Of a stretch of DNA of 64,000 nt, positions 1 through 64,000 are shown one piece after another. Location of the stretch: NCBI RefSeq assembly GCF_000381925.1, contig NZ_KB907308.1:372001-436000 (forward strand), given 5' to 3'. The notes beneath the pieces were generated by a model. The model was not told the origin of the DNA and did not search any database. It saw nothing but the letters and a program-made list of their open reading frames with translations. A program made the position numbers and the translations under genes. Origin of the DNA: Nocardia sp. BMG111209 (GTDB lineage Bacteria > Actinomycetota > Actinomycetes > Mycobacteriales > Mycobacteriaceae). The first letter of the stretch is position 1; every line of letters starts with the position of its first letter.

Positions 1-2
1 AC

Positions 3-1181
3 TTCCAGTCCGCGCTGGCCGGATTCGACGGAATCACCTGGTGCGCCTGGCATTCCGGGCCGGAGCCGGACAATGCGCTGGGCCGGGCGGCGGCCGCCTT
101 CCCGGCCGGGCCGCTGCCGAGCCCGCGGCGGCCGGGCATCGTGGTGATCCTCACCAGCGGTTCCAGCGGTACCCCGAAGGGTGCGCCGCGGGAATCACCC
201 AACCCGCTGCTGCTGCCCGCGGGACTGCTGTCGCGCATCCCGCTGCGGCGCGGCGATCGAATCCTGTTGTCGGCGCCGGTCTTCCACGGCTGGGGGCTGA
301 TCATCACCACGATCGCGCTGCTGCTCGGCGCGGAGGTGGTGTTGCAGCGGCGCTTCGACGCCGGGCGCGCGCTGGACGAACTGACGGCGCGGCGGTGCAC
401 CGTCTTCGTCGCGGTGCCGACGATGGTGCGCCGGGTGCTCGCGCTCGGGGATCGGCTCGCCGCAGCGGATCTGAGCGCGCTGCGCATCGTCGGCAGCGGC
501 GGGGCCCGGCTGGATCAGGAGGTGGTCCGGCAGGTCTTCGAGGCGTTCGGGCCGGTGCTGCACAACCTGTACGGGTCCACCGAGGCGTCCTACATCAGCA
601 TCGCGACCCCGGCCGATCTGCTGCACGCCCCCGACTGCGCGGGCCGGCCCGCGCTCGGGATCTCGGTCCGCATCGCCGCCGAGGACGGCCGCCCGCTGCC
701 GTCGAACACCAACGGTCGCATCCTGGTTCGCACATCCGGTCAGGTCACCGAGTACACCGACGGCAGCAGCCGGGCGATGATCGACGGCTTCCTGGACACG
801 GGCGACCGCGGTCATCTGGACGAGCGCGGCCGCCTCTACGTGACCGGCCGCTCGGACGGCATGATCGTCTCCGGCGGCGAGAACGTCTTCCCGGAGGAGG
901 TCGAGCTGGTCCTGCAACGACATCCGCGCGTCGCGGACGCCGTCGTGGTACCGGTCGCCGACGCCGACTTCGGGCAGCGGCTGCGCGCCTATCTGGTCGC
1001 GGCCGACAACGGCACGGGCACAGGCGATCTCGACATCGCCGAGGTCCGGGCCCGACTGAGCGTGGAACTGCCGCGCTCCCGGATGCCACGCGACATCATC
1101 GTGGTGGCCGAACTACCCCGTGGCGCCTCCGGAAAAGTGTTGCGCCGCACGCTGGAAGAACTCGAGAGGAGTCATCCGTGA
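3..1181 (+). CDS. Acyl-CoA synthetase / AMP-dependent ligase, 5' end outside window
   Basis: ANL-superfamily adenylate-forming enzyme, expected to activate a carboxylic acid with ATP and load it onto CoA or a carrier. The frame is open from base 3, so the N-terminus lies outside the window. Visible motifs in order: the phosphate-binding loop TSGSSGTPKG, the GSGGARLD segment, the adenine motif YGSTEAS, the DTGDRGHLDERGRLYVTGR hinge region, SGGENVFPEEVE, and the C-terminal GASGKVLRRTL with its catalytic lysine. The ATG at 141 is internal, because conserved upstream sequence continues in frame. The stop overlaps the next gene's GTG (GTGA), so the two are translationally coupled. The fatty-acyl versus aryl substrate cannot be told from this fragment. 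Confidence 0.88.
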   Translation, partial: FQSALAGFDGITWCAWHSGPEPDNALGRAAAAFPAGPLPSPRRPGIVVILTSGSSGTPKGAPRESPNPLLLPAGLLSRIPLRRGDRILLSAPVFHGWGLIITTIALLLGAEVVLQRRFDAGRALDELTARRCTVFVAVPTMVRRVLALGDRLAAADLSALRIVGSGGARLDQEVVRQVFEAFGPVLHNLYGSTEASYISIATPADLLHAPDCAGRPALGISVRIAAEDGRPLPSNTNGRILVRTSGQVTEYTDGSSRAMIDGFLDTGDRGHLDERGRLYVTGRSDGMIVSGGENVFPEEVELVLQRHPRVADAVVVPVADADFGQRLRAYLVAADNGTGTGDLDIAEVRARLSVELPRSRMPRDIIVVAELPRGASGKVLRRTLEELERSHP

Positions 1182-1996
1182 CCCGCTTCGTCATCGCCGG
1201 GAAGGTGGCCGTCGTCACCGGCGGCGCCCGCGGCATCGGCCGTGCGATCGCCGCCGCGCTGCTGGCCCAGGGCGCGCACGTCGCCATCGGCGACATCGAC
1301 ACCGTGACGGTGAAGACCACCGCCGGCGACCTCGGCATCCTGGGCGACACCATGGATGTCACCGATCCCGCCTCGGTCGCGGCCTTCCTCGAACTGGTGC
1401 AGCGCGAACTCGGCCCGGTCGACCTCTGGATCAACAACGCGGGCATCATGCCGATCGGCCGGGTGCTGGAGCAGTCCGACGCGCTGGTCCGCCGCACCGT
1501 GGACATCAACGTGCACGGCGTGATCAACGGCAGCCGGGCAGCCGCCCGCGCGATGACCGGCCGCGGCGGCCGCATCGTGAACATCGCCTCGATCGCCGGG
1601 CGTATCCCGGCGCCGGGTATGGCGCTCTACAACGCCACGAAGTTCGCGGTGGTCGGCTTCAGCGAGGCGCTCGACGCCGAACTGGCGGATCAGGACATCC
1701 GGGTGTCGGCGGTCCTGCCGTCGTTCACCGCCACCGAACTCATCAGCGGGATCACGGTCAACCGGCTCAGCAAACCGGTGGCACCCGAACAGATCGCGGC
1801 CGCGGTGGTCTCGGTACTCGCGCACGGCCGTCGCCAGGCGGTGATTCCGGGCAGCCTCGCGCCCAGCGCCGCGATGTGGGCGATGCTGCCGCGACCGGTG
1901 AGCCGATTCCTGCGCCGCATCGCCGGATTCGAGGACGCCTTCCTGCACAGCGACGGGACCCGCGCCGCCTACGACGCCCGCATCGCGGGCGAGTGA
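1178..1996 (+). CDS. Short-chain dehydrogenase/reductase (SDR)
   Basis: Classical NAD(P)-dependent SDR of 272 residues. It has the Rossmann dinucleotide loop TGGARGIG (residues 14-21), the NNAG motif, and the catalytic triad Ser138, Tyr151 and Lys155 (YNATK). The C-terminal part resembles mycobacterial SDRs annotated as fatty-acyl or alcohol dehydrogenases. The GTG start overlaps the stop of the upstream acyl-CoA ligase, which argues that both act on the same acyl substrate. A longer frame opens upstream, but that part is the shadow of the ligase. Substrate unknown. Confidence 0.9.
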   Translation: MTRFVIAGKVAVVTGGARGIGRAIAAALLAQGAHVAIGDIDTVTVKTTAGDLGILGDTMDVTDPASVAAFLELVQRELGPVDLWINNAGIMPIGRVLEQSDALVRRTVDINVHGVINGSRAAARAMTGRGGRIVNIASIAGRIPAPGMALYNATKFAVVGFSEALDAELADQDIRVSAVLPSFTATELISGITVNRLSKPVAPEQIAAAVVSVLAHGRRQAVIPGSLAPSAAMWAMLPRPVSRFLRRIAGFEDAFLHSDGTRAAYDARIAGE

Positions 1997-2007
1997 ACGC
2001 ACCGCTA

Positions 2008-2060
2008 CCGCGGTGACCCCGCCCCGGACCGCTCATACGCGCCGGACGGGGTCGCCGCGG
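2008..2060. terminator. Imperfect hairpin between convergent genes
   Basis: Arms beginning CCGCGG (2008-2013) and ending CCGCGG (2055-2060) pair over about 20 bp with three mismatches, including GACCCCG against CGGGGTC. It lies between the SDR stop (1996) and the convergent regulator stop (2066), so it could serve both. No T-tract, as is usual in high-GC actinobacteria. Confidence 0.5.
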
Positions 2061-2065
2061 ACGGA

Positions 2066-2929
2066 TCACTTCAACTGATCCGCGGCCTCGGTGACGAGGG
2101 TGACCGAATCGCGCGGGCTCAGCGCCATCGCGCGCAACTGGTCGAACATGACGCCGAAGCGGCGCACGCCGTCGCGGCCCTCCACGATGTCGTCGCCCGC
2201 GGCGCCCTCGATGTAGACCAGTTCCGGATCCGCCGGATCCTGGAAGTCGAGCACCACGAACGAACCGATCATCGCCGGATGCGCGCCCGCCTCGAACGGC
2301 AGCACCTGCAGGATCACGTTCCGCTTCTCGGACTCGTCGATCAGGCGCAGCAGCTGCTCACGCATCACGTCCGGGCCGCCGACCACCCGCCGGATCGCGG
2401 CCTCGTCCAGCACCACCCACAACTCCAGCGGCCGGTCCTGCCGGGTCAGCACCTTGGCCCGCTCGAACCGGGCCCGCAGGCGCTGCTCGATCACGGAACT
2501 CTCCGCCTTCGGCATGGTGGTGTCCAGAACCGCCCACGCATACCTCTCGGTCTGCAGAAGTCCGGGGATAAAGGACATTTCGAACAGCCGCGCCGACAAT
2601 GCCGCATTCTCGAAGTTGATGAAGGCCGCGTAGACATCCGAGACGGCCGCCTCGAACGGCCGCGACATGCCCGGCTTCTGCGCCTCCTGCAGCAACTGCA
2701 GGGCATCCGCGCGGCGCTCGTCGTCGACCTCGTACAGGTCGAGCATCGCCATCAGCGTGCGCCGCTGCGGCCGCGCCTGCGCGGTCTCGATGCGGTACAA
2801 CGTCGTCACGTTGATGCCGCTCCGGGCGCTGACCTCCTCTTTACTGACGCCGGCCAGCTCCCGCAGCTCCGTCAGCAGCACGGCCAGCCGCCGCAACTGC
2901 ACGGTGAGCACGGTGCGTTTCCCTGCCAT
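2066..2929 (-). CDS. XRE-family regulator with C-terminal DUF5753
   Basis: Helix-turn-helix protein of 287 residues. Residues about 10-65 form a Cro/CI-type HTH (LRELAGVSKEEVSARSGIN, then TLYRIE). The remainder matches the DUF5753 ligand or partner domain common in actinobacteria (MSFIPGLLQTERYA, LWVVLDEAAIRR, IGSFVVLDF). The start at 2929 is preferred over 2971 because GGAGGT lies a suitable distance upstream. Such proteins in Streptomyces and Nocardia often regulate a small adjacent gene. Here the partner is the divergent DUF4254 gene, and the gap between them carries two inverted repeats that could be its operators. Confidence 0.88.
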   Translation of the reverse strand: MAGKRTVLTVQLRRLAVLLTELRELAGVSKEEVSARSGINVTTLYRIETAQARPQRRTLMAMLDLYEVDDERRADALQLLQEAQKPGMSRPFEAAVSDVYAAFINFENAALSARLFEMSFIPGLLQTERYAWAVLDTTMPKAESSVIEQRLRARFERAKVLTRQDRPLELWVVLDEAAIRRVVGGPDVMREQLLRLIDESEKRNVILQVLPFEAGAHPAMIGSFVVLDFQDPADPELVYIEGAAGDDIVEGRDGVRRFGVMFDQLRAMALSPRDSVTLVTEAADQLK

Positions 2930-2977
2930 CGATACACTGACCTCCAGCCGTACCTCAGCTACCCGATGCATTTCCTA

Positions 2978-3022
2978 GAACGCATTTTTGCGTTCCAGCC
3001 CTTGTGTTCTTGCATCTGCAAG
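2978..3022. promoter_or_regulatory. Two inverted repeats in the XRE/DUF4254 divergent promoter region
   Basis: GAACGCA-tttt-TGCGTTC (2978-2995) and CTTGCA-tc-TGCAAG (3009-3022) lie within a clearly AT-richer stretch (about 2965-3120) between the two divergent starts. Perfect arms and the position make them candidate operators for the adjacent XRE regulator. No binding evidence is available. Confidence 0.5.
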
Positions 3023-3143
3023 TAGCATCATGCATGTCAAGCCTAGTTCTGAAACACCGATCCCATGACCGGTATAGCTGAATCCGGAGACCAATCATGT
3101 TGGTGCGATTAGTGATACATCTGGCTGTGCAGGGGGCGCCGCG

Positions 3144-3587
3144 ATGACGATGTCGATTGCCGGGGTGCTGCCGACCGCACCGCAACTGCTGTGCGCGTTC
3201 CAGGGGCGCCGCTTCCAGGACCGGGTCCTGTTGCGGTCGGCACGCGCGCTGGCCGAGTTGCACACGCGGCGGACGGAGATCCACGACCCCTTGATGGTCA
3301 CCGAGATCGATTGCCGCCGTAGTGAACTCGTCGAGGACATCAACGACTGGGTGGAGCAGGAGCTGCCACAGCATCGTAACGGCGCCTCGCTGCACACCGA
3401 GAGCCTGGGTGCGGTGGTCGATCGCATGGCCCGCAGCTGGGTCGACGCCAACCTGGCGATCGATCGCGACGGACCGCGCAGTGACAATACCCATAAACAC
3501 TGGTACCACCTGGCCGAACTGGTGGACGGTTACACTGATCTCGTGATCGACGTGGCCGGTGGCCGGCGTCGGTTGCCCGAGCAGTGA
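3144..3587 (+). CDS. DUF4254 family protein
   Basis: Protein of 147 residues, mostly helical and charged, of the DUF4254 family found in Nocardia, Rhodococcus and Mycolicibacterium. Visible hallmarks are LHTRRTEIHD, EIDCRRSELVEDINDWV, LHTESLGAVVDRMA and NTHKHWYHLAELVDGYTDL. No signal peptide or membrane segment. The biochemical function is unknown to me. Divergent orientation from an XRE/DUF5753 regulator is the only functional hint. Confidence 0.85.
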   Translation: MTMSIAGVLPTAPQLLCAFQGRRFQDRVLLRSARALAELHTRRTEIHDPLMVTEIDCRRSELVEDINDWVEQELPQHRNGASLHTESLGAVVDRMARSWVDANLAIDRDGPRSDNTHKHWYHLAELVDGYTDLVIDVAGGRRRLPEQ

Positions 3588-3715
3588 ATCACCACCGAAC
3601 GCGTTGACGCACACGGTCATTCCCTGCCAGCGGTAACGTCACCGAGCGGCCGTGCGCGGCCCCGGTCCGGGACGTTGCCCGCCAGGTACGGCGGGCGCAA
3701 CGAGGCGCCCCGCCC

Positions 3716-3748
3716 GGCGTGCCGCGTAGTCGACTGGCGCGGCACGCC
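3716..3748 (-). terminator. Hairpin downstream of ABC permease operon
   Basis: Perfect 11-bp arms GGCGTGCCGCG (3716-3726) and CGCGGCACGCC (3738-3748) around an 11-nt loop. It sits 19 bp past the stop of the minus-strand permease at 3767 and may also serve the convergent DUF4254 gene. No T-run. The rest of 3588-3766 shows no gene. Confidence 0.55.
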
Positions 3749-3766
3749 CGCCCTCGGCCGCATCGC

Positions 3767-4624
3767 TCAGGCCCGGCTCGCCCGCCGGTAGCCGACCGCC
3801 GCCGGTACCGCGAACAACGCCATCGCCGCCACCGACCACACCACGGTCGCCAGCAGCGGCCCCCGTACCGGACCGCCCACCGCCAGTCCGCGCATGGCGT
3901 CGACCGCACAGCTCATCGGCTGATGCGCGACGAACGGTTTCACCCAGTCCGGGTACGCGGTCAGCGGCACGAATCCGGTGCAGAAGAACATCAGCATCGA
4001 CGAGCCCAGCGAAATCGCCTCCACCAGAGTCCCTTTCGCTGTGTACACCGCCGCCGTGGTGACCGCCGTGGCGAAGGCCAGGCCGTAGATCAGGGGCACG
4101 CTCACCAGCGCCAGCGCCGCCGGCAGGCCCTGCCGGAACCGGAAACCGAGGATCGAGCCGACGCCGAACAGCACCGCGGTGCAGAGCAGGATCCGCACAC
4201 CCTCGGCGCAGATCCGGGCCAGCACGCCGGAGGCCCGATGCACCGGCAGCACCCAGAACCGCGCCAGCAACCCGGCATCGCGCTCGCGGCCCAGCGTCAC
4301 CGCACCGGCGAGCGAGCCGGACATCACCGACACCAGGGTGGTCATCGGCACCGTGCCGTACAGCGCGTTGATCCCGGAGAAGGTCGAGATCTGCCCGCCC
4401 AGTACGGAATTCAGGATGATCAGCAACAGCGTCGGGAACAGCAGCGCCTGCGTCATCGTCACCGGATCCCGGCGCCAGCGCAACAACAGCCGCCGGGTCT
4501 GGATCGCGGTCTGGGGCACCAGCCGGGACCAGGTCTCGGTCCGGGCCGGCGCGATCGGCATCGGGGCCCGCTCCGCGACCGCCGCCGTCCGGGCCGGGGC
4601 CGGACGGGTACCCACGGGGATCAT
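3767..4624 (-). CDS. ABC-2 type transporter permease (DrrB/DrrC-like), second of a pair
   Basis: Integral membrane permease of 285 residues with six predicted helices. It begins after a basic cytoplasmic stretch (RLLLRWRRDPVTMTQALLFP) typical of DrrB/DrrC-type ABC-2 permeases, which export drugs or lipids with a DrrA-like ATPase. The start at 4624 is chosen because it gives an exact ATGA overlap with the upstream permease; the frame also stays open to 4690. Both permeases share the RDPVT/NGEVLMAVLAPT-type N-terminus and the FVPxxxxPxWxxxFxxxQPxS block. No ATP-binding gene lies on either side. Confidence 0.85.
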   Translation of the reverse strand: MIPVGTRPAPARTAAVAERAPMPIAPARTETWSRLVPQTAIQTRRLLLRWRRDPVTMTQALLFPTLLLIILNSVLGGQISTFSGINALYGTVPMTTLVSVMSGSLAGAVTLGRERDAGLLARFWVLPVHRASGVLARICAEGVRILLCTAVLFGVGSILGFRFRQGLPAALALVSVPLIYGLAFATAVTTAAVYTAKGTLVEAISLGSSMLMFFCTGFVPLTAYPDWVKPFVAHQPMSCAVDAMRGLAVGGPVRGPLLATVVWSVAAMALFAVPAAVGYRRASRA

Positions 4625-5466
4625 CGCTGCCTCCGCACGGCCAGCAGGATCACGGCGCCGCCACCGACGCCGAGGCCGGCGACGGTCCACAGTACGCCGG
4701 GCCCGAGCAGTGACCAGGTCACCGGCGGCGGATGCCCCGGCCGGTCACCCGCGAGCGCTCGCATCACGCCGACGAACTGCGAGACCGGCTGATTGCGCGC
4801 GAAACCCCGCATCCAGGCTGGGAATTGGAAGGCCGGGACGAATCCGGTGGACACCATGCCGAGGATCAGCTGCGGCAGCACCAGCATCTGCGTGGCCGCC
4901 TCCGGACTGCCCGACAGCCCGCCCGCCAGATCGCCCAGCGCGCCGAGCAATACCCCGAGCGACAACGCGAAGACCACGAAAGCCGCGGTCTGCCAACAGC
5001 TTCCGTAGAACCGGAAGCCGATCACGTAGCCGCACACCATCGCCGCGGCCAGCGAGATCGCCGTACGGTAGAGCACCGCCGCCGTGCGCGCGACCAACGG
5101 CGCGATCAGCGGCATCGGCATGGTGGCGAACCGGGTGTCCAGGCCGTCGCGGGCGTCGCTGGCCGACCGGAACGCCGCGGTGGTCGCGCAGAACGCCACC
5201 GCCTGCATCACGATCATCGGCATCAGGAACTGCGCGTACGAGCCGGATCCGTGCCCGACGAAGCTCATCACCCGATTCAGCGGGATGTAGAAGCCGACCG
5301 TGAACACCGTCGGCGCGAGCACCGCCATCAGCACCTCGCCGTTGCGCACCGACGGCCGGATCAGCCGCAGCGACAGCACCCAGCACTGGCGGACCGCGGA
5401 CGGCCGCGGCGGTGCGGGCACCCCGCGGTATCCCGCTGTCACCGTGTCGATCACCTCGACGCTCAT
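4621..5466 (-). CDS. ABC-2 type transporter permease (DrrB/DrrC-like), first of a pair
   Basis: Membrane protein of 281 residues with about six helices, homologous to its downstream neighbour. It has SVRNGEVLMAVLAPTVFTVGFYIPLNRVM at the first helix and GFVPAFQFPAWMRGFARNQPVSQFVG near the end, the conserved drug- or lipid-export permease signature. It ends in an ATGA overlap with the second permease, so the two are co-translated and probably form a heterodimeric channel. The ATPase that should power them is absent from the local operon. The upstream region 5467-5638 is a divergent promoter region with no feature I recognise. Confidence 0.85.
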   Translation of the reverse strand: MSVEVIDTVTAGYRGVPAPPRPSAVRQCWVLSLRLIRPSVRNGEVLMAVLAPTVFTVGFYIPLNRVMSFVGHGSGSYAQFLMPMIVMQAVAFCATTAAFRSASDARDGLDTRFATMPMPLIAPLVARTAAVLYRTAISLAAAMVCGYVIGFRFYGSCWQTAAFVVFALSLGVLLGALGDLAGGLSGSPEAATQMLVLPQLILGMVSTGFVPAFQFPAWMRGFARNQPVSQFVGVMRALAGDRPGHPPPVTWSLLGPGVLWTVAGLGVGGGAVILLAVRRQR

Positions 5467-5638
5467 CGTCTCCCGCTCTCGTTCGACAACCGGTCCCCCA
5501 CTGCCGGATCGGGTTTCATCTCACCAGAGTCATCGCAACCGGCGGCGCATCCGCAGCGGTATCGGCAGGTCTCGTGCTGTCAACCCCCGTCGGCACGAAT
5601 CCGGCGCCGCCACGCCACCGGCCGGGCGTCGGCGCATT

Positions 5639-6151
5639 ATGCTGTCCGCCGTGTTCGAACCCCAGTCAGCCGTCGCGCCCCATCCGGACATCGCCCACCT
5701 CGCCCCGCTGCTGGGGACCTGGCGCGGCTCGGGTCACGGTGAGTATCCGACGATCGAAGCGTTCGACTATCACGAGGAGATCCGGTTCGGTCACGTCGGC
5801 CGCCCGTTCCTGACCTACCGGCAGCGCACCCGGCACGCGGGCGACGGTCGCTCCCTGCACGCGGAGACCGGATATCTGCGCAGCGCGGGACCCGATCGCG
5901 TGGAACTGATCCTGGCCCATCCGACCGGGGTCACCGAAATCTGCGAGGGCAGTGTGAAGGTCACCGACGACGGACTGCAACTGGATCTCGACTCCACGCA
6001 CATCGGGGTGAGCACCTCCGCGAAGCTCGTGACGGCACTGGGCCGCTCGCTGGTGCTGACCGACGACACCATCGACTACACGCTGCGGATGGCGGCGGTC
6101 GGGCAACCGACACGCCATCACCTTGCCGCCAGTTTGCGGCGAACCGGTTAA
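5639..6151 (+). CDS. Nitrobindin-like heme-binding beta-barrel protein (FABP-like)
   Basis: Single-domain beta-barrel of 170 residues in the nitrobindin/THAP4-C (DUF1794) family. Characteristic features are LAPLLGTWRGSGHGEYPTI with the GxWxGxG barrel motif, FDYHEEIRFGHVGRPFLTY, and HLHAETGYLR-type strands. A C-terminal His pair (about residues 159-160, in RHHLAASL) aligns with the proximal heme ligand. The family binds ferric heme and is proposed to sense or detoxify NO and peroxynitrite. The ATG at 5639 has no strong ribosome site; a GTG at 5651 is the alternative. Confidence 0.87.
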   Translation: MLSAVFEPQSAVAPHPDIAHLAPLLGTWRGSGHGEYPTIEAFDYHEEIRFGHVGRPFLTYRQRTRHAGDGRSLHAETGYLRSAGPDRVELILAHPTGVTEICEGSVKVTDDGLQLDLDSTHIGVSTSAKLVTALGRSLVLTDDTIDYTLRMAAVGQPTRHHLAASLRRTG

Positions 6152-6322
6152 TATCGGAAATCTAGGGCGTGACCTGCGGCATAGCCAATATTGGGCTGCA
6201 CCTCCGGATGCGGTGGGCTTGTCGGACGGGAGTTTCCCGTTCTACCGTGTCCATGTCAGCTATTAGTTGGCAAACAGATGGTTCGAACTCTTCCCGACTC
6301 AGACCGATAAGGGAGAAGGAAT

Positions 6323-6478
6323 ATGAAGCGTTCGACGCTGACCCTCATCACCGCAGGCATGATCCTGGCCGGGACAGGCGCCGTCGAGCTGCTGGGCGAC
6401 GCCTCCGCGGGGGCGACGTCGCCCGGCGACCTCGCCGCCACGATCAACGCTCACGGAACGGAGGTGCAATCGCCGTAA
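6323..6478 (+). CDS. Small putative secreted peptide (51 aa)
   Basis: Unrecognised 51-residue product beginning MKRSTLTLITAGMILAG. A basic N-terminus, a hydrophobic core and small residues (GDASAGAT) fit a Sec signal peptide leaving a mature piece of about 20 residues. AGAAGGA sits 5 nt before the ATG. A CCAATATTGG palindrome lies upstream at 6185-6194. A strong hairpin follows 25 bp after the stop, so it looks like a self-contained transcription unit. No family assigned. Confidence 0.6.
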   Translation: MKRSTLTLITAGMILAGTGAVELLGDASAGATSPGDLAATINAHGTEVQSP

Positions 6479-6503
6479 CGATCCCACGAGCACGAAGCGA
6501 CCA

Positions 6504-6544
6504 CGTGAACCGGATGCGCCCCTGCAGAGCGCATCCGGTTCACG
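6504..6544. terminator. 16-bp perfect hairpin between convergent genes
   Basis: Perfect 16-bp arms (6504-6519 and 6529-6544, outer half CGTGAACCGGATGCGC) around a 9-nt loop. It lies between the 51-residue peptide gene (stop 6478) and the minus-strand DUF2631 gene (stop 6572). It is likely a bidirectional terminator, although no T-tract follows. Confidence 0.75.
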
Positions 6545-6571
6545 CTGTGTAGAGGCTGTGTAGAGAGAGCC

Positions 6572-6877
6572 CTACCTGGGCTTGCCCTGGAGGAAGGAGT
6601 CGCGGATGAGGACGCCGGCGAGGGCGGCGGCGAAACCGATCAGGTAGATGTCCTCGACGTGACCCTTGTGGTTGCCGATGAGCATGCACAGCAGGATCAC
6701 CACGACAACCCAGCCCGCGCGGCGGAAGGTCTTGCGCGACTCGCCGCTCCAGCCCCAGGCGGCGGACGGAACCTCGGCGGGGTCGACCTTCGTGACGACG
6801 GCGCTCTTTGCCGGTTCCAGTTCCGTGGACACGTTCGCTCCCATCGGTTCGGGTAATGGTGCATTACCGCCTGCCAT
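6572..6877 (-). CDS. DUF2631 family membrane protein
   Basis: Protein of 101 residues with an acidic N-terminal region, the [16 protein letters not shown] motif and two transmembrane helices ([13 protein letters not shown] and [14 protein letters not shown]). This matches DUF2631, a family confined to actinobacteria and usually encoded beside dxr and rip1, as here. Function unknown. The ATG at 6844 is an alternative start. An inverted repeat GGTAATG-gtg-CATTACC (6852-6868) sits just upstream of that alternative start, either in the leader or within codons. Confidence 0.85.
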
Positions 6878-6988
6878 CGTCGCATACGACCGAGTGTCGT
6901 AGCCAGTTGGGCCACTGCCGGTGTCGCCGCCGCAACGGGTTCACCGGTCCGGGGTCTTCGGGGAATCGCGGCGGGTGACAATGGGTGC

Positions 6989-8128
6989 GTGTCCGACGTC
7001 GTGAGAGTCCTGCTGCTGGGCAGCACCGGTTCCATTGGCACCCAGGCGCTGGAGGTGATCGCCGCCGATCCGGATCGGTTCCGGGTCGCCGGGCTCGCCG
7101 CCCGCGGCGGCAACACCGGCCTACTCGCCGAACAGATCCGGGTCACCGGCGCCACCGAGGTCGCGGTGGCCGATCCGGCCGCCGCGGCGGAACTCGGTGT
7201 GGCACTGAGCGGTCCGGGCGCGGTCACCGAACTCGTGCGCCGCACCGACGCCGACGTGGTGCTCAACGCGCTGGTCGGCTCGCTCGGACTGGAACCCACG
7301 CTGGCCACGCTGGAATCCGGGCGGCGGCTCGCGCTCGCCAACAAGGAGTCGCTGGTGGCCGGCGGATCGCTGGTGACCCGCGCGGCGGCCCCGGGGCAGA
7401 TCGTCCCGGTCGACTCCGAACATTCGGCGATGGCGCAGTGCCTGCGCTCGGGGCGGGCGGCCGAGGTCGATCGGCTGGTGCTCACCGCCTCCGGCGGGCC
7501 GTTCCGGGGGTGGAGCCGGGCGATGCTGGAATCGGTGAATCCGGCCGAGGCCAAGACCCACCCGACCTGGTCGATGGGCCCGATGAACACGCTGAATTCG
7601 GCCACCCTGGTGAACAAGGGGCTCGAGCTGATCGAGGCGCACATGTTGTTCGGGGTGCCGTACGACCACATCGATGTGACCGTGCATCCGCAGTCGATCG
7701 TGCATTCGATGGCGACCTTCACCGACGGCTCGACCATCGCCCAGGCCAGCCCGCCGGATATGCGGCTGCCGATCGCGCTCGCGCTGGGCTGGCCCGATCG
7801 GGTGCCGGGGACCCTGGCCCCGCTGGATTTCACGCAGGCGTTCACCTGGGAATTCGCCCCGGTCGACGACGAGGTCTTCCCGGCCGTCGAACTCGCGCGC
7901 CGGGCCGGACAGGCCGGGGGCAGCGTGACGGCGACCTACAACGCGGCCAACGAGGTCGCCGTCGCGGCCTTCCTCGCCGGGCGCATCCGATTCCCGCAGA
8001 TCGTCGACACGGTGACCCGCGTGGTCGAGTCGGCCGACATGTGGACCCCGGAACCGGCTACCTTGGACGAGGTGCTCGCCGCCGATGCGTGGGCGCGGGG
8101 ACTGGCGCGCTCCCTCGTGGACAATTGA
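6989..8128 (+). CDS. dxr: 1-deoxy-D-xylulose 5-phosphate reductoisomerase
   Basis: Second enzyme of the MEP isoprenoid pathway: it rearranges and reduces DXP to MEP with NADPH and a divalent metal. The 379 residues carry the NADPH loop GSTGSIG (11-17), the NKESLVAGG segment, VPVDSEHSA with the metal-binding acidic residues, the TASGGPF motif, and [24 protein letters not shown], all standard for Dxr. The GTG at 6989 is used. Another MEP gene, ispG, lies 2 kb downstream on the same strand, with the protease rip1 between. Confidence 0.97.
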
Positions 8129-8161
8129 CGTAACGCGCATAGCAGGAAGGGTCGGTACCGG

Positions 8162-9382
8162 ATGGGATTCGCGTTCGGATTCGTGCTGTTCGCAATCGGC
8201 ATCACGGTGTCGGTCGCGCTGCACGAGTGCGGTCACATGTGGACGGCCCAGGCCACCGGCATGAAGGTCCGGCGGTATTTCGTCGGCTTCGGGCCGAAGG
8301 TCTGGTCGTTCCGCCGGGGTGAGACCGAGTACGGCGTCAAGGCGCTGCCACTGGGCGGCTTCTGCGATATCGCCGGGATGACCGCGCTGGACGAACTGGA
8401 GCCCGAGGAGCTCGACCGGGCCATGTACCGGCAGGCCACCTGGAAGCGGCTGCTGGTCATGATCGGCGGCATCCTGATGAACTTCCTGCTCGGCTTCCTG
8501 CTGATCGTGCTGCTGGCCGTCGCGTGGGGGCTGCCGCGGCTGGACAGCCCGCCGGCCACCCAGATCGTCCCGGCGGGCTGCGTGGCCGCCCAGAATCCCG
8601 ACGGCAGCGCGGCGCCCTGTACCGGCGACGGTCCCGCGCAGATCGCGGGCCTGAAGCGCGGCGACCTGGTGACCGCGGTCGACGGCACCCCGATCAAGAC
8701 CTGGGACCAGTTCAAGGCCCGCACCGAGGCCGCGACCGGCCCACTCACCTACACCGTCCGCCGCGACGGGCAGAGCCTGGACATCCGGGTGGTGCCCGAG
8801 CGGGTCGCCACCTATCCGGTGAATCCGGACACCAAGGTCCGCAGCACCACGCCGGTCCTGGTCGGCAAGGTCGGCGTCGGGCAGGACTACTACGACCCGC
8901 AGAAGTACAACGTGCTCGCCGCGCTGCCGGCCTCGGCCTCGTTCACCGGCGACATGTTCGGCAAGACCTTCGAATCGCTGGCCCAGATGCCCACCAAGGT
9001 CGTCAACCTGTGGCACGCGGTCACCGGCGGCGTGCGCGACCCGGACACCCCGGTCAGCGTGTACGGCGCCAGCAAGATCGGCGGCGAGACCGCCGAGCAC
9101 GGCATGTGGGGCGCGTTCGTCCTGGTCCTGGCAAGCCTGAACTTCTTCCTGGGCGCCTTCAACCTGCTGCCGCTGCTGCCGCTGGACGGCGGTCACATCG
9201 CGGTCGTCCTCTACGAGAAGTTGCGCAACTCGCTGCGCGGCCGCCGCGGCCTGGCGCCCGGCGCACCCGTCGACTATCTGAAGCTGCTGCCCGCCACCTA
9301 CGTGGTGGTCGTGATCGGCGGCGCCTACATGATCCTCACCGTCGTCGCCGACATCGTGAACCCGATCAAACTGTTCCCCTGA
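8162..9382 (+). CDS. rip1: Site-2 type intramembrane metalloprotease (Rip1/RseP)
   Basis: Zinc-dependent intramembrane protease that cleaves membrane-bound anti-sigma factors. The HExxH zinc motif is HECGH (residues 21-25) in the first helix. A central PDZ-like region contains the GLKRGDLVTAVDGTPI block. The third zinc ligand is in LPLDGGH (Asp342) within the C-terminal helices. The length of 406 residues matches mycobacterial Rip1 (Rv2869c), which sits in the same place between dxr and ispG. It starts 33 bp after dxr, so co-transcription is likely. Confidence 0.95.
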   Translation: MGFAFGFVLFAIGITVSVALHECGHMWTAQATGMKVRRYFVGFGPKVWSFRRGETEYGVKALPLGGFCDIAGMTALDELEPEELDRAMYRQATWKRLLVMIGGILMNFLLGFLLIVLLAVAWGLPRLDSPPATQIVPAGCVAAQNPDGSAAPCTGDGPAQIAGLKRGDLVTAVDGTPIKTWDQFKARTEAATGPLTYTVRRDGQSLDIRVVPERVATYPVNPDTKVRSTTPVLVGKVGVGQDYYDPQKYNVLAALPASASFTGDMFGKTFESLAQMPTKVVNLWHAVTGGVRDPDTPVSVYGASKIGGETAEHGMWGAFVLVLASLNFFLGAFNLLPLLPLDGGHIAVVLYEKLRNSLRGRRGLAPGAPVDYLKLLPATYVVVVIGGAYMILTVVADIVNPIKLFP

Positions 9383-9466
9383 TCGTGGGCCGGCCCGGAA
9401 TCAACCTGGTCGAAACATGATTCGGTTAGCGTCGGGTCCGCACGGAACCGGCGAAGGGATGCGGCG

Positions 9467-9907
9467 ATGACGAAGAAGGCGGCGGGCGAGGCCGTCCTGG
9501 CGGCGAAGCAGCGGCTGGGGATCGGCTGGGCGCAACTGGCCGAGGCGATCGGCCGTCCGCCCGCGTGGACGGTGGCGGCGCTGCTCGGGCAACATCCGGT
9601 GCCCGAGGCGGAGGCGAGGATCGTCGTCCAGGTGCTGGAACTCGACGACGACGTGCGGTGGGCGTTGCAGGCCCAGCCGACGCGCGGCTCGCTGGAGTCG
9701 CCGGTGCCCACCGATCCCACGATCTACCGCTTCTACGAGGTGCTGCAGGTCTACGGGCCCGCGATCAAGGAACTCATCCACGAGGAGTTCGGCGACGGGA
9801 TCATGAGCGCGATCAACTTCCGGCTCGATGTGCGGCGCGAAGCCGATCCGGCCGGGGATCGGGTGGTCGTGACGCTGGACGGGAAATTCCTCCCTTATCA
9901 GTGGTAA
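9467..9907 (+). CDS. cynS: Cyanate hydratase (cyanase)
   Basis: Converts cyanate and bicarbonate to ammonia and CO2. The length of 146 residues is typical for the decameric enzyme: an N-terminal helical DNA-binding-like fold followed by the catalytic domain. The conserved block YRFYEVLQVYGPAIKELIHEEFGDGIMSAI supplies the catalytic Arg88, Glu91 and Ser114. The C-terminus DGKFLPYQW is also characteristic. The gene stands alone between rip1 and ispG and interrupts an otherwise conserved order, so it was probably inserted there. No CynR or carbonic anhydrase is nearby. Confidence 0.95.
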   Translation: MTKKAAGEAVLAAKQRLGIGWAQLAEAIGRPPAWTVAALLGQHPVPEAEARIVVQVLELDDDVRWALQAQPTRGSLESPVPTDPTIYRFYEVLQVYGPAIKELIHEEFGDGIMSAINFRLDVRREADPAGDRVVVTLDGKFLPYQW

Positions 9908-10092
9908 GGGGGGTTTCGTGTCCGGATACGCGGGCATCCGGCGGGCGTCCGGCGCCGAATCACTGATGGCGGATCCCCAGAGGTGTGGCTTCCGCAGGGG
10001 GATGTCGGTGTCCTCACAGCACCCCCGTCACTCTCCGGCACTAGACTCGGGCGGCGAACGTGGAGCACGCAGACGAAAGTAGGCAGCCGAAG

Positions 10093-11250
10093 GTGAGTAC
10101 AGCCGTCGCATTGGGAATGCCAGCCGCGCCAGCGGCGGTCCTCGCGCCGCGCCGTCAGACCCGCCAATTGCGAGTGGGCAGCGTCGGAGTGGGCAGTGAC
10201 CACCCGATCTCCGTCCAGTCGATGACCACCACCAAGACCCACGACGTCAACGCGACGTTGCAGCAGATCGCGGAGTTGACCGCGAGCGGCTGCGATATCG
10301 TCCGCGTCGCCTGCCCCCGGCAGGAGGATGCCGACGCGCTGGCGGCGATCGCGCGCAAATCGCAGATCCCCGTCATCGCCGACATCCATTTCCAGCCGCG
10401 CTACATCTTCGCCGCGATCGACGCGGGATGTGCTGCGGTGCGGGTGAATCCGGGCAACATCAAGGAATTCGACGGCCGCGTCGGCGAGGTCGCCAAGGCC
10501 GCGGCCGCGGCGGGCATCCCGATCCGCATCGGCGTCAACGCCGGTTCGCTCGACAAGCGCATGCTCGAGAAGTACGGCAAGGCCACCCCGGAGGCGCTGG
10601 TCGAGTCGGCGCTGTGGGAGGCCTCGCTGTTCGAGGACCACGGCTTCGGCGACATCAAGATCTCGGTGAAGCACAACGATCCGGTGATCATGGTCGAGGC
10701 GTACCGGCAACTGGCCGCGGCCTGCGACTATCCGCTGCATCTGGGCGTGACCGAGGCCGGACCGGCCTTCCAGGGCACGATCAAATCGGCGGTGGCGTTC
10801 GGCGCGCTGCTCAGCGAGGGTATCGGCGACACCATCCGGGTCTCGCTGTCGGCGCCGCCGGCCGAGGAGATCAAGGTCGGTTCGCAGATCCTGCAGTCGC
10901 TGAACCTGCGGCCGCGCAAGCTCGAGATCGTCTCCTGCCCGTCCTGTGGCCGTGCCCAGGTCGACGTGTACACCCTCGCCGACCAGGTCACCGCCGGTCT
11001 CGAGGGTATGGAGGTCCCGTTGCGGGTCGCCGTCATGGGCTGTGTCGTCAACGGCCCGGGTGAGGCGCGCGAGGCCGATCTCGGGGTGGCCTCCGGTAAC
11101 GGCAAGGGGCAGATCTTCGTCAAGGGCGAGGTCATCAAGACCGTGCCCGAGCACCTGATCGTGGAGACCCTCATCGAGGAGGCCCTGCGGCTGGCCGAGC
11201 AGATGGAAGGCAGCGAGGGCGGCGGCGGACCGGTCGTCGACGTCGGTTAG
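10093..11250 (+). CDS. ispG: 4-hydroxy-3-methylbut-2-en-1-yl diphosphate synthase
   Basis: Penultimate MEP-pathway enzyme, an iron-sulfur protein that reduces MEcPP to HMBPP. It has 385 residues with an N-terminal TIM barrel ([60 protein letters not shown]) and a C-terminal [4Fe-4S] domain with CPSCGR and CVVNGPGE. The GTG at 10093 fits the mycobacterial N-terminus (xxxxLGMPxxPxxxLAPRR); a GTG at 10060 is also in frame. The region 9908-10092 holds no gene. Confidence 0.96.
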
Positions 11251-11292
11251 ACATACGAAACACCAGCGCATCCGCACAGTTCGTGGCAGGCT

Positions 11293-12162
11293 GTGAAGGT
11301 GCGGAGTGTGCTGGATCCGAGACGGTCACGCAGCACCGGCGTTCGCCAACTGTCCAATCGCGACGTGGCGCAGGTGCTCCGGGTGCTTGACAGTGATCCG
11401 GTGGCGTGCTGCATGGTGGCCGCTCGGTTGCAGGAATGCGGTGTGGACACCCGTGCCGGCGGCCATGGTGAGCTGTGGACCCGCAGCAACCCGGTCGACT
11501 CGCTGTGCTTCTCCGGCGCCAATCTGATGCCGTTGCGTGGCGATCGGGACGATCTGCGGGCCTTCGCCGAACGGGCGGCCCGCTGGCCGCGGGTGTGCTC
11601 GTCGGTGGTCGGCCGCAAGGAGCTGGCGCTGCCGTTGTGGGAGCTGCTGGCCGATCGCTGGGGACCGGCCCGGGAACTGCGCCCCGACCAGCCGTTGCTG
11701 GCGCTGGACGGGCCCGCGCGGATCGTCGCGGATCCGCTGGTACGCCGGGTGCGGCTGGACGAACTGGATCGGTACCTGGTCGCCGCGGTGGCGATGTTCA
11801 CCGAGGAGATCGGGGTCGATCCGCGCGCGGGGGACGGCGGCCGCAGCTATCGCCGCCGGGTCGCGAACCTGATCCAGTCCGGCCGGGCCTGGGCCCGGTT
11901 CGAGGACGGCGAGGTCGTGTACAAGGCCGAGGTGGGCGCGATGTCCCGCCGGACCGGCCAGATCCAGGGCGTCTGGGTGCATCCGGAGTGGCGCGGACGC
12001 GGTATCGGCACCTCGGGCACGGCGGCGCTGGCGAACGCCGTGGTCGCCACCGGCCGCACCGCGAGCCTGTACGTGAACAACTTCAACGAGGTCGCGCGGC
12101 GCTCGTACGCGAAGATCGGTTTCGATCAGGTCGCCACCTTCTCGACCGTCCTGGTCGACTGA
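11293..12162 (+). CDS. GNAT family N-acetyltransferase with DUF4081 N-terminus
   Basis: Protein of 289 residues. The N-terminal half (LSNRDVAQVLRVLDSDPVACCMVAARL) matches the DUF4081 domain of actinobacterial GNAT proteins. The C-terminal half is a GNAT fold with the acetyl-CoA loop WRGRGIGTSG and the preceding strand IQGVWVHPE. In mycobacteria the homologue (Rv2867c) occupies the same place after ispG. The acceptor substrate is unknown. The GTG start lies 42 bp after ispG, suggesting one operon. Confidence 0.88.
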   Translation: MKVRSVLDPRRSRSTGVRQLSNRDVAQVLRVLDSDPVACCMVAARLQECGVDTRAGGHGELWTRSNPVDSLCFSGANLMPLRGDRDDLRAFAERAARWPRVCSSVVGRKELALPLWELLADRWGPARELRPDQPLLALDGPARIVADPLVRRVRLDELDRYLVAAVAMFTEEIGVDPRAGDGGRSYRRRVANLIQSGRAWARFEDGEVVYKAEVGAMSRRTGQIQGVWVHPEWRGRGIGTSGTAALANAVVATGRTASLYVNNFNEVARRSYAKIGFDQVATFSTVLVD

Positions 12163-12255
12163 ACAGTATCTCCGGAACACCACTTTCACAGCGGCGGCGG
12201 CACATTCGCGTGTCGGACGGCCGGCGCGGGGGCGGCTGTCTACGATTACGCACCG

Positions 12256-14079
12256 ATGTCGACACAGGTGCTGCTGCGTTGCGTTACCGCCGCCGCGTCG
12301 GCCGCGGTCCTCGTCACCGCCGCCGGGGGGTGTGCCGCCGGACGGCACGGTCCCGCCGCCGCGGCCGACGAATTCGTCTCGGCGTTCGCCCGTCACGACA
12401 CCACCGCCGCGGCGACGCTCACCAACCACCCCGACCATGCCGCCGACGCCCTGGCCGCGGCCTGGGACGACCTACAGGCCGAACAGCTGAGCGCGCACGT
12501 CGGCGCCGCCCGCATCACGGGCGACACCGCGACCGTCGACTACACCTATCAGTGGCGGCTGCCCAAGCGGCGCGTGTGGACCTACGGCGGGGTACTGCAG
12601 ATGGGCCGCAGCGAGGGCCGCTGGCAGGTGCGCTGGTCGGCCTCGGACATCCATCCGAAACTGGGTGACACGCAACGGCTGGAGCTGCGCGCGCTGCCCG
12701 CCCCGCGCGCCCGGGTCAACGAACGGGCCGGCAGCGATGTGCTGATTCCCGGTGTGGTGCACACCATCTCGTTCACCGCGTCCGGGACGCCGGAACCCGC
12801 GGCCGCGGCCGGGGCGCTGGCCGCCGCGCTGGCGCCGGTCGATCCCGCCGTGACCACCGACTCGATCCTGGCGGCCACCCGCCGCCGGTTCGCGGGCGCG
12901 GTCGGGGTCGCGCTGCTGAACGACGGCGAATTCGACCAGGTGAGTGGGCAATTGGCCGGAATACCCGGCGTCGGCGTCGACCGGCAGTGGGATCTGCTGC
13001 CCACCGACCGCGGTTTCGCCCCCGATCTGCTGGCCGAGGTGCGCAAGACCGTCATCGACGAGGTGGACGGCAAGGCGGGGTGGAGTGTGGTCACCGTCAA
13101 CGCGAACGGGGTGGACACCGACGTGCTCACCGAATCGGAACCCCAACCGGCGCCGTCGTTCTCGCTGAGCGTGGACCGTTTCGTGCAGAACGCCGCGCAG
13201 CAGGCGGTCGACCGGCCCACCGATCCGGCGATGATGGTGGTGATGCAGCCGTCCACCGGGGCGATCCTGGCGGTGGCGCAGAACCGGGCCGCGGATACCG
13301 ACGGGCCGGTCGCCATGATCGGCCTGTACCCGCCGGGTTCGACGTTCAAGACGGTGACCGCGGTGGCGGCGATGGATCGCGGGATGGCCACCCCGGACAC
13401 CGTGCTGCCCTGCCCGCGCAACGTGATCATCGGCGACCGGACCATCCCCAACTACAACGAGTTCACCATCGGCGACGCGCCGATGTCGGACGCCTACGAA
13501 CGCTCCTGCAACACCACCTTCGCCAAGCTGGCCAGCGAATTGCCCGCGGACGCACTGACTTCCACCGCCGCCGCGTTCGGCATCGGCCCGGACTACACGG
13601 TCGCGGGGATGACGACGGTCTCGGGATCGGTACCGCGCGCCGACGACCTGATCCAGCGCACCGAGGACGGTATCGGGCAGGGGCGGGTGCTGGTCAGCCC
13701 GTTCGGGATGGCGCTGCTGGCCGCCACGGTGGCGCGGGGTTCCGTGCCGGTGCCGTATCTGATCTCGGGGCACGAGACCAAGATCGGGGCCAAACCGGAC
13801 GCACCCGAGGTGCCCGCTTTGTCCGAGGAGGTGCTGGCCGGGCTGCGGACGATGATGCGCAAGGTGGTCACCGGCGGTACCGCGGGGCGGATCGCCGATA
13901 TGGGTGAGGTGTTCGGGAAGACCGGTGAGGCGGAGGTGGACGGGGGGTCGCACTCGTGGTTCGTGGGTTATCGCGGGGATCTGGCGTTCGCGACATTGCT
14001 GGTGCGGGGCGGGAGTTCGGATCACGCGGTGGCGGTGACGCGCGACATGCTGGCCGCGTTGCCGCCGGGTACGGCGTAG
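12256..14079 (+). CDS. Penicillin-binding lipoprotein (class B-like transpeptidase)
   Basis: Secreted D,D-transpeptidase of 607 residues acting on peptidoglycan. A lipobox (VTAAGGC) follows a signal peptide. Residues about 35-155 look like the MecA-N/NTF2-like domain, then a PBP dimerisation region, then the transpeptidase domain with SxxK (Ser362-Thr-Phe-Lys365), SxN (Ser417-Cys-Asn419) and KTG (555-557). The family includes Rv2864c of M. tuberculosis and is distinct from PBPA and PBP3. It follows the GNAT gene by about 90 bp as in mycobacteria; the RelFG pair found between them in M. tuberculosis is absent here. Confidence 0.93.
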   Translation: MSTQVLLRCVTAAASAAVLVTAAGGCAAGRHGPAAAADEFVSAFARHDTTAAATLTNHPDHAADALAAAWDDLQAEQLSAHVGAARITGDTATVDYTYQWRLPKRRVWTYGGVLQMGRSEGRWQVRWSASDIHPKLGDTQRLELRALPAPRARVNERAGSDVLIPGVVHTISFTASGTPEPAAAAGALAAALAPVDPAVTTDSILAATRRRFAGAVGVALLNDGEFDQVSGQLAGIPGVGVDRQWDLLPTDRGFAPDLLAEVRKTVIDEVDGKAGWSVVTVNANGVDTDVLTESEPQPAPSFSLSVDRFVQNAAQQAVDRPTDPAMMVVMQPSTGAILAVAQNRAADTDGPVAMIGLYPPGSTFKTVTAVAAMDRGMATPDTVLPCPRNVIIGDRTIPNYNEFTIGDAPMSDAYERSCNTTFAKLASELPADALTSTAAAFGIGPDYTVAGMTTVSGSVPRADDLIQRTEDGIGQGRVLVSPFGMALLAATVARGSVPVPYLISGHETKIGAKPDAPEVPALSEEVLAGLRTMMRKVVTGGTAGRIADMGEVFGKTGEAEVDGGSHSWFVGYRGDLAFATLLVRGGSSDHAVAVTRDMLAALPPGTA

Positions 14080-14120
14080 TTGCGTGGTTCGCGGTGACCG
14101 GGGTCGGCGTGGGCGGTGAC

Positions 14121-14196
14121 GGCTCGGCCAGGGTCCGCCTCGGCAGGGTCCGGCTCGGCAGGGTCCGGCTCGGCAGGGTCCGGCTCGGCAGGGTCC
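14121..14196. repeat. 15-bp tandem repeat, five copies
   Basis: Unit GGCTCGGCAGGGTCC: three exact copies (14152-14196) preceded by two variants (14121-14136 and 14137-14151). It lies in the gap between the penicillin-binding protein stop (14079) and the end of the minus-strand gene at 14297. Degenerate echoes (GGCTCGGCCGGGTGACGG) continue to about 14290. Because 15 is a multiple of three, the repeat stays open in several frames and produces misleading ORFs. Confidence 0.85.
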
Positions 14197-14296
14197 GGCT
14201 CGGCCGAGTGACTGCTCAGCCGGAGGTCGGCTCGGCCGGGTGACGGCTCGGCCGGGTGACGGTGCGGCCGGGGTCGGTGCGGCCGGGGTCGGAGGT

Positions 14297-15016
14297 TCAG
14301 CGGCCGCGGCGGCGGGGTGGTTTCCGTTGTGCCGCTGCGGGTTTGCGGCCGGAGGGGGTTCGGGGGCGGTTGCGGCTCGCGGTTGGGTTGGGGGACGCGG
14401 CGGCGCGGGGGGTGGCTTTGCGGTCCGTTTTCTCCTGTGCCGCACCGTTTTCCGGGGTGGTCGAGCGGGAGCTGCGTTCGGTGCGGCCGCGGACGATGCC
14501 GATGAATTCCTGGATCGCGTCGGTGTCGAGGGTGCGGGGCCAGGCGAGGCCGATCTCGGTGTCGGGGGCGTCGGTGATCACGCGGTTCACCAGATCGCGG
14601 CGGTGGTGCAGGCGGGCCAGGGAGTGCGGCATGACGGCGGCGCCGCCGACCGCGGCGACCAGTTCCACCGTCGCCGCGAGGGCGTCGAGGTCGGAGGCGT
14701 CCTGCATGCGCTCGTCGGCCAGGTCGGCGGTGCTCACCTCGTCGAACAGCGAGATCGGGTGATCCTTCGGGACCACCACGACCGGTCGTTCCCGGTAGAG
14801 CGGGATGAGGTGCAGATCCGCGCGCTCGATCGGTTCGCGGACGAAGCACATGTCGACGCGGCCCTCCCGGAGCGCGGTCCCCTGTTCGGCCTGCGGAACC
14901 TGGACCAGTTCCAGCGGGGTGTCCGGGAAGCGGTCGGCCCAGCGGCCCGCCCACTTCGCGACGGTCACGCCCGGTACGTATCCGATCCGCAACGCCCCCG
15001 CTGCCAACTCGTCCAT
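14297..15016 (-). CDS. LysR-type substrate-binding domain protein without DNA-binding domain
   Basis: Protein of 239 residues. Residues 1-190 match the periplasmic-binding-like effector domain of LysR regulators (LRIGYVPGVTVAKWA, GRVDMCFVREPIE, VVVVPKDHPISLFDEVSTADLADE, AAVGGAAVMPHSLARL). There is no winged-helix segment, and none is encoded upstream, where the adjacent gene is only 27 bp away. The last 45 residues form a basic Arg/Lys/Pro/Ala-rich tail. Stand-alone LysR effector domains of this type recur in Corynebacteriales. The role may be ligand-dependent protein or nucleic-acid binding, but nothing in the sequence proves it. Confidence 0.8.
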   Translation of the reverse strand: MDELAAGALRIGYVPGVTVAKWAGRWADRFPDTPLELVQVPQAEQGTALREGRVDMCFVREPIERADLHLIPLYRERPVVVVPKDHPISLFDEVSTADLADERMQDASDLDALAATVELVAAVGGAAVMPHSLARLHHRRDLVNRVITDAPDTEIGLAWPRTLDTDAIQEFIGIVRGRTERSSRSTTPENGAAQEKTDRKATPRAAASPNPTASRNRPRTPSGRKPAAAQRKPPRRRGR

Positions 15017-15042
15017 GCGGGTCAGGGTACGTGAGCTGCGGA

Positions 15043-16107
15043 TCAGTCCGGTCGGCACCAGTCGCTGCGATAGGCGGCGAGGTCGTCGGGGGTGGCGGTG
15101 AAGTCGACGTAGAGCGCCACGCCGAAGGATTCCCGGCCCGGCGCGGTGCGACTGAGGCCCAGCCGGGCTCCCCGGACGGCGCCGGCCACCGTCTCGGCGT
15201 CGCCGTGATGGCCGTAGTCCTCGGCCCAGAAGACCGGCACGCCCATCAGCAACAGGGTCTGCTGAGGGGTGACCTGCAACGCGAGTTTCGTCTGTTCGGC
15301 GAGGTAACCGCCGTAGAGGGATTCGGTCGGCATCCAGGTGTCGTAGGACATCACCGCGATCTGGTCGACCCGGCGCGCGACCTCCGCGAAATACGATTGG
15401 GCCCAGAACTTTCCGTGACCGGCCAGGGTCACGTAGAGGTGGTGCAGGCCCGGCAGCGGGTCGATCTGCGGTGCCGACACCGACAGTCGGGCGTGCCGGG
15501 CGGTGGTGAGCGCGCGGGTACGGTCCAGCACGGTCAGGTAGTCCGGGGATCCGGAGCGGACCGGCTCCAGATCGTAATGGACGCCGTCGAATCCGAGGTC
15601 CAGCACGTGAGTCACGGAGTCCAGCAGCCGATCCCGGGTCGCCGGGTCCTCCAGGTGCAGCGCGTCGTGCTCGGGCGCCACGAAATCGCCGAGCCAGGAC
15701 TGCACCCGGATGCCGGGCAGCAGCCGATGCGCGGTGGTGACGAACCAGCCCGCCAACGGCGACAGCTGCGGGTCGAGACTGCCGTCGTCGGACAGCGGAC
15801 CGGTGTGCACGTACAGATCGGTGATACCGCTGCCGGCCAGCCGCCGGCCCAGTTCCGCCACATCGGCCTCGGTCTTGCGGCCGTCGACCCAGGCGTGGCC
15901 CAGCCAGAACGCGTCGTGGCCGCGGGTGCGGGCATCGGCGGCGGGACGGCCGTGGTCGGCGGTCCACAGGGTGAGCAGGGCCGTCAGCGGCAGCAGCAGC
16001 GCCAGGCACACCACCAGGATCACGCTGAGCGAGACCCGCCGCAGTCGCGACCAGCTTCGCCACCGCCCCACCGCCCCCGCGAACCGTCTCCGCACGAATT
16101 CCCGCAT
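15043..16107 (-). CDS. Membrane-anchored GH18-like glycosidase-fold protein
   Basis: Protein of 354 residues with one N-terminal membrane anchor (LSVILVVCLALLLPLTALLTL) and an extracytoplasmic TIM-barrel-like domain. The motif GFDGVHYDLEP follows the GH18 DxxDxE pattern with Asp179 and Glu181 retained; the first acidic positions are partly replaced (D-G-V-H). Other barrel strands are ITDLYVHTG, VQSWLGDF, RLSVSAP and QIAVMSYDTW. Chitinase-like or N-acetylglucosamine-linked glycan hydrolysis is possible but unproven. It ends 27 bp before the LysR-like gene on the same strand, so the two may be co-transcribed. Confidence 0.75.
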   Translation of the reverse strand: MREFVRRRFAGAVGRWRSWSRLRRVSLSVILVVCLALLLPLTALLTLWTADHGRPAADARTRGHDAFWLGHAWVDGRKTEADVAELGRRLAGSGITDLYVHTGPLSDDGSLDPQLSPLAGWFVTTAHRLLPGIRVQSWLGDFVAPEHDALHLEDPATRDRLLDSVTHVLDLGFDGVHYDLEPVRSGSPDYLTVLDRTRALTTARHARLSVSAPQIDPLPGLHHLYVTLAGHGKFWAQSYFAEVARRVDQIAVMSYDTWMPTESLYGGYLAEQTKLALQVTPQQTLLLMGVPVFWAEDYGHHGDAETVAGAVRGARLGLSRTAPGRESFGVALYVDFTATPDDLAAYRSDWCRPD

Positions 16108-16162
16108 CCCGCAATGCTATGCGGTCGCCACCGGCCGGAGGGAACCGTGGAAATATGGATTC

Positions 16163-16558
16163 ATGAGTAAGGTGCGCCGCAGCGTGGGCGGAGAATCGCC
16201 GGACAATCGGGCCGCGGGTGTGCTGCGGTTTCTGACCGAGCTCATCGGGTGGGTGGCGACGCCGTGGGCACTGGCCTCCGCGTCGATCGTGTTGTCCGCG
16301 GTGTCGGTGATCGTGCTGATCGGCCTGCCCGCGGTGATCGGCACGCCGGGTGACCGGCCGTCGCCGGTTGCGGTGCCGGGGGCGGTGACCATCACGATGA
16401 TGGTCGTGGAGTTCGCGGCCGCGGCGATTTCGGTGTGGTTCATCTGGTGGCCGGCGATCGGTGTGGTGGTGCTGTTGCTCGTGGTGGCCGCGGTCGTGGC
16501 CGGGCTGCCGCGGTGGCGGTGGCTGCTGGCCTACGACCGGCGGCGGCGTTCGGCCTGA
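16163..16558 (+). CDS. Small membrane protein, YrdB/DUF2568-like
   Basis: Protein of 131 residues with about four transmembrane helices. The start LRFLTELIGWVATPWAL, a central loop with GTPGDRPSPVAVPG, and VVEFAAAAISVWFIW before a final helix resemble the YrdB (DUF2568) family. Function unknown. It is a monocistronic plus-strand gene between two minus-strand units. The family assignment is from pattern memory only. Confidence 0.65.
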   Translation: MSKVRRSVGGESPDNRAAGVLRFLTELIGWVATPWALASASIVLSAVSVIVLIGLPAVIGTPGDRPSPVAVPGAVTITMMVVEFAAAAISVWFIWWPAIGVVVLLLVVAAVVAGLPRWRWLLAYDRRRRSA

Positions 16559-16602
16559 CCCGGCACTCCGGCAGCATTTGCCGCGATCGGCTGCGGCGGA
16601 TG

Positions 16603-18306
16603 TCAGATCGGCAGGGCCGCGCCGGGGATCGCGTCGAGTAGTCCACGGGTGTAGGGATCGGTTGGCGTGCTGAGGATTTCGTCCGCCGGACCCGCCTCCA
16701 CCACGCGGCCGCCGCGCATCACCAGGACCTCGTGGGCGAGCGCGCGGACGACGGCCAGATCGTGCGAGATGAACAGGTAGCTGACGCCGAGATGTTGTTG
16801 CAGATCGGACAGCAGGGTGAGGATCTGGTCCTGTACCAGCACATCCAGGGCCGACACCGGTTCGTCGCAGACCACCAGCGGGGGTTCGGCGGCGAGCGCG
16901 CGGGCGACGGCGACCCGCTGGCGCTGGCCGCCGGACAGTTCGTTCGGGTGGCGCCGCGCGACCGCCGCCGGGAGGGCGACCTGGTCGAGTAGTTCCGCGA
17001 CCCGTTCGCGGCGGGCCGCGCGGCCACCGATTCCGAAGGCGCGCAACGGTTCCGCGATCAGGCGAGCGACCGTCCACATCGGGTCCAGGGAGGCATACGG
17101 ATCCTGGAACACCGGCTGCATGGCCCGCCGGGCCGCGCGCAACCGATCACCGGTGCGGCCCTGTAGATCCGCGCCGTCCAGGTGGATACTGCCCGCGGTG
17201 GGGGTGACCAGCCCGAGCACCATGCGCGCGACAGTGGTTTTGCCCGAACCGGATTCGCCGACGATGGCCGTGGTGCGACCACGGCCGACGGTGAACGACA
17301 CGTCGTCCACGGCCGTCAGCAGGCCGCCACGGCCACGCAGACGGTACTCCTTGCGCACACCACACACCTCCAGCAGCGGCACTCCGGTTTCGGCCGCCGC
17401 GCCGGGTGCCCTTTCGGCCGCACCGTTCGCGCGTTGCGCTGTGCCGGTGACGCCCGACACCACAGTGGCAAGGCCGTTGGTCGTGGCGGTCGCCGATCGG
17501 GCGGCCGTGTCGGCGAGCGCGGCGGGGGCGGCGGCGATCAGGCGGCGGGTGTAGGGGTGGTGGGGGGTGGTGAGAACCGTTCGGGCCGGGCCGGTTTCGA
17601 CGATGCGGCCTTCGGACATCACGATCACGCGGTCGGCGCGTTCGGCGGCCAGGCCGAGGTCGTGGGTCACCAGGAGCAGGGCGGTGCCCAGGTCGCGGGT
17701 GAGTTCGGTGAGGCTGTCGAGGATTCGGCGTTGCACGGTGACGTCGAGGGCCGAGGTCGGTTCGTCGGCGATGAGCAGGTGTGGGCGGCAGGCCAGGGCG
17801 ATGGCGATCAGGACGCGCTGGCGCATGCCGCCGGACAGTTCGTGCGGGTATTGGCGGGCGCGGCGGCGGGGGTCGGGGAGGCCCGCGCGGCCGAGGAGTT
17901 CCACGGTGCGGCGGCGGGCCTCGCGGTGTCCGCAGATGCGATGGGCCACCAGGGTTTCCGATACCTGGGTGCCGATTCGGGTGACGGGGTTGAGGTTCGA
18001 CATCGGATCCTGCGGGACCAGACCGATCTCCTTGCCGCGCAGAGTTCGCAGGTGCCGTTCCGGGACGTGCGTGATCTCCGTTCCGCGCCAGGCGATCCGG
18101 CCGCCGGTGACCCGGCCGGATCCGGGCAGCAGGCCCAGGACGGCATGTGCCAGGGTGGATTTGCCGGATCCGGAGGCGCCGACCACCGCGACCCGCTCCC
18201 CCGGCGCGAGGGTCAGGTCGACGCCGCGCACCGCCGGTACGTCGCCGAAGGAGACCCGCAGATCGTCGATCTCGAGCAGCGGACCGGGCACGGCGTCCTC
18301 CGTCAT
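16603..18306 (-). CDS. Peptide ABC transporter ATPase, fused DppD-DppF type
   Basis: Cytoplasmic ATPase of 567 residues containing two full ABC domains in tandem. The first has Walker A GASGSGKST and signature LSGGMRQR. The second has Walker A GESGSGKTT and signature LSGGQRQR, with the downstream D-loop and switch His in both. A variable linker rich in Ala and Thr (about residues 255-305) joins them. The fused layout is that of E. coli GsiA and mycobacterial DppD. It follows the second permease by an ATGA overlap and is the last gene of the five-gene operon starting at ggt. Confidence 0.93.
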   Translation of the reverse strand: MTEDAVPGPLLEIDDLRVSFGDVPAVRGVDLTLAPGERVAVVGASGSGKSTLAHAVLGLLPGSGRVTGGRIAWRGTEITHVPERHLRTLRGKEIGLVPQDPMSNLNPVTRIGTQVSETLVAHRICGHREARRRTVELLGRAGLPDPRRRARQYPHELSGGMRQRVLIAIALACRPHLLIADEPTSALDVTVQRRILDSLTELTRDLGTALLLVTHDLGLAAERADRVIVMSEGRIVETGPARTVLTTPHHPYTRRLIAAAPAALADTAARSATATTNGLATVVSGVTGTAQRANGAAERAPGAAAETGVPLLEVCGVRKEYRLRGRGGLLTAVDDVSFTVGRGRTTAIVGESGSGKTTVARMVLGLVTPTAGSIHLDGADLQGRTGDRLRAARRAMQPVFQDPYASLDPMWTVARLIAEPLRAFGIGGRAARRERVAELLDQVALPAAVARRHPNELSGGQRQRVAVARALAAEPPLVVCDEPVSALDVLVQDQILTLLSDLQQHLGVSYLFISHDLAVVRALAHEVLVMRGGRVVEAGPADEILSTPTDPYTRGLLDAIPGAALPI

Positions 18307-19190
18307 CGCGCGGTCTTCGGATCGAGGGCGTCGCGCAGGGCGTCGCCGAAGAGGTTGAAGCCCAGGCAGATCAGTGCCAGGGCGATGCCGGGGAAGATGC
18401 CGGGCCAGATGCTGCGGGACAGGTACTGCTGGGCGTCGGACAGCATGATGCCGAGGCTGGGGGCCGGTGGCCGGATGCCGAGTCCGAGGAAGGACAGCAC
18501 CGCCTCCCCCAGCACGGCGATCGGCATGATCAGGGTCGCCTGGACGATCGCCGCCGCGGCGGCGTTGGGCAGGATGTGCTCGGCGAGGATGCGCCACGGC
18601 CGCACGTGCATCACACGCGCGGCCAGGACGAAGTCGGATTCCTTCAGCCGCAGCGTCTCCGCGCGCACCACCCGCATCATCACCGGCACCTGCGAGATGC
18701 CCAGCGCGACAGCGGCATCCACCAGACCGCCCCCGTTGATCGCGGCCAGTCCGACGCCGAGCACGAAATAGGGGAAGGACAGCACCACGTCGCCGATCCG
18801 CGACAGCACCGCGTCCGGACGGCGCCAGTACCCGGCCACCAGCCCGAGCGTGCCGCCGAACAGCACCGCGCACGACACCGACAGCGCGCCGACCTCCAAT
18901 GAGGCGCGGGTGCCGTAGAGCACCCGGGAGAGCACGTCACGGCCGAGATCGTCGGTGCCGAGGGCGAATCCGACCGTGCCGGGATGCTGGAACGGCGCCG
19001 CGAAGTGCACCTCCGCTGGCCCGTAGGGCGCCAGCAGCGGCGCGCATAGACCGGCCAGGACGGTGAGCAGCAGCAGTGCCGCGCCGATGATCCCCTTGGG
19101 GTCGCGGCGCAGCCGGCGCCACGGACCGGTGCGCGCGGCCGCCGGTGGTGCGCCGATCGTGTTCTCCCGCTTCGGAATCGTGACGGTCAT
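18303..19190 (-). CDS. Peptide ABC transporter permease, DppC/GsiD type
   Basis: Inner-membrane permease of 295 residues. An N-terminal OppC-like leader (WRRLRRDPKGIIGAALLL) precedes the hallmark FALGTDDLGRDVLSRVLYG and the EAA-type loop RAETLRLKESDFVLAARVM. It ends with SLGIMLSDAQQYL and NLFGDALRDALDPK. Both ends overlap neighbours by ATGA, which implies tight translational coupling with the other permease and the ATPase. Confidence 0.94.
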   Translation of the reverse strand: MTVTIPKRENTIGAPPAAARTGPWRRLRRDPKGIIGAALLLLTVLAGLCAPLLAPYGPAEVHFAAPFQHPGTVGFALGTDDLGRDVLSRVLYGTRASLEVGALSVSCAVLFGGTLGLVAGYWRRPDAVLSRIGDVVLSFPYFVLGVGLAAINGGGLVDAAVALGISQVPVMMRVVRAETLRLKESDFVLAARVMHVRPWRILAEHILPNAAAAAIVQATLIMPIAVLGEAVLSFLGLGIRPPAPSLGIMLSDAQQYLSRSIWPGIFPGIALALICLGFNLFGDALRDALDPKTAR

Positions 19191-20143
19191 CGGGTCCTCC
19201 CGGCCACGCGCACCCGCGGGTCGATCATCGTGTACAGCCCGTCCACCAGCAGGTTGATCAGGATGTAGGACGCGACGATCACCAGGACGACGGCCTCGAT
19301 CACCGGATAGTCGCGGCTGAACAGCGAATCCAGGGTCAGTTTGCCGATCCCGGGCAGCGCGAAGATGCGCTCGGTGACCACCGTGCCGGCGATGAGCAGG
19401 CCCAGTTGCAGGCCGATCACCGTGGTGACCACGATCAGGCTGTTGCGCAGGCCGTAGCGGAGCGTGACCGTCACCGGCCCGAGCCCCTTCGCGCGGGCGG
19501 TGCGCACGAAATCGGCGGTCAGCGTCTCGACCATGGACGAGCGGGTCTGTCGTTGCAGCATCGCCGCGTGGGTGAGGCCGAGCACCAGGGCGGGCAGGGT
19601 CAGGTGGTACAGCGCGCGCGCCGGATCGTGCAGTGGCGATACATATCCCGAGGCCGGGAACCAGTGCAGCCGCACCGACAGGTACAGCACCCCGAGCAGT
19701 CCCAGCCAGAACGTGGGCACCGACATCGCCACCAGCGAAACCCCGTTCGCGAGCCATTCCGGCCAGCGCCCCCGGTACACCGCGGCCAGCACCCCGCCGG
19801 ACACGCCGATCAGGACCGCGATCACCATCGCGTATCCGGCCAGTTGCAGGGTCACCGGGAAGGTGGCGGCGATCATGCCGCGCACCGGCGCACCGGTCCG
19901 GATGGACCGGCCGAAGTCTCCGGATGCGCTGTGCCACAGGAACTCCCAGTACTGCTCCCACAGCGGCCGATCCAGGCCGAGGTGCGCACGCACCGCGGCG
20001 ACGGTCTGCGGGTCGGCCTGTTCACCGGCCGTGGTGACGGCCGGATCGCCGGGCAGCGCGCGCACCCCCAGGAAGATCACCATCGAGGCCAGCACCAGGG
20101 TCAGCGCCGACTGCCACAACCGGTGCAGGACGAACCGCAACAC
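19187..20143 (-). CDS. Peptide ABC transporter permease, DppB/GsiC type
   Basis: Inner-membrane permease of 318 residues with six helices, OppB/DppB family. Visible landmarks are the start MLRFVLHRLWQSALTL, the periplasmic GLDRPLWEQYWEFLWHSASGDFGRS segment, and the EAA loop TADFVRTARAKGLG. The GTG at 20143 lies 11 bp after the binding-protein stop. It pairs with the DppC-type permease to form the channel. Confidence 0.94.
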   Translation of the reverse strand: MLRFVLHRLWQSALTLVLASMVIFLGVRALPGDPAVTTAGEQADPQTVAAVRAHLGLDRPLWEQYWEFLWHSASGDFGRSIRTGAPVRGMIAATFPVTLQLAGYAMVIAVLIGVSGGVLAAVYRGRWPEWLANGVSLVAMSVPTFWLGLLGVLYLSVRLHWFPASGYVSPLHDPARALYHLTLPALVLGLTHAAMLQRQTRSSMVETLTADFVRTARAKGLGPVTVTLRYGLRNSLIVVTTVIGLQLGLLIAGTVVTERIFALPGIGKLTLDSLFSRDYPVIEAVVLVIVASYILINLLVDGLYTMIDPRVRVAGRTR

Positions 20144-20153
20144 GGCCGGCGCC

Positions 20154-21779
20154 TCAGCCGGCCACGAAGGCGGCCCTGCCCAGCCGCACCACCCCGTCCG
20201 GGTACACCTCCACGCCGGCGACGCCCGTCGACTGACCGGTGAGCACGCGGATGCGATAGGTGTACAGGTAGGGGTTGTCCTGCTCGATGAGCCCCACCGC
20301 CCGGCCGTAGAGGTCGGCGCGCTGGGCCGGATCGGCGACCCGGCCGGCCCGTGCCAGCAGATCGTCCATCGCGGGCGAGGAGTAACCGCCGTAGTTGCCG
20401 GGCGATCCGGTGGACAGGAACCGGGCGGTGTTGGCGTCCGGGTCGATCCGGCCGGACCAGCCCAGGAACAGCGCCTCGAAGGTGCCGCGCTTCTGCACGT
20501 CCAGCAGGGTCGAGTACTCGACCGGGACGATCCGCAGATCGAATCCGCCCGCGGCGACCGAGGATTGCAGCGCCTGCGCGTAGCGCAGATCGGCCTGGCG
20601 GTTGGAGACCTGCAACGTCACCGGGAACGGCATCGGCACCCCGGCCTCGGTGAGCAACTGCTTGGCGCGTTGCGGATCGTATGCGGGACAAGCGGTTCCG
20701 GCCGCGGAGGCGAACGTCGAGTTCGGCACGATCGGCGTGCAGGCGGGATCGAACCAGTTGTCGAACACCGCCCCGACCAGTTGCGGCCGATCGATGCTCA
20801 GCGACAGGGCCTGCCGGACGCGGGTGTCCTTGGCCAGCGGGGTGTCGATCTGGTGCACGGGCTTGCCGACGCCGTCGACATTGCCGATGTTGATCGTGAG
20901 GCCCTGGTATCCGAGCGAACTCGATTGCAGCAGGCGCAGTTTCGGGTCACCGGCGAGGGCGGCGGCGTCGTTCGGGGCGATGGTGTCGGCGACCTGGACA
21001 TCGCCGGAGCGCAGGTTGGCGGCCCGGATGTTGTCGTCGCCGATGATCCGATAGGTGATGCCGTCCAGATGCACGTGCGCCGCGTCGTAGTACAGCGGGT
21101 CCTTGGTCACGGTGATCGACGTCTGCGGCACGCGCGCAACGAATGTGAACGGGCCGACGCACACCGGGTGATCACCGAAGGAGTCCCCGGCTGCGGTCAG
21201 CGCGGCCGGGGACATGATCATCCCGGCCCGGTCGGCCAGCGCGGCGGTGATCGGCGCGAACGGTGATTTGAAGTGCAGCACGACATGTCCCGCGTCGGTG
21301 GTGTCGATGCTCGCGATCGGCCCCATCTCGCTGGTGCGCTGGGAGGTCTTGAAGGTGAGGTGCCGTTGCAGGCTGGTCTGCACCGCCGCGGCGTCGAAGG
21401 CGGTGCCGTCGGCGAACTTCACGCCGGTGCGCAGCGCGACGGTGACGGTCAGGCCGTCCGGGGAGATGTCGGGCAGGGCCGCGGCCAGCTGGGGTACCAG
21501 ATGGCCGGCGGAATCGTTGTCGTAGAGCTTCTCGCAGATCGAGCTCATCACGACGCGGGTGTAGAGCGAGCTGGACGTGGTGGGGTCCAGGCGATCCGGT
21601 TCGGAGGACAGGCCCATCACCAGGTTGCCGCCCTCGCGGACCTGCCGACTGCCGATCGGAGTGCCGAAATCGTCCGCGTGCGCGGCGGTTCCGACGGAAT
21701 GTTGCGCGGGTGAACATGCGGTGACGGCCGGCACACCGAGTAGTGCCACGGCCAAGCCGACTGCCACCTTCCGTGCCAT
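20154..21779 (-). CDS. Peptide-binding lipoprotein, extracellular solute-binding family 5
   Basis: Substrate receptor of the importer, 541 residues. The signal peptide ends in the lipobox AVTAC, so the protein is expected to be a surface lipoprotein. Family-5 features include EGGNLVMGLSSEPDRLDPTTSSSLYTRVV, LTVTVALRTGVKFADGTAFDAAAV and VRQALSLSIDRPQLV. Starts at 21788 and 21803 are also in frame; 21779 gives the best signal peptide. The neighbouring gamma-glutamyltransferase suggests gamma-glutamyl peptides or glutathione as ligand, by analogy with E. coli GsiB. Confidence 0.9.
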   Translation of the reverse strand: MARKVAVGLAVALLGVPAVTACSPAQHSVGTAAHADDFGTPIGSRQVREGGNLVMGLSSEPDRLDPTTSSSLYTRVVMSSICEKLYDNDSAGHLVPQLAAALPDISPDGLTVTVALRTGVKFADGTAFDAAAVQTSLQRHLTFKTSQRTSEMGPIASIDTTDAGHVVLHFKSPFAPITAALADRAGMIMSPAALTAAGDSFGDHPVCVGPFTFVARVPQTSITVTKDPLYYDAAHVHLDGITYRIIGDDNIRAANLRSGDVQVADTIAPNDAAALAGDPKLRLLQSSSLGYQGLTINIGNVDGVGKPVHQIDTPLAKDTRVRQALSLSIDRPQLVGAVFDNWFDPACTPIVPNSTFASAAGTACPAYDPQRAKQLLTEAGVPMPFPVTLQVSNRQADLRYAQALQSSVAAGGFDLRIVPVEYSTLLDVQKRGTFEALFLGWSGRIDPDANTARFLSTGSPGNYGGYSSPAMDDLLARAGRVADPAQRADLYGRAVGLIEQDNPYLYTYRIRVLTGQSTGVAGVEVYPDGVVRLGRAAFVAG

Positions 21780-21978
21780 TCGGGGGAGCATGCCGTACAA
21801 CATACTTCGCTTCGCGATACTTCGCTTTCCGGACAGCTATCCGCCGATCGGTCCGGTTCTGACGCCTTTCGGAGTGTGCGAAAGTTGCTGTGCCGCTGTT
21901 TCTTACATCACACCAGCGCGGCCCGCAAACCGGGGAAGCGGCGCAAAGTGGCAATCGTGTCGCACTAGCGGCAATCGA

Positions 21979-23754
21979 TCAGCGACCGGCGGCGTAGCCC
22001 TGCATCCCGCGTGGGTTCGCGCCGGCGGACAGCACCCCGGTCTCGGGATCCCGTGCCACCGCGCACATCCGGCCCTCCGACCACGGACCGCCCACCGTGA
22101 CCAGGTGGCCGCGGCGACGCAGTTCGGTGATCACGCCGGCCCCGATGCGCGATTCCACGATCACCGCACCCGGGCTGATGGTGCGCGGATAGAACGAGCC
22201 GGGGAAGCTCTCCTGATGCCAGTTCGGCGCGTCGATCGCGCCCTGCAGATCCCATCCGCCGCGCACCCGTTCGCCGAGCGCGACCGCGAGGAAGAAGTGC
22301 AGGCTCCACTGGTCCTGCTGGTCGCCACCGGGTGTGCCGAACGCCAGTACGGCCCGCCCGTCGCGCAACGCCAGGGTGGGGCTGAGCGTGCTGCGCGGAC
22401 GCCGGCCGGGGGTCAGCGAACTCGCCAGACCCGGTTCCAGCCAGGTCATCTGCAAGCGGGTGCCGAGCGGGAAGCCGAGTTCCGGTACCACGGGATTGGA
22501 TTGCAGCCAGCCGCCGCTGGGTGTGGCGGAGATCATGTTGCCCCAGCGGTCCACCACATCCAGATGGCAGGTGTCGCCGCGGGTTTCGCCGGTGGCGGCC
22601 ACCGTGGGCTCGCCCGCCCCGGACGGAACCTCCTGTGCCGCACGGTCTCCCGCGTACCGGGTGACGACCGGCCGCTGCCCGTCGGGGCTGCCGGGCCGCA
22701 GTTCGAGCGAGGCGCACGCCCCGATCAGGCTGCGGCGCCCGGTGTTGTAGTACGACGACAGCAGCGTCTGCATCGAGACGGTGGTGCCGTCGCCGTACCA
22801 GGCCTCGCGATCCGCGAACGCCAGCTTCGACCCCTCGACGAGGGTGTGGAAGTACTCGGGCGTCCCGTAGGCCGGCCGCTCCGGCAGCAGGGCCAGCTGT
22901 TGCAGGAACACCGGGCCCTGGCTCCACGGCCCGGCCTTCGCGACGGTCCAGCCGTTCCAGTCGTGGGTGACCGGATCCTCGTACGTGGCAGCGTAATTCG
23001 CGAGATCGTCGCCGGTGAGGGTACCGGCGTGCCGCGCGCCGGAGGTGTCCAGGGCCGGTCGCGCGGCGGTGGCGGCCAGCGCCTCGCCGATGAATCCCTC
23101 GCGCCATACCCGCCGGGCCGCCTCGATCTGCGCCTCGCGATCGGCGCCCGCCGCCTCGGCCTCGGTGATCAGCCGCCGCCAGGTGCCGGCCAACGCCGGA
23201 TTGGCCAGCAATTGCCCTGGGGCAGGCGGCTTTCCGTCGCGCAGATACACCGCGGCCGAACTGGTCCACTCGGTCTCGAACAGCCGCTGCACCGCCGCGA
23301 CGGTGGCGCCGATCCGTTCCACCGCCGGGACGCCACGCTCGGCGTAGCCGATGGCGTAGGACAGCACCTCGGCCAGGCGTTTCGTACCGTGATCGCGCAG
23401 CAGCACCAGCCAGGCGTCGAAGGCGCCCGGTACCGCGGCGGCCAGCGGACCGGTGCCGGGCACCAGTTCCAGCCCGAGCGAGGTGTAGTGCTCGATACTC
23501 GCCCCGGCCGGCGCCGGGCCCTGCCCGCACAGCACCCGCGGCGGCCCGCCGACCGGCGCCAGCAGGATCGGCACCTCACCGGCGGGCCCGTTCAGATGCG
23601 GTTCGGCGACGTGCAGCGTGAACGCCGCCGCGACCGCGGCGTCGAAGGCGTTGCCGTCGGCCTCCAGGACCGCCATGGCGACCGCGGAGGCCAGCCAGTG
23701 GGTGGTCGACACCATGCCGAAGCTGCCCTGCAACGTGGGACGTGTGGTGAACAC
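21979..23754 (-). CDS. ggt: Gamma-glutamyltransferase family protein
   Basis: Ntn-hydrolase proenzyme of 591 residues that should self-cleave and then hydrolyse or transfer gamma-glutamyl groups. The cleavage nucleophile is Thr395 in GDTCHLDVVD, corresponding to the TTHxSVVD motif. The front region shows STTHWLASAVAMAVLEADGNAFDAAVAAAF and HLNGPAGE. The GTG at 23754 is preferred because homologues begin FTTRPTLQG and because an ATG at 23805 would leave only 20 bp to the divergent regulator. No signal peptide is obvious, so the product may be cytoplasmic. It heads the operon with the peptide importer, 200 bp ahead of the binding protein. Confidence 0.88.
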   Translation of the reverse strand: MFTTRPTLQGSFGMVSTTHWLASAVAMAVLEADGNAFDAAVAAAFTLHVAEPHLNGPAGEVPILLAPVGGPPRVLCGQGPAPAGASIEHYTSLGLELVPGTGPLAAAVPGAFDAWLVLLRDHGTKRLAEVLSYAIGYAERGVPAVERIGATVAAVQRLFETEWTSSAAVYLRDGKPPAPGQLLANPALAGTWRRLITEAEAAGADREAQIEAARRVWREGFIGEALAATAARPALDTSGARHAGTLTGDDLANYAATYEDPVTHDWNGWTVAKAGPWSQGPVFLQQLALLPERPAYGTPEYFHTLVEGSKLAFADREAWYGDGTTVSMQTLLSSYYNTGRRSLIGACASLELRPGSPDGQRPVVTRYAGDRAAQEVPSGAGEPTVAATGETRGDTCHLDVVDRWGNMISATPSGGWLQSNPVVPELGFPLGTRLQMTWLEPGLASSLTPGRRPRSTLSPTLALRDGRAVLAFGTPGGDQQDQWSLHFFLAVALGERVRGGWDLQGAIDAPNWHQESFPGSFYPRTISPGAVIVESRIGAGVITELRRRGHLVTVGGPWSEGRMCAVARDPETGVLSAGANPRGMQGYAAGR

Positions 23755-23825
23755 ACGCCGAGTATCACCCGACGATCGGATGTACGTCCAAGACATCTGT
23801 GACACCGTTCCAATAGCGTGGGTGT

Positions 23826-24722
23826 ATGGAACGCAGGCAACTCGAGTATTTCGTCGCCATCGTGGAGCACGGTGGTTTCACGCACGCCGCGCGCGCCCTG
23901 CAGGTGGCGCAGCCGTCGCTGTCGCGGGCGATCGCGAAACTCGAGGAGGAACTCGGGGTGGCGCTGTTCCACCGGGTCGGGCGCAACGCGGTGCTGAGCA
24001 GCGCCGGTGAGCTGATGGCCGAACGGGCCCGGCAGGTGTTGCGCGATCTGGACGCGCTGCGCGCCGCCGCCCAGACGGTCGGCGAGGGTGCGGTCGGCCG
24101 GGTCGACGTGGCCGCGACCTCCTCCTCGGCGCTGGAACCTGTGATCAGCATCATCGCCGAACTGCGTGCACACCATCCGGGTGTGACGGTGAGCACCTCC
24201 TCGGCGCTGTCGGCCACCGAGGTGGTCGCGCTGGTGCTGCGCGGCCGGTGCGAGGCCGGGGTGTGCGCCAGCGCGGAGCGGCCGGCGGGGCAGGGCCTGA
24301 TCTCGCACCACCTCCGCGACGAGCAGTTCCTGCTGGTGATGCCGCCGGGCACGACGGTCGGCGCGGGCGACGGGACGATCACGGCGAGCGATCTGCGCGG
24401 TATGCATTTCGTCGTCCCGCACGCCGCCACCGCGGTGCGGGCCCGGTTCGACCGGCTGGCCGCCGAGGTCGGTGAGCTGACCATCGCCGCGGAGGTCGGC
24501 GACCGCAGCGTGGTGCTGCCGATGGTGCTGCGCGGGGTCGGCGCCGCGCTGATGCCCGACGGCTGGGACTATCTGGCCCGCCGCTCCGGCGCCTCGGTCT
24601 ACCGCTTCGATCCGCCGGAACGCATCCCGCAGTGGCTGATCCACCGCACCGGGCCGATCACCGCCGCCGCGCGCGCGTTCATCGACACCACCCTGAGCCG
24701 GGCGCGGGACGCCGCCGAATAG
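23826..24722 (+). CDS. LysR-family transcriptional regulator
   Basis: Full-length LysR protein of 298 residues. The winged HTH is at the N-terminus (LEYFVAIVEHGGFTHAARALQVAQPSLSRAI, then LEEELGVALFHR) and the effector domain follows (GRVDVAATSSSALEPVISII, FLLVMPPGTTV). It is divergent from ggt with a 71-bp gap, the usual arrangement for a LysR activator of the neighbouring operon. The inducer may be a gamma-glutamyl compound, but this is inference only. Confidence 0.93.
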   Translation: MERRQLEYFVAIVEHGGFTHAARALQVAQPSLSRAIAKLEEELGVALFHRVGRNAVLSSAGELMAERARQVLRDLDALRAAAQTVGEGAVGRVDVAATSSSALEPVISIIAELRAHHPGVTVSTSSALSATEVVALVLRGRCEAGVCASAERPAGQGLISHHLRDEQFLLVMPPGTTVGAGDGTITASDLRGMHFVVPHAATAVRARFDRLAAEVGELTIAAEVGDRSVVLPMVLRGVGAALMPDGWDYLARRSGASVYRFDPPERIPQWLIHRTGPITAAARAFIDTTLSRARDAAE

Positions 24723-24843
24723 TGCTGGGGCACGGCGCATTCCGGGCCGTCTGCGCGGCGCTCTACGGCACCGGTCCGCGTGGCGCGCGACCGCTGCCGC
24801 ATTCCGATCGCCGGAAAGCGTTGTCCCGGTGTGTGATCAGCGG

Positions 24844-26025
24844 TCAGGTGGCCGGGGCCCGCAGCCGGTCCAGGCGGCGCACCACCGGTTCGGCGAAGCG
24901 GGCCGCGATCGGGCCGAGGACGGCCATCAGGAGTACGTATGTGCCTGCCATGGCGGCGAATTCGGCGGGTACCGCACCCGCCGACACCGCCAGTCCGGCG
25001 ATCACGATGGAGAATTCGCCGTGCGCGACGAGGGAGGTGCCCGCGCGCAGCCGGCCGTAGCGCGAGGCGCCCGCGCGCGCCGCCGCCCACCAGCCGGTGC
25101 CCACCTTGGTCACCACCGTGACCACGACGAGCACGCAGGCCCAGCCCAGTACCGGCGGAATACTCTTCGGGTCGGTGGACAGCCCGAACAGCACGAAGAA
25201 CAAGGCGGCGAACAGATCTCGCAGCGGCTCCAGCATGGTGCGGGCGCTCTCGGCGGTGGTGCCGGAGATCGCGATGCCGAGCAGGAACGCGCCGACGGCC
25301 GCGGAAACCTGGAGCACCGTGGCCATTCCGGCGACCAGCAGCGCCGAACCCAGCAGGGTCAGCAGGAAGATCTCGCGGTCGTGGCTGTCGATCAGCATCG
25401 ACACGTATCGGCCGTAGCGCAGCGCGATCACCAGCACCACGCTGACCGCGATCAACGCGATCGCGACCGACGTTGCGCCCGTGAGGAATCCGACGCCGGC
25501 CAGCACCGCGGTCAGCAACGGCAGATACGCCGCCATGGCCAGATCCTCGAACACCAGGATCGACAGGATGGCCGGCGTCTCCCGATTTCCCAAGCGGCCG
25601 AAGTCGTTCAGGATCTTCGCGACGATGCCCGAGGACGAGATCACCGTGACCCCGGCCATCGCGACCGCGCCGGTGAGGCCCCAGCCCAGCAACAGCGCGA
25701 TCACGACACCCGGTGTGGCATTGGCCAGCAGGTCCACCACGCCCGCGGTCCAGGACCGCCGCATGCTGGTGACCAGTTCGTCGGCGGTGTACTCGAGCCC
25801 GAGCAGCAGCAACAGCAGCACCACGCCGATTTCGCTGGCGAGATGGATGAATTGGTCGACGTGATGCAGTTCCACCAGACCGCCGGTGCCGAACACCAGA
25901 CCGCCGATCAGATACAACGGGATGGGCGACAGGCCGATTCGGGCCGCGAGCCGGCCGAGCAGTCCCAGCCCGAAGAACACCGCCCCCAGCTGGATGAGAC
26001 CCAGTGCAGTTTCGTCGGCGACCAC
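24844..26025 (-). CDS. Cation:proton antiporter, CPA2 (KefB/KhtU-like)
   Basis: Membrane antiporter of 393 residues with about 12 helices. It begins LGLIQLGAVFFGLGLLGRLAARIGLSPIPLYLIGGLVFG, contains HLASEIGVVLLLLLLGLEYTADEL and the SSSGIVAKILNDFGRLGNRETPAILSILVFEDLAMA segment typical of CPA2 K+/H+ exchangers. No C-terminal TrkA domain is attached. That function is supplied by the separate upstream gene 5 bp away, the arrangement of Bacillus KhtTU. The convergent gap 24723-24843 shows nothing recognisable. Confidence 0.9.
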   Translation of the reverse strand: MVADETALGLIQLGAVFFGLGLLGRLAARIGLSPIPLYLIGGLVFGTGGLVELHHVDQFIHLASEIGVVLLLLLLGLEYTADELVTSMRRSWTAGVVDLLANATPGVVIALLLGWGLTGAVAMAGVTVISSSGIVAKILNDFGRLGNRETPAILSILVFEDLAMAAYLPLLTAVLAGVGFLTGATSVAIALIAVSVVLVIALRYGRYVSMLIDSHDREIFLLTLLGSALLVAGMATVLQVSAAVGAFLLGIAISGTTAESARTMLEPLRDLFAALFFVLFGLSTDPKSIPPVLGWACVLVVVTVVTKVGTGWWAAARAGASRYGRLRAGTSLVAHGEFSIVIAGLAVSAGAVPAEFAAMAGTYVLLMAVLGPIAARFAEPVVRRLDRLRAPAT

Positions 26026-26030
26026 TCGAT

Positions 26031-26543
26031 TCAGCCGTCCACCAGAATCGCCGCGGCCGCGTCGAGCCCGGCACCGGTCCCGACCACGATGAGCTGATCA
26101 CCGGCGGCCATCGGAAAGTCCGGGCCCGGTGAGGGAATCGTCTGCCCGCCGCGCACCACCGCGACGATCGAGGCCGTGGTGCGGGTGCGCATCCGGGTGT
26201 CGCCCAGCGGCCGCCCGGCGTACGGAGATCCGGTGCGGAGGGACAGTTGCCGGGTGTTCACACCCTCCAGATCGCGTTGCTCCGCGACCAGTTGCCCGAC
26301 CAGTTGCGGGGCGCCGAGCAGTCCGGCCAGCGTCGCGGCCTCGGTGACCGTCATCGCGACCTGTTCGCACTCGTCCGGATTGCCCGGCCGGCTCAGGATC
26401 AGGTCGACCGTGCCGTCCTTGCGATCCACCACCCCCACCCGCCGGCCCGACCCGCCCAGCGGGAAATCCTTCCGTACTCCGATCCCCGGCAGGGGCGTCA
26501 CCTCGACATCCACACCCCCACGTTTACCGGACAAATCAGACAT
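26031..26543 (-). CDS. TrkA-C/KhtT-like regulatory subunit of the antiporter
   Basis: Cytoplasmic protein of 170 residues. The N-terminal part (VDVEVTPLPGIGVRKDFPL) is the KhtT-type domain. The C-terminal part (about residues 95-170) is an RCK-C fold ending GDQLIVVGTGAGLDAAA. It should gate the antiporter encoded 5 bp downstream in response to a nucleotide or pH, by analogy with KhtT. The ATG at 26543 is chosen; the frame extends to 26591 with low-complexity residues. Confidence 0.85.
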   Translation of the reverse strand: MSDLSGKRGGVDVEVTPLPGIGVRKDFPLGGSGRRVGVVDRKDGTVDLILSRPGNPDECEQVAMTVTEAATLAGLLGAPQLVGQLVAEQRDLEGVNTRQLSLRTGSPYAGRPLGDTRMRTRTTASIVAVVRGGQTIPSPGPDFPMAAGDQLIVVGTGAGLDAAAAILVDG

Positions 26544-26573
26544 TCGCCAGGCCGATGCGGACCCGGACGCACG

Positions 26574-26620
26574 ACCGCGGCCCGGCGCCACCCGGGGAAC
26601 GGGCGGGGCCGGGCCGCGGT
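26574..26620 (-). terminator. 13-bp hairpin downstream of binding-protein gene
   Basis: Perfect arms ACCGCGGCCCGGC (26574-26586) and GCCGGGCCGCGGT (26608-26620) with a 21-nt loop. It is 20 bp past the stop of the minus-strand lipoprotein gene at 26640 and ahead of the antiporter pair, so it separates two minus-strand units. Confidence 0.65.
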
Positions 26621-26639
26621 GAACCGGGCCGGGACCGGG

Positions 26640-28004
26640 CTATTTGACGTCGTTCAGGGACTTGCCGACGTCGGCCAGGGTCAGCGGTTTGCCGAGATCC
26701 TGCTTGTACACATACGGCGTCATATCACAGCGGTACGGGCCGTTGTCCGGTTTGAAGGGCGCGGGCTGCCAGCCCTGCGGGGTCACCATCTCCACGTTGA
26801 AGCACTTCTGCACGGCCGCCTTCGTGGTGTAGTCCTGCGGCGCCACCAGGCCGCCGCCGGTCCACGCGGATTCCTTGGTCGCGGCGTCGTAGAGGCATTT
26901 GCGGGTCAGCGCGTCACCACAGCTCGCCGCCGACTTGGCGAACAGCGCCCACGCGGCGAAGGCGCGCACCGCCGGATAGGTGGGTTCGGAACCGGGGGCG
27001 TACTTCGCGTACAGCTGCTTCAGCTGCTTGATCGCCGGCAGATCCGATTCCAGCGGGGCGGTGCCGGAGATGTCGGCGTAGTTGTGCTGCGCGGTGGCGG
27101 AATTGCCGAGCAGTTTCAGGAATCCGGCGTTGTAGGCGTTGCTGTTGGCATCGATCCAGTCCAGGTGGTAGTCCATGCCGGTCAGCACGTCCTCCAGCTT
27201 CGGCAGGTCAACATAGTTGCCGAGGAAGATCAGGCCCTTCACGCCCTTGCTCTTGATGGCTTGCGCGTAGGGCGTCCAATCCGTCACGCCCGCAGCCGGA
27301 TACAGATCGCCGTAGACGAGGGTGGCACCCTCGGCCGGCAACGATTCCTGATATCCGGACAGCATCGACTTGGTGGCCGGGATGTCGCCGGTGATCACTC
27401 CGATCGCCGCCGCCGAATCCGGATACGCCTCCTTGAACAGCCAGCTGTGCGAACCGGTGTAGATATCCGTCTGCGAGGCGGTACCGCCGCCGCCGACCTG
27501 GAGATCCGAACCGGCGTTGGCGGCCGAGACCACCTGGGCCGGGAATTCCGGCAGCAGGCAGTTCAACCGGTCCTTCACACCCAGTCCGTCGAAGGCCGCG
27601 CCGCCGCCGACCAGCGCGAAATCGTCCCGGCACGCCTCGACCATGCGCTGGCGGACCTCCAGCAGTTTGGCGTCGTGCACGGTGTAGCTCAGCTTGCGCC
27701 CGGCGACACCGCCGTTGTCGTTGCACCAGGAGGTGAAAACCTTGGCGGCATCGACGAATTCGGGGTTCTTGGTGAAGCCGATATCACTGAAGACACCGAG
27801 TTTGATCTCGCTCGCGGTCACCCCCTGCGCCGGGGCGCCGGACGCCTTCGCGGAGTTGCAGATGCCCTTCAGATCGCCGAAGTCACCCGATCCGCCCCCG
27901 CCGCCCCCGGCCACGGTGGTCTCCCCACCGCCTCCGCGGCTGCAGCCCGCCGCGAGCAGCGCCAGCGCGAGCAGCGCAATCAGAATTCGCCTCGGTCTCA
28001 CCAT
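26640..28004 (-). CDS. Branched-chain-amino-acid-type ABC substrate-binding lipoprotein
   Basis: Surface lipoprotein of 454 residues with lipobox LLAAGC and a Gly-rich linker after it. The body resembles Peripla_BP_6 (LivJ-like) receptors: SEIKLGVFSDIGFTKNPEFVDAAKVFTSWCNDNGGVAGRKL, DDFALVGGGAAFDG and YAQAIKSKGVKGLIFLG. The ATG at 28004 has AAGGAG 7 nt upstream. No permease or ATPase gene is adjacent, so it is an orphan receptor. Four or more extra Cys residues in the mature part suggest disulfides. The ligand is unknown. Confidence 0.88.
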   Translation of the reverse strand: MVRPRRILIALLALALLAAGCSRGGGGETTVAGGGGGGSGDFGDLKGICNSAKASGAPAQGVTASEIKLGVFSDIGFTKNPEFVDAAKVFTSWCNDNGGVAGRKLSYTVHDAKLLEVRQRMVEACRDDFALVGGGAAFDGLGVKDRLNCLLPEFPAQVVSAANAGSDLQVGGGGTASQTDIYTGSHSWLFKEAYPDSAAAIGVITGDIPATKSMLSGYQESLPAEGATLVYGDLYPAAGVTDWTPYAQAIKSKGVKGLIFLGNYVDLPKLEDVLTGMDYHLDWIDANSNAYNAGFLKLLGNSATAQHNYADISGTAPLESDLPAIKQLKQLYAKYAPGSEPTYPAVRAFAAWALFAKSAASCGDALTRKCLYDAATKESAWTGGGLVAPQDYTTKAAVQKCFNVEMVTPQGWQPAPFKPDNGPYRCDMTPYVYKQDLGKPLTLADVGKSLNDVK

Positions 28005-28278
28005 GTTTCTCCTTGTTCGAGGCCACTTGGAGAGCGATGGTGTCACATACCGGAACTTCAGTTCTCGAAATCAGGAAACTCATTTAGGCGCAGACGGAAA
28101 TAGGATGTCCGGGCACATTCGCAACCCTGGAGAAATCGTGCGGATCGAACCTGCGGAATGGAATCAGGCACTCCGGTCGATTCGACCCGGGCGGGCCGGT
28201 ATTCGATCCGCCCGGAATCTCCGGAAATCGGCGGGAAAGGCGGGGAACTGCGGTTTCGTACGGTAGTCTTCCGAACTC

Positions 28279-30594
28279 GTGGTCGCAGGTGCCGCGCCGA
28301 AGCCGCGCAACGACGTGCACGTGTGGGGTTGGGTGACCGCCGTCGGCGTGGCCGTCGGCTACCTGTCCGTCCTCCTCGCGAATCCGCGCCATTTCTACAC
28401 CGACGACACCGAGGCCCAGTACGGGCCGATGTGGGTGATGCTCGGGCGGCAGTTGCGGGAGGGTCGCTTCCCCGTGCTGGTGCCGTGGGAATGGATGTCG
28501 GGCAACTATTCGATGGAGGAGGCCGGACTCTACAACCCCCCGCAACTACTCGTCGATCTGATCGCGCCGTCGGTGGACGATCTGGCGCTGTACGCGACGG
28601 TGGTCAAGCTGATCTTCTCGATCGTCGCCGCGCTCGGCGTGTTCCGGATCTGCCTGGCCTACGGCGCGCGGGCGCCCTGGTCGGCGGTGGCCGCGGTGGC
28701 GTTCCCGCTGTCGGGCTGGTTCCTGTTCTTCGACGAGGCCAGCTGGATGACCTCGCTGACCGGCACCGCGTGGATGCTGCACGCCTGGGCCTCGGCGGTG
28801 CGGTACACCCGCGGACGCGGCGGCCCGGTGAGCGTCTTCGTCTACCTCTACCTGGCCATTTCGGTGCAGTACGTATTCCCGGCGGCCGAGGCGGGCCTGA
28901 TGGTCGTCGCGGTCGCGGTCGGCGAGGTGGTGCACCTGCGCGACCGGTGGCCGTCGCTGCGGCTGGTGCTGGTGGCCGGGTGCGCCGGGCTCGCCGGGCT
29001 GGAGACCTATCTGCCGGGCATGCTGTCCTCGCCCGCGACCTGGCGCGGCAACGAGCGGATCGTCAACGACACATTCCTCGACGTGCCCTGGTCGGAATCG
29101 CTGAACGCCAGCCTGCCGAGCACGATGCCGGCCTTCGACGGCTGGTGGGGTTATGTGCAGCCGATGCCGATGGTGTACATCGCGTGGTTCGTCGTGCCGC
29201 TGCTGGCGTTCGTGGACTGGCGGGCGGCCCGCGCGGTGGCCCGCGAGCTGACCGGCGCGCTGTTGTTCGGTGCGGCGGTACTGATGTGGACGGCCGGGCC
29301 CGGGTACATCGGGCCGCTGCGCTGGCCCGGCCGGGTGCTGCCGATGCTCGCGGTATCGGTGCTGGTGCTGGTGTGCGTCCTGCTGAGCCGCTGCGGCGCC
29401 TTCACCGATCCGCGCCGCCGCTACCTCGCCGCCGGTCTGCTGATCGCGCTGATGTTCGTCCGATCCACCTCGGCCGCACCCCAATTGGTGCTGCGGCACC
29501 TGATGGCCTCGATGCTGGTCGGGGTGCTGGTGGCGGTGACGGTGTGGCTGGTGCGCCGGCGCGGCGTACCGGCCGCGTGCGCGCTGGCGATCACGGTGAT
29601 GTTCCCGATCGCCTACGAGCAGGTGCGTGACCAGGGGCCGACGCCGATGTCGTACCACTTCCCGGGCCGTCGATCCGAGATGACCGCCGCCTTCCCGCCG
29701 TTCGAGGGCGTGACCCTGCAACTCGGCGACCGCGCGCTGGTCCCGCCCGCGGATCAGGGTGGTGACAAGGCCTGGGCCTCACTGGCTTTCGGCAACTACG
29801 CGAAGAACATGGGCCTGGACTACGTCAACGCCTACACCCCGATCGGGCACGCCGCGTTCAGCGCGCTGCTGTGCATGGGCTGGGACGGCAGCACCTGCCC
29901 GGACGCCTATCGGCGGGCGTTCGACATCGAACCGAGCACCGGGCGCGCGGTCGTGGACCTGATGAAGGTCGACCGGGTGGTGCTGCAACGGGCCCAATAC
30001 CCCGCCGCCGCGGATCATCCTGCGCCGCGCGGCTGGCGCTGGGTCGACTATCCGGGCCACGATCGCTACATCTGGGTGCTGGAACGCGACGGCGGGCCCG
30101 TCTCGGCCAGAAACGGATTCGTCGCGGACGCCCACAACGTCACCGCCGCGGTGATCGACCGCGACAGCGTCACCAGCCGCCTGCAGGTGACCTCGGTACA
30201 CGGCGGCCGGATCGTGTTCTCCCGCTTGGCCTGGCCCGGATACCGCGCCGTACTCGGCGACCGCGAACTGCCCATCCGGCCGGTCGCGAAAACCTTCGTC
30301 GCCGTGGACATCCCGGCCGGCACCCGCAACGCCGAACTGGTGCTGAGCTGGCGGCCGCCGGGCTGGCAGGCGGGTATCGGCGCCGCGCTGACCGGCCTGG
30401 CCGGGCTCGGGGCGTTGCAGTGGTTCCACCGGCGGCGGCGCCGGGTCGCGGCCCCGGCCCCGGCCGTCGCGGTCGCGGCCCCGGGGCCGGATCCCGTTCC
30501 GTCGCTGCGGGTCACGCTGCCGGCTCGGACCGGGGAGCAACTCGTCGGTGCCGACGGGGACCTTCTCGTCGGCGCGGACGGGGACCTCCGGTAG
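28279..30594 (+). CDS. Large polytopic membrane protein, YfhO/GT-C-like
   Basis: Protein of 771 residues. About 12 hydrophobic helices fill residues 15-430, followed by an extracytoplasmic domain, one more helix (IGAALTGLAGLGALQWF) and a Pro/Ala tail. The early YTDDTEAQYGPMW acidic loop and the layout resemble YfhO or GT-C glycosyltransferases that use lipid-linked sugars. No clear catalytic motif fixes the activity. The last residues contain an exact LVGADGDL duplication. The GTG at 28279 is used. The divergent gap 28005-28278 (274 bp) shows no feature I can name. Confidence 0.8.
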   Translation: MVAGAAPKPRNDVHVWGWVTAVGVAVGYLSVLLANPRHFYTDDTEAQYGPMWVMLGRQLREGRFPVLVPWEWMSGNYSMEEAGLYNPPQLLVDLIAPSVDDLALYATVVKLIFSIVAALGVFRICLAYGARAPWSAVAAVAFPLSGWFLFFDEASWMTSLTGTAWMLHAWASAVRYTRGRGGPVSVFVYLYLAISVQYVFPAAEAGLMVVAVAVGEVVHLRDRWPSLRLVLVAGCAGLAGLETYLPGMLSSPATWRGNERIVNDTFLDVPWSESLNASLPSTMPAFDGWWGYVQPMPMVYIAWFVVPLLAFVDWRAARAVARELTGALLFGAAVLMWTAGPGYIGPLRWPGRVLPMLAVSVLVLVCVLLSRCGAFTDPRRRYLAAGLLIALMFVRSTSAAPQLVLRHLMASMLVGVLVAVTVWLVRRRGVPAACALAITVMFPIAYEQVRDQGPTPMSYHFPGRRSEMTAAFPPFEGVTLQLGDRALVPPADQGGDKAWASLAFGNYAKNMGLDYVNAYTPIGHAAFSALLCMGWDGSTCPDAYRRAFDIEPSTGRAVVDLMKVDRVVLQRAQYPAAADHPAPRGWRWVDYPGHDRYIWVLERDGGPVSARNGFVADAHNVTAAVIDRDSVTSRLQVTSVHGGRIVFSRLAWPGYRAVLGDRELPIRPVAKTFVAVDIPAGTRNAELVLSWRPPGWQAGIGAALTGLAGLGALQWFHRRRRRVAAPAPAVAVAAPGPDPVPSLRVTLPARTGEQLVGADGDLLVGADGDLR

Positions 30595-30602
30595 TGCCGG
30601 GA

Positions 30603-31223
30603 TCAGCCGAAGGCGTTGCGAGACAGATGTTCCTGGGCGAGCCGGCGCAGCGCGGCGAGTACGGTGTCGCCGAGTACCGTGCCGACGATGACGGATTCGA
30701 CGGTCTGCTCCACCGACGGCTGCCGGGCGACCACGCCCACATCGACCGCCGCGATGCGTTCCACCGCCTCGGCGTAGTCGTCCAGCGCCTCGACGAAGTC
30801 GTCGTGACCGAGTTGCCGCAGGGTGGTGCACACCTCGACCAGGGTGGCGCGGGCGGGGTTGTCCTCGAACACCTCCCAGCCGCGCCGGGCCAGCAGGTCG
30901 TCGACGGCGGCCTGCGCGATCGGGTCGTCGCCGGGCCCGGGGTCGCGGCGGTGATCGAGCGCGTACTGCGCCTTGCCGACCGACTCCCAGGTGGAATGGT
31001 CTCCCCCGTCCAGGATTTCGAGCACCCGCGCCGCATCGGTGATCGACAGGCCGCCGATCTCGATGAGCGCGCGGACCAGGCGCAGCCGGCGGGCATGGGC
31101 GGGGCCGTAGTCGACCTGGTTCGCGTGCGTGCGTTCGCCCGGCGGTAGCAGGCCCGCGCGCACGTAGTACTTGATCGTCGCGGCCGACACCCCCGTGGTG
31201 CGACTGAGTTCCGCGATGCGCAA
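30603..31223 (-). CDS. MerR-family transcriptional regulator
   Basis: Protein of 206 residues. The MerR winged HTH is at 1-70 (MRIAELSRTTGVSAATIKYYVRAGLLPPGERTHANQVDYG) and a helical coiled segment (ARVLEILDG) follows. The C-terminal part is acidic and helical with no metal-binding Cys pattern, so a drug or stress ligand is more likely than a metal. It is divergent from a two-gene membrane operon. Two identical palindromes between them are likely operators. Confidence 0.9.
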   Translation of the reverse strand: MRIAELSRTTGVSAATIKYYVRAGLLPPGERTHANQVDYGPAHARRLRLVRALIEIGGLSITDAARVLEILDGGDHSTWESVGKAQYALDHRRDPGPGDDPIAQAAVDDLLARRGWEVFEDNPARATLVEVCTTLRQLGHDDFVEALDDYAEAVERIAAVDVGVVARQPSVEQTVESVIVGTVLGDTVLAALRRLAQEHLSRNAFG

Positions 31224-31273
31224 ACAGACCTCCCGGACGGTGGTTGACAGGTGGGATCGAGTCTACGACACTC

Positions 31274-31301
31274 AACTATCGATAGTTCTACTATCGATAG
31301 T
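31274..31301. promoter_or_regulatory. Twin palindromic operator ACTATCGATAGT
   Basis: Two copies of the perfect 12-bp palindrome ACTATCGATAGT, at 31275-31286 (14 bp when flanking A/T is included, 31274-31287) and 31290-31301, with centres 15 bp apart. They sit between the MerR gene start (31223) and the divergent membrane gene start (31336), in an AT-rich island. Position and symmetry argue for a regulator site, presumably the adjacent MerR protein. Confidence 0.75.
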
Positions 31302-31335
31302 CACGTTTCCACCTTGCCTCGGAAGCAGGTGCACC

Positions 31336-32310
31336 ATGAACGATTCCGCTCTCCCCTTCCCCGACCGCTCGCCCTGGTGGCGCGGGCATACCCCCTTGAT
31401 GTGGCTCGCGGCGGCGATGGCCGCGCTGGTGGCCGTCTCCCTGATCGGGACGGTCACCGACCATCGCACGCTGACCGGGCTGCCGATCTGGGACAAATCC
31501 GTGAAATTCGCACTGTCCGTGGCGATCTACGCCGTCACCTGGGCGTGGCTGCTGGCCGGCACCCGGCGCCGGCACCGGCTCGCGTGGTGGGCGGCCACCG
31601 TCGCCGCGGCGGGGCTGGCGATCGAGATGGTCATCATCGTGGGCCAGATCGTGCGGGGCACCACGAGCCACTTCAACGGCACCACCGCGTTCGACGGAAT
31701 CATGTTCGACGTCATGGGCGCATCGATCGTCGTCGTCTGGCTGGCCACGCTGGTCGCCTCGATCGCGGTGGCGGCCGATCCGGCCGCCGATCGGGCGCGC
31801 GCGGCCGCGGTGCGCTGGGGTACCACGCTGTCGCTGATCGGAATGGCGCTGGCATTCCTGATGTTCCTGCCCGCGCGCGGGGTGCCGCGGCCGCCCTCGA
31901 TCTCCGGCGCGCACACCGTCGGCGCACCCGACGGCGGGCCGGGGCTGCCGTTCCTCGGCTGGAGCACCGCGCACGGCGATCTGCGCATCCCGCACTTCGT
32001 CGGAATCCATGCGCTGCAAGCGATTCCGCTGATCCTGGCGGCGGCCGAACTGCTCGCCGCGCGCATTCCGGCGCTGCGGGCGGCCACAGTGCGCATCCGG
32101 CTGGTCACGGTGGCGGGGGCGGGCTACGCGGTGATGCTCGCGCTGCTGACCTGGCAGGCCCTGCGGGGGCAGCCGATCGTGCGGCCCGACGGGTGGACCT
32201 GGTCGGCGGCCGCGGTGATCCTGGTGCTGGTCGTCGCGGGCGTGGTGCGGGCGCTGCGCGCACCCCGGTCGGCGGCCGATCCGGCTGCGGCGGTGGGGTT
32301 CCCGGCATGA
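31336..32310 (+). CDS. Polytopic membrane protein of unknown function
   Basis: Protein of 324 residues with about eight predicted helices and short loops (MWLAAAMAALVAVSLIG, FALSVAIYAVTWAWLLAG, ASIVVVWLATLVASIAVA, IGMALAFLMFLPA). A conserved-looking loop, PFLGWSTAHGDLRIPHFVGIHALQAIP, carries two histidines that could bind heme or metal. I do not recognise the family. It overlaps the next gene by ATGA and is divergent from the MerR regulator, so the pair is likely its target. Confidence 0.8.
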   Translation: MNDSALPFPDRSPWWRGHTPLMWLAAAMAALVAVSLIGTVTDHRTLTGLPIWDKSVKFALSVAIYAVTWAWLLAGTRRRHRLAWWAATVAAAGLAIEMVIIVGQIVRGTTSHFNGTTAFDGIMFDVMGASIVVVWLATLVASIAVAADPAADRARAAAVRWGTTLSLIGMALAFLMFLPARGVPRPPSISGAHTVGAPDGGPGLPFLGWSTAHGDLRIPHFVGIHALQAIPLILAAAELLAARIPALRAATVRIRLVTVAGAGYAVMLALLTWQALRGQPIVRPDGWTWSAAAVILVLVVAGVVRALRAPRSAADPAAAVGFPA

Positions 32311-32762
32311 CACAGACGCTGTTCACCGCCTCGTTCTGGTTCGCCGCGCCGTTCTGGGCGGTGATGATCCTCGCGCCGACGTGGCGGCGCACCGGATGGC
32401 TGGTCTCGTCGCCGCTGATCTGCGTGCCGCCGTTGCTGATCTACCTGATCCTGATGACACCCCGTCTCGCACAGTTCTTCCCGGTGATGACCCGGCCGGA
32501 TCTGGCGGCGTTGCAGGCCCTGCTCGCGACGGCCCCGGGCGCCGCGGCGATCTGGGCGCATCTGGTCGGATTCGATCTGCTGCTCGGCCGATGGATGTAC
32601 CTGGACAGCCGGCAGCGCGGGATATCCCCGATCCTGGTGTCGCCCATCCTCTTCGCGACGATCTTCTTCTCCGCGATCGGTGTGCTGGTCTACGTGCTGC
32701 TGCGTACCGCGTATCGGCCACCCGTCGCACCGGAGGTCGCTGCGGCGCCGGTGACCGGCTGA
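32307..32762 (+). CDS. ABA4-like family membrane protein (DUF4281)
   Basis: Protein of 151 residues with four helices. FWFAAPFWAVMILAPTWRRT at the start and AHLVGFDLLLGRWMYLDSRQRG in the middle are hallmarks of the ABA4-like (DUF4281) family, named for a plant neoxanthin-synthesis protein whose bacterial relatives have no settled role. Translationally coupled to the preceding gene. It ends 17 bp before the convergent kinase gene. Confidence 0.85.
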   Translation: MTQTLFTASFWFAAPFWAVMILAPTWRRTGWLVSSPLICVPPLLIYLILMTPRLAQFFPVMTRPDLAALQALLATAPGAAAIWAHLVGFDLLLGRWMYLDSRQRGISPILVSPILFATIFFSAIGVLVYVLLRTAYRPPVAPEVAAAPVTG

Positions 32763-32778
32763 TTGCGCCCGGACCCGG

Positions 32779-34071
32779 TCACGCGGGCGGTGGCCCGACG
32801 GTGAGGGTCGCGATCGTGCCGCCGCCCGGCGCCGGCGCCAGAGTCGCGGTGCCGCCGTGTATTCCGGCCACCCAGCGGACGATCGACAGACCGATGCCGT
32901 GACCGGTGCGCGAGGCGGTGGCGCCGCGATCGAACGGATCCGGCAGTGCCGGATCGAGTCCCGGTCCGTGGTCGCGGACCGTGACCCGGCCGGCGGTGAC
33001 CGGCGCCGCCGGGTCCGGCCTGCCGTCCGCCGTCACCGACACCCCCACCGCGCCGTCGCCGTGGACCAGGGCGTTGTCGACGAGATTGCGGACCGCCAGC
33101 GCCAGCAGTTCCGGATCCGCCTGCACCACCACCGATTCCGCGGTGAGGTCGATGCCGGCGACCGGGAAATCGGCGATCACGCCCTCCACCAACTGGTCCA
33201 GGCGCAGGGGCAGCCGTTCCGGTTCCGCCACACCGGTTTCCGTGCGAGCGCGGGCCAGCAGGCCCGCGACCAGGCGGGTCATGCGGTCGGTGAAGCGGCG
33301 GACGTCGGTGAGGGCGATGCGTTCGTTACCGGAATCGCGCAGGCCCGCGTCGGTGCGCAGGCGCAGCGCCGCGAGCGGGGTGCGCAGTTCGTGGGCGGCG
33401 TCGCCGAGGAAACGCTCCTGCTCGTCGAGCAGGCGCAGCGCGGACCGCATGCTGACCCCGGACAGCAGATGCCCGGCGACGGCGGCCAGCAGCACCAGCG
33501 CGATTCCACCGAACTCGGTGGCCAGCACCAGGTTCCGGTGTTCGTGCGCGGACGGGCCGGGATCGTCCGCGGCGATCACCACCGCGCCGATCACGGAATC
33601 GTCGGTCCACACCGGCACGCCTGCCAGGCGGACCGTGCGGCCGGTGCTGTCGGCGCCGGTCTCGGTGTCGGAATCCTCGTCGGCGGCGATCCGATCGGCG
33701 ACGGCCCGCAGCGCCTCCGGCGGCGGCGATCCGGCCCGGCGGTGCGTGAAAACCTCACGCCAGGGCCCGTTGTGGTCGCGGGCCAGGATCACGATCGTGA
33801 CCGTGTCCTGCACCAGATCGTCGTCGTGCACGGCCTCCAGGTCGACGGCGCCGTCGTCACCCCAGTTCACCTCGCGGGCCAGGCCGCCGGCGTACCGGTC
33901 GAGGCGGTCGTCGAGCGCGCGGTGGCGGGAATGCCCGTCGACGGTGACGGCGAAGGCGCCCAGCGCGATCAGGCAGATCGCCGTGATCGCGGTGAACAGC
34001 GCGGTCTGCACCCACCGGGCGCGGCGCAGCCGGGCGACGGCGGGCCGCCGATCGGGGCGGGACCGGCTCAC
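32779..34071 (-). CDS. Sensor histidine kinase (HisKA/OmpR-partner type)
   Basis: Membrane kinase of 430 residues. Two helices (WVQTALFTAITAICLIALGAF and ATEFGGIALVLLAAVAGHLL) enclose an extracellular sensor of about 120 residues. The phosphoacceptor His is in FLGDAAHELRTPLAALRL; the ATPase shows NLVDNALVHGDG, DHGPGLDP and GHGIGLSIV. The GTG at 34071 overlaps the stop of the response regulator. It is the last gene of an operon headed by DUF1800 and DUF1501 proteins. Confidence 0.92.
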   Translation of the reverse strand: MSRSRPDRRPAVARLRRARWVQTALFTAITAICLIALGAFAVTVDGHSRHRALDDRLDRYAGGLAREVNWGDDGAVDLEAVHDDDLVQDTVTIVILARDHNGPWREVFTHRRAGSPPPEALRAVADRIAADEDSDTETGADSTGRTVRLAGVPVWTDDSVIGAVVIAADDPGPSAHEHRNLVLATEFGGIALVLLAAVAGHLLSGVSMRSALRLLDEQERFLGDAAHELRTPLAALRLRTDAGLRDSGNERIALTDVRRFTDRMTRLVAGLLARARTETGVAEPERLPLRLDQLVEGVIADFPVAGIDLTAESVVVQADPELLALAVRNLVDNALVHGDGAVGVSVTADGRPDPAAPVTAGRVTVRDHGPGLDPALPDPFDRGATASRTGHGIGLSIVRWVAGIHGGTATLAPAPGGGTIATLTVGPPPA

Positions 34072-34736
34072 GGCGTGATCGTGAAACCGACGCCGCGCAC
34101 GGTCTCGATCAGCGGCGGCGCGCCGAGTTTGCGGCGCAACTGCACGATCACCGCATCGACCACGTTCGAGGCCGGTTCGGCCATTTCGTCCCAGCAACAT
34201 TCGATCAGTTCGGTACGGGTCACCACCGCACCCGCCCGATCCACCAGCAGTTCCAGCACCCCGAATTCCTTGGGGGTCAACGTCAGCAGGATCCCGGCGC
34301 GCTGGACGCGCCGCCGGGACCGGTCCACGGCGAGATCGTGCACCCGGACGTGCGCGGCCGCGGGACGGTCGCGGCGCCGGCACAGTGCCCGCACCCGCGC
34401 GGTCAGCTCGTCCAGCGCGAACGGTTTGACGAGGTAATCGTCTGCGCCGTCGGCGAATCCGTCGAGCCGGTCGGCCAGGGTGTCGCGCGCGGTGAGGATC
34501 AGTACCGGCGTGCGGCCGCCGGCCTCCCGGTGCGCGCGGATCAGCTCGAGCCCGTCGCCGTCGGGCAGACCGCGGTCGACCACGAGACAGTCGTAGTCGT
34601 TCACGCTCGTCTTCAGGTCGGCGTCGGCCAGATCACCGGCCGCGTCGACCGCGAGGCCCGCGCCGCGCAGTCCGGCCACCACCTCGGCGCGCAGCTCGGG
34701 ATCGTCCTCGCACACCAGAATTCGCATCCCACTCAT
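34068..34736 (-). CDS. OmpR/PhoB-type response regulator
   Basis: Protein of 222 residues: a receiver domain (MRILVCEDDPELRAEVV; phosphoacceptor Asp in CLVVDRGLPDGDG; Lys in DDYLVKPF) and a C-terminal winged helix (LTLTPKEFGVLELLVDRAGAVVTRTELI, ending IETVRGVGFTITP). The start at 34736 makes an ATGA overlap with the DUF1501 gene; a second ATG lies at 34727. It partners the kinase coupled downstream. Confidence 0.94.
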   Translation of the reverse strand: MSGMRILVCEDDPELRAEVVAGLRGAGLAVDAAGDLADADLKTSVNDYDCLVVDRGLPDGDGLELIRAHREAGGRTPVLILTARDTLADRLDGFADGADDYLVKPFALDELTARVRALCRRRDRPAAAHVRVHDLAVDRSRRRVQRAGILLTLTPKEFGVLELLVDRAGAVVTRTELIECCWDEMAEPASNVVDAVIVQLRRKLGAPPLIETVRGVGFTITP

Positions 34737-35968
34737 TTCAGCACAGGCAGCACACCGGGAATCGGCCGTGGCGAACCGGACAACACCTCCGACGCCGGCA
34801 CACCGAGCCACGTCTGGGCAAGCGTGGCATGGAATTCGGCCATCGGCACGGTGGCGATCACGTTGTCGTCGGCATCGAGGCGGCGCAGCGACGGCGGCTC
34901 ACCGGCCAGGCCCGCGACGGTGGGGCCCATCAGCAGGGCGGTCCCGGCGGCGCCGTGATCGAGACCGTAGCCGTCGTTCTCCGGTACCCGGCGGCCGAAT
35001 TCGCTGTGCGCGGCGATCAGCACCCGGTCGGCGAGACCGCGGCGGGCCAGGTCGTCGCGGAATGTGCCCACGGCGGCATCGAATTCGGTCATGAGCGCGT
35101 CGAACCGATCGGGATGTCCGGTGTGCGTGTCGAAGTCGGCCTCCATCGGGACGTGCACGATCCGCAGTCCGAGCCGTTCGTCGGCCAACAGCTGTGCGGC
35201 CAGTTGCAATTGGGCCCCGAGAGCGGATTCGGGATAGCCCTGCTGCTCCGAGGGCAGTTCGGCCACCGCGTCCGAGAAACGCATCGCGGTGGCCGTGCCG
35301 GTGCGGGCCGCGGCCAGCAGCGGACCGTCCGCGGCGTCCGGGCGCGCGGCGGCCCGGTGCGCGGCCAGCCACACCTCGGTCAGCGCGTCGTCCTCGTCGA
35401 AAGCCGGGAATCTGCCGTTGTTTCCGGGATCCACCGACAGGGTGGTCACCCGCCTGCAGGCCAGCGCCGGGGTCGCGCCGAGCCCCAGCGAGACGCCGAC
35501 GGCGGGTGCGCCCGGATCGCCGAGCACGTCGCAGAGTCGGCCGAGGAATCCGGTGTCCGGCCGCACCCGGCCGTCGGGATCCCCGGTCTGCCAGCGGTTC
35601 ATCATCTCGAAGTGCGACAGGTCCGGCGCGGCGACGCCGACGCCCGCGACCACCGTGGCGCCCTGCTGCGCCACCCGGGTGAGCGCGGGATGGTAGCCCC
35701 AGTTCCGGTCGATGGCGTGCAGCTGCCCCGCCGGGATCGCGGTGTTCGGGCGCAGCCGCCGGTAATCGGAGTCCCCGATCGGCGCCACCATCGACAAACC
35801 GTCACAGCCACCGGCCATTTCGATCACGACCAGCCGCCGTTGCCCCACCGGCCCGGGGCGCAGGATCGGCCGCCGCCAGCCCTTGCGCGCACACGCGCCG
35901 AATACGCCGGTGGCGCCGAGCACTCCGGCCTGCAGCACCTTCCGGCGCTGCACCGTCGTCCGATTCAT
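34733..35968 (-). CDS. DUF1501 family Tat-exported protein
   Basis: Protein of 411 residues in the sulfatase/alkaline-phosphatase-like DUF1501 family. The signal region TVQRRKVLQAGVLGATGVFGAC carries a twin arginine and possibly a lipobox. The body has RLVVIEMAGGCDGLSMVAP, DTHTGHPDRFDALMTEFDAAVGTFRDDL and AAHSEFGRRVPENDGYGLDHGAAGTALLMG, with the metal-type Asp/His residues typical of the family. DUF1501 genes are usually paired with DUF1800, and that pair is found here. Biochemical role unknown. Confidence 0.9.
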   Translation of the reverse strand: MNRTTVQRRKVLQAGVLGATGVFGACARKGWRRPILRPGPVGQRRLVVIEMAGGCDGLSMVAPIGDSDYRRLRPNTAIPAGQLHAIDRNWGYHPALTRVAQQGATVVAGVGVAAPDLSHFEMMNRWQTGDPDGRVRPDTGFLGRLCDVLGDPGAPAVGVSLGLGATPALACRRVTTLSVDPGNNGRFPAFDEDDALTEVWLAAHRAAARPDAADGPLLAAARTGTATAMRFSDAVAELPSEQQGYPESALGAQLQLAAQLLADERLGLRIVHVPMEADFDTHTGHPDRFDALMTEFDAAVGTFRDDLARRGLADRVLIAAHSEFGRRVPENDGYGLDHGAAGTALLMGPTVAGLAGEPPSLRRLDADDNVIATVPMAEFHATLAQTWLGVPASEVLSGSPRPIPGVLPVLK

Positions 35969-36027
35969 GGTCGCCGTTCCTGCCTTTCGCTTGTCGTGTC
36001 GTCCGGATCGCCTCCCGGGGGAGGGGT

Positions 36028-36057
36028 GGCGGGCACCGCCGGAATCCGGTGCCCGCC
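36028..36057 (-). terminator. Hairpin between DUF1800 and DUF1501 genes
   Basis: Perfect 11-bp arms GGCGGGCACCG (36028-36038) and CGGTGCCCGCC (36047-36057) with an 8-nt loop. It lies within the 205-bp gap of an apparent operon. It may be a partial terminator or attenuator setting different expression of the two genes. No gene is seen in the gap. Confidence 0.5.
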
Positions 36058-36173
36058 CGGCCGTCGAGGGATCGGCCGTCTGGTGGTCGCGCATCACATA
36101 TCGGGCAGAAGCGGCGACGGTCCGTGCTCGGCCCCGGGGCACAGCCGAGCACGCGGGTAGGACCGCCGGTCGC

Positions 36174-37397
36174 TCATGCGAGCGCGAATTCCGGAGAAGC
36201 CAGGATCAGCGCGAGCAGGACCGCGGACCGCTGCAGCGGCTCCCGATCGCGCAACCGCACGTGCAGTTCACGTGCGGCGGAAGTCGTTGTCGCGGAGGGC
36301 CGGTAGAGACCGGCGCGGGCGAAGGCGGCGGCCACGGGATCCGCGGCGCCGGCGATCTCGGGTAGCGCCGGAGCCCGCACCGCGAGCGCGGACCGGGCCA
36401 CCGCACAACTCGGCGCGAGCCACTGCGGACCGGTCGGCCACCCCGCGACACTGGGCGGCGCGAACGGCACCTGCCCGAGAGCGGTGAGCGTGTCGTAAGC
36501 CGTTGCCGCATCGTCGATTCCGCAGGCAGACAGCGCGGCCACCACCCATTCGATCGGATACCGCGGCCGGGTCTCACGGGCCGCCGGGAACGAATCGTCG
36601 TGCAGGATCGCCGAAACCAGCGGCGCGATCTCGAGATTCGCGGTCCGGAACACCGCGGCCAGATCGTCGAGCCGCTCCGGCGACGGATCGGTGCCGAGGA
36701 AGAACCGGTGCAGCGCCGCGGCCACGAACCGCGCGCAGGCCGGATGGTCACATACCGCGTCGACCACATCGCGCGCGCCGGACACCAAGCGCCCGAACAT
36801 CATTCCCGGGAGAACGGCCGCGGACTGGCGATCGAACCGGACCTCCAGATTCTCACCGACGCTCCAGCCCGCCAGCGCGGTCGCCGCCGCGCGCACCTCC
36901 GCCTGCGAATAGTTGCCGTGGCCGAGCGCGAACAGCTCCATCAGCTCCCGGCCGTAATTCTCGTTGGGCGCCTTGGCATCCGAGCCGTCACCGTCGAGAT
37001 AGCGCAACATCGCCGGATCGACGGTGACCGCGTCGAGCAGGGTCCGGAAGTTGCCCAGCGCGTGCCGCCGCAACAGCAGATGCTGATCCCACATCAACTG
37101 CCAGGAATCGACCTTCTCGTGACTGGAGGTGAGATGCGCGTGCCAGAACCAGACCAGCTTCTCGTGCACCCCCGCGGCCGGATGCCGCATCGCCTGCAAC
37201 CAGATCGCCAGCGGCCCGGCGGTATCGTCGTCGGACTCCTCGTCGAACCGCGGCAACCCGGGCGTCACCGGCGGTGCGGCCAGAACGGTCCCCACCACCC
37301 GATCCGCATCCTGCCCGAGCCTCGACTCGACGGCCCCGGGTAACGGCCCGAAGGTGGTGCGCCGCAAGATATGTGCGATGTTCGCGCGTTCCTCCAT
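36174..37397 (-). CDS. DUF1800 family protein
   Basis: Protein of 407 residues. DUF1800 features are HILRRTTFGPLPGAVE at the start, KLVWFWHAHLTSSHEK, LLDAVTVDPAMLRYLDGDGSDAKAPNENYGRELMELFALGHGNYSQAEV and a C-terminal SPEFALA. No signal peptide is obvious, whereas its usual partner DUF1501 (next gene) is Tat-exported. Function unknown; co-occurrence with DUF1501 is well known. It heads the minus-strand operon that ends with a two-component system. Confidence 0.9.
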   Translation of the reverse strand: MEERANIAHILRRTTFGPLPGAVESRLGQDADRVVGTVLAAPPVTPGLPRFDEESDDDTAGPLAIWLQAMRHPAAGVHEKLVWFWHAHLTSSHEKVDSWQLMWDQHLLLRRHALGNFRTLLDAVTVDPAMLRYLDGDGSDAKAPNENYGRELMELFALGHGNYSQAEVRAAATALAGWSVGENLEVRFDRQSAAVLPGMMFGRLVSGARDVVDAVCDHPACARFVAAALHRFFLGTDPSPERLDDLAAVFRTANLEIAPLVSAILHDDSFPAARETRPRYPIEWVVAALSACGIDDAATAYDTLTALGQVPFAPPSVAGWPTGPQWLAPSCAVARSALAVRAPALPEIAGAADPVAAAFARAGLYRPSATTTSAARELHVRLRDREPLQRSAVLLALILASPEFALA

Positions 37398-37467
37398 GCC
37401 CGCGACGATGCCAGGGGGCGGGTGAGGAATTCGTGAAGGTGCGGGCGGTCCGTGCCGCCCGCGGGAT

Positions 37468-37563
37468 TCAGGCGGCGGCGCCGAGGGCGGCGGCGATCAC
37501 GACCGGGATCAGATACAGCAGCGGGAATCCCACGTGGCCGTAGGCGCGGGGCGCGACCGACAT
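37468..37563 (-). CDS. Possible 31-residue membrane peptide
   Basis: Short ORF with ATG at 37563, encoding a Tyr/Gly-containing head (MSVAPRAYGHVGFP) followed by a single hydrophobic helix of about 17 residues (LLYLIPVVIAAALG). CGGAG lies about 8 nt upstream. It sits in an otherwise empty 343-bp gap between the unknown gene at 37741 and DUF1800, on the same strand as both. A GCGGGCGG/CCGCCCGC hairpin (37441-37462) follows it. No homologue is known to me; it could be chance coding in GC-rich DNA. Confidence 0.45.
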   Translation of the reverse strand: MSVAPRAYGHVGFPLLYLIPVVIAAALGAAA

Positions 37564-37581
37564 TGCGCTCTCCGCTCTCGA

Positions 37582-37634
37582 GGGAGCCGGAACCTTCCGG
37601 CTCCCGGCAGAACCGCCGCGGACGCGGTGGTTCT
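37582..37634 (-). promoter_or_regulatory. Two adjacent hairpins upstream of the small membrane ORF
   Basis: GGGAGCCGG/CCGGCTCCC (37582-37590 with 37597-37605; inner A-T pairs extend it) and AGAACCGCCGCG/CGCGGTGGTTCT (37609-37620 with 37623-37634, one G-T). On the minus strand they lie between the stop of the gene at 37741 and the ribosome site of the 31-residue ORF. They may be a terminator for the first gene or a leader structure for the second. The rest of 37635-37740 shows nothing. Confidence 0.5.
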
Positions 37635-37740
37635 GCGTAGTGGACGGAATCCGCGGTCGGAGTGTGACATCCGTACCCGGCAGCGGCAGCGGCAGCGAGA
37701 TGGTCGCATCGCCGGTGACGTCGGTGATGGCGGCGGTATC

Positions 37741-38475
37741 TCAGTCCGCGCCGGGTTGTAAGTGGGTGCAGGCGAGGGGGGTTCGCGGTGGTGCCGGGCC
37801 CGGGTCCGGATCCTCGCCACGCATCGCGGTGATGTACGGGCGCAGGCCGAGGGCCATGTCCACGCAGGCGCCGAGCAGGGCGTCGAGTTCGTCGCGGTCC
37901 ACCCGGCGTTCGACCACCAGCCTGGTGCCGAGGATCGGCACCGGTAGGGCCGCGCCGCCGCGATCCCACCAGAGATGGGTGTCCCACAGTTGATCGATGT
38001 GGTGGGGCGCCCAGCCGGCGACCGTGCGGATCACCTGGACCCGGCCGAACTCGTTGCCCGACTGGTCGAGTACCAGCAGGTGGAACAGGTCGGGTGTGCG
38101 GGGTTCGGCGGGGTGGGGGACGAAGTGGCAGAGGGTGCCGCCGGTGGCGGCGGCCGCGGTGGAGCTGATGCCGTGCAGGATGGTGCCGATCGCGGCGCCG
38201 TCGCCGCGGCGCAGCACGGTCGCGTCGCCGCCGCGCGGCTCCACCAGCACCACCGAACCGTCGGTGTAGGTGAGCCGGTGCCGCGGGCCGGGGGTGCGCC
38301 CCCGGCCGAACAGCGCGCCCAGCCGCGAACGGCCCGCGTCCGGAGCGCGGCCGGCGACGGCGACCGGGTCGTCCGGTCCGCGCCGAAAAGCGAGCGTCCA
38401 CACGCCGGCACCGGCCGAGGCGTCGCGCCCGATCCGGCCCTCGATCATCATTGATCCGTTCCGCAGGCCTGGCAT
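37741..38475 (-). CDS. Conserved-looking protein of unknown function
   Basis: Protein of 244 residues with no signal peptide or membrane helix. It appears beta-rich in the middle (RLTYTDGSVVLVEPRGGDATVLRRGDG, GTLCHFVPHPAEPRTPDLFHLLVLDQSGNEFGRVQVIRT) and helical near the end (DRDELDALLGACVDMALGLRPYI). I do not recognise a family. A second in-frame ATG at 38451 (MIEGRIGRD) is an alternative start. Monocistronic by spacing. Confidence 0.7.
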   Translation of the reverse strand: MPGLRNGSMMIEGRIGRDASAGAGVWTLAFRRGPDDPVAVAGRAPDAGRSRLGALFGRGRTPGPRHRLTYTDGSVVLVEPRGGDATVLRRGDGAAIGTILHGISSTAAAATGGTLCHFVPHPAEPRTPDLFHLLVLDQSGNEFGRVQVIRTVAGWAPHHIDQLWDTHLWWDRGGAALPVPILGTRLVVERRVDRDELDALLGACVDMALGLRPYITAMRGEDPDPGPAPPRTPLACTHLQPGAD

Positions 38476-38722
38476 GGATCCGATCGTAGAACTGTGATCT
38501 AGATCTCACTGGTAAATGGGACGTATCAAACGCTGGCGAGTCCGCTCGGACGGCGACGGTGGCGGTCGAGCGCGGGTCGCCGCTAAACCCACGGCGTGTC
38601 GCACGCGGGAATCGGCCGATCTGTTCCGATTCGCCGGGCAGAACCGCGCGTTACCATCGCAACGGCCGACGCGCTTTCGCGGAACGCGGACACGCACCGG
38701 CAGTCGACGGATGGGATCGAAG

Positions 38723-40045
38723 ATGAACTCTCGCAACAGACGACGACACGGCTCGCGGATCAGGCTTGCGGCACTGGCGGTTTCGATCGTGGCGCTGTGC
38801 GCCGCCGCACCGGCCACCGGCTCGGCCGATCCGCCACCACCGGCCCCACTCGGCGGTGACTTCCTCTGGGGCGTGGCCTCTTCCGGCTTCCAGAGCGAGG
38901 GCTACGCACCGGACAGCAACTGGCGCCGGCACGCCGGCGCGACGGCGCCCGACGCCTACCGCGATTCGGTGGACTTCTACCACCACTATCGCGAGGACAT
39001 CGCGCTGGCAAAGGATCTCGGCGTGAAGGTGTACCGGGTCAGCGTCGAATGGGCGCGCATCCAGCCGCAGCCGGGTGTGTGGGACGAGGACGGTTTCACC
39101 TTCTACGACAACGTGATCGGCGCGATCCGGGCGGCCGGGATGCGGCCGATGATCACCCTCGACCACTGGGTGTATCCCGGCTGGGAGGCCGACCGCGGCG
39201 GCTGGGCCCAGCCCGGCATGGTGGACGACTGGCTCGCCTCGGCCCGGCGGGTCGTGGACCGTTACGCCGGCGACGATCCGCTGTGGGTCACGATCAACGA
39301 ACCGTTCGACTACCCGCGGCTGATGGTGAGCCAGGGCCAGTTGCGCCAGGATCAGATCCCCGCGATGTACGACCGCCTGATCGCCGTGCACAATTCGATC
39401 TACGACTACATCCACGCCCGGCAGCCGGACGCGATGGTGACCAGCAACGTGTCGTATCTCCCACTGGTGGAGACGCTGACCGCGCTGGCCTTCGAGGATC
39501 GGATCGCCGCCAAGCTCGACTACGTCGGAATCGACTACTACTACGGCGAACCGCCCGGCTCCGCCGCGCTGAACAATCCGCCGTGGCTGGATCCCCTACA
39601 GCCCGAGGGCATCTACTACGCGCTGCGGCACTACGCCCGCCAATTCCCCGGCAAGCCACTGTTCGTCGTCGAGAACGGCATGGCCACCCTGGACGGCAAA
39701 CCCCGGCAGGACGGCTGGACCCGCGCCGACGATCTGCGCGACACGGTCTACTGGCTGCAACGCGCCCGCGCCGACGGCCTGAACGTCATCGGCTACAACT
39801 ACTGGAGTCTCACCGACAACTACGAATGGGGCAGTTACGCACCGCGTTTCGGGCTCTACACGGTCGACGTCACCACCGATCCGGCACTGACCCGCCACCC
39901 CACCGACGCGGTCCCCGCCTACCGGGACCTGATCGCCGCGGGCGGCGTCCCGGGCGACTACGTCCTGTCCCATCCGACCACCCCCTGCTCGGCGGTCGAC
40001 CCGCCGTTCAGCTGCTTGCAACCGGTGACCGGGCCCTCCCGCTGA
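38723..40045 (+). CDS. Secreted glycoside hydrolase family 1 (beta-glucosidase-like)
   Basis: GH1 enzyme of 440 residues that should cleave beta-linked glucosides or related sugars by a retaining mechanism. Acid/base Glu193 lies in TINEP and nucleophile Glu317 in VVENG. Other hallmarks are DFLWGVASSGFQSEG, VSVEWARIQP and NYWSLTDNYEWGSYAPRFGLYTVD. The N-terminus has a clear Sec signal (RIRLAALAVSIVALCAAAPATGSA), unusual because most GH1 enzymes are intracellular. Starts at 38711 and 38516 are also in frame; 38723 gives the cleanest signal. The stretch 38476-38722 holds only the promoter region. Confidence 0.92.
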   Translation: MNSRNRRRHGSRIRLAALAVSIVALCAAAPATGSADPPPPAPLGGDFLWGVASSGFQSEGYAPDSNWRRHAGATAPDAYRDSVDFYHHYREDIALAKDLGVKVYRVSVEWARIQPQPGVWDEDGFTFYDNVIGAIRAAGMRPMITLDHWVYPGWEADRGGWAQPGMVDDWLASARRVVDRYAGDDPLWVTINEPFDYPRLMVSQGQLRQDQIPAMYDRLIAVHNSIYDYIHARQPDAMVTSNVSYLPLVETLTALAFEDRIAAKLDYVGIDYYYGEPPGSAALNNPPWLDPLQPEGIYYALRHYARQFPGKPLFVVENGMATLDGKPRQDGWTRADDLRDTVYWLQRARADGLNVIGYNYWSLTDNYEWGSYAPRFGLYTVDVTTDPALTRHPTDAVPAYRDLIAAGGVPGDYVLSHPTTPCSAVDPPFSCLQPVTGPSR

Positions 40046-40052
40046 CCGGCGG

Positions 40053-40700
40053 TCAATCCTGGTCGTGCTGAAGGTATTCCAGTACGGCCAGGACGCGGCG
40101 GTTGCCGTCGGTGTCGGCGGGGAGGTCCAGTTTCGCGAAGATGTTGTTGATGTGCTTGCTGACGGCCTGCTGGCTGAGTACCAGGGTCGCGGCGATTCCG
40201 CCGTTGTTGCGGCCTTCGGCCATGAGCGACAACACTTCTCGTTCGCGGTCGGTGAGGCGGGCGAGTCCGCTGTGCCGATGGGCGACCATCGCGGCGACGA
40301 CCTTCGGGTCGAGAACGGTGCCGCCCGCGGCCACCCGGTGGATGGCGTCCAGGAACATGTCGATGTGCGCGACCCGGTCCTTGAGCAGGTAGCCGAGCGC
40401 GCCGTCACCGGAACGCATCAGTTCGCGGGCGTAGAGCTGTTCGACGTATTGGCTGAGTACCAGGACCGGCAGGCCGGGCCGGCGCCGGCGCGCCTCGATC
40501 GCGGCGACCAGACCCTCGTTGGTGAAGGTGGGCGGCATCCGGACATCGAGGATCACCAGGTCGGGGCGTTCCCGCTCGACGGCCTCGGGCAGACCCGCGG
40601 CGTCGTCCAGCCCGGCCGCGACCTCGATGTCGTGCGCGGTGAGCAGTCTGGTCAGGCCGTCGCGGAGCAGCACCGAATCCTCGGCGATCACAACGCGCAC
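40053..40700 (-). CDS. NarL/LuxR-type response regulator
   Basis: Protein of 215 residues: a receiver domain with phosphoacceptor Asp in DLVILDVRMPPT and Lys in GYLLKDR, and a C-terminal LuxR HTH (LTDREREVLSLMAEGRNNGGIAATLVLSQQAVSKHINNIFAKLDL). The GTG at 40700 lies inside the end of the kinase gene (13-nt overlap). It is the last gene of the ABC exporter operon and probably its transcriptional controller. Confidence 0.93.
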   Translation of the reverse strand: MRVVIAEDSVLLRDGLTRLLTAHDIEVAAGLDDAAGLPEAVERERPDLVILDVRMPPTFTNEGLVAAIEARRRRPGLPVLVLSQYVEQLYARELMRSGDGALGYLLKDRVAHIDMFLDAIHRVAAGGTVLDPKVVAAMVAHRHSGLARLTDREREVLSLMAEGRNNGGIAATLVLSQQAVSKHINNIFAKLDLPADTDGNRRVLAVLEYLQHDQD

Positions 40701-41749
40701 GGCAGCTCCATGATCACATCGGTGGGACCGCCCGGCGGACTGCGCAATTCGAGGGTGCCGTCGAACACCTCCAGGCGGCGGACCACGCCGCGCAGTCCGG
40801 TGCCGCGATCGAAGCGGGCCCCGCCGACACCGTTGTCGCCGACGACCACCGACAGCAGACCGTCGCCGTAACCGATCGTGACGGTGGCGCGGTCGGCCCG
40901 GCTGTGCTTGACCACGTTGGCGAGGCATTCGGAGACGGCGAAATACAGGGCCGACTCGAGCGGCGCCGGCGGCCGGGCGGGGAGCACCGCGGTCACGGTG
41001 GTGGCGACCGACAGGTCCACGGCCAGCGCCTCGAGGGCTCCGACCAGGCCGCGGTCGCCGAGTACCGGCGGGTGGATGCCGCGCATGACGGTGCGCAGGT
41101 CCTCGAGGGCCGCGAGGGCGCCGGCCCGCGCCTCCGCGACGAGGTCCCCGGCCGCCGCGGGATCGCGCGCGACCAGGCGCTCGGTCAGGCCGAGTGTCAT
41201 CGCCACCGACACCAGGCGGGCCTGGGCGCCGTCGTGCAGATCCCGTTCGATGCGTTCCAGCTCCGCCGCCCGCACGTCCAGCGCGTCGCGGCGGGTCCGG
41301 GTCAGCACGTCGACCCGCTCGGCCAATTCCTGCTCGCGGCTCGGCGGCAGCCGGCGCAGCACCCGCCAGTGCGCGGCGAGCAATGCGGTCATGATCGGCA
41401 ACGGCCATGCGGGCCAGAAGAATCCGTCGCCGACCAGGGCCCACGCGCCGATCTGGATGCCGTTCACCAGCAGGAACACATCCCGGTGCACGATCCAGAA
41501 TCGGCGCCGGCCGGCCGGTGCGCGCACCACGTCGCGCACCGCGAGCACCACCGAAATCAGGATGGCCCAGCCGAACCAGACCCAGCGCGGCCAGAAGTAC
41601 CTGGCGCCACCGGCATACCACAACCACAGCTGGAAGATCCCGTCCGCCACCGCCAGAGTCGTGAGCGCGGTCAGCGCCACGGCCCAGCGGGACGGCCGCC
41701 GACGCACCTCGGTACCGTGCGCGGTGACCGGCTCGCCGGGCCCGCTCAT
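40688..41749 (-). CDS. Sensor histidine kinase (NarL-partner, HisKA_3 type)
   Basis: Protein of 353 residues with about four membrane helices in residues 20-120 and no large extracellular sensor, so it may read the membrane or the partner permease directly. HisKA_3 motif ERIERDLHDGAQARLVSVA contains the phosphoacceptor His; the ATPase shows ECLANVVKHSRA, VVVGDNGVGGA and GTGLRGVVRRL. The ATG overlaps the permease stop by one base. Confidence 0.93.
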   Translation of the reverse strand: MSGPGEPVTAHGTEVRRRPSRWAVALTALTTLAVADGIFQLWLWYAGGARYFWPRWVWFGWAILISVVLAVRDVVRAPAGRRRFWIVHRDVFLLVNGIQIGAWALVGDGFFWPAWPLPIMTALLAAHWRVLRRLPPSREQELAERVDVLTRTRRDALDVRAAELERIERDLHDGAQARLVSVAMTLGLTERLVARDPAAAGDLVAEARAGALAALEDLRTVMRGIHPPVLGDRGLVGALEALAVDLSVATTVTAVLPARPPAPLESALYFAVSECLANVVKHSRADRATVTIGYGDGLLSVVVGDNGVGGARFDRGTGLRGVVRRLEVFDGTLELRSPPGGPTDVIMELPCAL

Positions 41750-43107
41750 CAGGCCACCTGCGCGTGCAGGACCGTGATCGGATCAATGCGGTTGCCGCGC
41801 CGGGTCACCAGCACCGCGGTGACCATGGTCAGCGTGGCGACGACCGCGACGACCGCGAGATAGACGCCGATCGATACGGGCGGGACCGCGCGATGGGTGA
41901 TCCGGGCGCCGAACGGCACGATGGTGACCAGTGCGCCGATGGTGCCGAACAGCAGTCCGACGCCGAGCACGAGGCCGTATTCCGTGCACACGAGGCCGAG
42001 CAGCCGGCGCGGGGTGGCGCCGATCAGCCGCTGCTGCGCGAACTCCCGGCGCCGATCGGCGAGGGTGACGACGACGAGGTTGACCAGCATCACCGCCGCG
42101 AACATGGAAATCACACCCACCATTACATAATTCAGGGTCTCGACGCTCCGGTCACCGGGATTCGTCGCAGTGTGAACCGAATTGGTGATCAACTGCATAT
42201 ACAGGGTACCGGTCGCGACGCTGGTGGCGACCACGACCGGCATCATCGGGGTCGCCGCGCGCTGTAGTCGTTGCCGGATCGAGGCGAGGACGATCGCGCC
42301 GGACTGCCCGCCGAGCAACCGCACCGCGGGCGCGAGGACCGTGACGGCCGCGCCGACGAGTAGCGGTGCGAGCAGCGCGAATCCGATTCCGGCGAGGATG
42401 CATCCTTCCGCGGCAACGGATTGCATCGCCTCGGCGTCACCGGCATCGAGGACGGTCGCCGTCACCACGGCGCACGACAGTCCCCCGACGAGCCCGATCA
42501 GCCCGGCCCACAGTTGGATCCGGCCCATCCGCCGAGGGCCGGCGGTCGCGGCGAACAGCGCCTCGCGCACCACACGTTTCGCGGCGCGGCCCGCGGTCAG
42601 CCGGGTGGCCGTCATCGACGCGACGATCGCGATACCGACTCCGATGCCGATCGCCGCCGGCCCGAAGCGGTATCCGACCTCGGCCGACACCTGGTGGGTG
42701 TGGCGCAGCATCGCCAGCAGCGCGAATCCGCCGCCGCATCCGATCGGCAGCGCCGCCACCGCGGCCGCGGCGACCACGAGCCAACTCTCGCGCATGATCA
42801 GCTTGACGACCTGGCGCGGGGTGGCGCCGACGCTGCGCAGCAACGCCAGTTCGGCGGCGCGCTGCCGCGTCGTGACGGCCAGGGCGGCGGCGACCGCGGC
42901 CGCCACGATGATCGTGCCCCAGCCGCCCACCACACTCGCGACGATGATCAGGGTGGTCCGGCTCTCCGACGGCACCCCGGGCTGCGCCGCGGTGTCGAGC
43001 ATGGCGGCGAAGGCCATCACGATGGCGGCGCCGAGGAATACCGAGAGGAATGCGGCGGCGAAGGCGCCCAGGCGATTTCGCAGCGAGGCGAGTGCGACGG
43101 CGTTCAT
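41749..43107 (-). CDS. FtsX-like ABC transporter permease
   Basis: Permease of 452 residues with an N-terminal helix, an extracellular region, and two sets of FtsX/MacB-type helices (AAAVAAALAVTTRQRAAELALLRSVGATPRQVVKLIMRE; VVTLADRRREFAQQRLIGATPRRLLGLV). The repeated REFAxLRxxGATxxQ pattern is diagnostic of FtsX-like permeases. ATGA overlap with the ATPase. In this family the protein exports or extracts lipids, peptides or antibiotics, or acts mechanically. Substrate unknown. Confidence 0.91.
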   Translation of the reverse strand: MNAVALASLRNRLGAFAAAFLSVFLGAAIVMAFAAMLDTAAQPGVPSESRTTLIIVASVVGGWGTIIVAAAVAAALAVTTRQRAAELALLRSVGATPRQVVKLIMRESWLVVAAAAVAALPIGCGGGFALLAMLRHTHQVSAEVGYRFGPAAIGIGVGIAIVASMTATRLTAGRAAKRVVREALFAATAGPRRMGRIQLWAGLIGLVGGLSCAVVTATVLDAGDAEAMQSVAAEGCILAGIGFALLAPLLVGAAVTVLAPAVRLLGGQSGAIVLASIRQRLQRAATPMMPVVVATSVATGTLYMQLITNSVHTATNPGDRSVETLNYVMVGVISMFAAVMLVNLVVVTLADRRREFAQQRLIGATPRRLLGLVCTEYGLVLGVGLLFGTIGALVTIVPFGARITHRAVPPVSIGVYLAVVAVVATLTMVTAVLVTRRGNRIDPITVLHAQVA

Positions 43108-43862
43108 GCGCGAGCTCCCGTCCGGGCGGCGGCGTCGCCGAGGTGGGTCATCCGCGCGGCGATCGTCTCGGCGGTCGGGCGGGTCATGGTGTCGACGATC
43201 GCGCCGTCGGCGAGGAATACGACGGTATCCGCGCAGGCGGCGGCCACCGGATCGTGCGTCACCATGACCACGGTCTGCTCGAAGGTGTCGACGGCCTGGC
43301 GCAGCATCAGCAGCACCCGGCGTCCGCTGGTGGTATCCAGTGCGCCCGTGGGCTCGTCCGCGAACAACACCGCCGGGCGGGCCAGCAGGGCGCGCGCGAT
43401 GGCGACCCGCTGCTGCTGCCCGCCGGACAACTCCTGCGGCAGGCGATCGGCCGTCTCGGTCAGCCCGAGACGATCGAGCAGATCCGCACAGGCGCTCCGA
43501 TCGGTCTTCCGTCCGGCGAACATCAACGGCAGCAACACATTCTGGGTGACCGTCAGATACGGGATCAGGTTGTACTGCTGGAACACGAAACCGATGTGCT
43601 CCCGGCGGAATTCGGTGACCGCGTTCTCGTTACCGCGCGGCAGTTCCACACCGCCGACGTAGACCCGCCCCTCGGACGGTTCGTCGAGTCCGGCCGCGCA
43701 CTGGAGCAGTGTGCTCTTACCGGAACCCGACGGCCCCATCACCGAGGTGAAACTCCCGGATCTCAACACCAGGGAGATATTCCGCAATGCCTCCACCGGA
43801 TTCGCCTCGCCGTATCGCTTCGATACCGACACCAGACGCAATGCCTCAGCTCGACCCGTCAT
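43104..43862 (-). CDS. ABC transporter ATP-binding protein (MacB/LolD type)
   Basis: ATPase of 252 residues with Walker A GPSGSGKST, Q-loop FVFQQYNLIPYLTVTQNVLLP, signature LSGGQQQRVAIARALL, Walker B VLFADEPTGALD and switch His (MVTHDP). The Q-loop and DEPTGALD wording are those of the MacB/LolD subfamily that partners FtsX-like permeases, as found next. First gene of the four-gene operon; a 24-bp palindrome lies about 90 bp upstream. Confidence 0.94.
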   Translation of the reverse strand: MTGRAEALRLVSVSKRYGEANPVEALRNISLVLRSGSFTSVMGPSGSGKSTLLQCAAGLDEPSEGRVYVGGVELPRGNENAVTEFRREHIGFVFQQYNLIPYLTVTQNVLLPLMFAGRKTDRSACADLLDRLGLTETADRLPQELSGGQQQRVAIARALLARPAVLFADEPTGALDTTSGRRVLLMLRQAVDTFEQTVVMVTHDPVAAACADTVVFLADGAIVDTMTRPTAETIAARMTHLGDAAARTGARA

Positions 43863-43950
43863 CGCCCGAACCACCCATTTCTCGTAGAAATTCGATGAAT
43901 TCGACGCTAGAAGCCGCGAGCGGACATCGACATCACGCCAGTATCCGTTC

Positions 43951-43974
43951 CGGGGTAGAGCCGGCTCTACCCCG
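43951..43974. promoter_or_regulatory. 24-bp perfect palindrome upstream of the ABC/two-component operon
   Basis: Self-complementary over 24 bp without a spacer; each half reads CGGGGTAGAGCC on its own strand, centred on GCCGGC. It lies 89 bp upstream of the minus-strand ATPase start and is the best operator candidate for the operon's own NarL-type regulator. It could instead form a cruciform or hairpin in RNA. Confidence 0.6.
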
Positions 43975-44003
43975 TGCGGCCACGAAGGGGGTAGTCGTGG
44001 GAG

Positions 44004-44214
44004 GGGTTTCGCTCCCGGATGCCGCCGGGACGCACGGCCTCGGCCGCGCGCTGCGCGGCAGGGTTCCGTCGCCGGACCGCCGCCAGACACTGCGCGGTAG
44101 GGTTCCGCTCCAGACGCCGCCAGGGCACAGGCTTCACACCGCGCGGCAGGGCTTCGCCCCGGGACCGCCGCCGGGGTATACGGCTCCGCGCTGTGCGGCA
44201 AGGGGTTTCGCGGC
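44004..44214. repeat. Imperfect intergenic repeats, about five units
   Basis: Units starting GGGTTTCGCTCC, GGGTTCCGTCGCC, GGGTTCCGCTCC, GGGCTTCGCCCC and GGGGTTTCGCGG at about 44004, 44061, 44100, 44149 and 44203. Each is followed after a short stretch by a CCGCCGCC-like block and preceded by TGCGCGGCA-like sequence. They fill most of the 357-bp gap 43863-44219 between the ABC operon and the oxidoreductase. I see no gene in the gap. Confidence 0.6.
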
Positions 44215-44219
44215 CGCAG

Positions 44220-45158
44220 TCAGGGCACGAGGACCAGGCGGCCGCGCAGGCCGCCGGCCGACATGCGTTCGTGCGCTTCCCGGGCCCGCTCCAGGGGCAG
44301 GGTGCCCGCGACCCGGAGTGTGGGGTGCTCGCGGATCAGGGCGGTCAGTGCCGGGCCGTCGGCGCTGATCCATTGTTCGTGAACCCGGATGCCGCGCAAC
44401 GGGATCGGGGCCGAACCACCCACCACCGTGACGAACGAGCCGCGGGTGCGGACCGCGGCCAGCGCGCGCACGCCGAGGCCCGCGGTGTCCACGGCGCCGT
44501 CCACACCGCCGGGGATCAGGCGGCGGACTTCCGTTGCCGGGTCCGTGATGTCGCGGTCGACGAACCAGGTCGCGCCCCGATCGCGCAACAGCGACTCGTC
44601 GGAGGTCGATGCCGAGGCCACGACCCGCAGGCGGCGGCGGACCGCGAATTCGACGGCGAATCCGCCGACCGCGCCGGCGGCGCCGGTGATCAGCACGGTG
44701 TCGCCCGGGGCGAGGGCCGCCAGGTCCAGGGCCTGGTGTGCGGTGAGGCCGTTCAGGGGCAGGGTGGCCGCATCGACCGGCGGCAGATCGGAGGCGGCGA
44801 TCGCGGTCGCGTCGAGGACGACGTAGTCGGCGTAGCAGCCGAGGTCGCGGTCCAGCAGGTCCCGCAGCCCGATCACGGTGTCGCCCACCGAGAATGCGCT
44901 CACGCCCGGTCCGGTCGCAGCGATCGTGCCCGCGACGTCCCAGCCGATGCCGGTGACGGCGCGCGGCGCCATCAGACCTGCCGCGGCCAGCGCACCGGAC
45001 CGGGTGACGAGGTCGACGGGATTGACGGTCGCAGCCCGCACCCGGATCAGGACCTGGCCGGGACCCGGCCGCGGCACGGGTACCTCGATCACCTCCAGCA
45101 CCTCGGGGCCGCCGTAGCCGCGGGCGATCACTGCTCGCATGGTTTCCGTTCCGGTCAT
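44220..45158 (-). CDS. NADP-dependent quinone-oxidoreductase-like alcohol dehydrogenase
   Basis: Zinc-independent MDR-family reductase of 312 residues. N-terminal GroES-like domain (MRAVIARGYGGPEVLEVIEVPVPRPGPGQVLIRVRAATVNPVD) and a Rossmann domain with the nucleotide loop VLITGAAGAVGGFAVEFA. The Cys/His ligands of zinc alcohol dehydrogenases are absent, as in quinone or enoyl reductases. Start at 45158 chosen; 45140 (MRAVIARG) is an alternative. Monocistronic. No regulator is adjacent; the upstream gap carries the 43-bp repeats. Confidence 0.9.
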   Translation of the reverse strand: MTGTETMRAVIARGYGGPEVLEVIEVPVPRPGPGQVLIRVRAATVNPVDLVTRSGALAAAGLMAPRAVTGIGWDVAGTIAATGPGVSAFSVGDTVIGLRDLLDRDLGCYADYVVLDATAIAASDLPPVDAATLPLNGLTAHQALDLAALAPGDTVLITGAAGAVGGFAVEFAVRRRLRVVASASTSDESLLRDRGATWFVDRDITDPATEVRRLIPGGVDGAVDTAGLGVRALAAVRTRGSFVTVVGGSAPIPLRGIRVHEQWISADGPALTALIREHPTLRVAGTLPLERAREAHERMSAGGLRGRLVLVP

Positions 45159-45380
45159 GTCACCAACGTAGGGAGAGTTGCTCTCCATCGGGAAGTAGGC
45201 ACCTCGAGGTGCGTACCACACCCGGGCGTAGGAACGGGTCCCATGGCGGCCACGGACGACGGATATCGGAACCTCGGCCGCACAACGGGGTTCGGACGCC
45301 GGTCGCGAGGCGATCGAGGCGTCCGACCGGCATCGTCCTCGTCGTCTCCGGCCTGCGAAGGCAGTGCCGTTACGCCGTCC

Positions 45381-45723
45381 GGTGTCGGTGCCGTCCGACA
45401 CGAGCACTACCGCGACCCGGTCCGGTTTGGGCCGCAGCCGACGCGAGCAGTTCCGTGACCCGGCCCGGTGTCGGCGCCAGCCGAGGAGAGCAGTGCCGCG
45501 ACCGGCCCGGTATCGGCGTCAGCTGACGAGAGCAGTGCCGCGACCGGCCGGGTGTCGGCGCCCAGCCGACACGAGCAGTTCCGTGACCCGGCCCGGTGTC
45601 GGCACCCGTCGACGGGAGCAGTGCCGCGACCGGCCCGGTCTCGGCGCCCGTCCGACGCGAGCAGTACCGTGACCCGGTCCGGTCTCGGCGCCAGCCGACG
45701 AGAACAATGCCATGGCCCGGTCC
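45381..45723. repeat. Eight tandem copies of a 42-44-bp repeat
   Basis: Unit starts at 45381, 45424, 45467, 45509, 45551, 45595, 45637 and 45681. Each reads like GGTGTCGGCGCCAGCCGAC, then GAGCAGTnCCG, then a GACCCGGCCC end, with unit lengths of 42-44. The first part forms an inverted repeat (fifth copy: GTGTCGGC-gccca-GCCGACAC). Units are not multiples of three, so it is not a coding repeat. The whole gap 45159-45853 has no convincing gene. The array ends 130 bp before the next start. Confidence 0.9.
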
Positions 45724-45853
45724 GGTTGCGCAGAGTTGTCCGGGCCGACATCGACAGTTCGGCGGTAGCGGTCGCGCGACGGCGGCGAATCGGGTATGCC
45801 GGTGTGGTGCGGATCGATGTGACACCCGGCGCGGGTGCGGGGGTGGGTGGATC

Positions 45854-46867
45854 ATGATATGTCCGCACTGCCATCAGAATGTGTTGCGCAAGGAACGGAC
45901 CGGGCGGCGCTGCTCGAAATGCCGGAAGGTGTTCGCGCTCGAGCCCAAGGAGAGCCCGCTCGGGATGCACGATGTGCGGCTGCACAAACTGGCCGAGCAA
46001 CTCGGGGACGGCCGCGGGCTGGCCTATACGATCACCCAGCTCTGGTACGCGGCCGGGCGCAAGAAGCTGCCGGATCCCCGATCGCGAGTGACCGGTATCC
46101 GATTCGGCGTTTCCGTGCCGATCGTGATCCTCGGTTTCTTCGCCATGATCTCGCGGCTGGTACCGCCCGCGGTCGGCATCCTCGCGGTCGTGGTGCTGGT
46201 GGTGGCGGTCCAGATCGTGATCTCGGTGCGGCGACAGCGCATCATGGATTCGGTGCAGATCCGGATTCCGGTGGACTTCAAGACTTTTCAGCGTGAGGTG
46301 GCGCAGCGCTGGGCCGGTGTCTACAGATTTCCGCCGCCGGGCTCGGTGGACGAATCCCTGGCACTGCCGCCGCCGGTGCCGCGGCCGCGCTTCGCGGTGC
46401 TCTGCCCGGAGCGCAGCGTGCTCACCTGCCTCGCCGCCAATCACGCGACCCAGCGGCACGATCTGGCGCTGGCACAGCGAATCGACCAGGTACCGCCCGC
46501 GATTCCGGTCATCGTGTTGCACGATGCGAGCCTGCCCGCCCTGCGATTCGCCGACCAGGTCCGGGCACAACTGGCGCCACGTCCGGTGCTGAACCAGATG
46601 TCGCCGCGAACGGTACTCGCCAAGGGCGGCCTGCTGCGCCTGCGGACCAAGCCGCCGGCACCGGAGGAACTGGCCGCGGCGCCGCGAAACGTGTTGTCGC
46701 AGGAGGAGTTCGACTGGCTGGCCGCCGGCTGCTGGTCGCCGATCGCGGCGCTGCCGCCGGCCCGGCTGCTGGCGTTGGTGGACAAGGCCGTCGATCGTAT
46801 CGAGCAGGCGACCGATCCCGATCGGCGCCGGGCTCGCGCGGTCGGCTTCCTCAGCTGGCCGGCGTGA
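45854..46867 (+). CDS. Zinc-ribbon membrane protein, diverged paralog of the next gene
   Basis: Protein of 337 residues. A zinc ribbon opens it (Cys3, Cys6, Cys20, Cys23). Then comes a winged-helix-like segment with TITQLWYAAGRKKLP (Tyr65), two membrane helices (82-98, 104-124), a strand FAVLCPERSVL, and VIVLHDASLP with Asp224. The C-terminus is GFLSWPA. From residue 40 on it can be aligned by eye with the next gene along the whole length: TxxQL[WY]YxAxR, a [V]P-V-xxxxFxR block, LxCxxxSVxxxLxAN, VLHDA and GFL[ST]WPA. The membrane pair is an insertion. Function unknown. Stop and next start overlap (TGATG). Confidence 0.8.
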   Translation: MICPHCHQNVLRKERTGRRCSKCRKVFALEPKESPLGMHDVRLHKLAEQLGDGRGLAYTITQLWYAAGRKKLPDPRSRVTGIRFGVSVPIVILGFFAMISRLVPPAVGILAVVVLVVAVQIVISVRRQRIMDSVQIRIPVDFKTFQREVAQRWAGVYRFPPPGSVDESLALPPPVPRPRFAVLCPERSVLTCLAANHATQRHDLALAQRIDQVPPAIPVIVLHDASLPALRFADQVRAQLAPRPVLNQMSPRTVLAKGGLLRLRTKPPAPEELAAAPRNVLSQEEFDWLAAGCWSPIAALPPARLLALVDKAVDRIEQATDPDRRRARAVGFLSWPA

Positions 46868-47676
46868 TGCGGGACCGGGTACCGGATCGGCTGCTGCGCA
46901 TCGCGATCGAGCGTGCCGGTGCGCCGAACGGGTTGTGGTTCACCGAACGTCAGTTGTACTACCAGGCATGCCGGGTGGCGCTGCCGGTACACCGGCTGCC
47001 GCACCGGATCACCCGTACCTTCCCGGTTCCGTTGCGCTACGAGGTGTTTCGCCGGGCGCTGGAGCGGTACGGCGCGGTACCGGGACTGCTCGCGCCGCAA
47101 CCGCCGCGCACCGGCCCGGCGGGCCGGCACACCCCGGAACCGGATCTGTTCGACTACGGCCTGCCGCGGCTGCTGGTCTGCCAATCCGATTCGGTCGCAC
47201 AGATGTTGCGCGCCAACGCCGTTCCGATGGAATCGGCGTGCCCCGTGGTGAGCGCGGCGGAACTGCCGCTGGATCCGCGGATGACGGCCATGCTGGGCCG
47301 CGTCGAGCGGTCCGCGGTGTACGTGCTGCACGATGCCGGCGCCGAGGGCCACGACTTTCCCGCGCGCGTCGCCGAACTCACGGATATCCCGGAAGGCGTA
47401 CGGCTGGTGCCGCTGGGCCTGCGCGCGAATCAGGCCGCCCGCCTGCACGCCTTCCATCGGCGTGGCGAATCACGGCCGGTGGCAGCGGAACTCGATCCCT
47501 GGGAGCGCGCCTGGCTGGCGCGTGGCCGGTTCGTCGAGGTGGAGGCGGTCCGCCCGGCCGCACTGCTGCGCACGGTGCACCGGCTCGTGCGCGACATCCG
47601 CCGCCCGCCGCGGACCGTGGTCGGCGAGTGGCGCCGAGCCCGCGAAAGCGGCTTCCTGACCTGGCCCGCGGCATGA
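46867..47676 (+). CDS. Unknown protein resembling topoisomerase VI-A/Spo11 layout
   Basis: Soluble protein of 269 residues, a paralog of the preceding gene without zinc ribbon or membrane helices. Residues 22-40 (GLWFTERQLYYQACRVALP) look like the winged-helix region of topoisomerase VI-A/Spo11, where the second Tyr of an R-x-x-YY motif attacks DNA; here that is Tyr32. Residues 101-117 and 150-168 (VYVLHDAGAEGHDFPARV) resemble a Toprim core, but the usual Glu and the second Asp of DxD are missing. Either the activity is lost or the likeness is only structural. The GTG at 46864 is an alternative start. Confidence 0.75.
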   Translation: MRDRVPDRLLRIAIERAGAPNGLWFTERQLYYQACRVALPVHRLPHRITRTFPVPLRYEVFRRALERYGAVPGLLAPQPPRTGPAGRHTPEPDLFDYGLPRLLVCQSDSVAQMLRANAVPMESACPVVSAAELPLDPRMTAMLGRVERSAVYVLHDAGAEGHDFPARVAELTDIPEGVRLVPLGLRANQAARLHAFHRRGESRPVAAELDPWERAWLARGRFVEVEAVRPAALLRTVHRLVRDIRRPPRTVVGEWRRARESGFLTWPAA

Positions 47677-47787
47677 GCGGTCAGGGGGCGGAGGCGGCAG
47701 CGGAGCGTCACCACGCAGGCCCCCCACTCGTGCCCGATCGACACAGCATGAGCGGTGCCGACAGATCTTGGAGGAGAGGGGCCGACG

Positions 47788-48270
47788 ATGCCGGTGCACC
47801 GGCAGATCACCTATACCGATGAACTGCTCGCCGACGGCACCGCGCACCGGCGCTACTCCGACGGCCGTGAGGAGTGGCGCAACCGGACCCCGGCGGGAAC
47901 GGTGTCGTGGCAGGACAGTCAGGGCAATGCCGGTGTCGACGAGCCGCTGGGCAAGGCGCTGGTGAAGCGCACCTTCCGGGACGGCCGGGTGGTGTACGGA
48001 CGGGAGGGTGGCTACGGCCGGACCCTGTGGAGCGGTGGGGTTCTCACCGTCAACCGGTCCTCGTTCGGCGGCCGGGTCGGCATCATCCTCGCGGCGGTGG
48101 CCGGTGGCGCGCTGCTGACCGCGATGGCGATGCCGCCGGATGTCCTCACCGCGGAGCAGGAGGAGGAACTGCGCCGGCAGGCGGCGGGTCAGCAGTCGAG
48201 TTCCGACGGCGGTTCCGACGACAGCGGCTGGGGCGACGACTCCGGCGACGACAGCGGCGATTTCGGCTGA
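47788..48270 (+). CDS. Small membrane protein with Asp/Ser/Gly-rich C-terminal tail
   Basis: Protein of 160 residues. Residues 1-105 are soluble and rich in Tyr-x-Asp-Gly turns (ADGTAHRRYSDGREEW, FRDGRVVYGREGGYG). One membrane helix follows (VGIILAAVAGGALLTAMA, about 108-125), then a charged helix, then a 24-residue tail with eight Asp and no basic residue (ending GDDSGDFG). GGAGGAGAGGGG precedes the ATG at 47788. It lies 111 bp after the previous gene and only 8 bp before the asparagine-synthetase-like gene, so the two are almost certainly co-expressed. Family not recognised. Confidence 0.8.
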   Translation: MPVHRQITYTDELLADGTAHRRYSDGREEWRNRTPAGTVSWQDSQGNAGVDEPLGKALVKRTFRDGRVVYGREGGYGRTLWSGGVLTVNRSSFGGRVGIILAAVAGGALLTAMAMPPDVLTAEQEEELRRQAAGQQSSSDGGSDDSGWGDDSGDDSGDFG

Positions 48271-48278
48271 GGGGCAGG

Positions 48279-50021
48279 ATGTCTCGCTGGTGTGCGATTC
48301 TCGGTACGGACGATCCGGCCGGCCGGATCCGAGCGCTCGGTGGTGAGCCGGTCGCGGTGACCGGCCGGTACGCGCTGGGCACGGTCCCCGGCGCCGGCGC
48401 CCACGCGGAACTGTTCCGGGCCCGGAACCCGTCCCGTGCAGCCGATCTGGTGGCGATCGGCGAGGTGACGCTGTACAACGCCGACCGGTTGCGGACCCGG
48501 CTCGGCGCCGCCGCCCCGCCGCGTGATTGCGGCGACGGCGAACTGCTGCTGCACTGCTACGCCCACCTCGGACTCGACGGAATCGCCGCGGCGGACGGCA
48601 TTTTCGCGCTCGCCATCGCCGACGGCGAGGATCTGCTGCTGGTGCGCGACCATGTCGGCGGCCGGACCCTCTTCCACGCCCGGTCCGGCGGCGCCTGGGC
48701 GGCGTCGACCTCGCTGCGCGCGCTCACCCGCTGGCCGGATCTGCGCACCGGCCTGAATCTGCCCGCGGTGCAATCGTTCCTGAGCTTCGCCTATCTGCCG
48801 GGCCGGGACACCCTGCTGCGCGACGTGTACGAGGTGCTGCCGGGCCGCTGTGTCCGGCTGCGGCCCGACGGCTCCTCGTCGGAGGAGATCTATTGGGAGC
48901 CGCGCGAATTCGAGGAGGACGGACCGGCCGGCGGATTCGCCCGTGGGTTGCGGGAATTGCTGGAGGACGCCACGGCCCGGCGGCTGCCCGCCGGGGAACC
49001 GGTCGGGGTGCTGTTGTCCGGCGGCGTCGACTCGAGTCTGGTGACCGCGCTGGCGGCCAAACTGCACGACCATCCGGTGCGCACCTACTCGATCAGCTTC
49101 GGCGACACCATGCCGAACGAACTCGCCTACTCGGGACTCGTTGCGGCTCATTGTCATACCCGGCACCGGGTGCTCACCGTCTCCGGCGAGGCGGTGGCGG
49201 CCCGGCTCGCGGAGACCATGGGGTTGCTGGACTGCCCGGTCGGCGATCCGCTCACCGTGCCGAATCTGATGCTGGCCGAGGCGGTTTCCGCCGACGGCGC
49301 CCGGGTGGTGCTCAACGGGGAGGGCGGCGACCCGGTGTTCGGCGGCCCCAAGAACCTGCCGATGCTGATCTTCGAACTGGCCCGGGACGATCCGGATCCG
49401 CGCGCCCGCGCGCAGGCCTATCTGGACAGTTACCGGAAATGTCATGCCGACCTGCCGGTGCTGCTGAGTCCGGAGGTCCGGGCCGCACTGGCCGACGCGC
49501 CGCCGCTCACCGACGTCTTCACGCCGTATCTGCGGCAGGGGCAGATGCGCGGCCTGCTCAACCAGTTGCTGCACGCGAATCTGCGCACCAAGGGGGCGCA
49601 CCACATCCTGTCGAAGGTGGAGCGCATCACCACCGCGGCGGGCGTGCAGGGCCGGTCGCCGCTGTTCGACCGCGCGGTGATCGACTACTCCTTCCGGGTG
49701 CCGCCGCGCTACAAGCTCGCCGGGACGAGCGAGAAGTGGATCCTGAAACAGGCCGTGCGCGACCTGCTTCCGGCCACCATCATCGATCGCCCGAAGAGCG
49801 GGATGCGAGTTCCGGTGCAGCAGTGGCTCGCCGGACCGTTGCGCGAACTCGGCCGCGATCTGTTGCTGGGGCGATCGGCGCGGGCCCGGGGCCTGTTCCG
49901 GGAGGACACCATCCGCGCCTGGCTGGAGGGCCGCGGCACACTGCTGCCCAGGCAGGGCGGCAAGCTCTGGCTGGTGCTGTCGCTGGAGCTGTGGTTGCGT
50001 TCCTTCGAGGTCGGCCCCTGA
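48279..50021 (+). CDS. Asparagine-synthetase-like amidotransferase lacking Cys2
   Basis: Protein of 580 residues with the two-domain layout of AsnB. The N-terminal glutaminase-like domain begins MSRWCAILGT, so the Cys that should be residue 2 is residue 5 and cannot be the N-terminal nucleophile without extra processing. The C-terminal ATP-pyrophosphatase domain is intact: LLSGGVDSSLV (247-252), LNGEGGDPVFGG and KWILKQAVRDLLP. Loss of Cys2 is known in beta-lactam synthetase and other ANL-independent amide-forming relatives. It may use ammonia or an amine on an unusual carboxylate. Coupled to the small membrane gene upstream and a cupin-like gene downstream. Confidence 0.88.
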   Translation: MSRWCAILGTDDPAGRIRALGGEPVAVTGRYALGTVPGAGAHAELFRARNPSRAADLVAIGEVTLYNADRLRTRLGAAAPPRDCGDGELLLHCYAHLGLDGIAAADGIFALAIADGEDLLLVRDHVGGRTLFHARSGGAWAASTSLRALTRWPDLRTGLNLPAVQSFLSFAYLPGRDTLLRDVYEVLPGRCVRLRPDGSSSEEIYWEPREFEEDGPAGGFARGLRELLEDATARRLPAGEPVGVLLSGGVDSSLVTALAAKLHDHPVRTYSISFGDTMPNELAYSGLVAAHCHTRHRVLTVSGEAVAARLAETMGLLDCPVGDPLTVPNLMLAEAVSADGARVVLNGEGGDPVFGGPKNLPMLIFELARDDPDPRARAQAYLDSYRKCHADLPVLLSPEVRAALADAPPLTDVFTPYLRQGQMRGLLNQLLHANLRTKGAHHILSKVERITTAAGVQGRSPLFDRAVIDYSFRVPPRYKLAGTSEKWILKQAVRDLLPATIIDRPKSGMRVPVQQWLAGPLRELGRDLLLGRSARARGLFREDTIRAWLEGRGTLLPRQGGKLWLVLSLELWLRSFEVGP

Positions 50022-50059
50022 TCGGGCCGGCACCGATCCAGACGCGAGGAGTTCGCCGC

Positions 50060-50800
50060 ATGCCGCAGCCACGCATCAAGCACACGGCCGACGACGAGAA
50101 CGAGGTCCACGACGTCGGCGGTTTCGCCGACGCGGGCCGCTGCGTCGTGACCCCGGTGGTGCGGTTCCCGGCCGGGGTGGCACTGGCCGTGGTGCAGGCG
50201 TTCGCGGCGATCGTGCAGCGCGCCAAGACCTCTCACGTCGCGACCACCCCCGACGCGGACGGTGTGGTGCGCTCCCAGACCTTCGAGGAGGGCGACGTCT
50301 ACATGATCGAGAAGCCCTTCGACGGCTATGTCGCCGACCGCTATCTGATGGATTTCTACGACGTCGCCGAGCGCGACATCTGCTCGCGCATGCATCTGCA
50401 CACCGGGCTGCGCTTCGTCCGCATGATGACCGGACCGGACACCCGGATCCGGGTCGGCAGCCTGTCCCCCTTCGAGATCACCCACGTCGAGGGCGTGACC
50501 CCGTTCCGGCCCGAGGTGTTCGCCGACGACCTGCCCGACACCCCGCCCGGCGTCCACCGGATCCGCCACAACCTGATCGTGCCGCCGTGCTCGTTCGTCG
50601 ATATGCAGATCCCGCGCGGCACCAGCCATCAGTTCAACGCCGTCGGCCCGCACGCGGTGATCGACTCCGTCCATCCGGAGGAGTCGATCGAGGTGTTCCG
50701 CGAACGGATGTCCGGCTATCGGATGATGGCGCAGACGGTCTTCCTGGCCGATACCCTGCCGCCCGCCGCCAGCTGCCTGGCAACGTTGCCGGACGCGTGA
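50060..50800 (+). CDS. Cupin-like protein of unknown function
   Basis: Protein of 246 residues, beta-rich, with no signal peptide. Segments such as RDICSRMHLHTGLRFVRMMTGPDTRIRVGSLS and RIRHNLIVPPCSFVDMQIPRGTSHQFNAVGPHAVIDSVHPEES look like the two halves of a cupin barrel with potential His ligands. GAGGAG lies 9 nt before the ATG. The gene follows the asparagine-synthetase-like gene by 38 bp and is likely its operon partner. The cupin assignment is from pattern only. Confidence 0.7.
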   Translation: MPQPRIKHTADDENEVHDVGGFADAGRCVVTPVVRFPAGVALAVVQAFAAIVQRAKTSHVATTPDADGVVRSQTFEEGDVYMIEKPFDGYVADRYLMDFYDVAERDICSRMHLHTGLRFVRMMTGPDTRIRVGSLSPFEITHVEGVTPFRPEVFADDLPDTPPGVHRIRHNLIVPPCSFVDMQIPRGTSHQFNAVGPHAVIDSVHPEESIEVFRERMSGYRMMAQTVFLADTLPPAASCLATLPDA

Positions 50801-50804
50801 TCGG

Positions 50805-51269
50805 CTACTTCGCGTCGCCGAGATCCACGGCCAGCACCGAGCGCGCGGCGTCCAGTGCCCCGTCGCACCGGCTCTGCGCCTCCGCCACCTCCTTACCGCT
50901 CGGCTGACCGTCCCGCAATTGCTGCAGCCGCTCGATCCGGTCCAGCGCCGTGAGCACCGCCGTGCTGGACGCCTTCGGGCCGTACAGTTCGATCCGCGTC
51001 GCGGCCCGCCGCAGTTCCGCCAGCGCCGTCTCCTGGGACACGGACTCGCCGTCCTGCGGCGAGCGCAGTACCCGCGCGGCGGACAGGAACTGCACACAGG
51101 CGTCCTCGTATCTGCCCTGCCGGGCGTCGCGCCGATCGATGTCGCGGATGCGTAACGCCAGCCGCATGGTGTGCCGGCCGCTGAGCAGCCCGCTGACGAC
51201 GGTGGTGAGGTTGCCGACGATCGCCACGACGGCAATCAGCCACAGCTGGAGTGTCATGTGCCGAGACAT
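50805..51269 (-). CDS. Membrane-anchored helical protein of unknown function
   Basis: Protein of 154 residues. One N-terminal helix (LQLWLIAVVAIVGNLTTVVSGLL) anchors a cytoplasmic, mostly helical domain with charged heptads (RLALRIRDIDRRDARQGRYEDACVQFLSAARVL, ELRRAATRIELYGPKASSTAVLTALDRIERLQQL). The GPKA turn and layout recall actinobacterial proteins of unknown function annotated beside stress genes. ATG at 51269 or 51257. It converges with the cupin gene, 4 bp apart. Confidence 0.7.
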   Translation of the reverse strand: MSRHMTLQLWLIAVVAIVGNLTTVVSGLLSGRHTMRLALRIRDIDRRDARQGRYEDACVQFLSAARVLRSPQDGESVSQETALAELRRAATRIELYGPKASSTAVLTALDRIERLQQLRDGQPSGKEVAEAQSRCDGALDAARSVLAVDLGDAK

Positions 51270-51485
51270 ACCACCGCGAGGCGGCGGGGGCCACCGGGGC
51301 GACCACGAGCCCGAGCTGCTGTGAGGTTGCCGGGACCGGGCCCGGCGTACCATCGGACCCAGAGAGCTTCCACGGCGTCCGGCGGAGTTCGCGGCAAAAG
51401 AAATTGGCGCGATTAACACCGCCGTGACGGGTTATCGCTGTGCTGTACCGGTAGGGCCGGTAGGACACGACGACAGGAGGATATC

Positions 51486-51758
51486 GTGCTCGGGCTCGGA
51501 ATCATCGGCTGGATCATCATCGGCGGCTTGGCCGGATGGATCGCCAGCAAGATCATGAAAACGGATGCGCAGCAGGGCATCTTCTTGAACATCGTCGTCG
51601 GCGTCGTCGGCGGCCTGATCGGCGGCTTCCTGCTGAAGCTGTTCGGGGTCGACGTCGAAGGCGGTGGGCTGATCTTCAGCTTCCTGACCTGTCTGGGTGG
51701 CGCCGTCATCCTGTTGTTCCTGGTCAACCTCGTCACGGGTCGTCGCGCAGTGCGCTGA
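51486..51758 (+). CDS. GlsB/YeaQ/YmgE family stress-response membrane protein
   Basis: Protein of 90 residues with three membrane helices and the family pattern GIIGWIIIGGLAGWIASKIM, then GIFLNIVVGVVGGLIGGFLL and a Gly-rich third helix. Known members are transglycosylase-associated, stress-induced small membrane proteins of unclear function. AGGAGG lies 6 nt before the GTG at 51486. Monocistronic. Confidence 0.93.
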   Translation: MLGLGIIGWIIIGGLAGWIASKIMKTDAQQGIFLNIVVGVVGGLIGGFLLKLFGVDVEGGGLIFSFLTCLGGAVILLFLVNLVTGRRAVR

Positions 51759-51787
51759 CCGGCCCGCGGGCACCCATATCCGACCCT

Positions 51788-51818
51788 GGTGGCGGCACCG
51801 GCATCCGATGCCGCCACC
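51788..51818 (+). terminator. Hairpin after the GlsB-like gene
   Basis: Perfect 10-bp arms GGTGGCGGCA (51788-51797) and TGCCGCCACC (51809-51818), 29 bp past the stop. The remainder of the 493-bp gap 51759-52251 contains a second small hairpin (TCCGCCGCA/TGCGGCGGA, 52062-52087) and no convincing gene. Confidence 0.6.
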
Positions 51819-52251
51819 GGTCGCGTCGGGACCGGTGCTCGGATCACCTTCGAGGGCGCTGCGATCATCGCGGCGCCCTTTTCGGTGTGCGTGTCCGGAG
51901 CCGGGGCGCGGTATCGGGGTTCGGTGCGGGCCCCGCGCGAGTGTTCGTCGTTTCCGAAATCCAAGTCGGTGAACAGTTCCGGAATCCGACCGGTATCCAT
52001 TTTCCCGTCCACGGTGAAGCGACGGATGCCGAGAGCAACGCGCGGGTGAATGCTCGGTGACTCCGCCGCATTCGAACGTGCGGCGGATCGTGCGGTAGTA
52101 CTCTGAATGCGGGAGAGCTGGGGACGGTCGGGGGGCCGGAGCGATTCCGAATTGTGCTCTGCCCGAACGGGAGAGCGCCCATAACCCAGACGCGGACGAC
52201 CCGCTGCACACGACGAGGCGTCTGCGTCATTGTCTCTTTTCGGGAGGAAAC

Positions 52252-53844
52252 ATGTCGCACTCCACCCATCTCGGCGCGGCATTCGAGGATGCTTTGTCGA
52301 GGGCCGTCGATCTGGACGAACAAGGCCGGTATCCGGCCGGGAACGACGAATTGTTCCCCGGCCGTACACCGACCAATGTCGAACTCGTCGAGGCGTGCGC
52401 GGATTTCTATCACAAACATCGCGCGGTGCTGGATCGCGCCGTGGACGACGCCGTGAAATTCCTCGCCTCCCCGGACGGCGTCGCGTACGCGAAGGCGCTG
52501 GAAGGGTCGTTCGAGAGTCCGGAACCCAACCCGCTCAGCGACGAGATCGCGGCGCAGATACTCCACCGCGGTGAATTCGATCTGGCCGTATCGCAGCCAC
52601 AGGGGTTGCGCGGGTTCGGCATCGGCGTCTCGGTCGGGGTGAGCGCCGTGGTCGGCCTGCTCGCCGGCGCCGATCTCGTCTTCGATTTCGAGGACCGCAC
52701 CCAGGTGCATCCCCGGACGTGGGCGGGCGGCTCCGTGAAGGGCGGCCTGTCGGCCAGCGCGGGCCTCGAACTGAGTTTCTGGTTCGAGAAGCCCGTCTCG
52801 GGAGCGATCGCCGGATGGCTGCTGGACCTGTACATTCCGAACCCGGAATTCGCACTGGTGGTGTTCATCCGTTTCATGTACATCAACCAGCGGCCGCAGG
52901 GTGCGACGGAATTCGAATTCAGCGGCGTATCGGTACAATTGCCGTTCGGGATCGGATTCCCGTATCGGCCGGACAAGGGCAAGGATGCGTTGATCGCCCT
53001 CTTCGCCGCCGGCCAGAAGGCCTGGGACAGAACCAGACGAGCGACCTTGGACGTCGTGAACAAGGCGACCGGAATCGCGACCATCGCCGTGCAGGAAACC
53101 GCCACTCTGGAAGTGACACTGCACAATACCGGCGACGACATCCCGCTGAGCTCCGGAGCGGCCATGACCTTCAGCATGCCGTCCTATTTCACCAACGACG
53201 ATGTCGCCGCGATGAACATCTCCTACGGGGGATGGACCTTCTCGACGAATACGGGCCCCAACGGCGATCTGCGCCTGGTCCTGACTTTGTCCGCGAACTA
53301 CACGTGGAAAGGCGGCACCGATATCCTCTTCGCCATCACCGGCGTCAAGAGCAGCAATCAGCCGCCCTACGGCCAGCAGTCGCGCTCGGGCCAGATCATC
53401 CTCGCCTTGAGTGACGAGTCCCTCACGAATCCGATCGCGACCAACGCCGATTTCGCGCTCGTGTGGGCCACATCCGAAGCCTCGGTGTCGTGGACGACGC
53501 AGATCAAGGACGGGCAATTCAAACTGCTCGGCCCCGCGAGCGGAACCGTCGACGCCTACGCCCAACCGGGCTACCAGGTCGTCCAGCTGACCACGGCCGT
53601 GGACACCAGCAACACCGTCTGGGTGCTCGGATACCAGTTCAACTACAACACCGCCGTCCCCGACACCGTACTCCCCCAGATCCGCGCGGTCTGGACCAAA
53701 CAGGATGCGGCGAAAACCCCCAACACCTATTGGCAGGGAACAACAATCGACCCGTCCTCACCCCCCGGCACGACATCGACCGCCTACTACGGCGGCTCGG
53801 CTTCCTACGGAAGTTCGATCACGATCAAGGCGGTTTTCGGATAA
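52252..53844 (+). CDS. Unrecognised 530-residue beta-rich protein
   Basis: No family recognised. Residues 1-90 are helical and acidic (ADFYHKHRAVLDRAVDDAVKFLASPDG). Residues about 115-235 contain Gly/Ser-rich and aromatic stretches (GIGVSVGVSAVVGLLAG, LELSFWFEKPVSGAIAGWLLDLYI) that may be amphipathic or membrane-contacting. Residues about 280-530 are rich in alternating strands and Thr/Ser/Asn (TATLEVTLHNTGDDIPL, GYQVVQLTTAVDTSNTVWVLGYQFNY) and look like two beta-sandwich domains. Base composition is less GC-rich than its neighbours, which fits acquired DNA. No signal peptide. GGGAGGAAAC precedes the ATG. Confidence 0.7.
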   Translation: MSHSTHLGAAFEDALSRAVDLDEQGRYPAGNDELFPGRTPTNVELVEACADFYHKHRAVLDRAVDDAVKFLASPDGVAYAKALEGSFESPEPNPLSDEIAAQILHRGEFDLAVSQPQGLRGFGIGVSVGVSAVVGLLAGADLVFDFEDRTQVHPRTWAGGSVKGGLSASAGLELSFWFEKPVSGAIAGWLLDLYIPNPEFALVVFIRFMYINQRPQGATEFEFSGVSVQLPFGIGFPYRPDKGKDALIALFAAGQKAWDRTRRATLDVVNKATGIATIAVQETATLEVTLHNTGDDIPLSSGAAMTFSMPSYFTNDDVAAMNISYGGWTFSTNTGPNGDLRLVLTLSANYTWKGGTDILFAITGVKSSNQPPYGQQSRSGQIILALSDESLTNPIATNADFALVWATSEASVSWTTQIKDGQFKLLGPASGTVDAYAQPGYQVVQLTTAVDTSNTVWVLGYQFNYNTAVPDTVLPQIRAVWTKQDAAKTPNTYWQGTTIDPSSPPGTTSTAYYGGSASYGSSITIKAVFG

Positions 53845-53920
53845 CCCGCCGCACCCGAGCCGAGGCCGGCCGATCACGAACCGCCGGCCTCGGTTCGAAC
53901 CTGTCCACTGAACGTCGCCC

Positions 53921-53992
53921 CTCGGCCGCGAGCTGCCCGCAGGCGGCGGCAATCTCCTGGCCGCGTGCCCCGCACGGCACCCCGCACATCCA
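53921..53992 (-). pseudogene. Fragment of rlmN (C-terminal codons)
   Basis: On the minus strand this encodes [22 protein letters not shown], nearly the same as the end of intact RlmN at 55237 (GVPC..., [16 protein letters not shown]). About 40 of the first 43 bases match; then a deletion of about nine bases. The stop codon is lost. It is a remnant of a second rlmN copy. Confidence 0.75.
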
Positions 53993-54046
53993 TGGGATCA
54001 ATCGAGCAGAAGACTTCTTGTCGGACCCCTCTGCCATGCTCGCATC

Positions 54047-54310
54047 ATGAACGAGGAGGCATGGGAGTACCTACCACTGGCAGGCAAATCCGCACGCGAG
54101 GTCGTGTACTCCGGCAACGGGAAGGATCAGGTCGAGCGCGACCACCTGATCTCGTTGCTACTCGCCCACCTCAGGCCCACTACGCCGACGCCGTCGCTTC
54201 TTTCGGCGGAACCGCCTTGGCCCGAACACATCTCCCGGACGGACGACTGAGCGAAGACATCGACCTGATCGCCCCGGAGTCCCGGTCCACGGTCGCCGCC
54301 GACCTGACCT
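54047..54310 (+). pseudogene. AbiEii-type nucleotidyltransferase remnant, frameshifted
   Basis: The ATG at 54047 opens a frame (MNEEAWEYLPLAGKSAREVV, then DHLISLLLAHL). The characteristic nucleotidyltransferase motif FGGTALARTHLPDGRLSEDIDLIAPE is in another frame from about 54170, so one frameshift separates them. The reading then ends abruptly at an rlmN-derived segment near 54312. What remains resembles the N-terminal nucleotidyltransferase core of AbiEii/AbiGii toxins (GG..A and SEDIDL). No AbiEi antitoxin is visible. Confidence 0.7.
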
Positions 54311-54313
54311 GCA

Positions 54314-54357
54314 GTCTGCGGATCGTGAGGGCCAGGCCGACCGTGGAGACGACCACA
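54314..54357 (-). pseudogene. Fragment of rlmN (middle codons)
   Basis: On the minus strand this encodes [15 protein letters not shown], matching [15 protein letters not shown] of intact RlmN (55665-55707), about 39 of 44 bases alike. It lies in the same orientation and order as the C-terminal fragment at 53921, at about the spacing expected in rlmN, but with the AbiEii piece between. Confidence 0.75.
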
Positions 54358-54361
54358 GTCT

Positions 54362-54400
54362 GGATATCGCAGATATCTTGGTTGGATGTCCATGATATCC
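54362..54400. promoter_or_regulatory. GATATC inverted repeats before vapB
   Basis: GGATATC (54362-54368), GATATC (54372-54377) and GATATCC (54394-54400) lie 20-60 bp before the vapB ATG. The outer two are an inverted repeat. This matches the usual arrangement for autoregulation of VapBC promoters by the VapB DNA-binding domain. Confidence 0.6.
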
Positions 54401-54420
54401 TCACCGAGGAGGTGGTTACG

Positions 54421-54639
54421 ATGGCCATGGTGAAGACGCCGATCGAGATCGACGAGCAAGCGTTGGCTACGGCAGCCGAGGTGCTCGGGACGAAGACCAA
54501 GAAGGACACAGTAAACGCTGCCCTGCGGGAGGTCGGCAAGCGCCTCGAGCGGTTGCGCGCGTTGGCCCGGCTCGGCGAGATGGCCGACGCAGGCGACTTC
54601 ACCGAGTTCCTCGACAACAAGGCGGCCTACCGCAGGTGA
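54421..54639 (+). CDS. vapB: VapB-type antitoxin
   Basis: Antitoxin of 72 residues. An N-terminal ribbon-helix-helix DNA-binding segment (VKTPIEIDEQALATAAEVLGTKTKKDTVNAALREVGKRLERL) precedes a toxin-wrapping tail (LARLGEMADAGDFTEFLDNK). The pattern TKTKKDTVNAALRE is typical of mycobacterial VapB. GAGGAGG precedes the ATG at 54421. The stop overlaps the vapC GTG (GTGA). Confidence 0.9.
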   Translation: MAMVKTPIEIDEQALATAAEVLGTKTKKDTVNAALREVGKRLERLRALARLGEMADAGDFTEFLDNKAAYRR

Positions 54640-55064
54640 CACCAGCCCTGTATCTGATCGACACGTCGGGCCTGTTCCGCATCCTGCAAGACAAGGTCCG
54701 CACCGCTTGGTCGGAAGAAATTACCGCGGGTGTGATTGCCGTCTGCCCGATCGTGGAACTCGAATTCCTCTACTCGGCGCGCTCTGCGGCAGACCGTATC
54801 GAAAAGCTTCGACTGCTCCGGACCCTGTTCGGATGGGTACCGATGAGCGAGCGAGCTCACGAACGCGCAGCGGAAGTGCAAGAAATGCTGACCGCCACTG
54901 GGCAGCACCGCTCGGCGGGCCCCATCGACCTCCTTATCGCCGCCACAGCCGAGCGTGAAGGCTTGATCGTGCTCGCCGACGACAACGATTACCGAACCAT
55001 TGCCCGAACGACCGAACAGCCTGTGCGCATGGTGACCGATCCACCGATGCACCATCCGACCTGA
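54636..55064 (+). CDS. vapC: VapC-type PIN-domain ribonuclease toxin
   Basis: PIN-domain toxin of 142 residues expected to cleave tRNA or other RNA with Mg2+. The acidic active site is visible: Asp9 (LIDTS), Glu41 (PIVELEF), Asp98 (AGPIDLLIAATA) and Asp115/Asp118 (LADDNDY). All are intact, so it should be active unless held by VapB. Coupled to vapB by the GTGA overlap. It lies between the broken rlmN pieces and intact rlmN. Confidence 0.93.
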   Translation: MTPALYLIDTSGLFRILQDKVRTAWSEEITAGVIAVCPIVELEFLYSARSAADRIEKLRLLRTLFGWVPMSERAHERAAEVQEMLTATGQHRSAGPIDLLIAATAEREGLIVLADDNDYRTIARTTEQPVRMVTDPPMHHPT

Positions 55065-55236
55065 AGCCTGTTCCCAAGGCCGGATGGGGCGTGGAGCGGT
55101 TCGTAGACCGCCCGGCCACCGCATACAGATCCCGACCGGTGCCTGAGTGAATATTACCGTGCAGTCGTTGGCATTTCGCCGTCAGCGGCCCTCGCCGAAA
55201 CCGGTTGTGGACGGTTTCCACCTATGCCCGCTCGAG

Positions 55237-56346
55237 CTACCCGTCGGCGGCGAGCTGCCCACAGGCGGCGGCGATCTCCTGGCCGCGGGTGTCGCGGACC
55301 GTGCACGGGACGCCCTGGGCCTCCACCCGCCGAACAAACTCCCGCTCAACAGGTTTCGGCGACGCGTCCCACTCGCTACCCGGAGTCGGATTCAACGGGA
55401 TCAGGTTCACATGGACGCGGGAGCCCAGCGCCTTGTGCAACTTTTGCCCCAGCATGTCCGCGCGCCAAGGCTGGTCGTTGATATCGCGGATCAGGGCGTA
55501 TTCGACCGAGATGCGGCGACCGGTCCGGTCCGCGTAATACTTTGCGGCATCGAGGACTTCGGAAACCGACCAGCGATTGTTGACCGGTACCAACGTGTCT
55601 CGCAGCTCGTCGTCCGGAGTGTGCAGGGAGACAGCCAGAGTCACCGACAGGCCCTCGTCGGCGAGTTTGCGGATCGCGGGGGCCAGACCGACCGTGGAGA
55701 CGACCACGTTGCGCTGGGAGATGCCGAGGCCGTCGGGGGCCGGGGAGGTAATGCGGCGGACTGCGTTCACCACGCGCTTGTAGTTCGCGAGCGGCTCCCC
55801 CATGCCCATGAAGACGATGTTGGACAGGCGGCCGGGGCCGCCGGCGACTTCGCCGTCGCGCAGGGCCGCGGCGGCGGCGCGGACCTGGTCGACGATCTCC
55901 GCGGTGGAGAGGTTGCGGTTCAGGCCGCCCTGGCCGGTGGCGCAGAACGGGCAGGCCATGCCGCAGCCGGCCTGGCTGGAGATGCAGAGGGTGTTGCGGT
56001 CGGGGTAGCGCATCAGGACCGATTCGAGCAGGGTGCCGTCGCCGGCGCGCCACAGGGTCTTGCGGGTGGTGCCGGCGTCGCAGACCACGTGGCGGACCTC
56101 GGTCAGGAGCGGCGGGAAGAGGGACTCGCCGATTTTCGCGCGGATCGGGGCGGGCAGGTCGGTCATCGCCGCCGGATCGGACTGGAGGCGGCCGTAGTAC
56201 TGGCGGGCGATCTGGTCGGCGCGGAATTTCGGGAGGCCGAGTTCTTCGACGGCCTTGCGTCGCTCGTCGGAATCGAGGTCGGCGAGATGCCTCGGGGGCA
56301 TGCCACGGCGCGGGGCATCGAAGACGAGCGGCAAGGGGGTGGTCAT
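55237..56346 (-). CDS. rlmN: 23S rRNA/tRNA dual-specificity adenine C2 methyltransferase
   Basis: Radical-SAM methyltransferase of 369 residues that methylates A2503 of 23S rRNA and A37 of some tRNAs. The [4Fe-4S] motif is Cys128-x3-Cys132-x2-Cys135 (GCGMACPFC). Also seen: [30 protein letters not shown], and [22 protein letters not shown] with the C-terminal catalytic Cys. The ATG at 56346 is chosen over the longer frame to 56418. It is intact and shares its end with the fragments at 53921 and 54314. The gap 55065-55236 shows no gene. Confidence 0.96.
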
Positions 56347-56428
56347 AACCGTTCCAGTGTCCCACCCGGGCATGTGATGGCGGCGACCGGGATGCGCGGG
56401 CGGGCGGGGGCACGGCATACTCGCGAGA

Positions 56429-57328
56429 ATGTCGGACTATTCGGACTACGACGAATTCGGATTGTTCACCGAGAATGCGGAGGAGGCCGGGCTGGAGTTG
56501 GCCGGGCCACCGCGGGTGCGGCGGTTCTCCGTGGATATCGGTGGCGGGCGGCGGGTCAGCGGGCTGCGCTGGGGTGACGGGGAGCCCGAACTGGTGCTGC
56601 TGCACGGCGGGGCGCAGAACGCGCACACCTGGGACACCGTCGCGCTGGCGCTGAATCGGCCGCTGGTCGCGGTGGATCTGCCGGGACACGGTCACTCCGA
56701 CTGGTGGGACGATCACCTGTACACGCCGGACCTGCTGGCGGCGGCGGTGGCCGTCGTCATCGAGACGATGGCGCCGCAGGCCGAGGCGGTGGTCGGCATG
56801 TCGCTGGGCGGTCTGACCTCGTTGCGGCTGACGGCACAGCATCCGGAACTGGTGCGCCGGTTGGTCCTCGTGGACGTGACGCCGGGCACCGGGGACCATC
56901 CCGGGAAGACCGCGGCCATCGCCGCGTTCGTCGGCGGGCCCGCGGACTTCGCCTCCTTCGACGAGATCCTGGACCGGACGGTGACCCACAATCCCGGGCG
57001 TTCCGTGCGGTCGCTGCGGCGGGGCGTGCTGCACAACGCGCGGCCCCGCGCGGACGGGCGCTGGGTGTGGCGCTACGACCGGCTGCGGCCCACCGCGGAC
57101 GGCACGATGAATTTCGGGCCGCTGTGGGAGGACGTCTCCGCGGTGCGGGCTCCCCTGCTGCTGGTGCGCGGCGGCCGGTCACCGGTCGTCGACGACGATG
57201 ATGTGGCGGAGTTGCTGCGACGGCAGCCCGAGGCCCGGGTCGTGGTCGTCGCGGAGGCCGGGCATTCGGTCCAGGGCGATCGGCCGGTCGAACTGGCGGC
57301 GCTGATCGACGATTTCCTCACCAGCTGA
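56429..57328 (+). CDS. Alpha/beta hydrolase
   Basis: Hydrolase of 299 residues. The oxyanion region is [15 protein letters not shown], the nucleophile elbow GMSLGG (Ser125), and the catalytic His is His279 in [11 protein letters not shown]. An acidic N-terminal extension ([21 protein letters not shown]) precedes the fold. It is 82 bp from the divergent rlmN start, as in other Nocardia-like genomes. Substrate unknown. Confidence 0.9.
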
Positions 57329-57406
57329 ACCCGGCACGGCCCACCGATCTCCGGATCGGTGGGCCGTCGCGTGCATGGAACCGCGGCCAGCGGTAAATCG
57401 TCGGAT

Positions 57407-57817
57407 ATGACCAGCAACGCCGCACCCGCGCCGGGACCGGAACGGGCCCCGGGCGACGCACCTGCCGAAACCTCCCCCGACACCGTCCCCGATTCCGGGA
57501 CATCCGCCACGCCGCAGCCCGTCACCGCGCCGGAGACCGCTCCGGTGGCACCCGAGACCGCTGCGCCCACTCCGAATCTCGCCACCCGGACCGGTTTCAC
57601 CTGGACCGCCCTGGTGGCCGCCGCCGTGCTCGGCGTGCTGCTGTTGATCTTCATCCTGCAGAATCCGGACAAGACCCGGATCGCGCTGTTCTTCTGGACC
57701 CTGACGCTGCCGCTCGGGGTCACGATCCTGCTGTCCGGCATCGCCGGGGCGCTGCTCATGGGGCTCGTGGGCGGGTGGCGGATCCTGCAGTTGCGCCGGG
57801 TCGTCAAGAAGGGCTGA
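57407..57817 (+). CDS. LapA/DUF1049-like membrane protein
   Basis: Protein of 136 residues. A disordered Pro/Ala/Thr/Glu-rich N-terminal 65 residues precedes two membrane helices (TWTALVAAAVLGVLLLIFIL and LPLGVTILLSGIAGALLMGLVGGW) joined by QNPDKTRIALFFWTLT, then a basic end (RRVVKKG). The two-helix part fits the LapA (DUF1049) family, linked in E. coli to envelope lipid homeostasis. It converges with cdsA, 6 bp apart. Confidence 0.8.
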   Translation: MTSNAAPAPGPERAPGDAPAETSPDTVPDSGTSATPQPVTAPETAPVAPETAAPTPNLATRTGFTWTALVAAAVLGVLLLIFILQNPDKTRIALFFWTLTLPLGVTILLSGIAGALLMGLVGGWRILQLRRVVKKG

Positions 57818-57823
57818 TCGCGT

Positions 57824-58753
57824 TCAGAGCAGCGCGGTGAACACCAGCCAGGCCACGAAGGCCGAGGGCAGCATCGAATCGAGCCGATCCATGATGCCGC
57901 CGTGCCCCGGCAGCAGCGTGCCCATGTCCTTGATGCCCAGTTCCCGCTTGATCTGCGATTCGATCAGGTCACCGCAGGTGGCGACGAAGACCAGGCCCGC
58001 GCCCAGCACCACGCCGACCCAGGAGTTGGCCTGGATCAGCAGGGTGACGGTCAGCAGGCCGCCGATCACGCAGAACACCAGCGAACCGCCGAAGCCCTCC
58101 CAGGACTTCTTCGGGCTGATCGCCGGGACCATCGGGTGCCGGCCGAACAGCACCCCCGCCGCGTAGCCGCCGACATCGGAGCAGACCACGAGGATCATGA
58201 ACGTCAGCACCCGCAGGTTGCCGCGCGGCTCGGACAGCAGCAGCACCGCGAACGACGCCAGCAGCGGGATCCAGGACACCACGAAGATCGCGATCGCGGT
58301 GTCGCGCAGGAAGTTTCGCGGAGTGGCGGCCAGACCGTGATCGAACAGCCGCCACGCCATGCACACCAGTGCCGTGGCCCCGAAGGCCCCGGCCACGCCC
58401 TGGGTGCCGTACGGCCAGGCCAGCCACACGATCGCCTGACCGCCGACCAGTAACGGGATGCGCGGCACCAGCACGTCGGCCTCGCGCAGGCGTTTCGCGA
58501 CCTCCCAGGTGGCGACGGCGATCGCCACCGCGATCACGCCGACCAGCACCCGGGGCGCCCACAGCAGGATCGCGATCAGCGACAGGCCCAGGAACATGCC
58601 CACCGACAGCGCGGCGGGTAAGTTCCGGCCGGCGCGCGAGGTCGGCTGCCCGGAGGGCGCGGCCGTCGCGTCCACTACGGTGTCGTCTCCGGTCGTCTCG
58701 GCTGCCGGCTGACCGGCCGCGGCTTCATCGGCCACGATTGTCCCGTCGCTCAC
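57824..58753 (-). CDS. cdsA: Phosphatidate cytidylyltransferase
   Basis: Makes CDP-diacylglycerol from phosphatidate and CTP, the branch point for cardiolipin and phosphatidylinositol lipids. The 309 residues form about eight helices after an acidic, low-complexity N-terminal 45 residues. Signature: SPKKSWEGFGGSL and GDLIESQIKRELGIKDMGTLLPGHGGIMDRLDSMLP with the catalytic Asp residues. Downstream of frr and pyrH on the same strand, an arrangement conserved in actinobacteria. Confidence 0.95.
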   Translation of the reverse strand: MSDGTIVADEAAAGQPAAETTGDDTVVDATAAPSGQPTSRAGRNLPAALSVGMFLGLSLIAILLWAPRVLVGVIAVAIAVATWEVAKRLREADVLVPRIPLLVGGQAIVWLAWPYGTQGVAGAFGATALVCMAWRLFDHGLAATPRNFLRDTAIAIFVVSWIPLLASFAVLLLSEPRGNLRVLTFMILVVCSDVGGYAAGVLFGRHPMVPAISPKKSWEGFGGSLVFCVIGGLLTVTLLIQANSWVGVVLGAGLVFVATCGDLIESQIKRELGIKDMGTLLPGHGGIMDRLDSMLPSAFVAWLVFTALL

Positions 58754-58802
58754 CTGTCGTCCATTTCGTCCCGCAATCCCCCCGGTCGACCGGTATTACC
58801 GG

Positions 58803-59360
58803 TCAGACCTCGAGCAGTTCAGATTCCTTGTGCTTCACCAGGTCGTCGATACTCGCGACGTACTTGGCGGTGGTTTTGTCGAGTTCCTTCTCGGCGCGAC
58901 CGACCTCGTCCTCGCCGGCCTCGCCGTCCTTCTGGATGCGGCCGAGTTCGTCCATCGCCTTGCGGCGGACGTTGCGGATGGCGATCTTCGCGTCCTCGCC
59001 CTTGCCCTTGGCCTGCTTCACCAGCTCGCGGCGCCGCTCCTCGGTCAGCTGCGGGACGAGCACGCGGATGATCTGACCGTCGTTGGTGGGGTTGACGCCG
59101 AGGTCCGAGTTGCGGATCGCGGTCTCGATCGCGCGCAACTGGCCCTGCTCGTACGGCTTGATGACGACCATCCGCGGTTCCGGCACCGTGATGCTGGACA
59201 TCTGCGTGACCGGCGTCGGGGATCCGTAGTAGTCGACGACGACCCTGGAGAACATGCCCGGATTCGCGCGACCGGTCCGGATGGAACCGAGGTCGTCCTT
59301 CGCCACCGAGACGGCCTTCTCCATCTTCTCCTCGGCGTCGAAGAGTGCTTCTTCAATCAC
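58803..59360 (-). CDS. frr: Ribosome recycling factor
   Basis: Splits post-termination ribosomes together with EF-G. Length 185 residues, as in mycobacteria. Features are [16 protein letters not shown] at the start, the GRANPGMF motif, [43 protein letters not shown] and the C-terminus [11 protein letters not shown]. The GTG at 59360 corresponds to the usual start; the frame is open to 59420. Confidence 0.97.
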
Positions 59361-59446
59361 GACCGTTTCCTCCACAGCGTTCGTCGTGTCGATCCCGGGT
59401 ATCGGGCGCGCCCGGCGCACAATTCCCGGGCGAGCCCGGCACGGAC

Positions 59447-60175
59447 TCAGGACCGAACCAGTGTGCCGATCTTCTCACCGGCCACCGCGCGGGCGATGTT
59501 GCCCTTCGTCAAGAGATTGAACACCAGCATGGGCATCTGGTTGTCCATACAGAGACTGAACGCGGTGGCATCTGCGACCTTCAGGCCCCGCTCGATGACT
59601 TCTTTGTGGGTGACCTCGGAAAACATCTCCGCATTCGGATTGGTCTTCGGATCGTCGGTGTAGACGCCGTCGACCGCCTTCGCCATCAGCACCACTTCGG
59701 CGCCGATCTCGAGGGCTCGTTGCGCCGCGGTGGTGTCCGTGGAGAAGTACGGCATACCCATGCCCGCACCGAAGATCACCACCCGGCCCTTCTCCAGATG
59801 CCGCTTGGCCCGCAGCGGAATGTAGGGCTCGGCGACCTGGCCCATGGTGATCGCCGTCTGCACCCGGGTGTCGACGCCCTGCTGCTGCAGAAAGTCTTGC
59901 AGCGCAAGGCTGTTCATCACGGTGCCGAGCATGCCCATGTAGTCGGAGCGGGCGCGTTCCATGCCGCGCTCCTCCAATTCGGCGCCGCGGAAGAAATTGC
60001 CGCCGCCGATCACGACCGCGACCTGCACGCCACCGGAGACCACCTCGGCGATCTGTTCGGCGACCGTCTGCACCACGTCCGGATCGAGACCCACCCGGCC
60101 GCCACCGAACATTTCGCCGCCCAGTTTGAGGAGTACTCGGCGATAGCCCTTACGGGCCGGCTCCGGCTCGGACAT
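59447..60175 (-). CDS. pyrH: Uridylate kinase
   Basis: Phosphorylates UMP to UDP with ATP. Amino-acid-kinase fold of 242 residues with [40 protein letters not shown] and [19 protein letters not shown]. The start at 60175 gives the normal length. Followed by frr and cdsA on the same strand. The divergent gap 60176-60430 (255 bp) has no gene or feature I can support. Confidence 0.97.
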
Positions 60176-60430
60176 CGGTCTCCTTCTCCTCGGCAGGGGT
60201 GTGTACACGCGAATACACCATCCGATATCGCGCAGGCCCTGGACGGCGGCAAAGCTCCACCCATCCTGCCCTACGCGGGGGCGGAAGCGTGAATCGGCCC
60301 ACAACTGCCGCACCCGTGCGGGAGAGCGCGACGGCGGGAATTCCCGAACCGAACCGTCCGGTCGGCTCGAAGCCGATCCCGGGCAAGCTCACCGGTCGCT
60401 CACAGGGACCTCACCGCTGCGCCGGGCTGA

Positions 60431-62665
60431 ATGGAGACCGTGATCGCCTCACTGGACACCTCGACGGTGCCGCCGCAACCCGCGGCCCCCCGCGCTCCCG
60501 GCCGGAGCGGCAAAACTGTCGAACGCGCCGGCCTCGCCGCTCTGCTGATCGCAACGGCGGTGATGTACCTCTGGAACATCACCATCAACGGGATGGGCAA
60601 CCAGTTCTACGCCGGCGCCGCCTGGGCCGGATCCCGGAACTGGGAGGCCCTGCTGTTCGGCTCGCTGGACGCCGGGAACTTCATCACGGTCGACAAGCCA
60701 CCGGTGTCGCAATGGGTGATGGGCCTGTCCGGGCGGATCTTCGGCTTCTCCAGCGCCTCCATGCTGATACCGCAGGCGCTGATGGCAGTGGCCGCGGTGG
60801 CGCTGGTGTACGGCGCGATCCGGCGGATCACCGGCAGTCACTACACCGGCCTGCTCGCCGGGGCCGCGCTGGCGCTGATCCCGGTCGCGGCGCTGATGTT
60901 CCGGTTCAACAATCCCGACGCCGCGATGGTGCTGCTGATGACGGCCGGCGCCTACGCCACCGTGCGGGCGCTGCAACGCGCGTCGACGCTGTGGCTCGTC
61001 CTGGCCGGGGTGGCCCTGGGCTTCGCGTTCCTGGCCAAGATGCTGGAAGGCGTGATGGTGCTGCCCGCCCTGGGGCTGGCCTATCTGGTCGCCGCACCCA
61101 ATCCGATCCGCACCCGGCTCCTGCAACTCGGCGCCGCGCTGATCGCGATGCTCGCGTCCGCGGGATGGTACGTGGTGCTGACGCTGCTGTGGCCCGCCTC
61201 GAGCCGTCCCTATCTCGCGGGCTCGACCGACAACAACTTCATGAATCTGGTGCTCGGCTACAACGGGTTCGCCCGGATCCTGGGCCGCAACCGCGGTGGC
61301 GGCGGACGGGGTGCGACGCCGCCCGCGACCACGACGCAGGTGCCGGGTGCGGCCGGTCCGGCCGCGACGGCGGTTCCCGCGCCGGCCGGACGGGGTGGCG
61401 GGGGCTTCGGCGGCAATCAGGTTCGCGGCGTGGAGCGACTGTTCACCGGTGAATTCGGCTTCGAGATCGGCTGGCTGCTGCCCGCGGCGGTGCTGGCCCT
61501 GGTGCTGGTGCTGATCGCCCGGCGGCGCGCACCGCGCACCGATCTGGTCCGGGCGGGGGCGATCGTCTTCGGCGGCTGGGTGCTCGTGGACGGTCTCGTG
61601 CTCAGCTACATGAAGAATCTGGCCCATCCGTACTACACGCTGTCCATCGCGCCCGCGGTCGCCGGGATGTTCGCGATCGGCGTTCACGAGATGTGGATCA
61701 ACCGGCACACCGTGTTCGGGCGGCTCGGTCTCGCCGCGCTGATCGCGCTCACGGGCGTCTGGAGCTTCGTGTTGCTGCACCGCAATGCCGGCTGGTATCC
61801 GGAACTGCGGTGGGTGATCCTGCTGGTCACGCTGTTCGCCGCGGCGCTGCTCGCGATGCCCTGGGAGCGCGGCGGATCGCGGCGGATCGCCACCGCGGCG
61901 CTCGCGCTGGGCCTGTTGGGCAGCCTCGCGGGTCAGGGGGCCTATTCGCTGGCCACCATCGGGACAGCGCACTCCGGCGGCGGGCCGACCGTGGGCCCGG
62001 CCCGTGCGGGTGGTCGCGACGGCTTCGGCGGGTTCGGGCAGTCGCAGTCGAATCCGCAGTTGTCCGCGCTGCTCGGGGCGACGAACTCCACCTGGGCGGC
62101 GGCGATCAACGGATCCTCCGCGGCGGCGGGCCTGGAGATCGAGAGCGGTAAGTCGGTGATGGCGATCGGCGGCTTCTCCGGCAGCGATCCGACGCCGACG
62201 CTGGCGCAGTTCCAGGCCGATGTGCAGGCGGGGAAGGTGACCTACTACATCGTCTCCAACCAGGGCGCGCGTGGCGGGAACGGCGGCGGTGTGCCGGACA
62301 CCCGGGGCACGACTCCGGGTGACAACGGAACCGGCAACGGTGGTGCGGGCCGGGACCGGAACGGGACCACCGGTAACGCCGGAACCGGCAACGGGACGGC
62401 GGGCAACGGCACCGCAGGCAACGGCCGGACCGGCAACAGCACGCCCGGCAACAACGTCACGCCGGGTAACGCCGGAGCGGGCAACGGCACCGCGGGCAAC
62501 AGCCGGACCGGCAACGGTATGCCGGGCAACGGCACCCCGGGGAACGGTGGTGGCGGGTTCGGCCGCAACCAGCACACCGACATCAGCGACTGGGTGACGG
62601 CCACCTTCACCCCGCAGCAGGTCGGCAACGCGACGGTCTACAACCTGTCCGGCCACACCGGGTAG
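60431..62665 (+). CDS. Glycosyltransferase family 39 (ArnT/PMT-like) membrane enzyme
   Basis: Protein of 744 residues with about 12 helices. The family motif WEALLFGSLDAGNFITVDKPPVSQWVMGL near the first loop supplies the acidic residues, with GLLAGAALALIPVAALMFRFNNPDAAMVLL following. Such enzymes transfer mannose or arabinose from polyprenyl phosphate carriers to glycans or proteins. Two insertions are odd: a Gly/Arg/Ala/Pro loop at about residues 285-335, and a Gly-Asn-Thr repeat (NGTAGNGTAGN-like) at about 615-715 before the conserved-looking end. The start at 60431 follows the frame; no strong ribosome site. Confidence 0.9.
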   Translation: METVIASLDTSTVPPQPAAPRAPGRSGKTVERAGLAALLIATAVMYLWNITINGMGNQFYAGAAWAGSRNWEALLFGSLDAGNFITVDKPPVSQWVMGLSGRIFGFSSASMLIPQALMAVAAVALVYGAIRRITGSHYTGLLAGAALALIPVAALMFRFNNPDAAMVLLMTAGAYATVRALQRASTLWLVLAGVALGFAFLAKMLEGVMVLPALGLAYLVAAPNPIRTRLLQLGAALIAMLASAGWYVVLTLLWPASSRPYLAGSTDNNFMNLVLGYNGFARILGRNRGGGGRGATPPATTTQVPGAAGPAATAVPAPAGRGGGGFGGNQVRGVERLFTGEFGFEIGWLLPAAVLALVLVLIARRRAPRTDLVRAGAIVFGGWVLVDGLVLSYMKNLAHPYYTLSIAPAVAGMFAIGVHEMWINRHTVFGRLGLAALIALTGVWSFVLLHRNAGWYPELRWVILLVTLFAAALLAMPWERGGSRRIATAALALGLLGSLAGQGAYSLATIGTAHSGGGPTVGPARAGGRDGFGGFGQSQSNPQLSALLGATNSTWAAAINGSSAAAGLEIESGKSVMAIGGFSGSDPTPTLAQFQADVQAGKVTYYIVSNQGARGGNGGGVPDTRGTTPGDNGTGNGGAGRDRNGTTGNAGTGNGTAGNGTAGNGRTGNSTPGNNVTPGNAGAGNGTAGNSRTGNGMPGNGTPGNGGGGFGRNQHTDISDWVTATFTPQQVGNATVYNLSGHTG

Positions 62666-62674
62666 TACTGCGAA

Positions 62675-62717
62675 AAAGGCCCCCGGCGCAACGAAAGTCG
62701 TTGCACCGGGGGCCTTT
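62675..62717. terminator. Strong intrinsic terminator between convergent genes
   Basis: AAAGGCCCCCGG (62675-62686) pairs with CCGGGGGCCTTT (62706-62717); an inner GCAACG/CGTTGC stem (62688-62693 with 62699-62704) extends it after one mismatch, with loop AAAGT. Flanking A and T runs on the two sides make it bidirectional, for the GT39 gene (stop 62665) and tsf (stop 62740). Confidence 0.9.
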
Positions 62718-62739
62718 CGGCTTCCAGGAGCAGGCCGGA

Positions 62740-63564
62740 TCAGGCCTGGCCGACCTCGAACCGCGCGAAGCGGGTCACGGTGACACCGGCCTCGTCCAGC
62801 AGCTGCTTCACGGTCTTCTTGCTGTCGGTGACCGACGCCTGCTCCAGCAGGACGACGTCCTTGTAGAAGCCGTTGACGCGGCCCTCGACGATCTTCGGGA
62901 GCGCACCTTCCGGCTTGCCCTCCTCGCGAGCGGTCGCCTCGGCGATGCTGCGCTCCTTCTCGACCACGTCGGCGGGCACCTCGTCGCGCGTCACGTACTT
63001 GGCCTTCAGCGCGGCGATCTGCATGGCGGCGGCACGCGCGGCCTCACCGGCCGCATCGCCGGAGCCCTGGTACTCGACCAGCACGCCGACGGCCGGCGGC
63101 AGGTCCGAGGAACGCTTGTGCAGGTAGGTCGCGACCGGGCCGTCGAACGAGACGACACGACGCAGTTCCAGCTTCTCGCCGATCTTCGCGGCGAGTTCCT
63201 GCACGACCTGGTCGGCGGTCCTGCCGTTGACGTCGACGGCCTTCAGCGCGTCGAGGTCCGTGGGGTGGACCTTGGAAGCGGCGTCGACGATATCGCCGGC
63301 GACGTTCTGGAACTCGTCGTTCTTCGCGACGAAGTCGGTCTCGGAGTTGAGCTCGATCATCACGCCGTTCTGCGCGGCGACCAGGCCCTCGGCGGTGGCG
63401 CGCTCGGCGCGCTTGCCCACGTCCTTGGCGCCCTTGATGCGGAGCACCTCGACGGCCTTCTCGAAATCGCCGTCGGTCTCCTCCAGCGCCTTCTTGCAGT
63501 CCATCATGCCGGAGCCGGTCAGCTCACGGAGCCGCTTCACATCGGCGGCGGTGTAGTTCGCCAT
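62740..63564 (-). CDS. tsf: Elongation factor Ts
   Basis: Nucleotide exchange factor for EF-Tu. The 274 residues begin [29 protein letters not shown] and contain the [10 protein letters not shown] motif that contacts EF-Tu. Full length for actinobacterial EF-Ts. Start at 63564 from the conserved MANYTA. Follows rpsB on the minus strand, about 110 bp apart, as in most bacteria. Confidence 0.98.
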
Positions 63565-63672
63565 CCTGGCGAGCCTCCTTGTAGGTTTCGGGTCCTTCGA
63601 ACAACACCATGCCGACCACTTCCTAACAGGAAGGGCCGGCACGGTGAACAAAGTCGCGGTGGCGACTGCCGC

Positions 63673-64000
63673 TTACTCGGCGGCCGAGGCCGGCTCTTCG
63701 GCGGCCGGAGCGGCTTCCGCAGCCGGAGCAGCCTCGGGAGCCGCGGTGGCCTCGGGAGCCGGAGCAGCCTCGGGAGCCGCAGCGGCCTCGGGAGCCGGGG
63801 TGGCCTGAGCCAGCAGTTCCTGCTCCCACTCGGCGAGCGGCTCACCGGCGGCGCCGGCTTCCGGCTTGGTATCGCCGGAGGCGCGCGCGGCGCGGGCCTG
63901 CACACCCTCGGCGACCGCGGAGGCGACGACCTTGGTCAGCAGCGCGGCCGAGCGGATCGCGTCGTCGTTACCCGGGATCGGGTAATCGACCAGGTCGGGG
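63673..64000 (-). CDS. rpsB: 30S ribosomal protein S2, C-terminal part (continues outside window)
   Basis: The visible part begins at [36 protein letters not shown], typical of the end of S2. It continues with an extra tail of about 60 residues beyond the usual S2 fold, made of Ala/Pro/Glu repeats ([17 protein letters not shown]). Such tails occur in some actinobacterial S2 proteins and vary between species. The N-terminal part lies past base 64000. Operon partner of tsf. Confidence 0.93.

Follow-up and report, generated by a model that had tools for sequence, protein, structure and literature searches.

To our knowledge, the described uses of the topoisomerase VI-A (Top6A)/Spo11 core, namely topoisomerase VI, the meiotic breaks and the Wadjet nucleases (JetD/MksG), all act on DNA. 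In topoisomerase VI-A and Spo11, a Toprim domain (PF21180) is joined to a winged helix (PF04406) that carries a Tyr motif, of which we take the second Tyr to be the catalytic one. According to one account, the catalytic residues are present in all topoisomerase VI-A/Spo11 members with one exception, in that plant SPO11-2, and at times protist proteins, have an Asn for the second Asp (PMC11302465). Here, we describe a locus in Nocardia sp. BMG111209, analyzed within a stretch of 64,000 nucleotides of contig NZ_KB907308.1 (hereafter, the window), where two adjacent proteins, A and B, probably form a diverged, catalytically degenerate family inside the topoisomerase VI-A/Spo11/JetD superfamily, judging from sequence profiles and predicted models. 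The genes open a five-gene module, A-B-M-N-C (45854-50800; Table 1), a setting that was absent from the original prediction of a Top6A/Spo11-like pair. The building blocks of this module are known folds and the novelty lies in the system as a whole; specifically, our literature searches found no description of a Spo11-like pair combined with a predicted amide ligase and a C-terminal Phe-Gly (FG) tail.

Table 1. Genes and features of the module, in window positions
Feature	Position	Strand	Description or basis
Gene A, 337 aa	45854..46867	+	Zinc ribbon, TxxQLWY motif, two membrane helices, degenerate Top6A-type Toprim, C-terminal GFLSWPA
Zinc ribbon of A (Cys 3, 6, 20, 23)	45854..45937	+	Cys invariant in 31-row alignment
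Winged-helix-type Tyr motif of A, TITQLWYAAGR	46028..46060	+	Sequence and column counts
Two membrane helices of A, residues 75-99 and 105-125	46076..46228	+	Predicted model and hydropathy
Toprim domain of A, residues 168-322	46355..46819	+	VIA-align range and column counts
Gene B, 269 aa	46867..47676	+	Soluble paralog of A; TERQLYY motif, degenerate Top6A-type Toprim, C-terminal GFLTWPA
Winged-helix-type Tyr motif of B, TERQLYYQACR (Tyr31, Tyr32)	46942..46974	+	Column counts; aligned with FSARDLYY of L128
Toprim domain of B, residues 82-245	47110..47601	+	VIA-align and column counts
Gene M, 160 aa	47788..48270	+	Predicted single-span membrane protein with acidic tail
Asp/Ser/Gly-rich tail of M, DFG at exact C-terminus	48196..48267	+	Counts of DFG ends among M proteins
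Gene N, 580 aa	48279..50021	+	Asparagine-synthetase-like, PF00733 E 1.7e-76; degenerate glutaminase half, no Cys2
Gene C, 246 aa	50060..50800	+	Kept along with the module; resembles a cupin by eye (HLHTG...SHQF)

Paralogs A and B and the topoisomerase VI-A core

A and B are true paralogs, above chance, as had been proposed from an alignment of the two by eye. Their Smith-Waterman score of 105 was reached by 0 of 1000 shuffles (maximum, 65), the two families aligned profile to profile with a probability of 99.7 and an E-value of 8.6e-26 (columns 12-281 of B with 36-338 of A), and a plain search with B recovered the adjacent A orthologs at E-values down to 1.6e-9. The shared elements on which the proposal had been built were largely recovered, including the first motif (TITQLWYAAGR in A and TERQLYYQACR in B), a further shared stretch (CPERSVLTCLAAN in A and CQSDSVAQMLRAN in B), the VLHDA strand in both proteins, and the GFLSWPA-type C-termini; a P-V-x4-F-x-R block assigned to both is exact in A, whereas B reads PLRYEVFRR. 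Only A carries the zinc ribbon, with its four Cys, and the two membrane helices, both of which had been recognized earlier, and hydropathy placed a hydrophobic segment in 32 of 32 A-family rows. The stop of A and the start of B overlap as TGATG, also as first described, and we therefore place the start of B at the ATG at 46867; a GTG lies in frame one codon upstream (46864). The pair is kept together, with A beside B in 31 of the 32 loci examined, loci that had themselves been retrieved with B. Directly upstream of A, there is a 43-bp tandem repeat array (45361-45726; ~8.5 copies, 77% matches), and sigma-70 and terminator scans found nothing.

The relationship of the pair to Top6A emerges from fold comparison and from profiles of relatives. 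For the predicted model of B, the nine best VIA-align entries were all Top6A, JetD/MksG or Spo11, as were 9 of the 10 best entries for A, in each case over the Toprim half. Foldseek searches with both models gave no E-value under 0.001, and the fold claim therefore rests on VIA-align and the profiles. That A and B of the window, on their own, match no Top6A profile counts against a Top6A reading. Specifically, PF21180 was unmatched by either protein, by any of the 32 B-family members and by anything in the genome that carries the window; hhalign comparisons of the A1 and A2 profiles alone with Top6A were not significant; and searches of these two profiles against the PDB yielded best matches of only E 0.86 or worse.

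By sequence, the link to Top6A runs through relatives. The single Spo11-like protein of locus L059 passes PF21180 (26.9 bits vs a cut-off of 24.1), those of L067, L066, L094 and L105 match it below the cut-off, and those of L065, L112, L160, L108 and L162a do not match it. The A3 profile (8 rows) matches the Sulfolobus Top6A 2zbk_A (E 1.4e-4), with DADPYG aligned to HDaapeg, and the A4 profile (32 rows) aligns with nine bacterial Top6A over 72 columns, all of them Toprim (hhalign probability 90.9, E 1.1e-6). Of these nine, L171 was confirmed by PF21180 and PF04406, and the others, in the same alignment, are 65-82% identical to L165. Topoisomerase VI-A genes at L165-L173, from the phylum of genome G448, are themselves weak matches of the same profile. 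Further, the actinobacterial protein of L128 serves as a bridge between B and the Top6A family: it passes PF21180 at 30.3 bits, with VEKE and HDAD intact, and aligns with B over residues 13-193 (blastp E 8e-8; 0 of 1000 shuffles), a span that takes in both FTERQLYY and the Toprim regions.

The Toprim core of the original prediction is thus borne out by fold, by the PF21180 matches of relatives, and by the profile matches to Sulfolobus and bacterial Top6A. For the Tyr-bearing winged helix, the motif and the alignment of B with L128 agree with what was proposed, but the fold search covered the Toprim half only. Column counts placed Tyr31 in 32 of 32 rows of B and Tyr32 in 30 of 32, and a Tyr motif, TKR(E/D)AYY, is visible in the bacterial Top6A sequences. 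L128 (7181-8437) and L129 (1948-3237) are actinobacterial proteins of ~420 aa with intact Top6A-type Glu, HDAD and FSARDL(Y/F)Y; they have no asparagine-synthetase neighbor within the stretch fetched and are possibly an active stand-alone Top6A-like family. A search for viral relatives of a Top6A fragment found none.

The Toprim metal triad, a Glu plus DxD, is broken in both families (column counts over 32 rows each). In B, the Glu position is E in 21 rows, Q in 5 (including Gln106 of the window), R in 5 and G in 1, and the first Asp is D in 27 (D156 in the window), E in 4 and R in 1, while the second Asp is present in 0 of 32 (Gly158 in the window). In A, Glu occurs in 0 of 32 rows, the first Asp in 32 of 32 (D224), and the second in 1 of 32 (Ser226), so that the loss of the second Asp, first noticed in the window proteins, extends across almost all aligned members. 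Given that these residues are reported from all topoisomerase VI-A/Spo11 members, apart from the second-Asp exception noted above, DNA cleavage by A and B of the window appears unlikely. Pfam also found no Top6B-type (GHKL ATPase) domain in M, N or C. Because both the triad and a Top6B partner are lacking, we leave A and B outside the topoisomerase VI-A and Spo11 enzymes. They share with these the Toprim fold and a preceding motif of the T-x-R-x-x-Y-Y type, but differ in the missing second Asp of DxD, in the frequent loss of the Glu, and in the zinc ribbon and membrane helices added in A. With JetD/MksG, represented by 8b7f and 7til among the best fold matches, they have the Toprim arrangement in common, but differ in the broken metal site, in their other gene neighbors, and in the lack of an SMC-type partner; no SMC, kleisin or KITE domain was found in M, N or C, the sole recurring window genes besides A and B.

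The five-gene module and its distribution

Across 32 other loci (L021 and L029-L059), B was present in 32, A, M and N in 31 each, and C in 28, where L059 matches B distantly and belongs to another branch and L021 is only 3.8 kb long. In six Streptomyces/Wenjunlia loci of the 28 with C, this gene is divergent and lies upstream of A. No window ORF wholly outside 45854-50800 (35.8-57.8 kb scanned) recurs in more than 3 of the 32 loci, whose flanks reach ~8 kb at most; the flanks therefore differ, and the unit is gained or lost whole. Over cut-off, A, B, M and C have no Pfam or NCBIfam match, and no family was found for C.

The distribution of the module is that of an accessory element. B, M and N (the last at E <= 1e-150) occur in the identical 12 of 60 relatives, all from the genus of the window, which amounts to 12 of 36 same-genus genomes, its own included. 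More widely, 6 of 394 genomes of the class contain B, and the A4 profile matched 9 of 346 genomes of the phylum, several of these by the zinc ribbon only. Among the loci compared, L131 and L132, which match the zinc ribbon only, and L068, where the match contains a stop codon and the profile found nothing, were not counted. One copy each was present on a Streptomyces and a cyanobacterial plasmid record, and no phage record matched B.

This accessory distribution, with its plasmid copies, would suit a membrane-tethered DNA-targeting system that serves defense, plasmid control or DNA uptake, where N exerts control over the binding or cutting of DNA by A and B in the manner of JetD or MksG. Although the presence of JetD and MksG among the best fold matches and the Tyr motif kept in B point the same way, we consider such a system quite unlikely in view of the broken metal triad (the second Asp missing from every B row and a Q at the Glu position of the window), the absence of SMC, nuclease or GHKL ATPase domains from M, N and C, the lack of phage matches, and PADLOC-DB, in which 0 families matched 7 proteins at E 0.1.

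Gene N and the Phe-Gly tail

Amide-forming members of the asparagine synthetase family include beta-lactam synthetase, the lasso cyclases, TsrC/ScdTA and PesC, and in beta-lactam synthetase and the lasso cyclases, the glutaminase Cys has been lost. From its Asn_synthase domain and SGGxDS ATP loop, N is a member of this superfamily: the loop SGGxDS[SG] is present in 32 of 32 N proteins aligned with that of the window and in 30 of 33 N-like ORFs, the remaining 3 reading SGGxDSA. N is not a glutamine-dependent asparagine synthetase. The window protein starts MSRWC, Cys2 is found in 0 of the 32 aligned N proteins, and the MC[GAS] start motif is found in 0 of 33 N-like ORFs scanned (of 35; L134 and L163 were left out), several of which have uncertain start sites, while an AsnB of the same genome (L175), as a control, starts MCGI in the same scan. 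Ordinary glutamine-fed amidation therefore appears unlikely. The best NCBIfam scores of N were against the N-acetylglutaminylglutamine and XrtA amidotransferase models, AsnB models were matched too, and all fell below every cut-off shown; N also scores against the lasso cyclase model NF033535 (106.3 bits vs a cut-off of 525) and the albusnodin/ikarugamycin cyclase models, again below the cut-offs.

According to a preprint, the asparagine-synthetase-like TsrC, ScdTA and PesC modify the C-terminal carboxylates of peptides, and a Glu-Tyr dyad that is shared by each of five compared enzymes is tied to carboxylate adenylation, with activity lost when the Tyr is changed and reduced when the Glu is changed (PMC13060819). 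Going by spacing, the dyad would be located in the DE-x-FGGY motif, which L176 of the genome that carries the window has. Among the N-like proteins in which this motif could be read (31 of 33; two were unmatched), 21 have DPx(F/L)GGPKN in its place and 10 have DQL(F/L)(G/A)GW, and none keeps its Glu and Tyr. N would therefore have a pocket unlike that of the relatives known to amidate peptides, and it could be inactive or act on a different substrate. In sum, N shares PF00733 and the SGGxDS loop with the amide-formers of its family, and the missing glutaminase Cys with two groups of them, but departs from them in this replaced motif and in having Spo11-like partners. In all eight loci with two N-like genes in which both motifs were read, the Spo11-like gene is flanked by one copy of each motif type; a third N is present in L162.

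The FG end proved to track N. M ends DFG in 32 of 32 loci and also in 3 of 3 further ones (L113, L133 and L134). Among 4569 ORFs of at least 60 aa from 55 loci, 52 end in FG, comprising 30 M, 17 Spo11-like (L059 and L069 being the same gene) and 5 other ORFs. The FG end occurs in 20 of 22 Spo11-like proteins with an N neighbor vs 0 of 7 without (Fisher 2.3e-5), the two exceptions being L162b and L163, which sit beside N without the FG end; set aside in this count were contig-edge rows (L096, L107 and L164) and actinobacterial rows with a separate M (the window, L113, L130, L133 and L134). The seven proteins without N include that of L065, whose contig ends ~1 kb downstream so that its context is half seen, and L128/L129, which are outgroup Top6A-like; with these two left out, the table becomes 20/2 vs 0/5 (p about 2.6e-4). 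Because the tree needs about three N-label changes, the association represents few independent events. The Spo11-like protein that lies between two N-like genes in L162 (7222-8139) reads ...LLFGPGKHRRIAAGEELD, where the FG is internal rather than terminal.

Taken with the lost glutaminase Cys and the strictly shared occurrence of the genes, the FG end suggests that N works on the tail and does not make asparagine. Within the last 20 residues, Lys is present in 1 of 20 Spo11-like and 0 of 32 M tails, a count that weighs against a Lys-based ring within the tail. Alternatively, the module could make a small amide by itself through N, with the FG end acting as a docking or stability motif and not as a substrate. 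The GFLSWPA-type ends of A and B, which resemble C-terminal docking motifs and align with the GFG ends, fit that alternative, as do the best, sub-cut-off scores of N against the N-acetylglutaminylglutamine and XrtA models; even so, with no glutaminase Cys motif in any N-like ORF scanned and with DFG kept to the very last residue of every M, it seems to us improbable, and the least probable of the readings weighed here.

Relatives outside the actinobacteria and a candidate role

Outside the actinobacteria, Spo11-like matches were found in 22 of 329 genomes of the phylum of G448, the class of G669 gave 2 of 52, neither of them new, and a further search of the phylum of G448 gave 37 of 377, nine of which match by Toprim only and are bacterial Top6A. 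In this phylum, the Spo11-like protein is mostly single, often has the zinc ribbon and membrane helices, and is often encoded next to one or two N-like genes. A plasmid of the cyanobacterium Gloeothece verrucosa PCC 7822 encodes a Spo11-like protein that ends MVQSFG, together with two asparagine-synthase-like genes and a decarboxylase. The latter, a LysA-like PLP decarboxylase between the N-like and Spo11-like genes (L112, 7094-8323), could supply an amine. In five loci (L065, L066, L093, L105 and L106), the Spo11-like protein has a zinc ribbon but lacks the FG end, and the stretch fetched contains no N-like gene.

Several other families recur beside these genes. One cupin family is present in 11 of 24 and in 5 of 23 loci, all with N; the idea that the cupins beside N elsewhere are relatives of gene C was unsupported (hhalign prob 0.3). 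Large MopE-type metal-binding proteins (PF11617) occur at L108 (9283-11841), L109 (4519-7200) and L162 (10650-12515), and a large protein at L111 (5066-7036) joins this group by similarity; such a gene comes after the cupin in that subgroup of loci where the Spo11-like protein is without zinc ribbon and membrane helices. A family of ~270 residues recurs at loci with two N-like genes; it is found at L095 (204-1025), L098 (2615-5083), L100 (10592-11350) and L101 (832-2133), and in L160 (9136-11775) it is joined to N as a C-terminal fusion. Some loci also have, at their edges, a recurring protein kinase family. Among the recurring neighbors that could be identified, part of the neighbors being annotated, we recognized neither a protease nor a transporter.

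Such neighborhoods invite comparison with RiPP-like or other natural-product pathways, where N would cyclize or amidate the variable acidic tail of M or of the Spo11-like protein, a cupin would oxidize it, and the Spo11-like fold would serve in recognition. The cupin family confined to loci with N, the cyanobacterial decarboxylase, the sub-cut-off scores of N against lasso and albusnodin/ikarugamycin cyclase models, and a patchy spread over actinobacteria, large-genome bacteria of the phylum of G448 and a cyanobacterium are all in keeping with a pathway of this type. We nonetheless judge it unlikely, as the tail is attached to larger conserved proteins in which only the last residues are kept, and as the protease and transporter are missing from the neighbors identified.

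The best explanation, which we hold tentatively and at somewhat less than an even chance, is that N acts on the FG tail, and that the Spo11-like core is a non-cutting scaffold holding the two. Specifically, the core would have been re-used without DNA cutting, tethered to the membrane by A, and would bring N and the tail together, whereupon N would spend ATP to activate the tail, at its C-terminal Gly or at an Asp within it, and couple the tail to an amine from a source other than glutamine. The carrier of the tail would be the separate membrane protein M in actinobacteria and the C-terminus of the Spo11-like protein elsewhere. Our confidence is moderate for the tail as substrate and low for the chemistry, because N is without the Glu-Tyr dyad of the known enzymes. 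Further, if the tail of M, whose topology is predicted, lies outside the cell, it would be beyond the reach of N after insertion, which speaks against this explanation.

A more specific proposal, that the ligase N charges the FG tail of a membrane-bound partner and the whole forms a protein-tagging or carrier system on a non-cleaving Spo11/topoisomerase VI-A scaffold, is possible, if doubtful. By analogy only, it recalls the LysW-type amino-group carrier proteins, which use a zinc ribbon and an acidic C-terminus as carrier; LysW differs in being small, in ending EDWGE, and in being charged by an ATP-grasp enzyme. Actinobacteria, the phylum of G448 and a cyanobacterium all have this Spo11-like fold, with a metal site that is mostly broken in the aligned members. 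If the role proposed here is true, these proteins would represent a non-DNA use of the Spo11 fold and, possibly, a new kind of peptide-tail modification.
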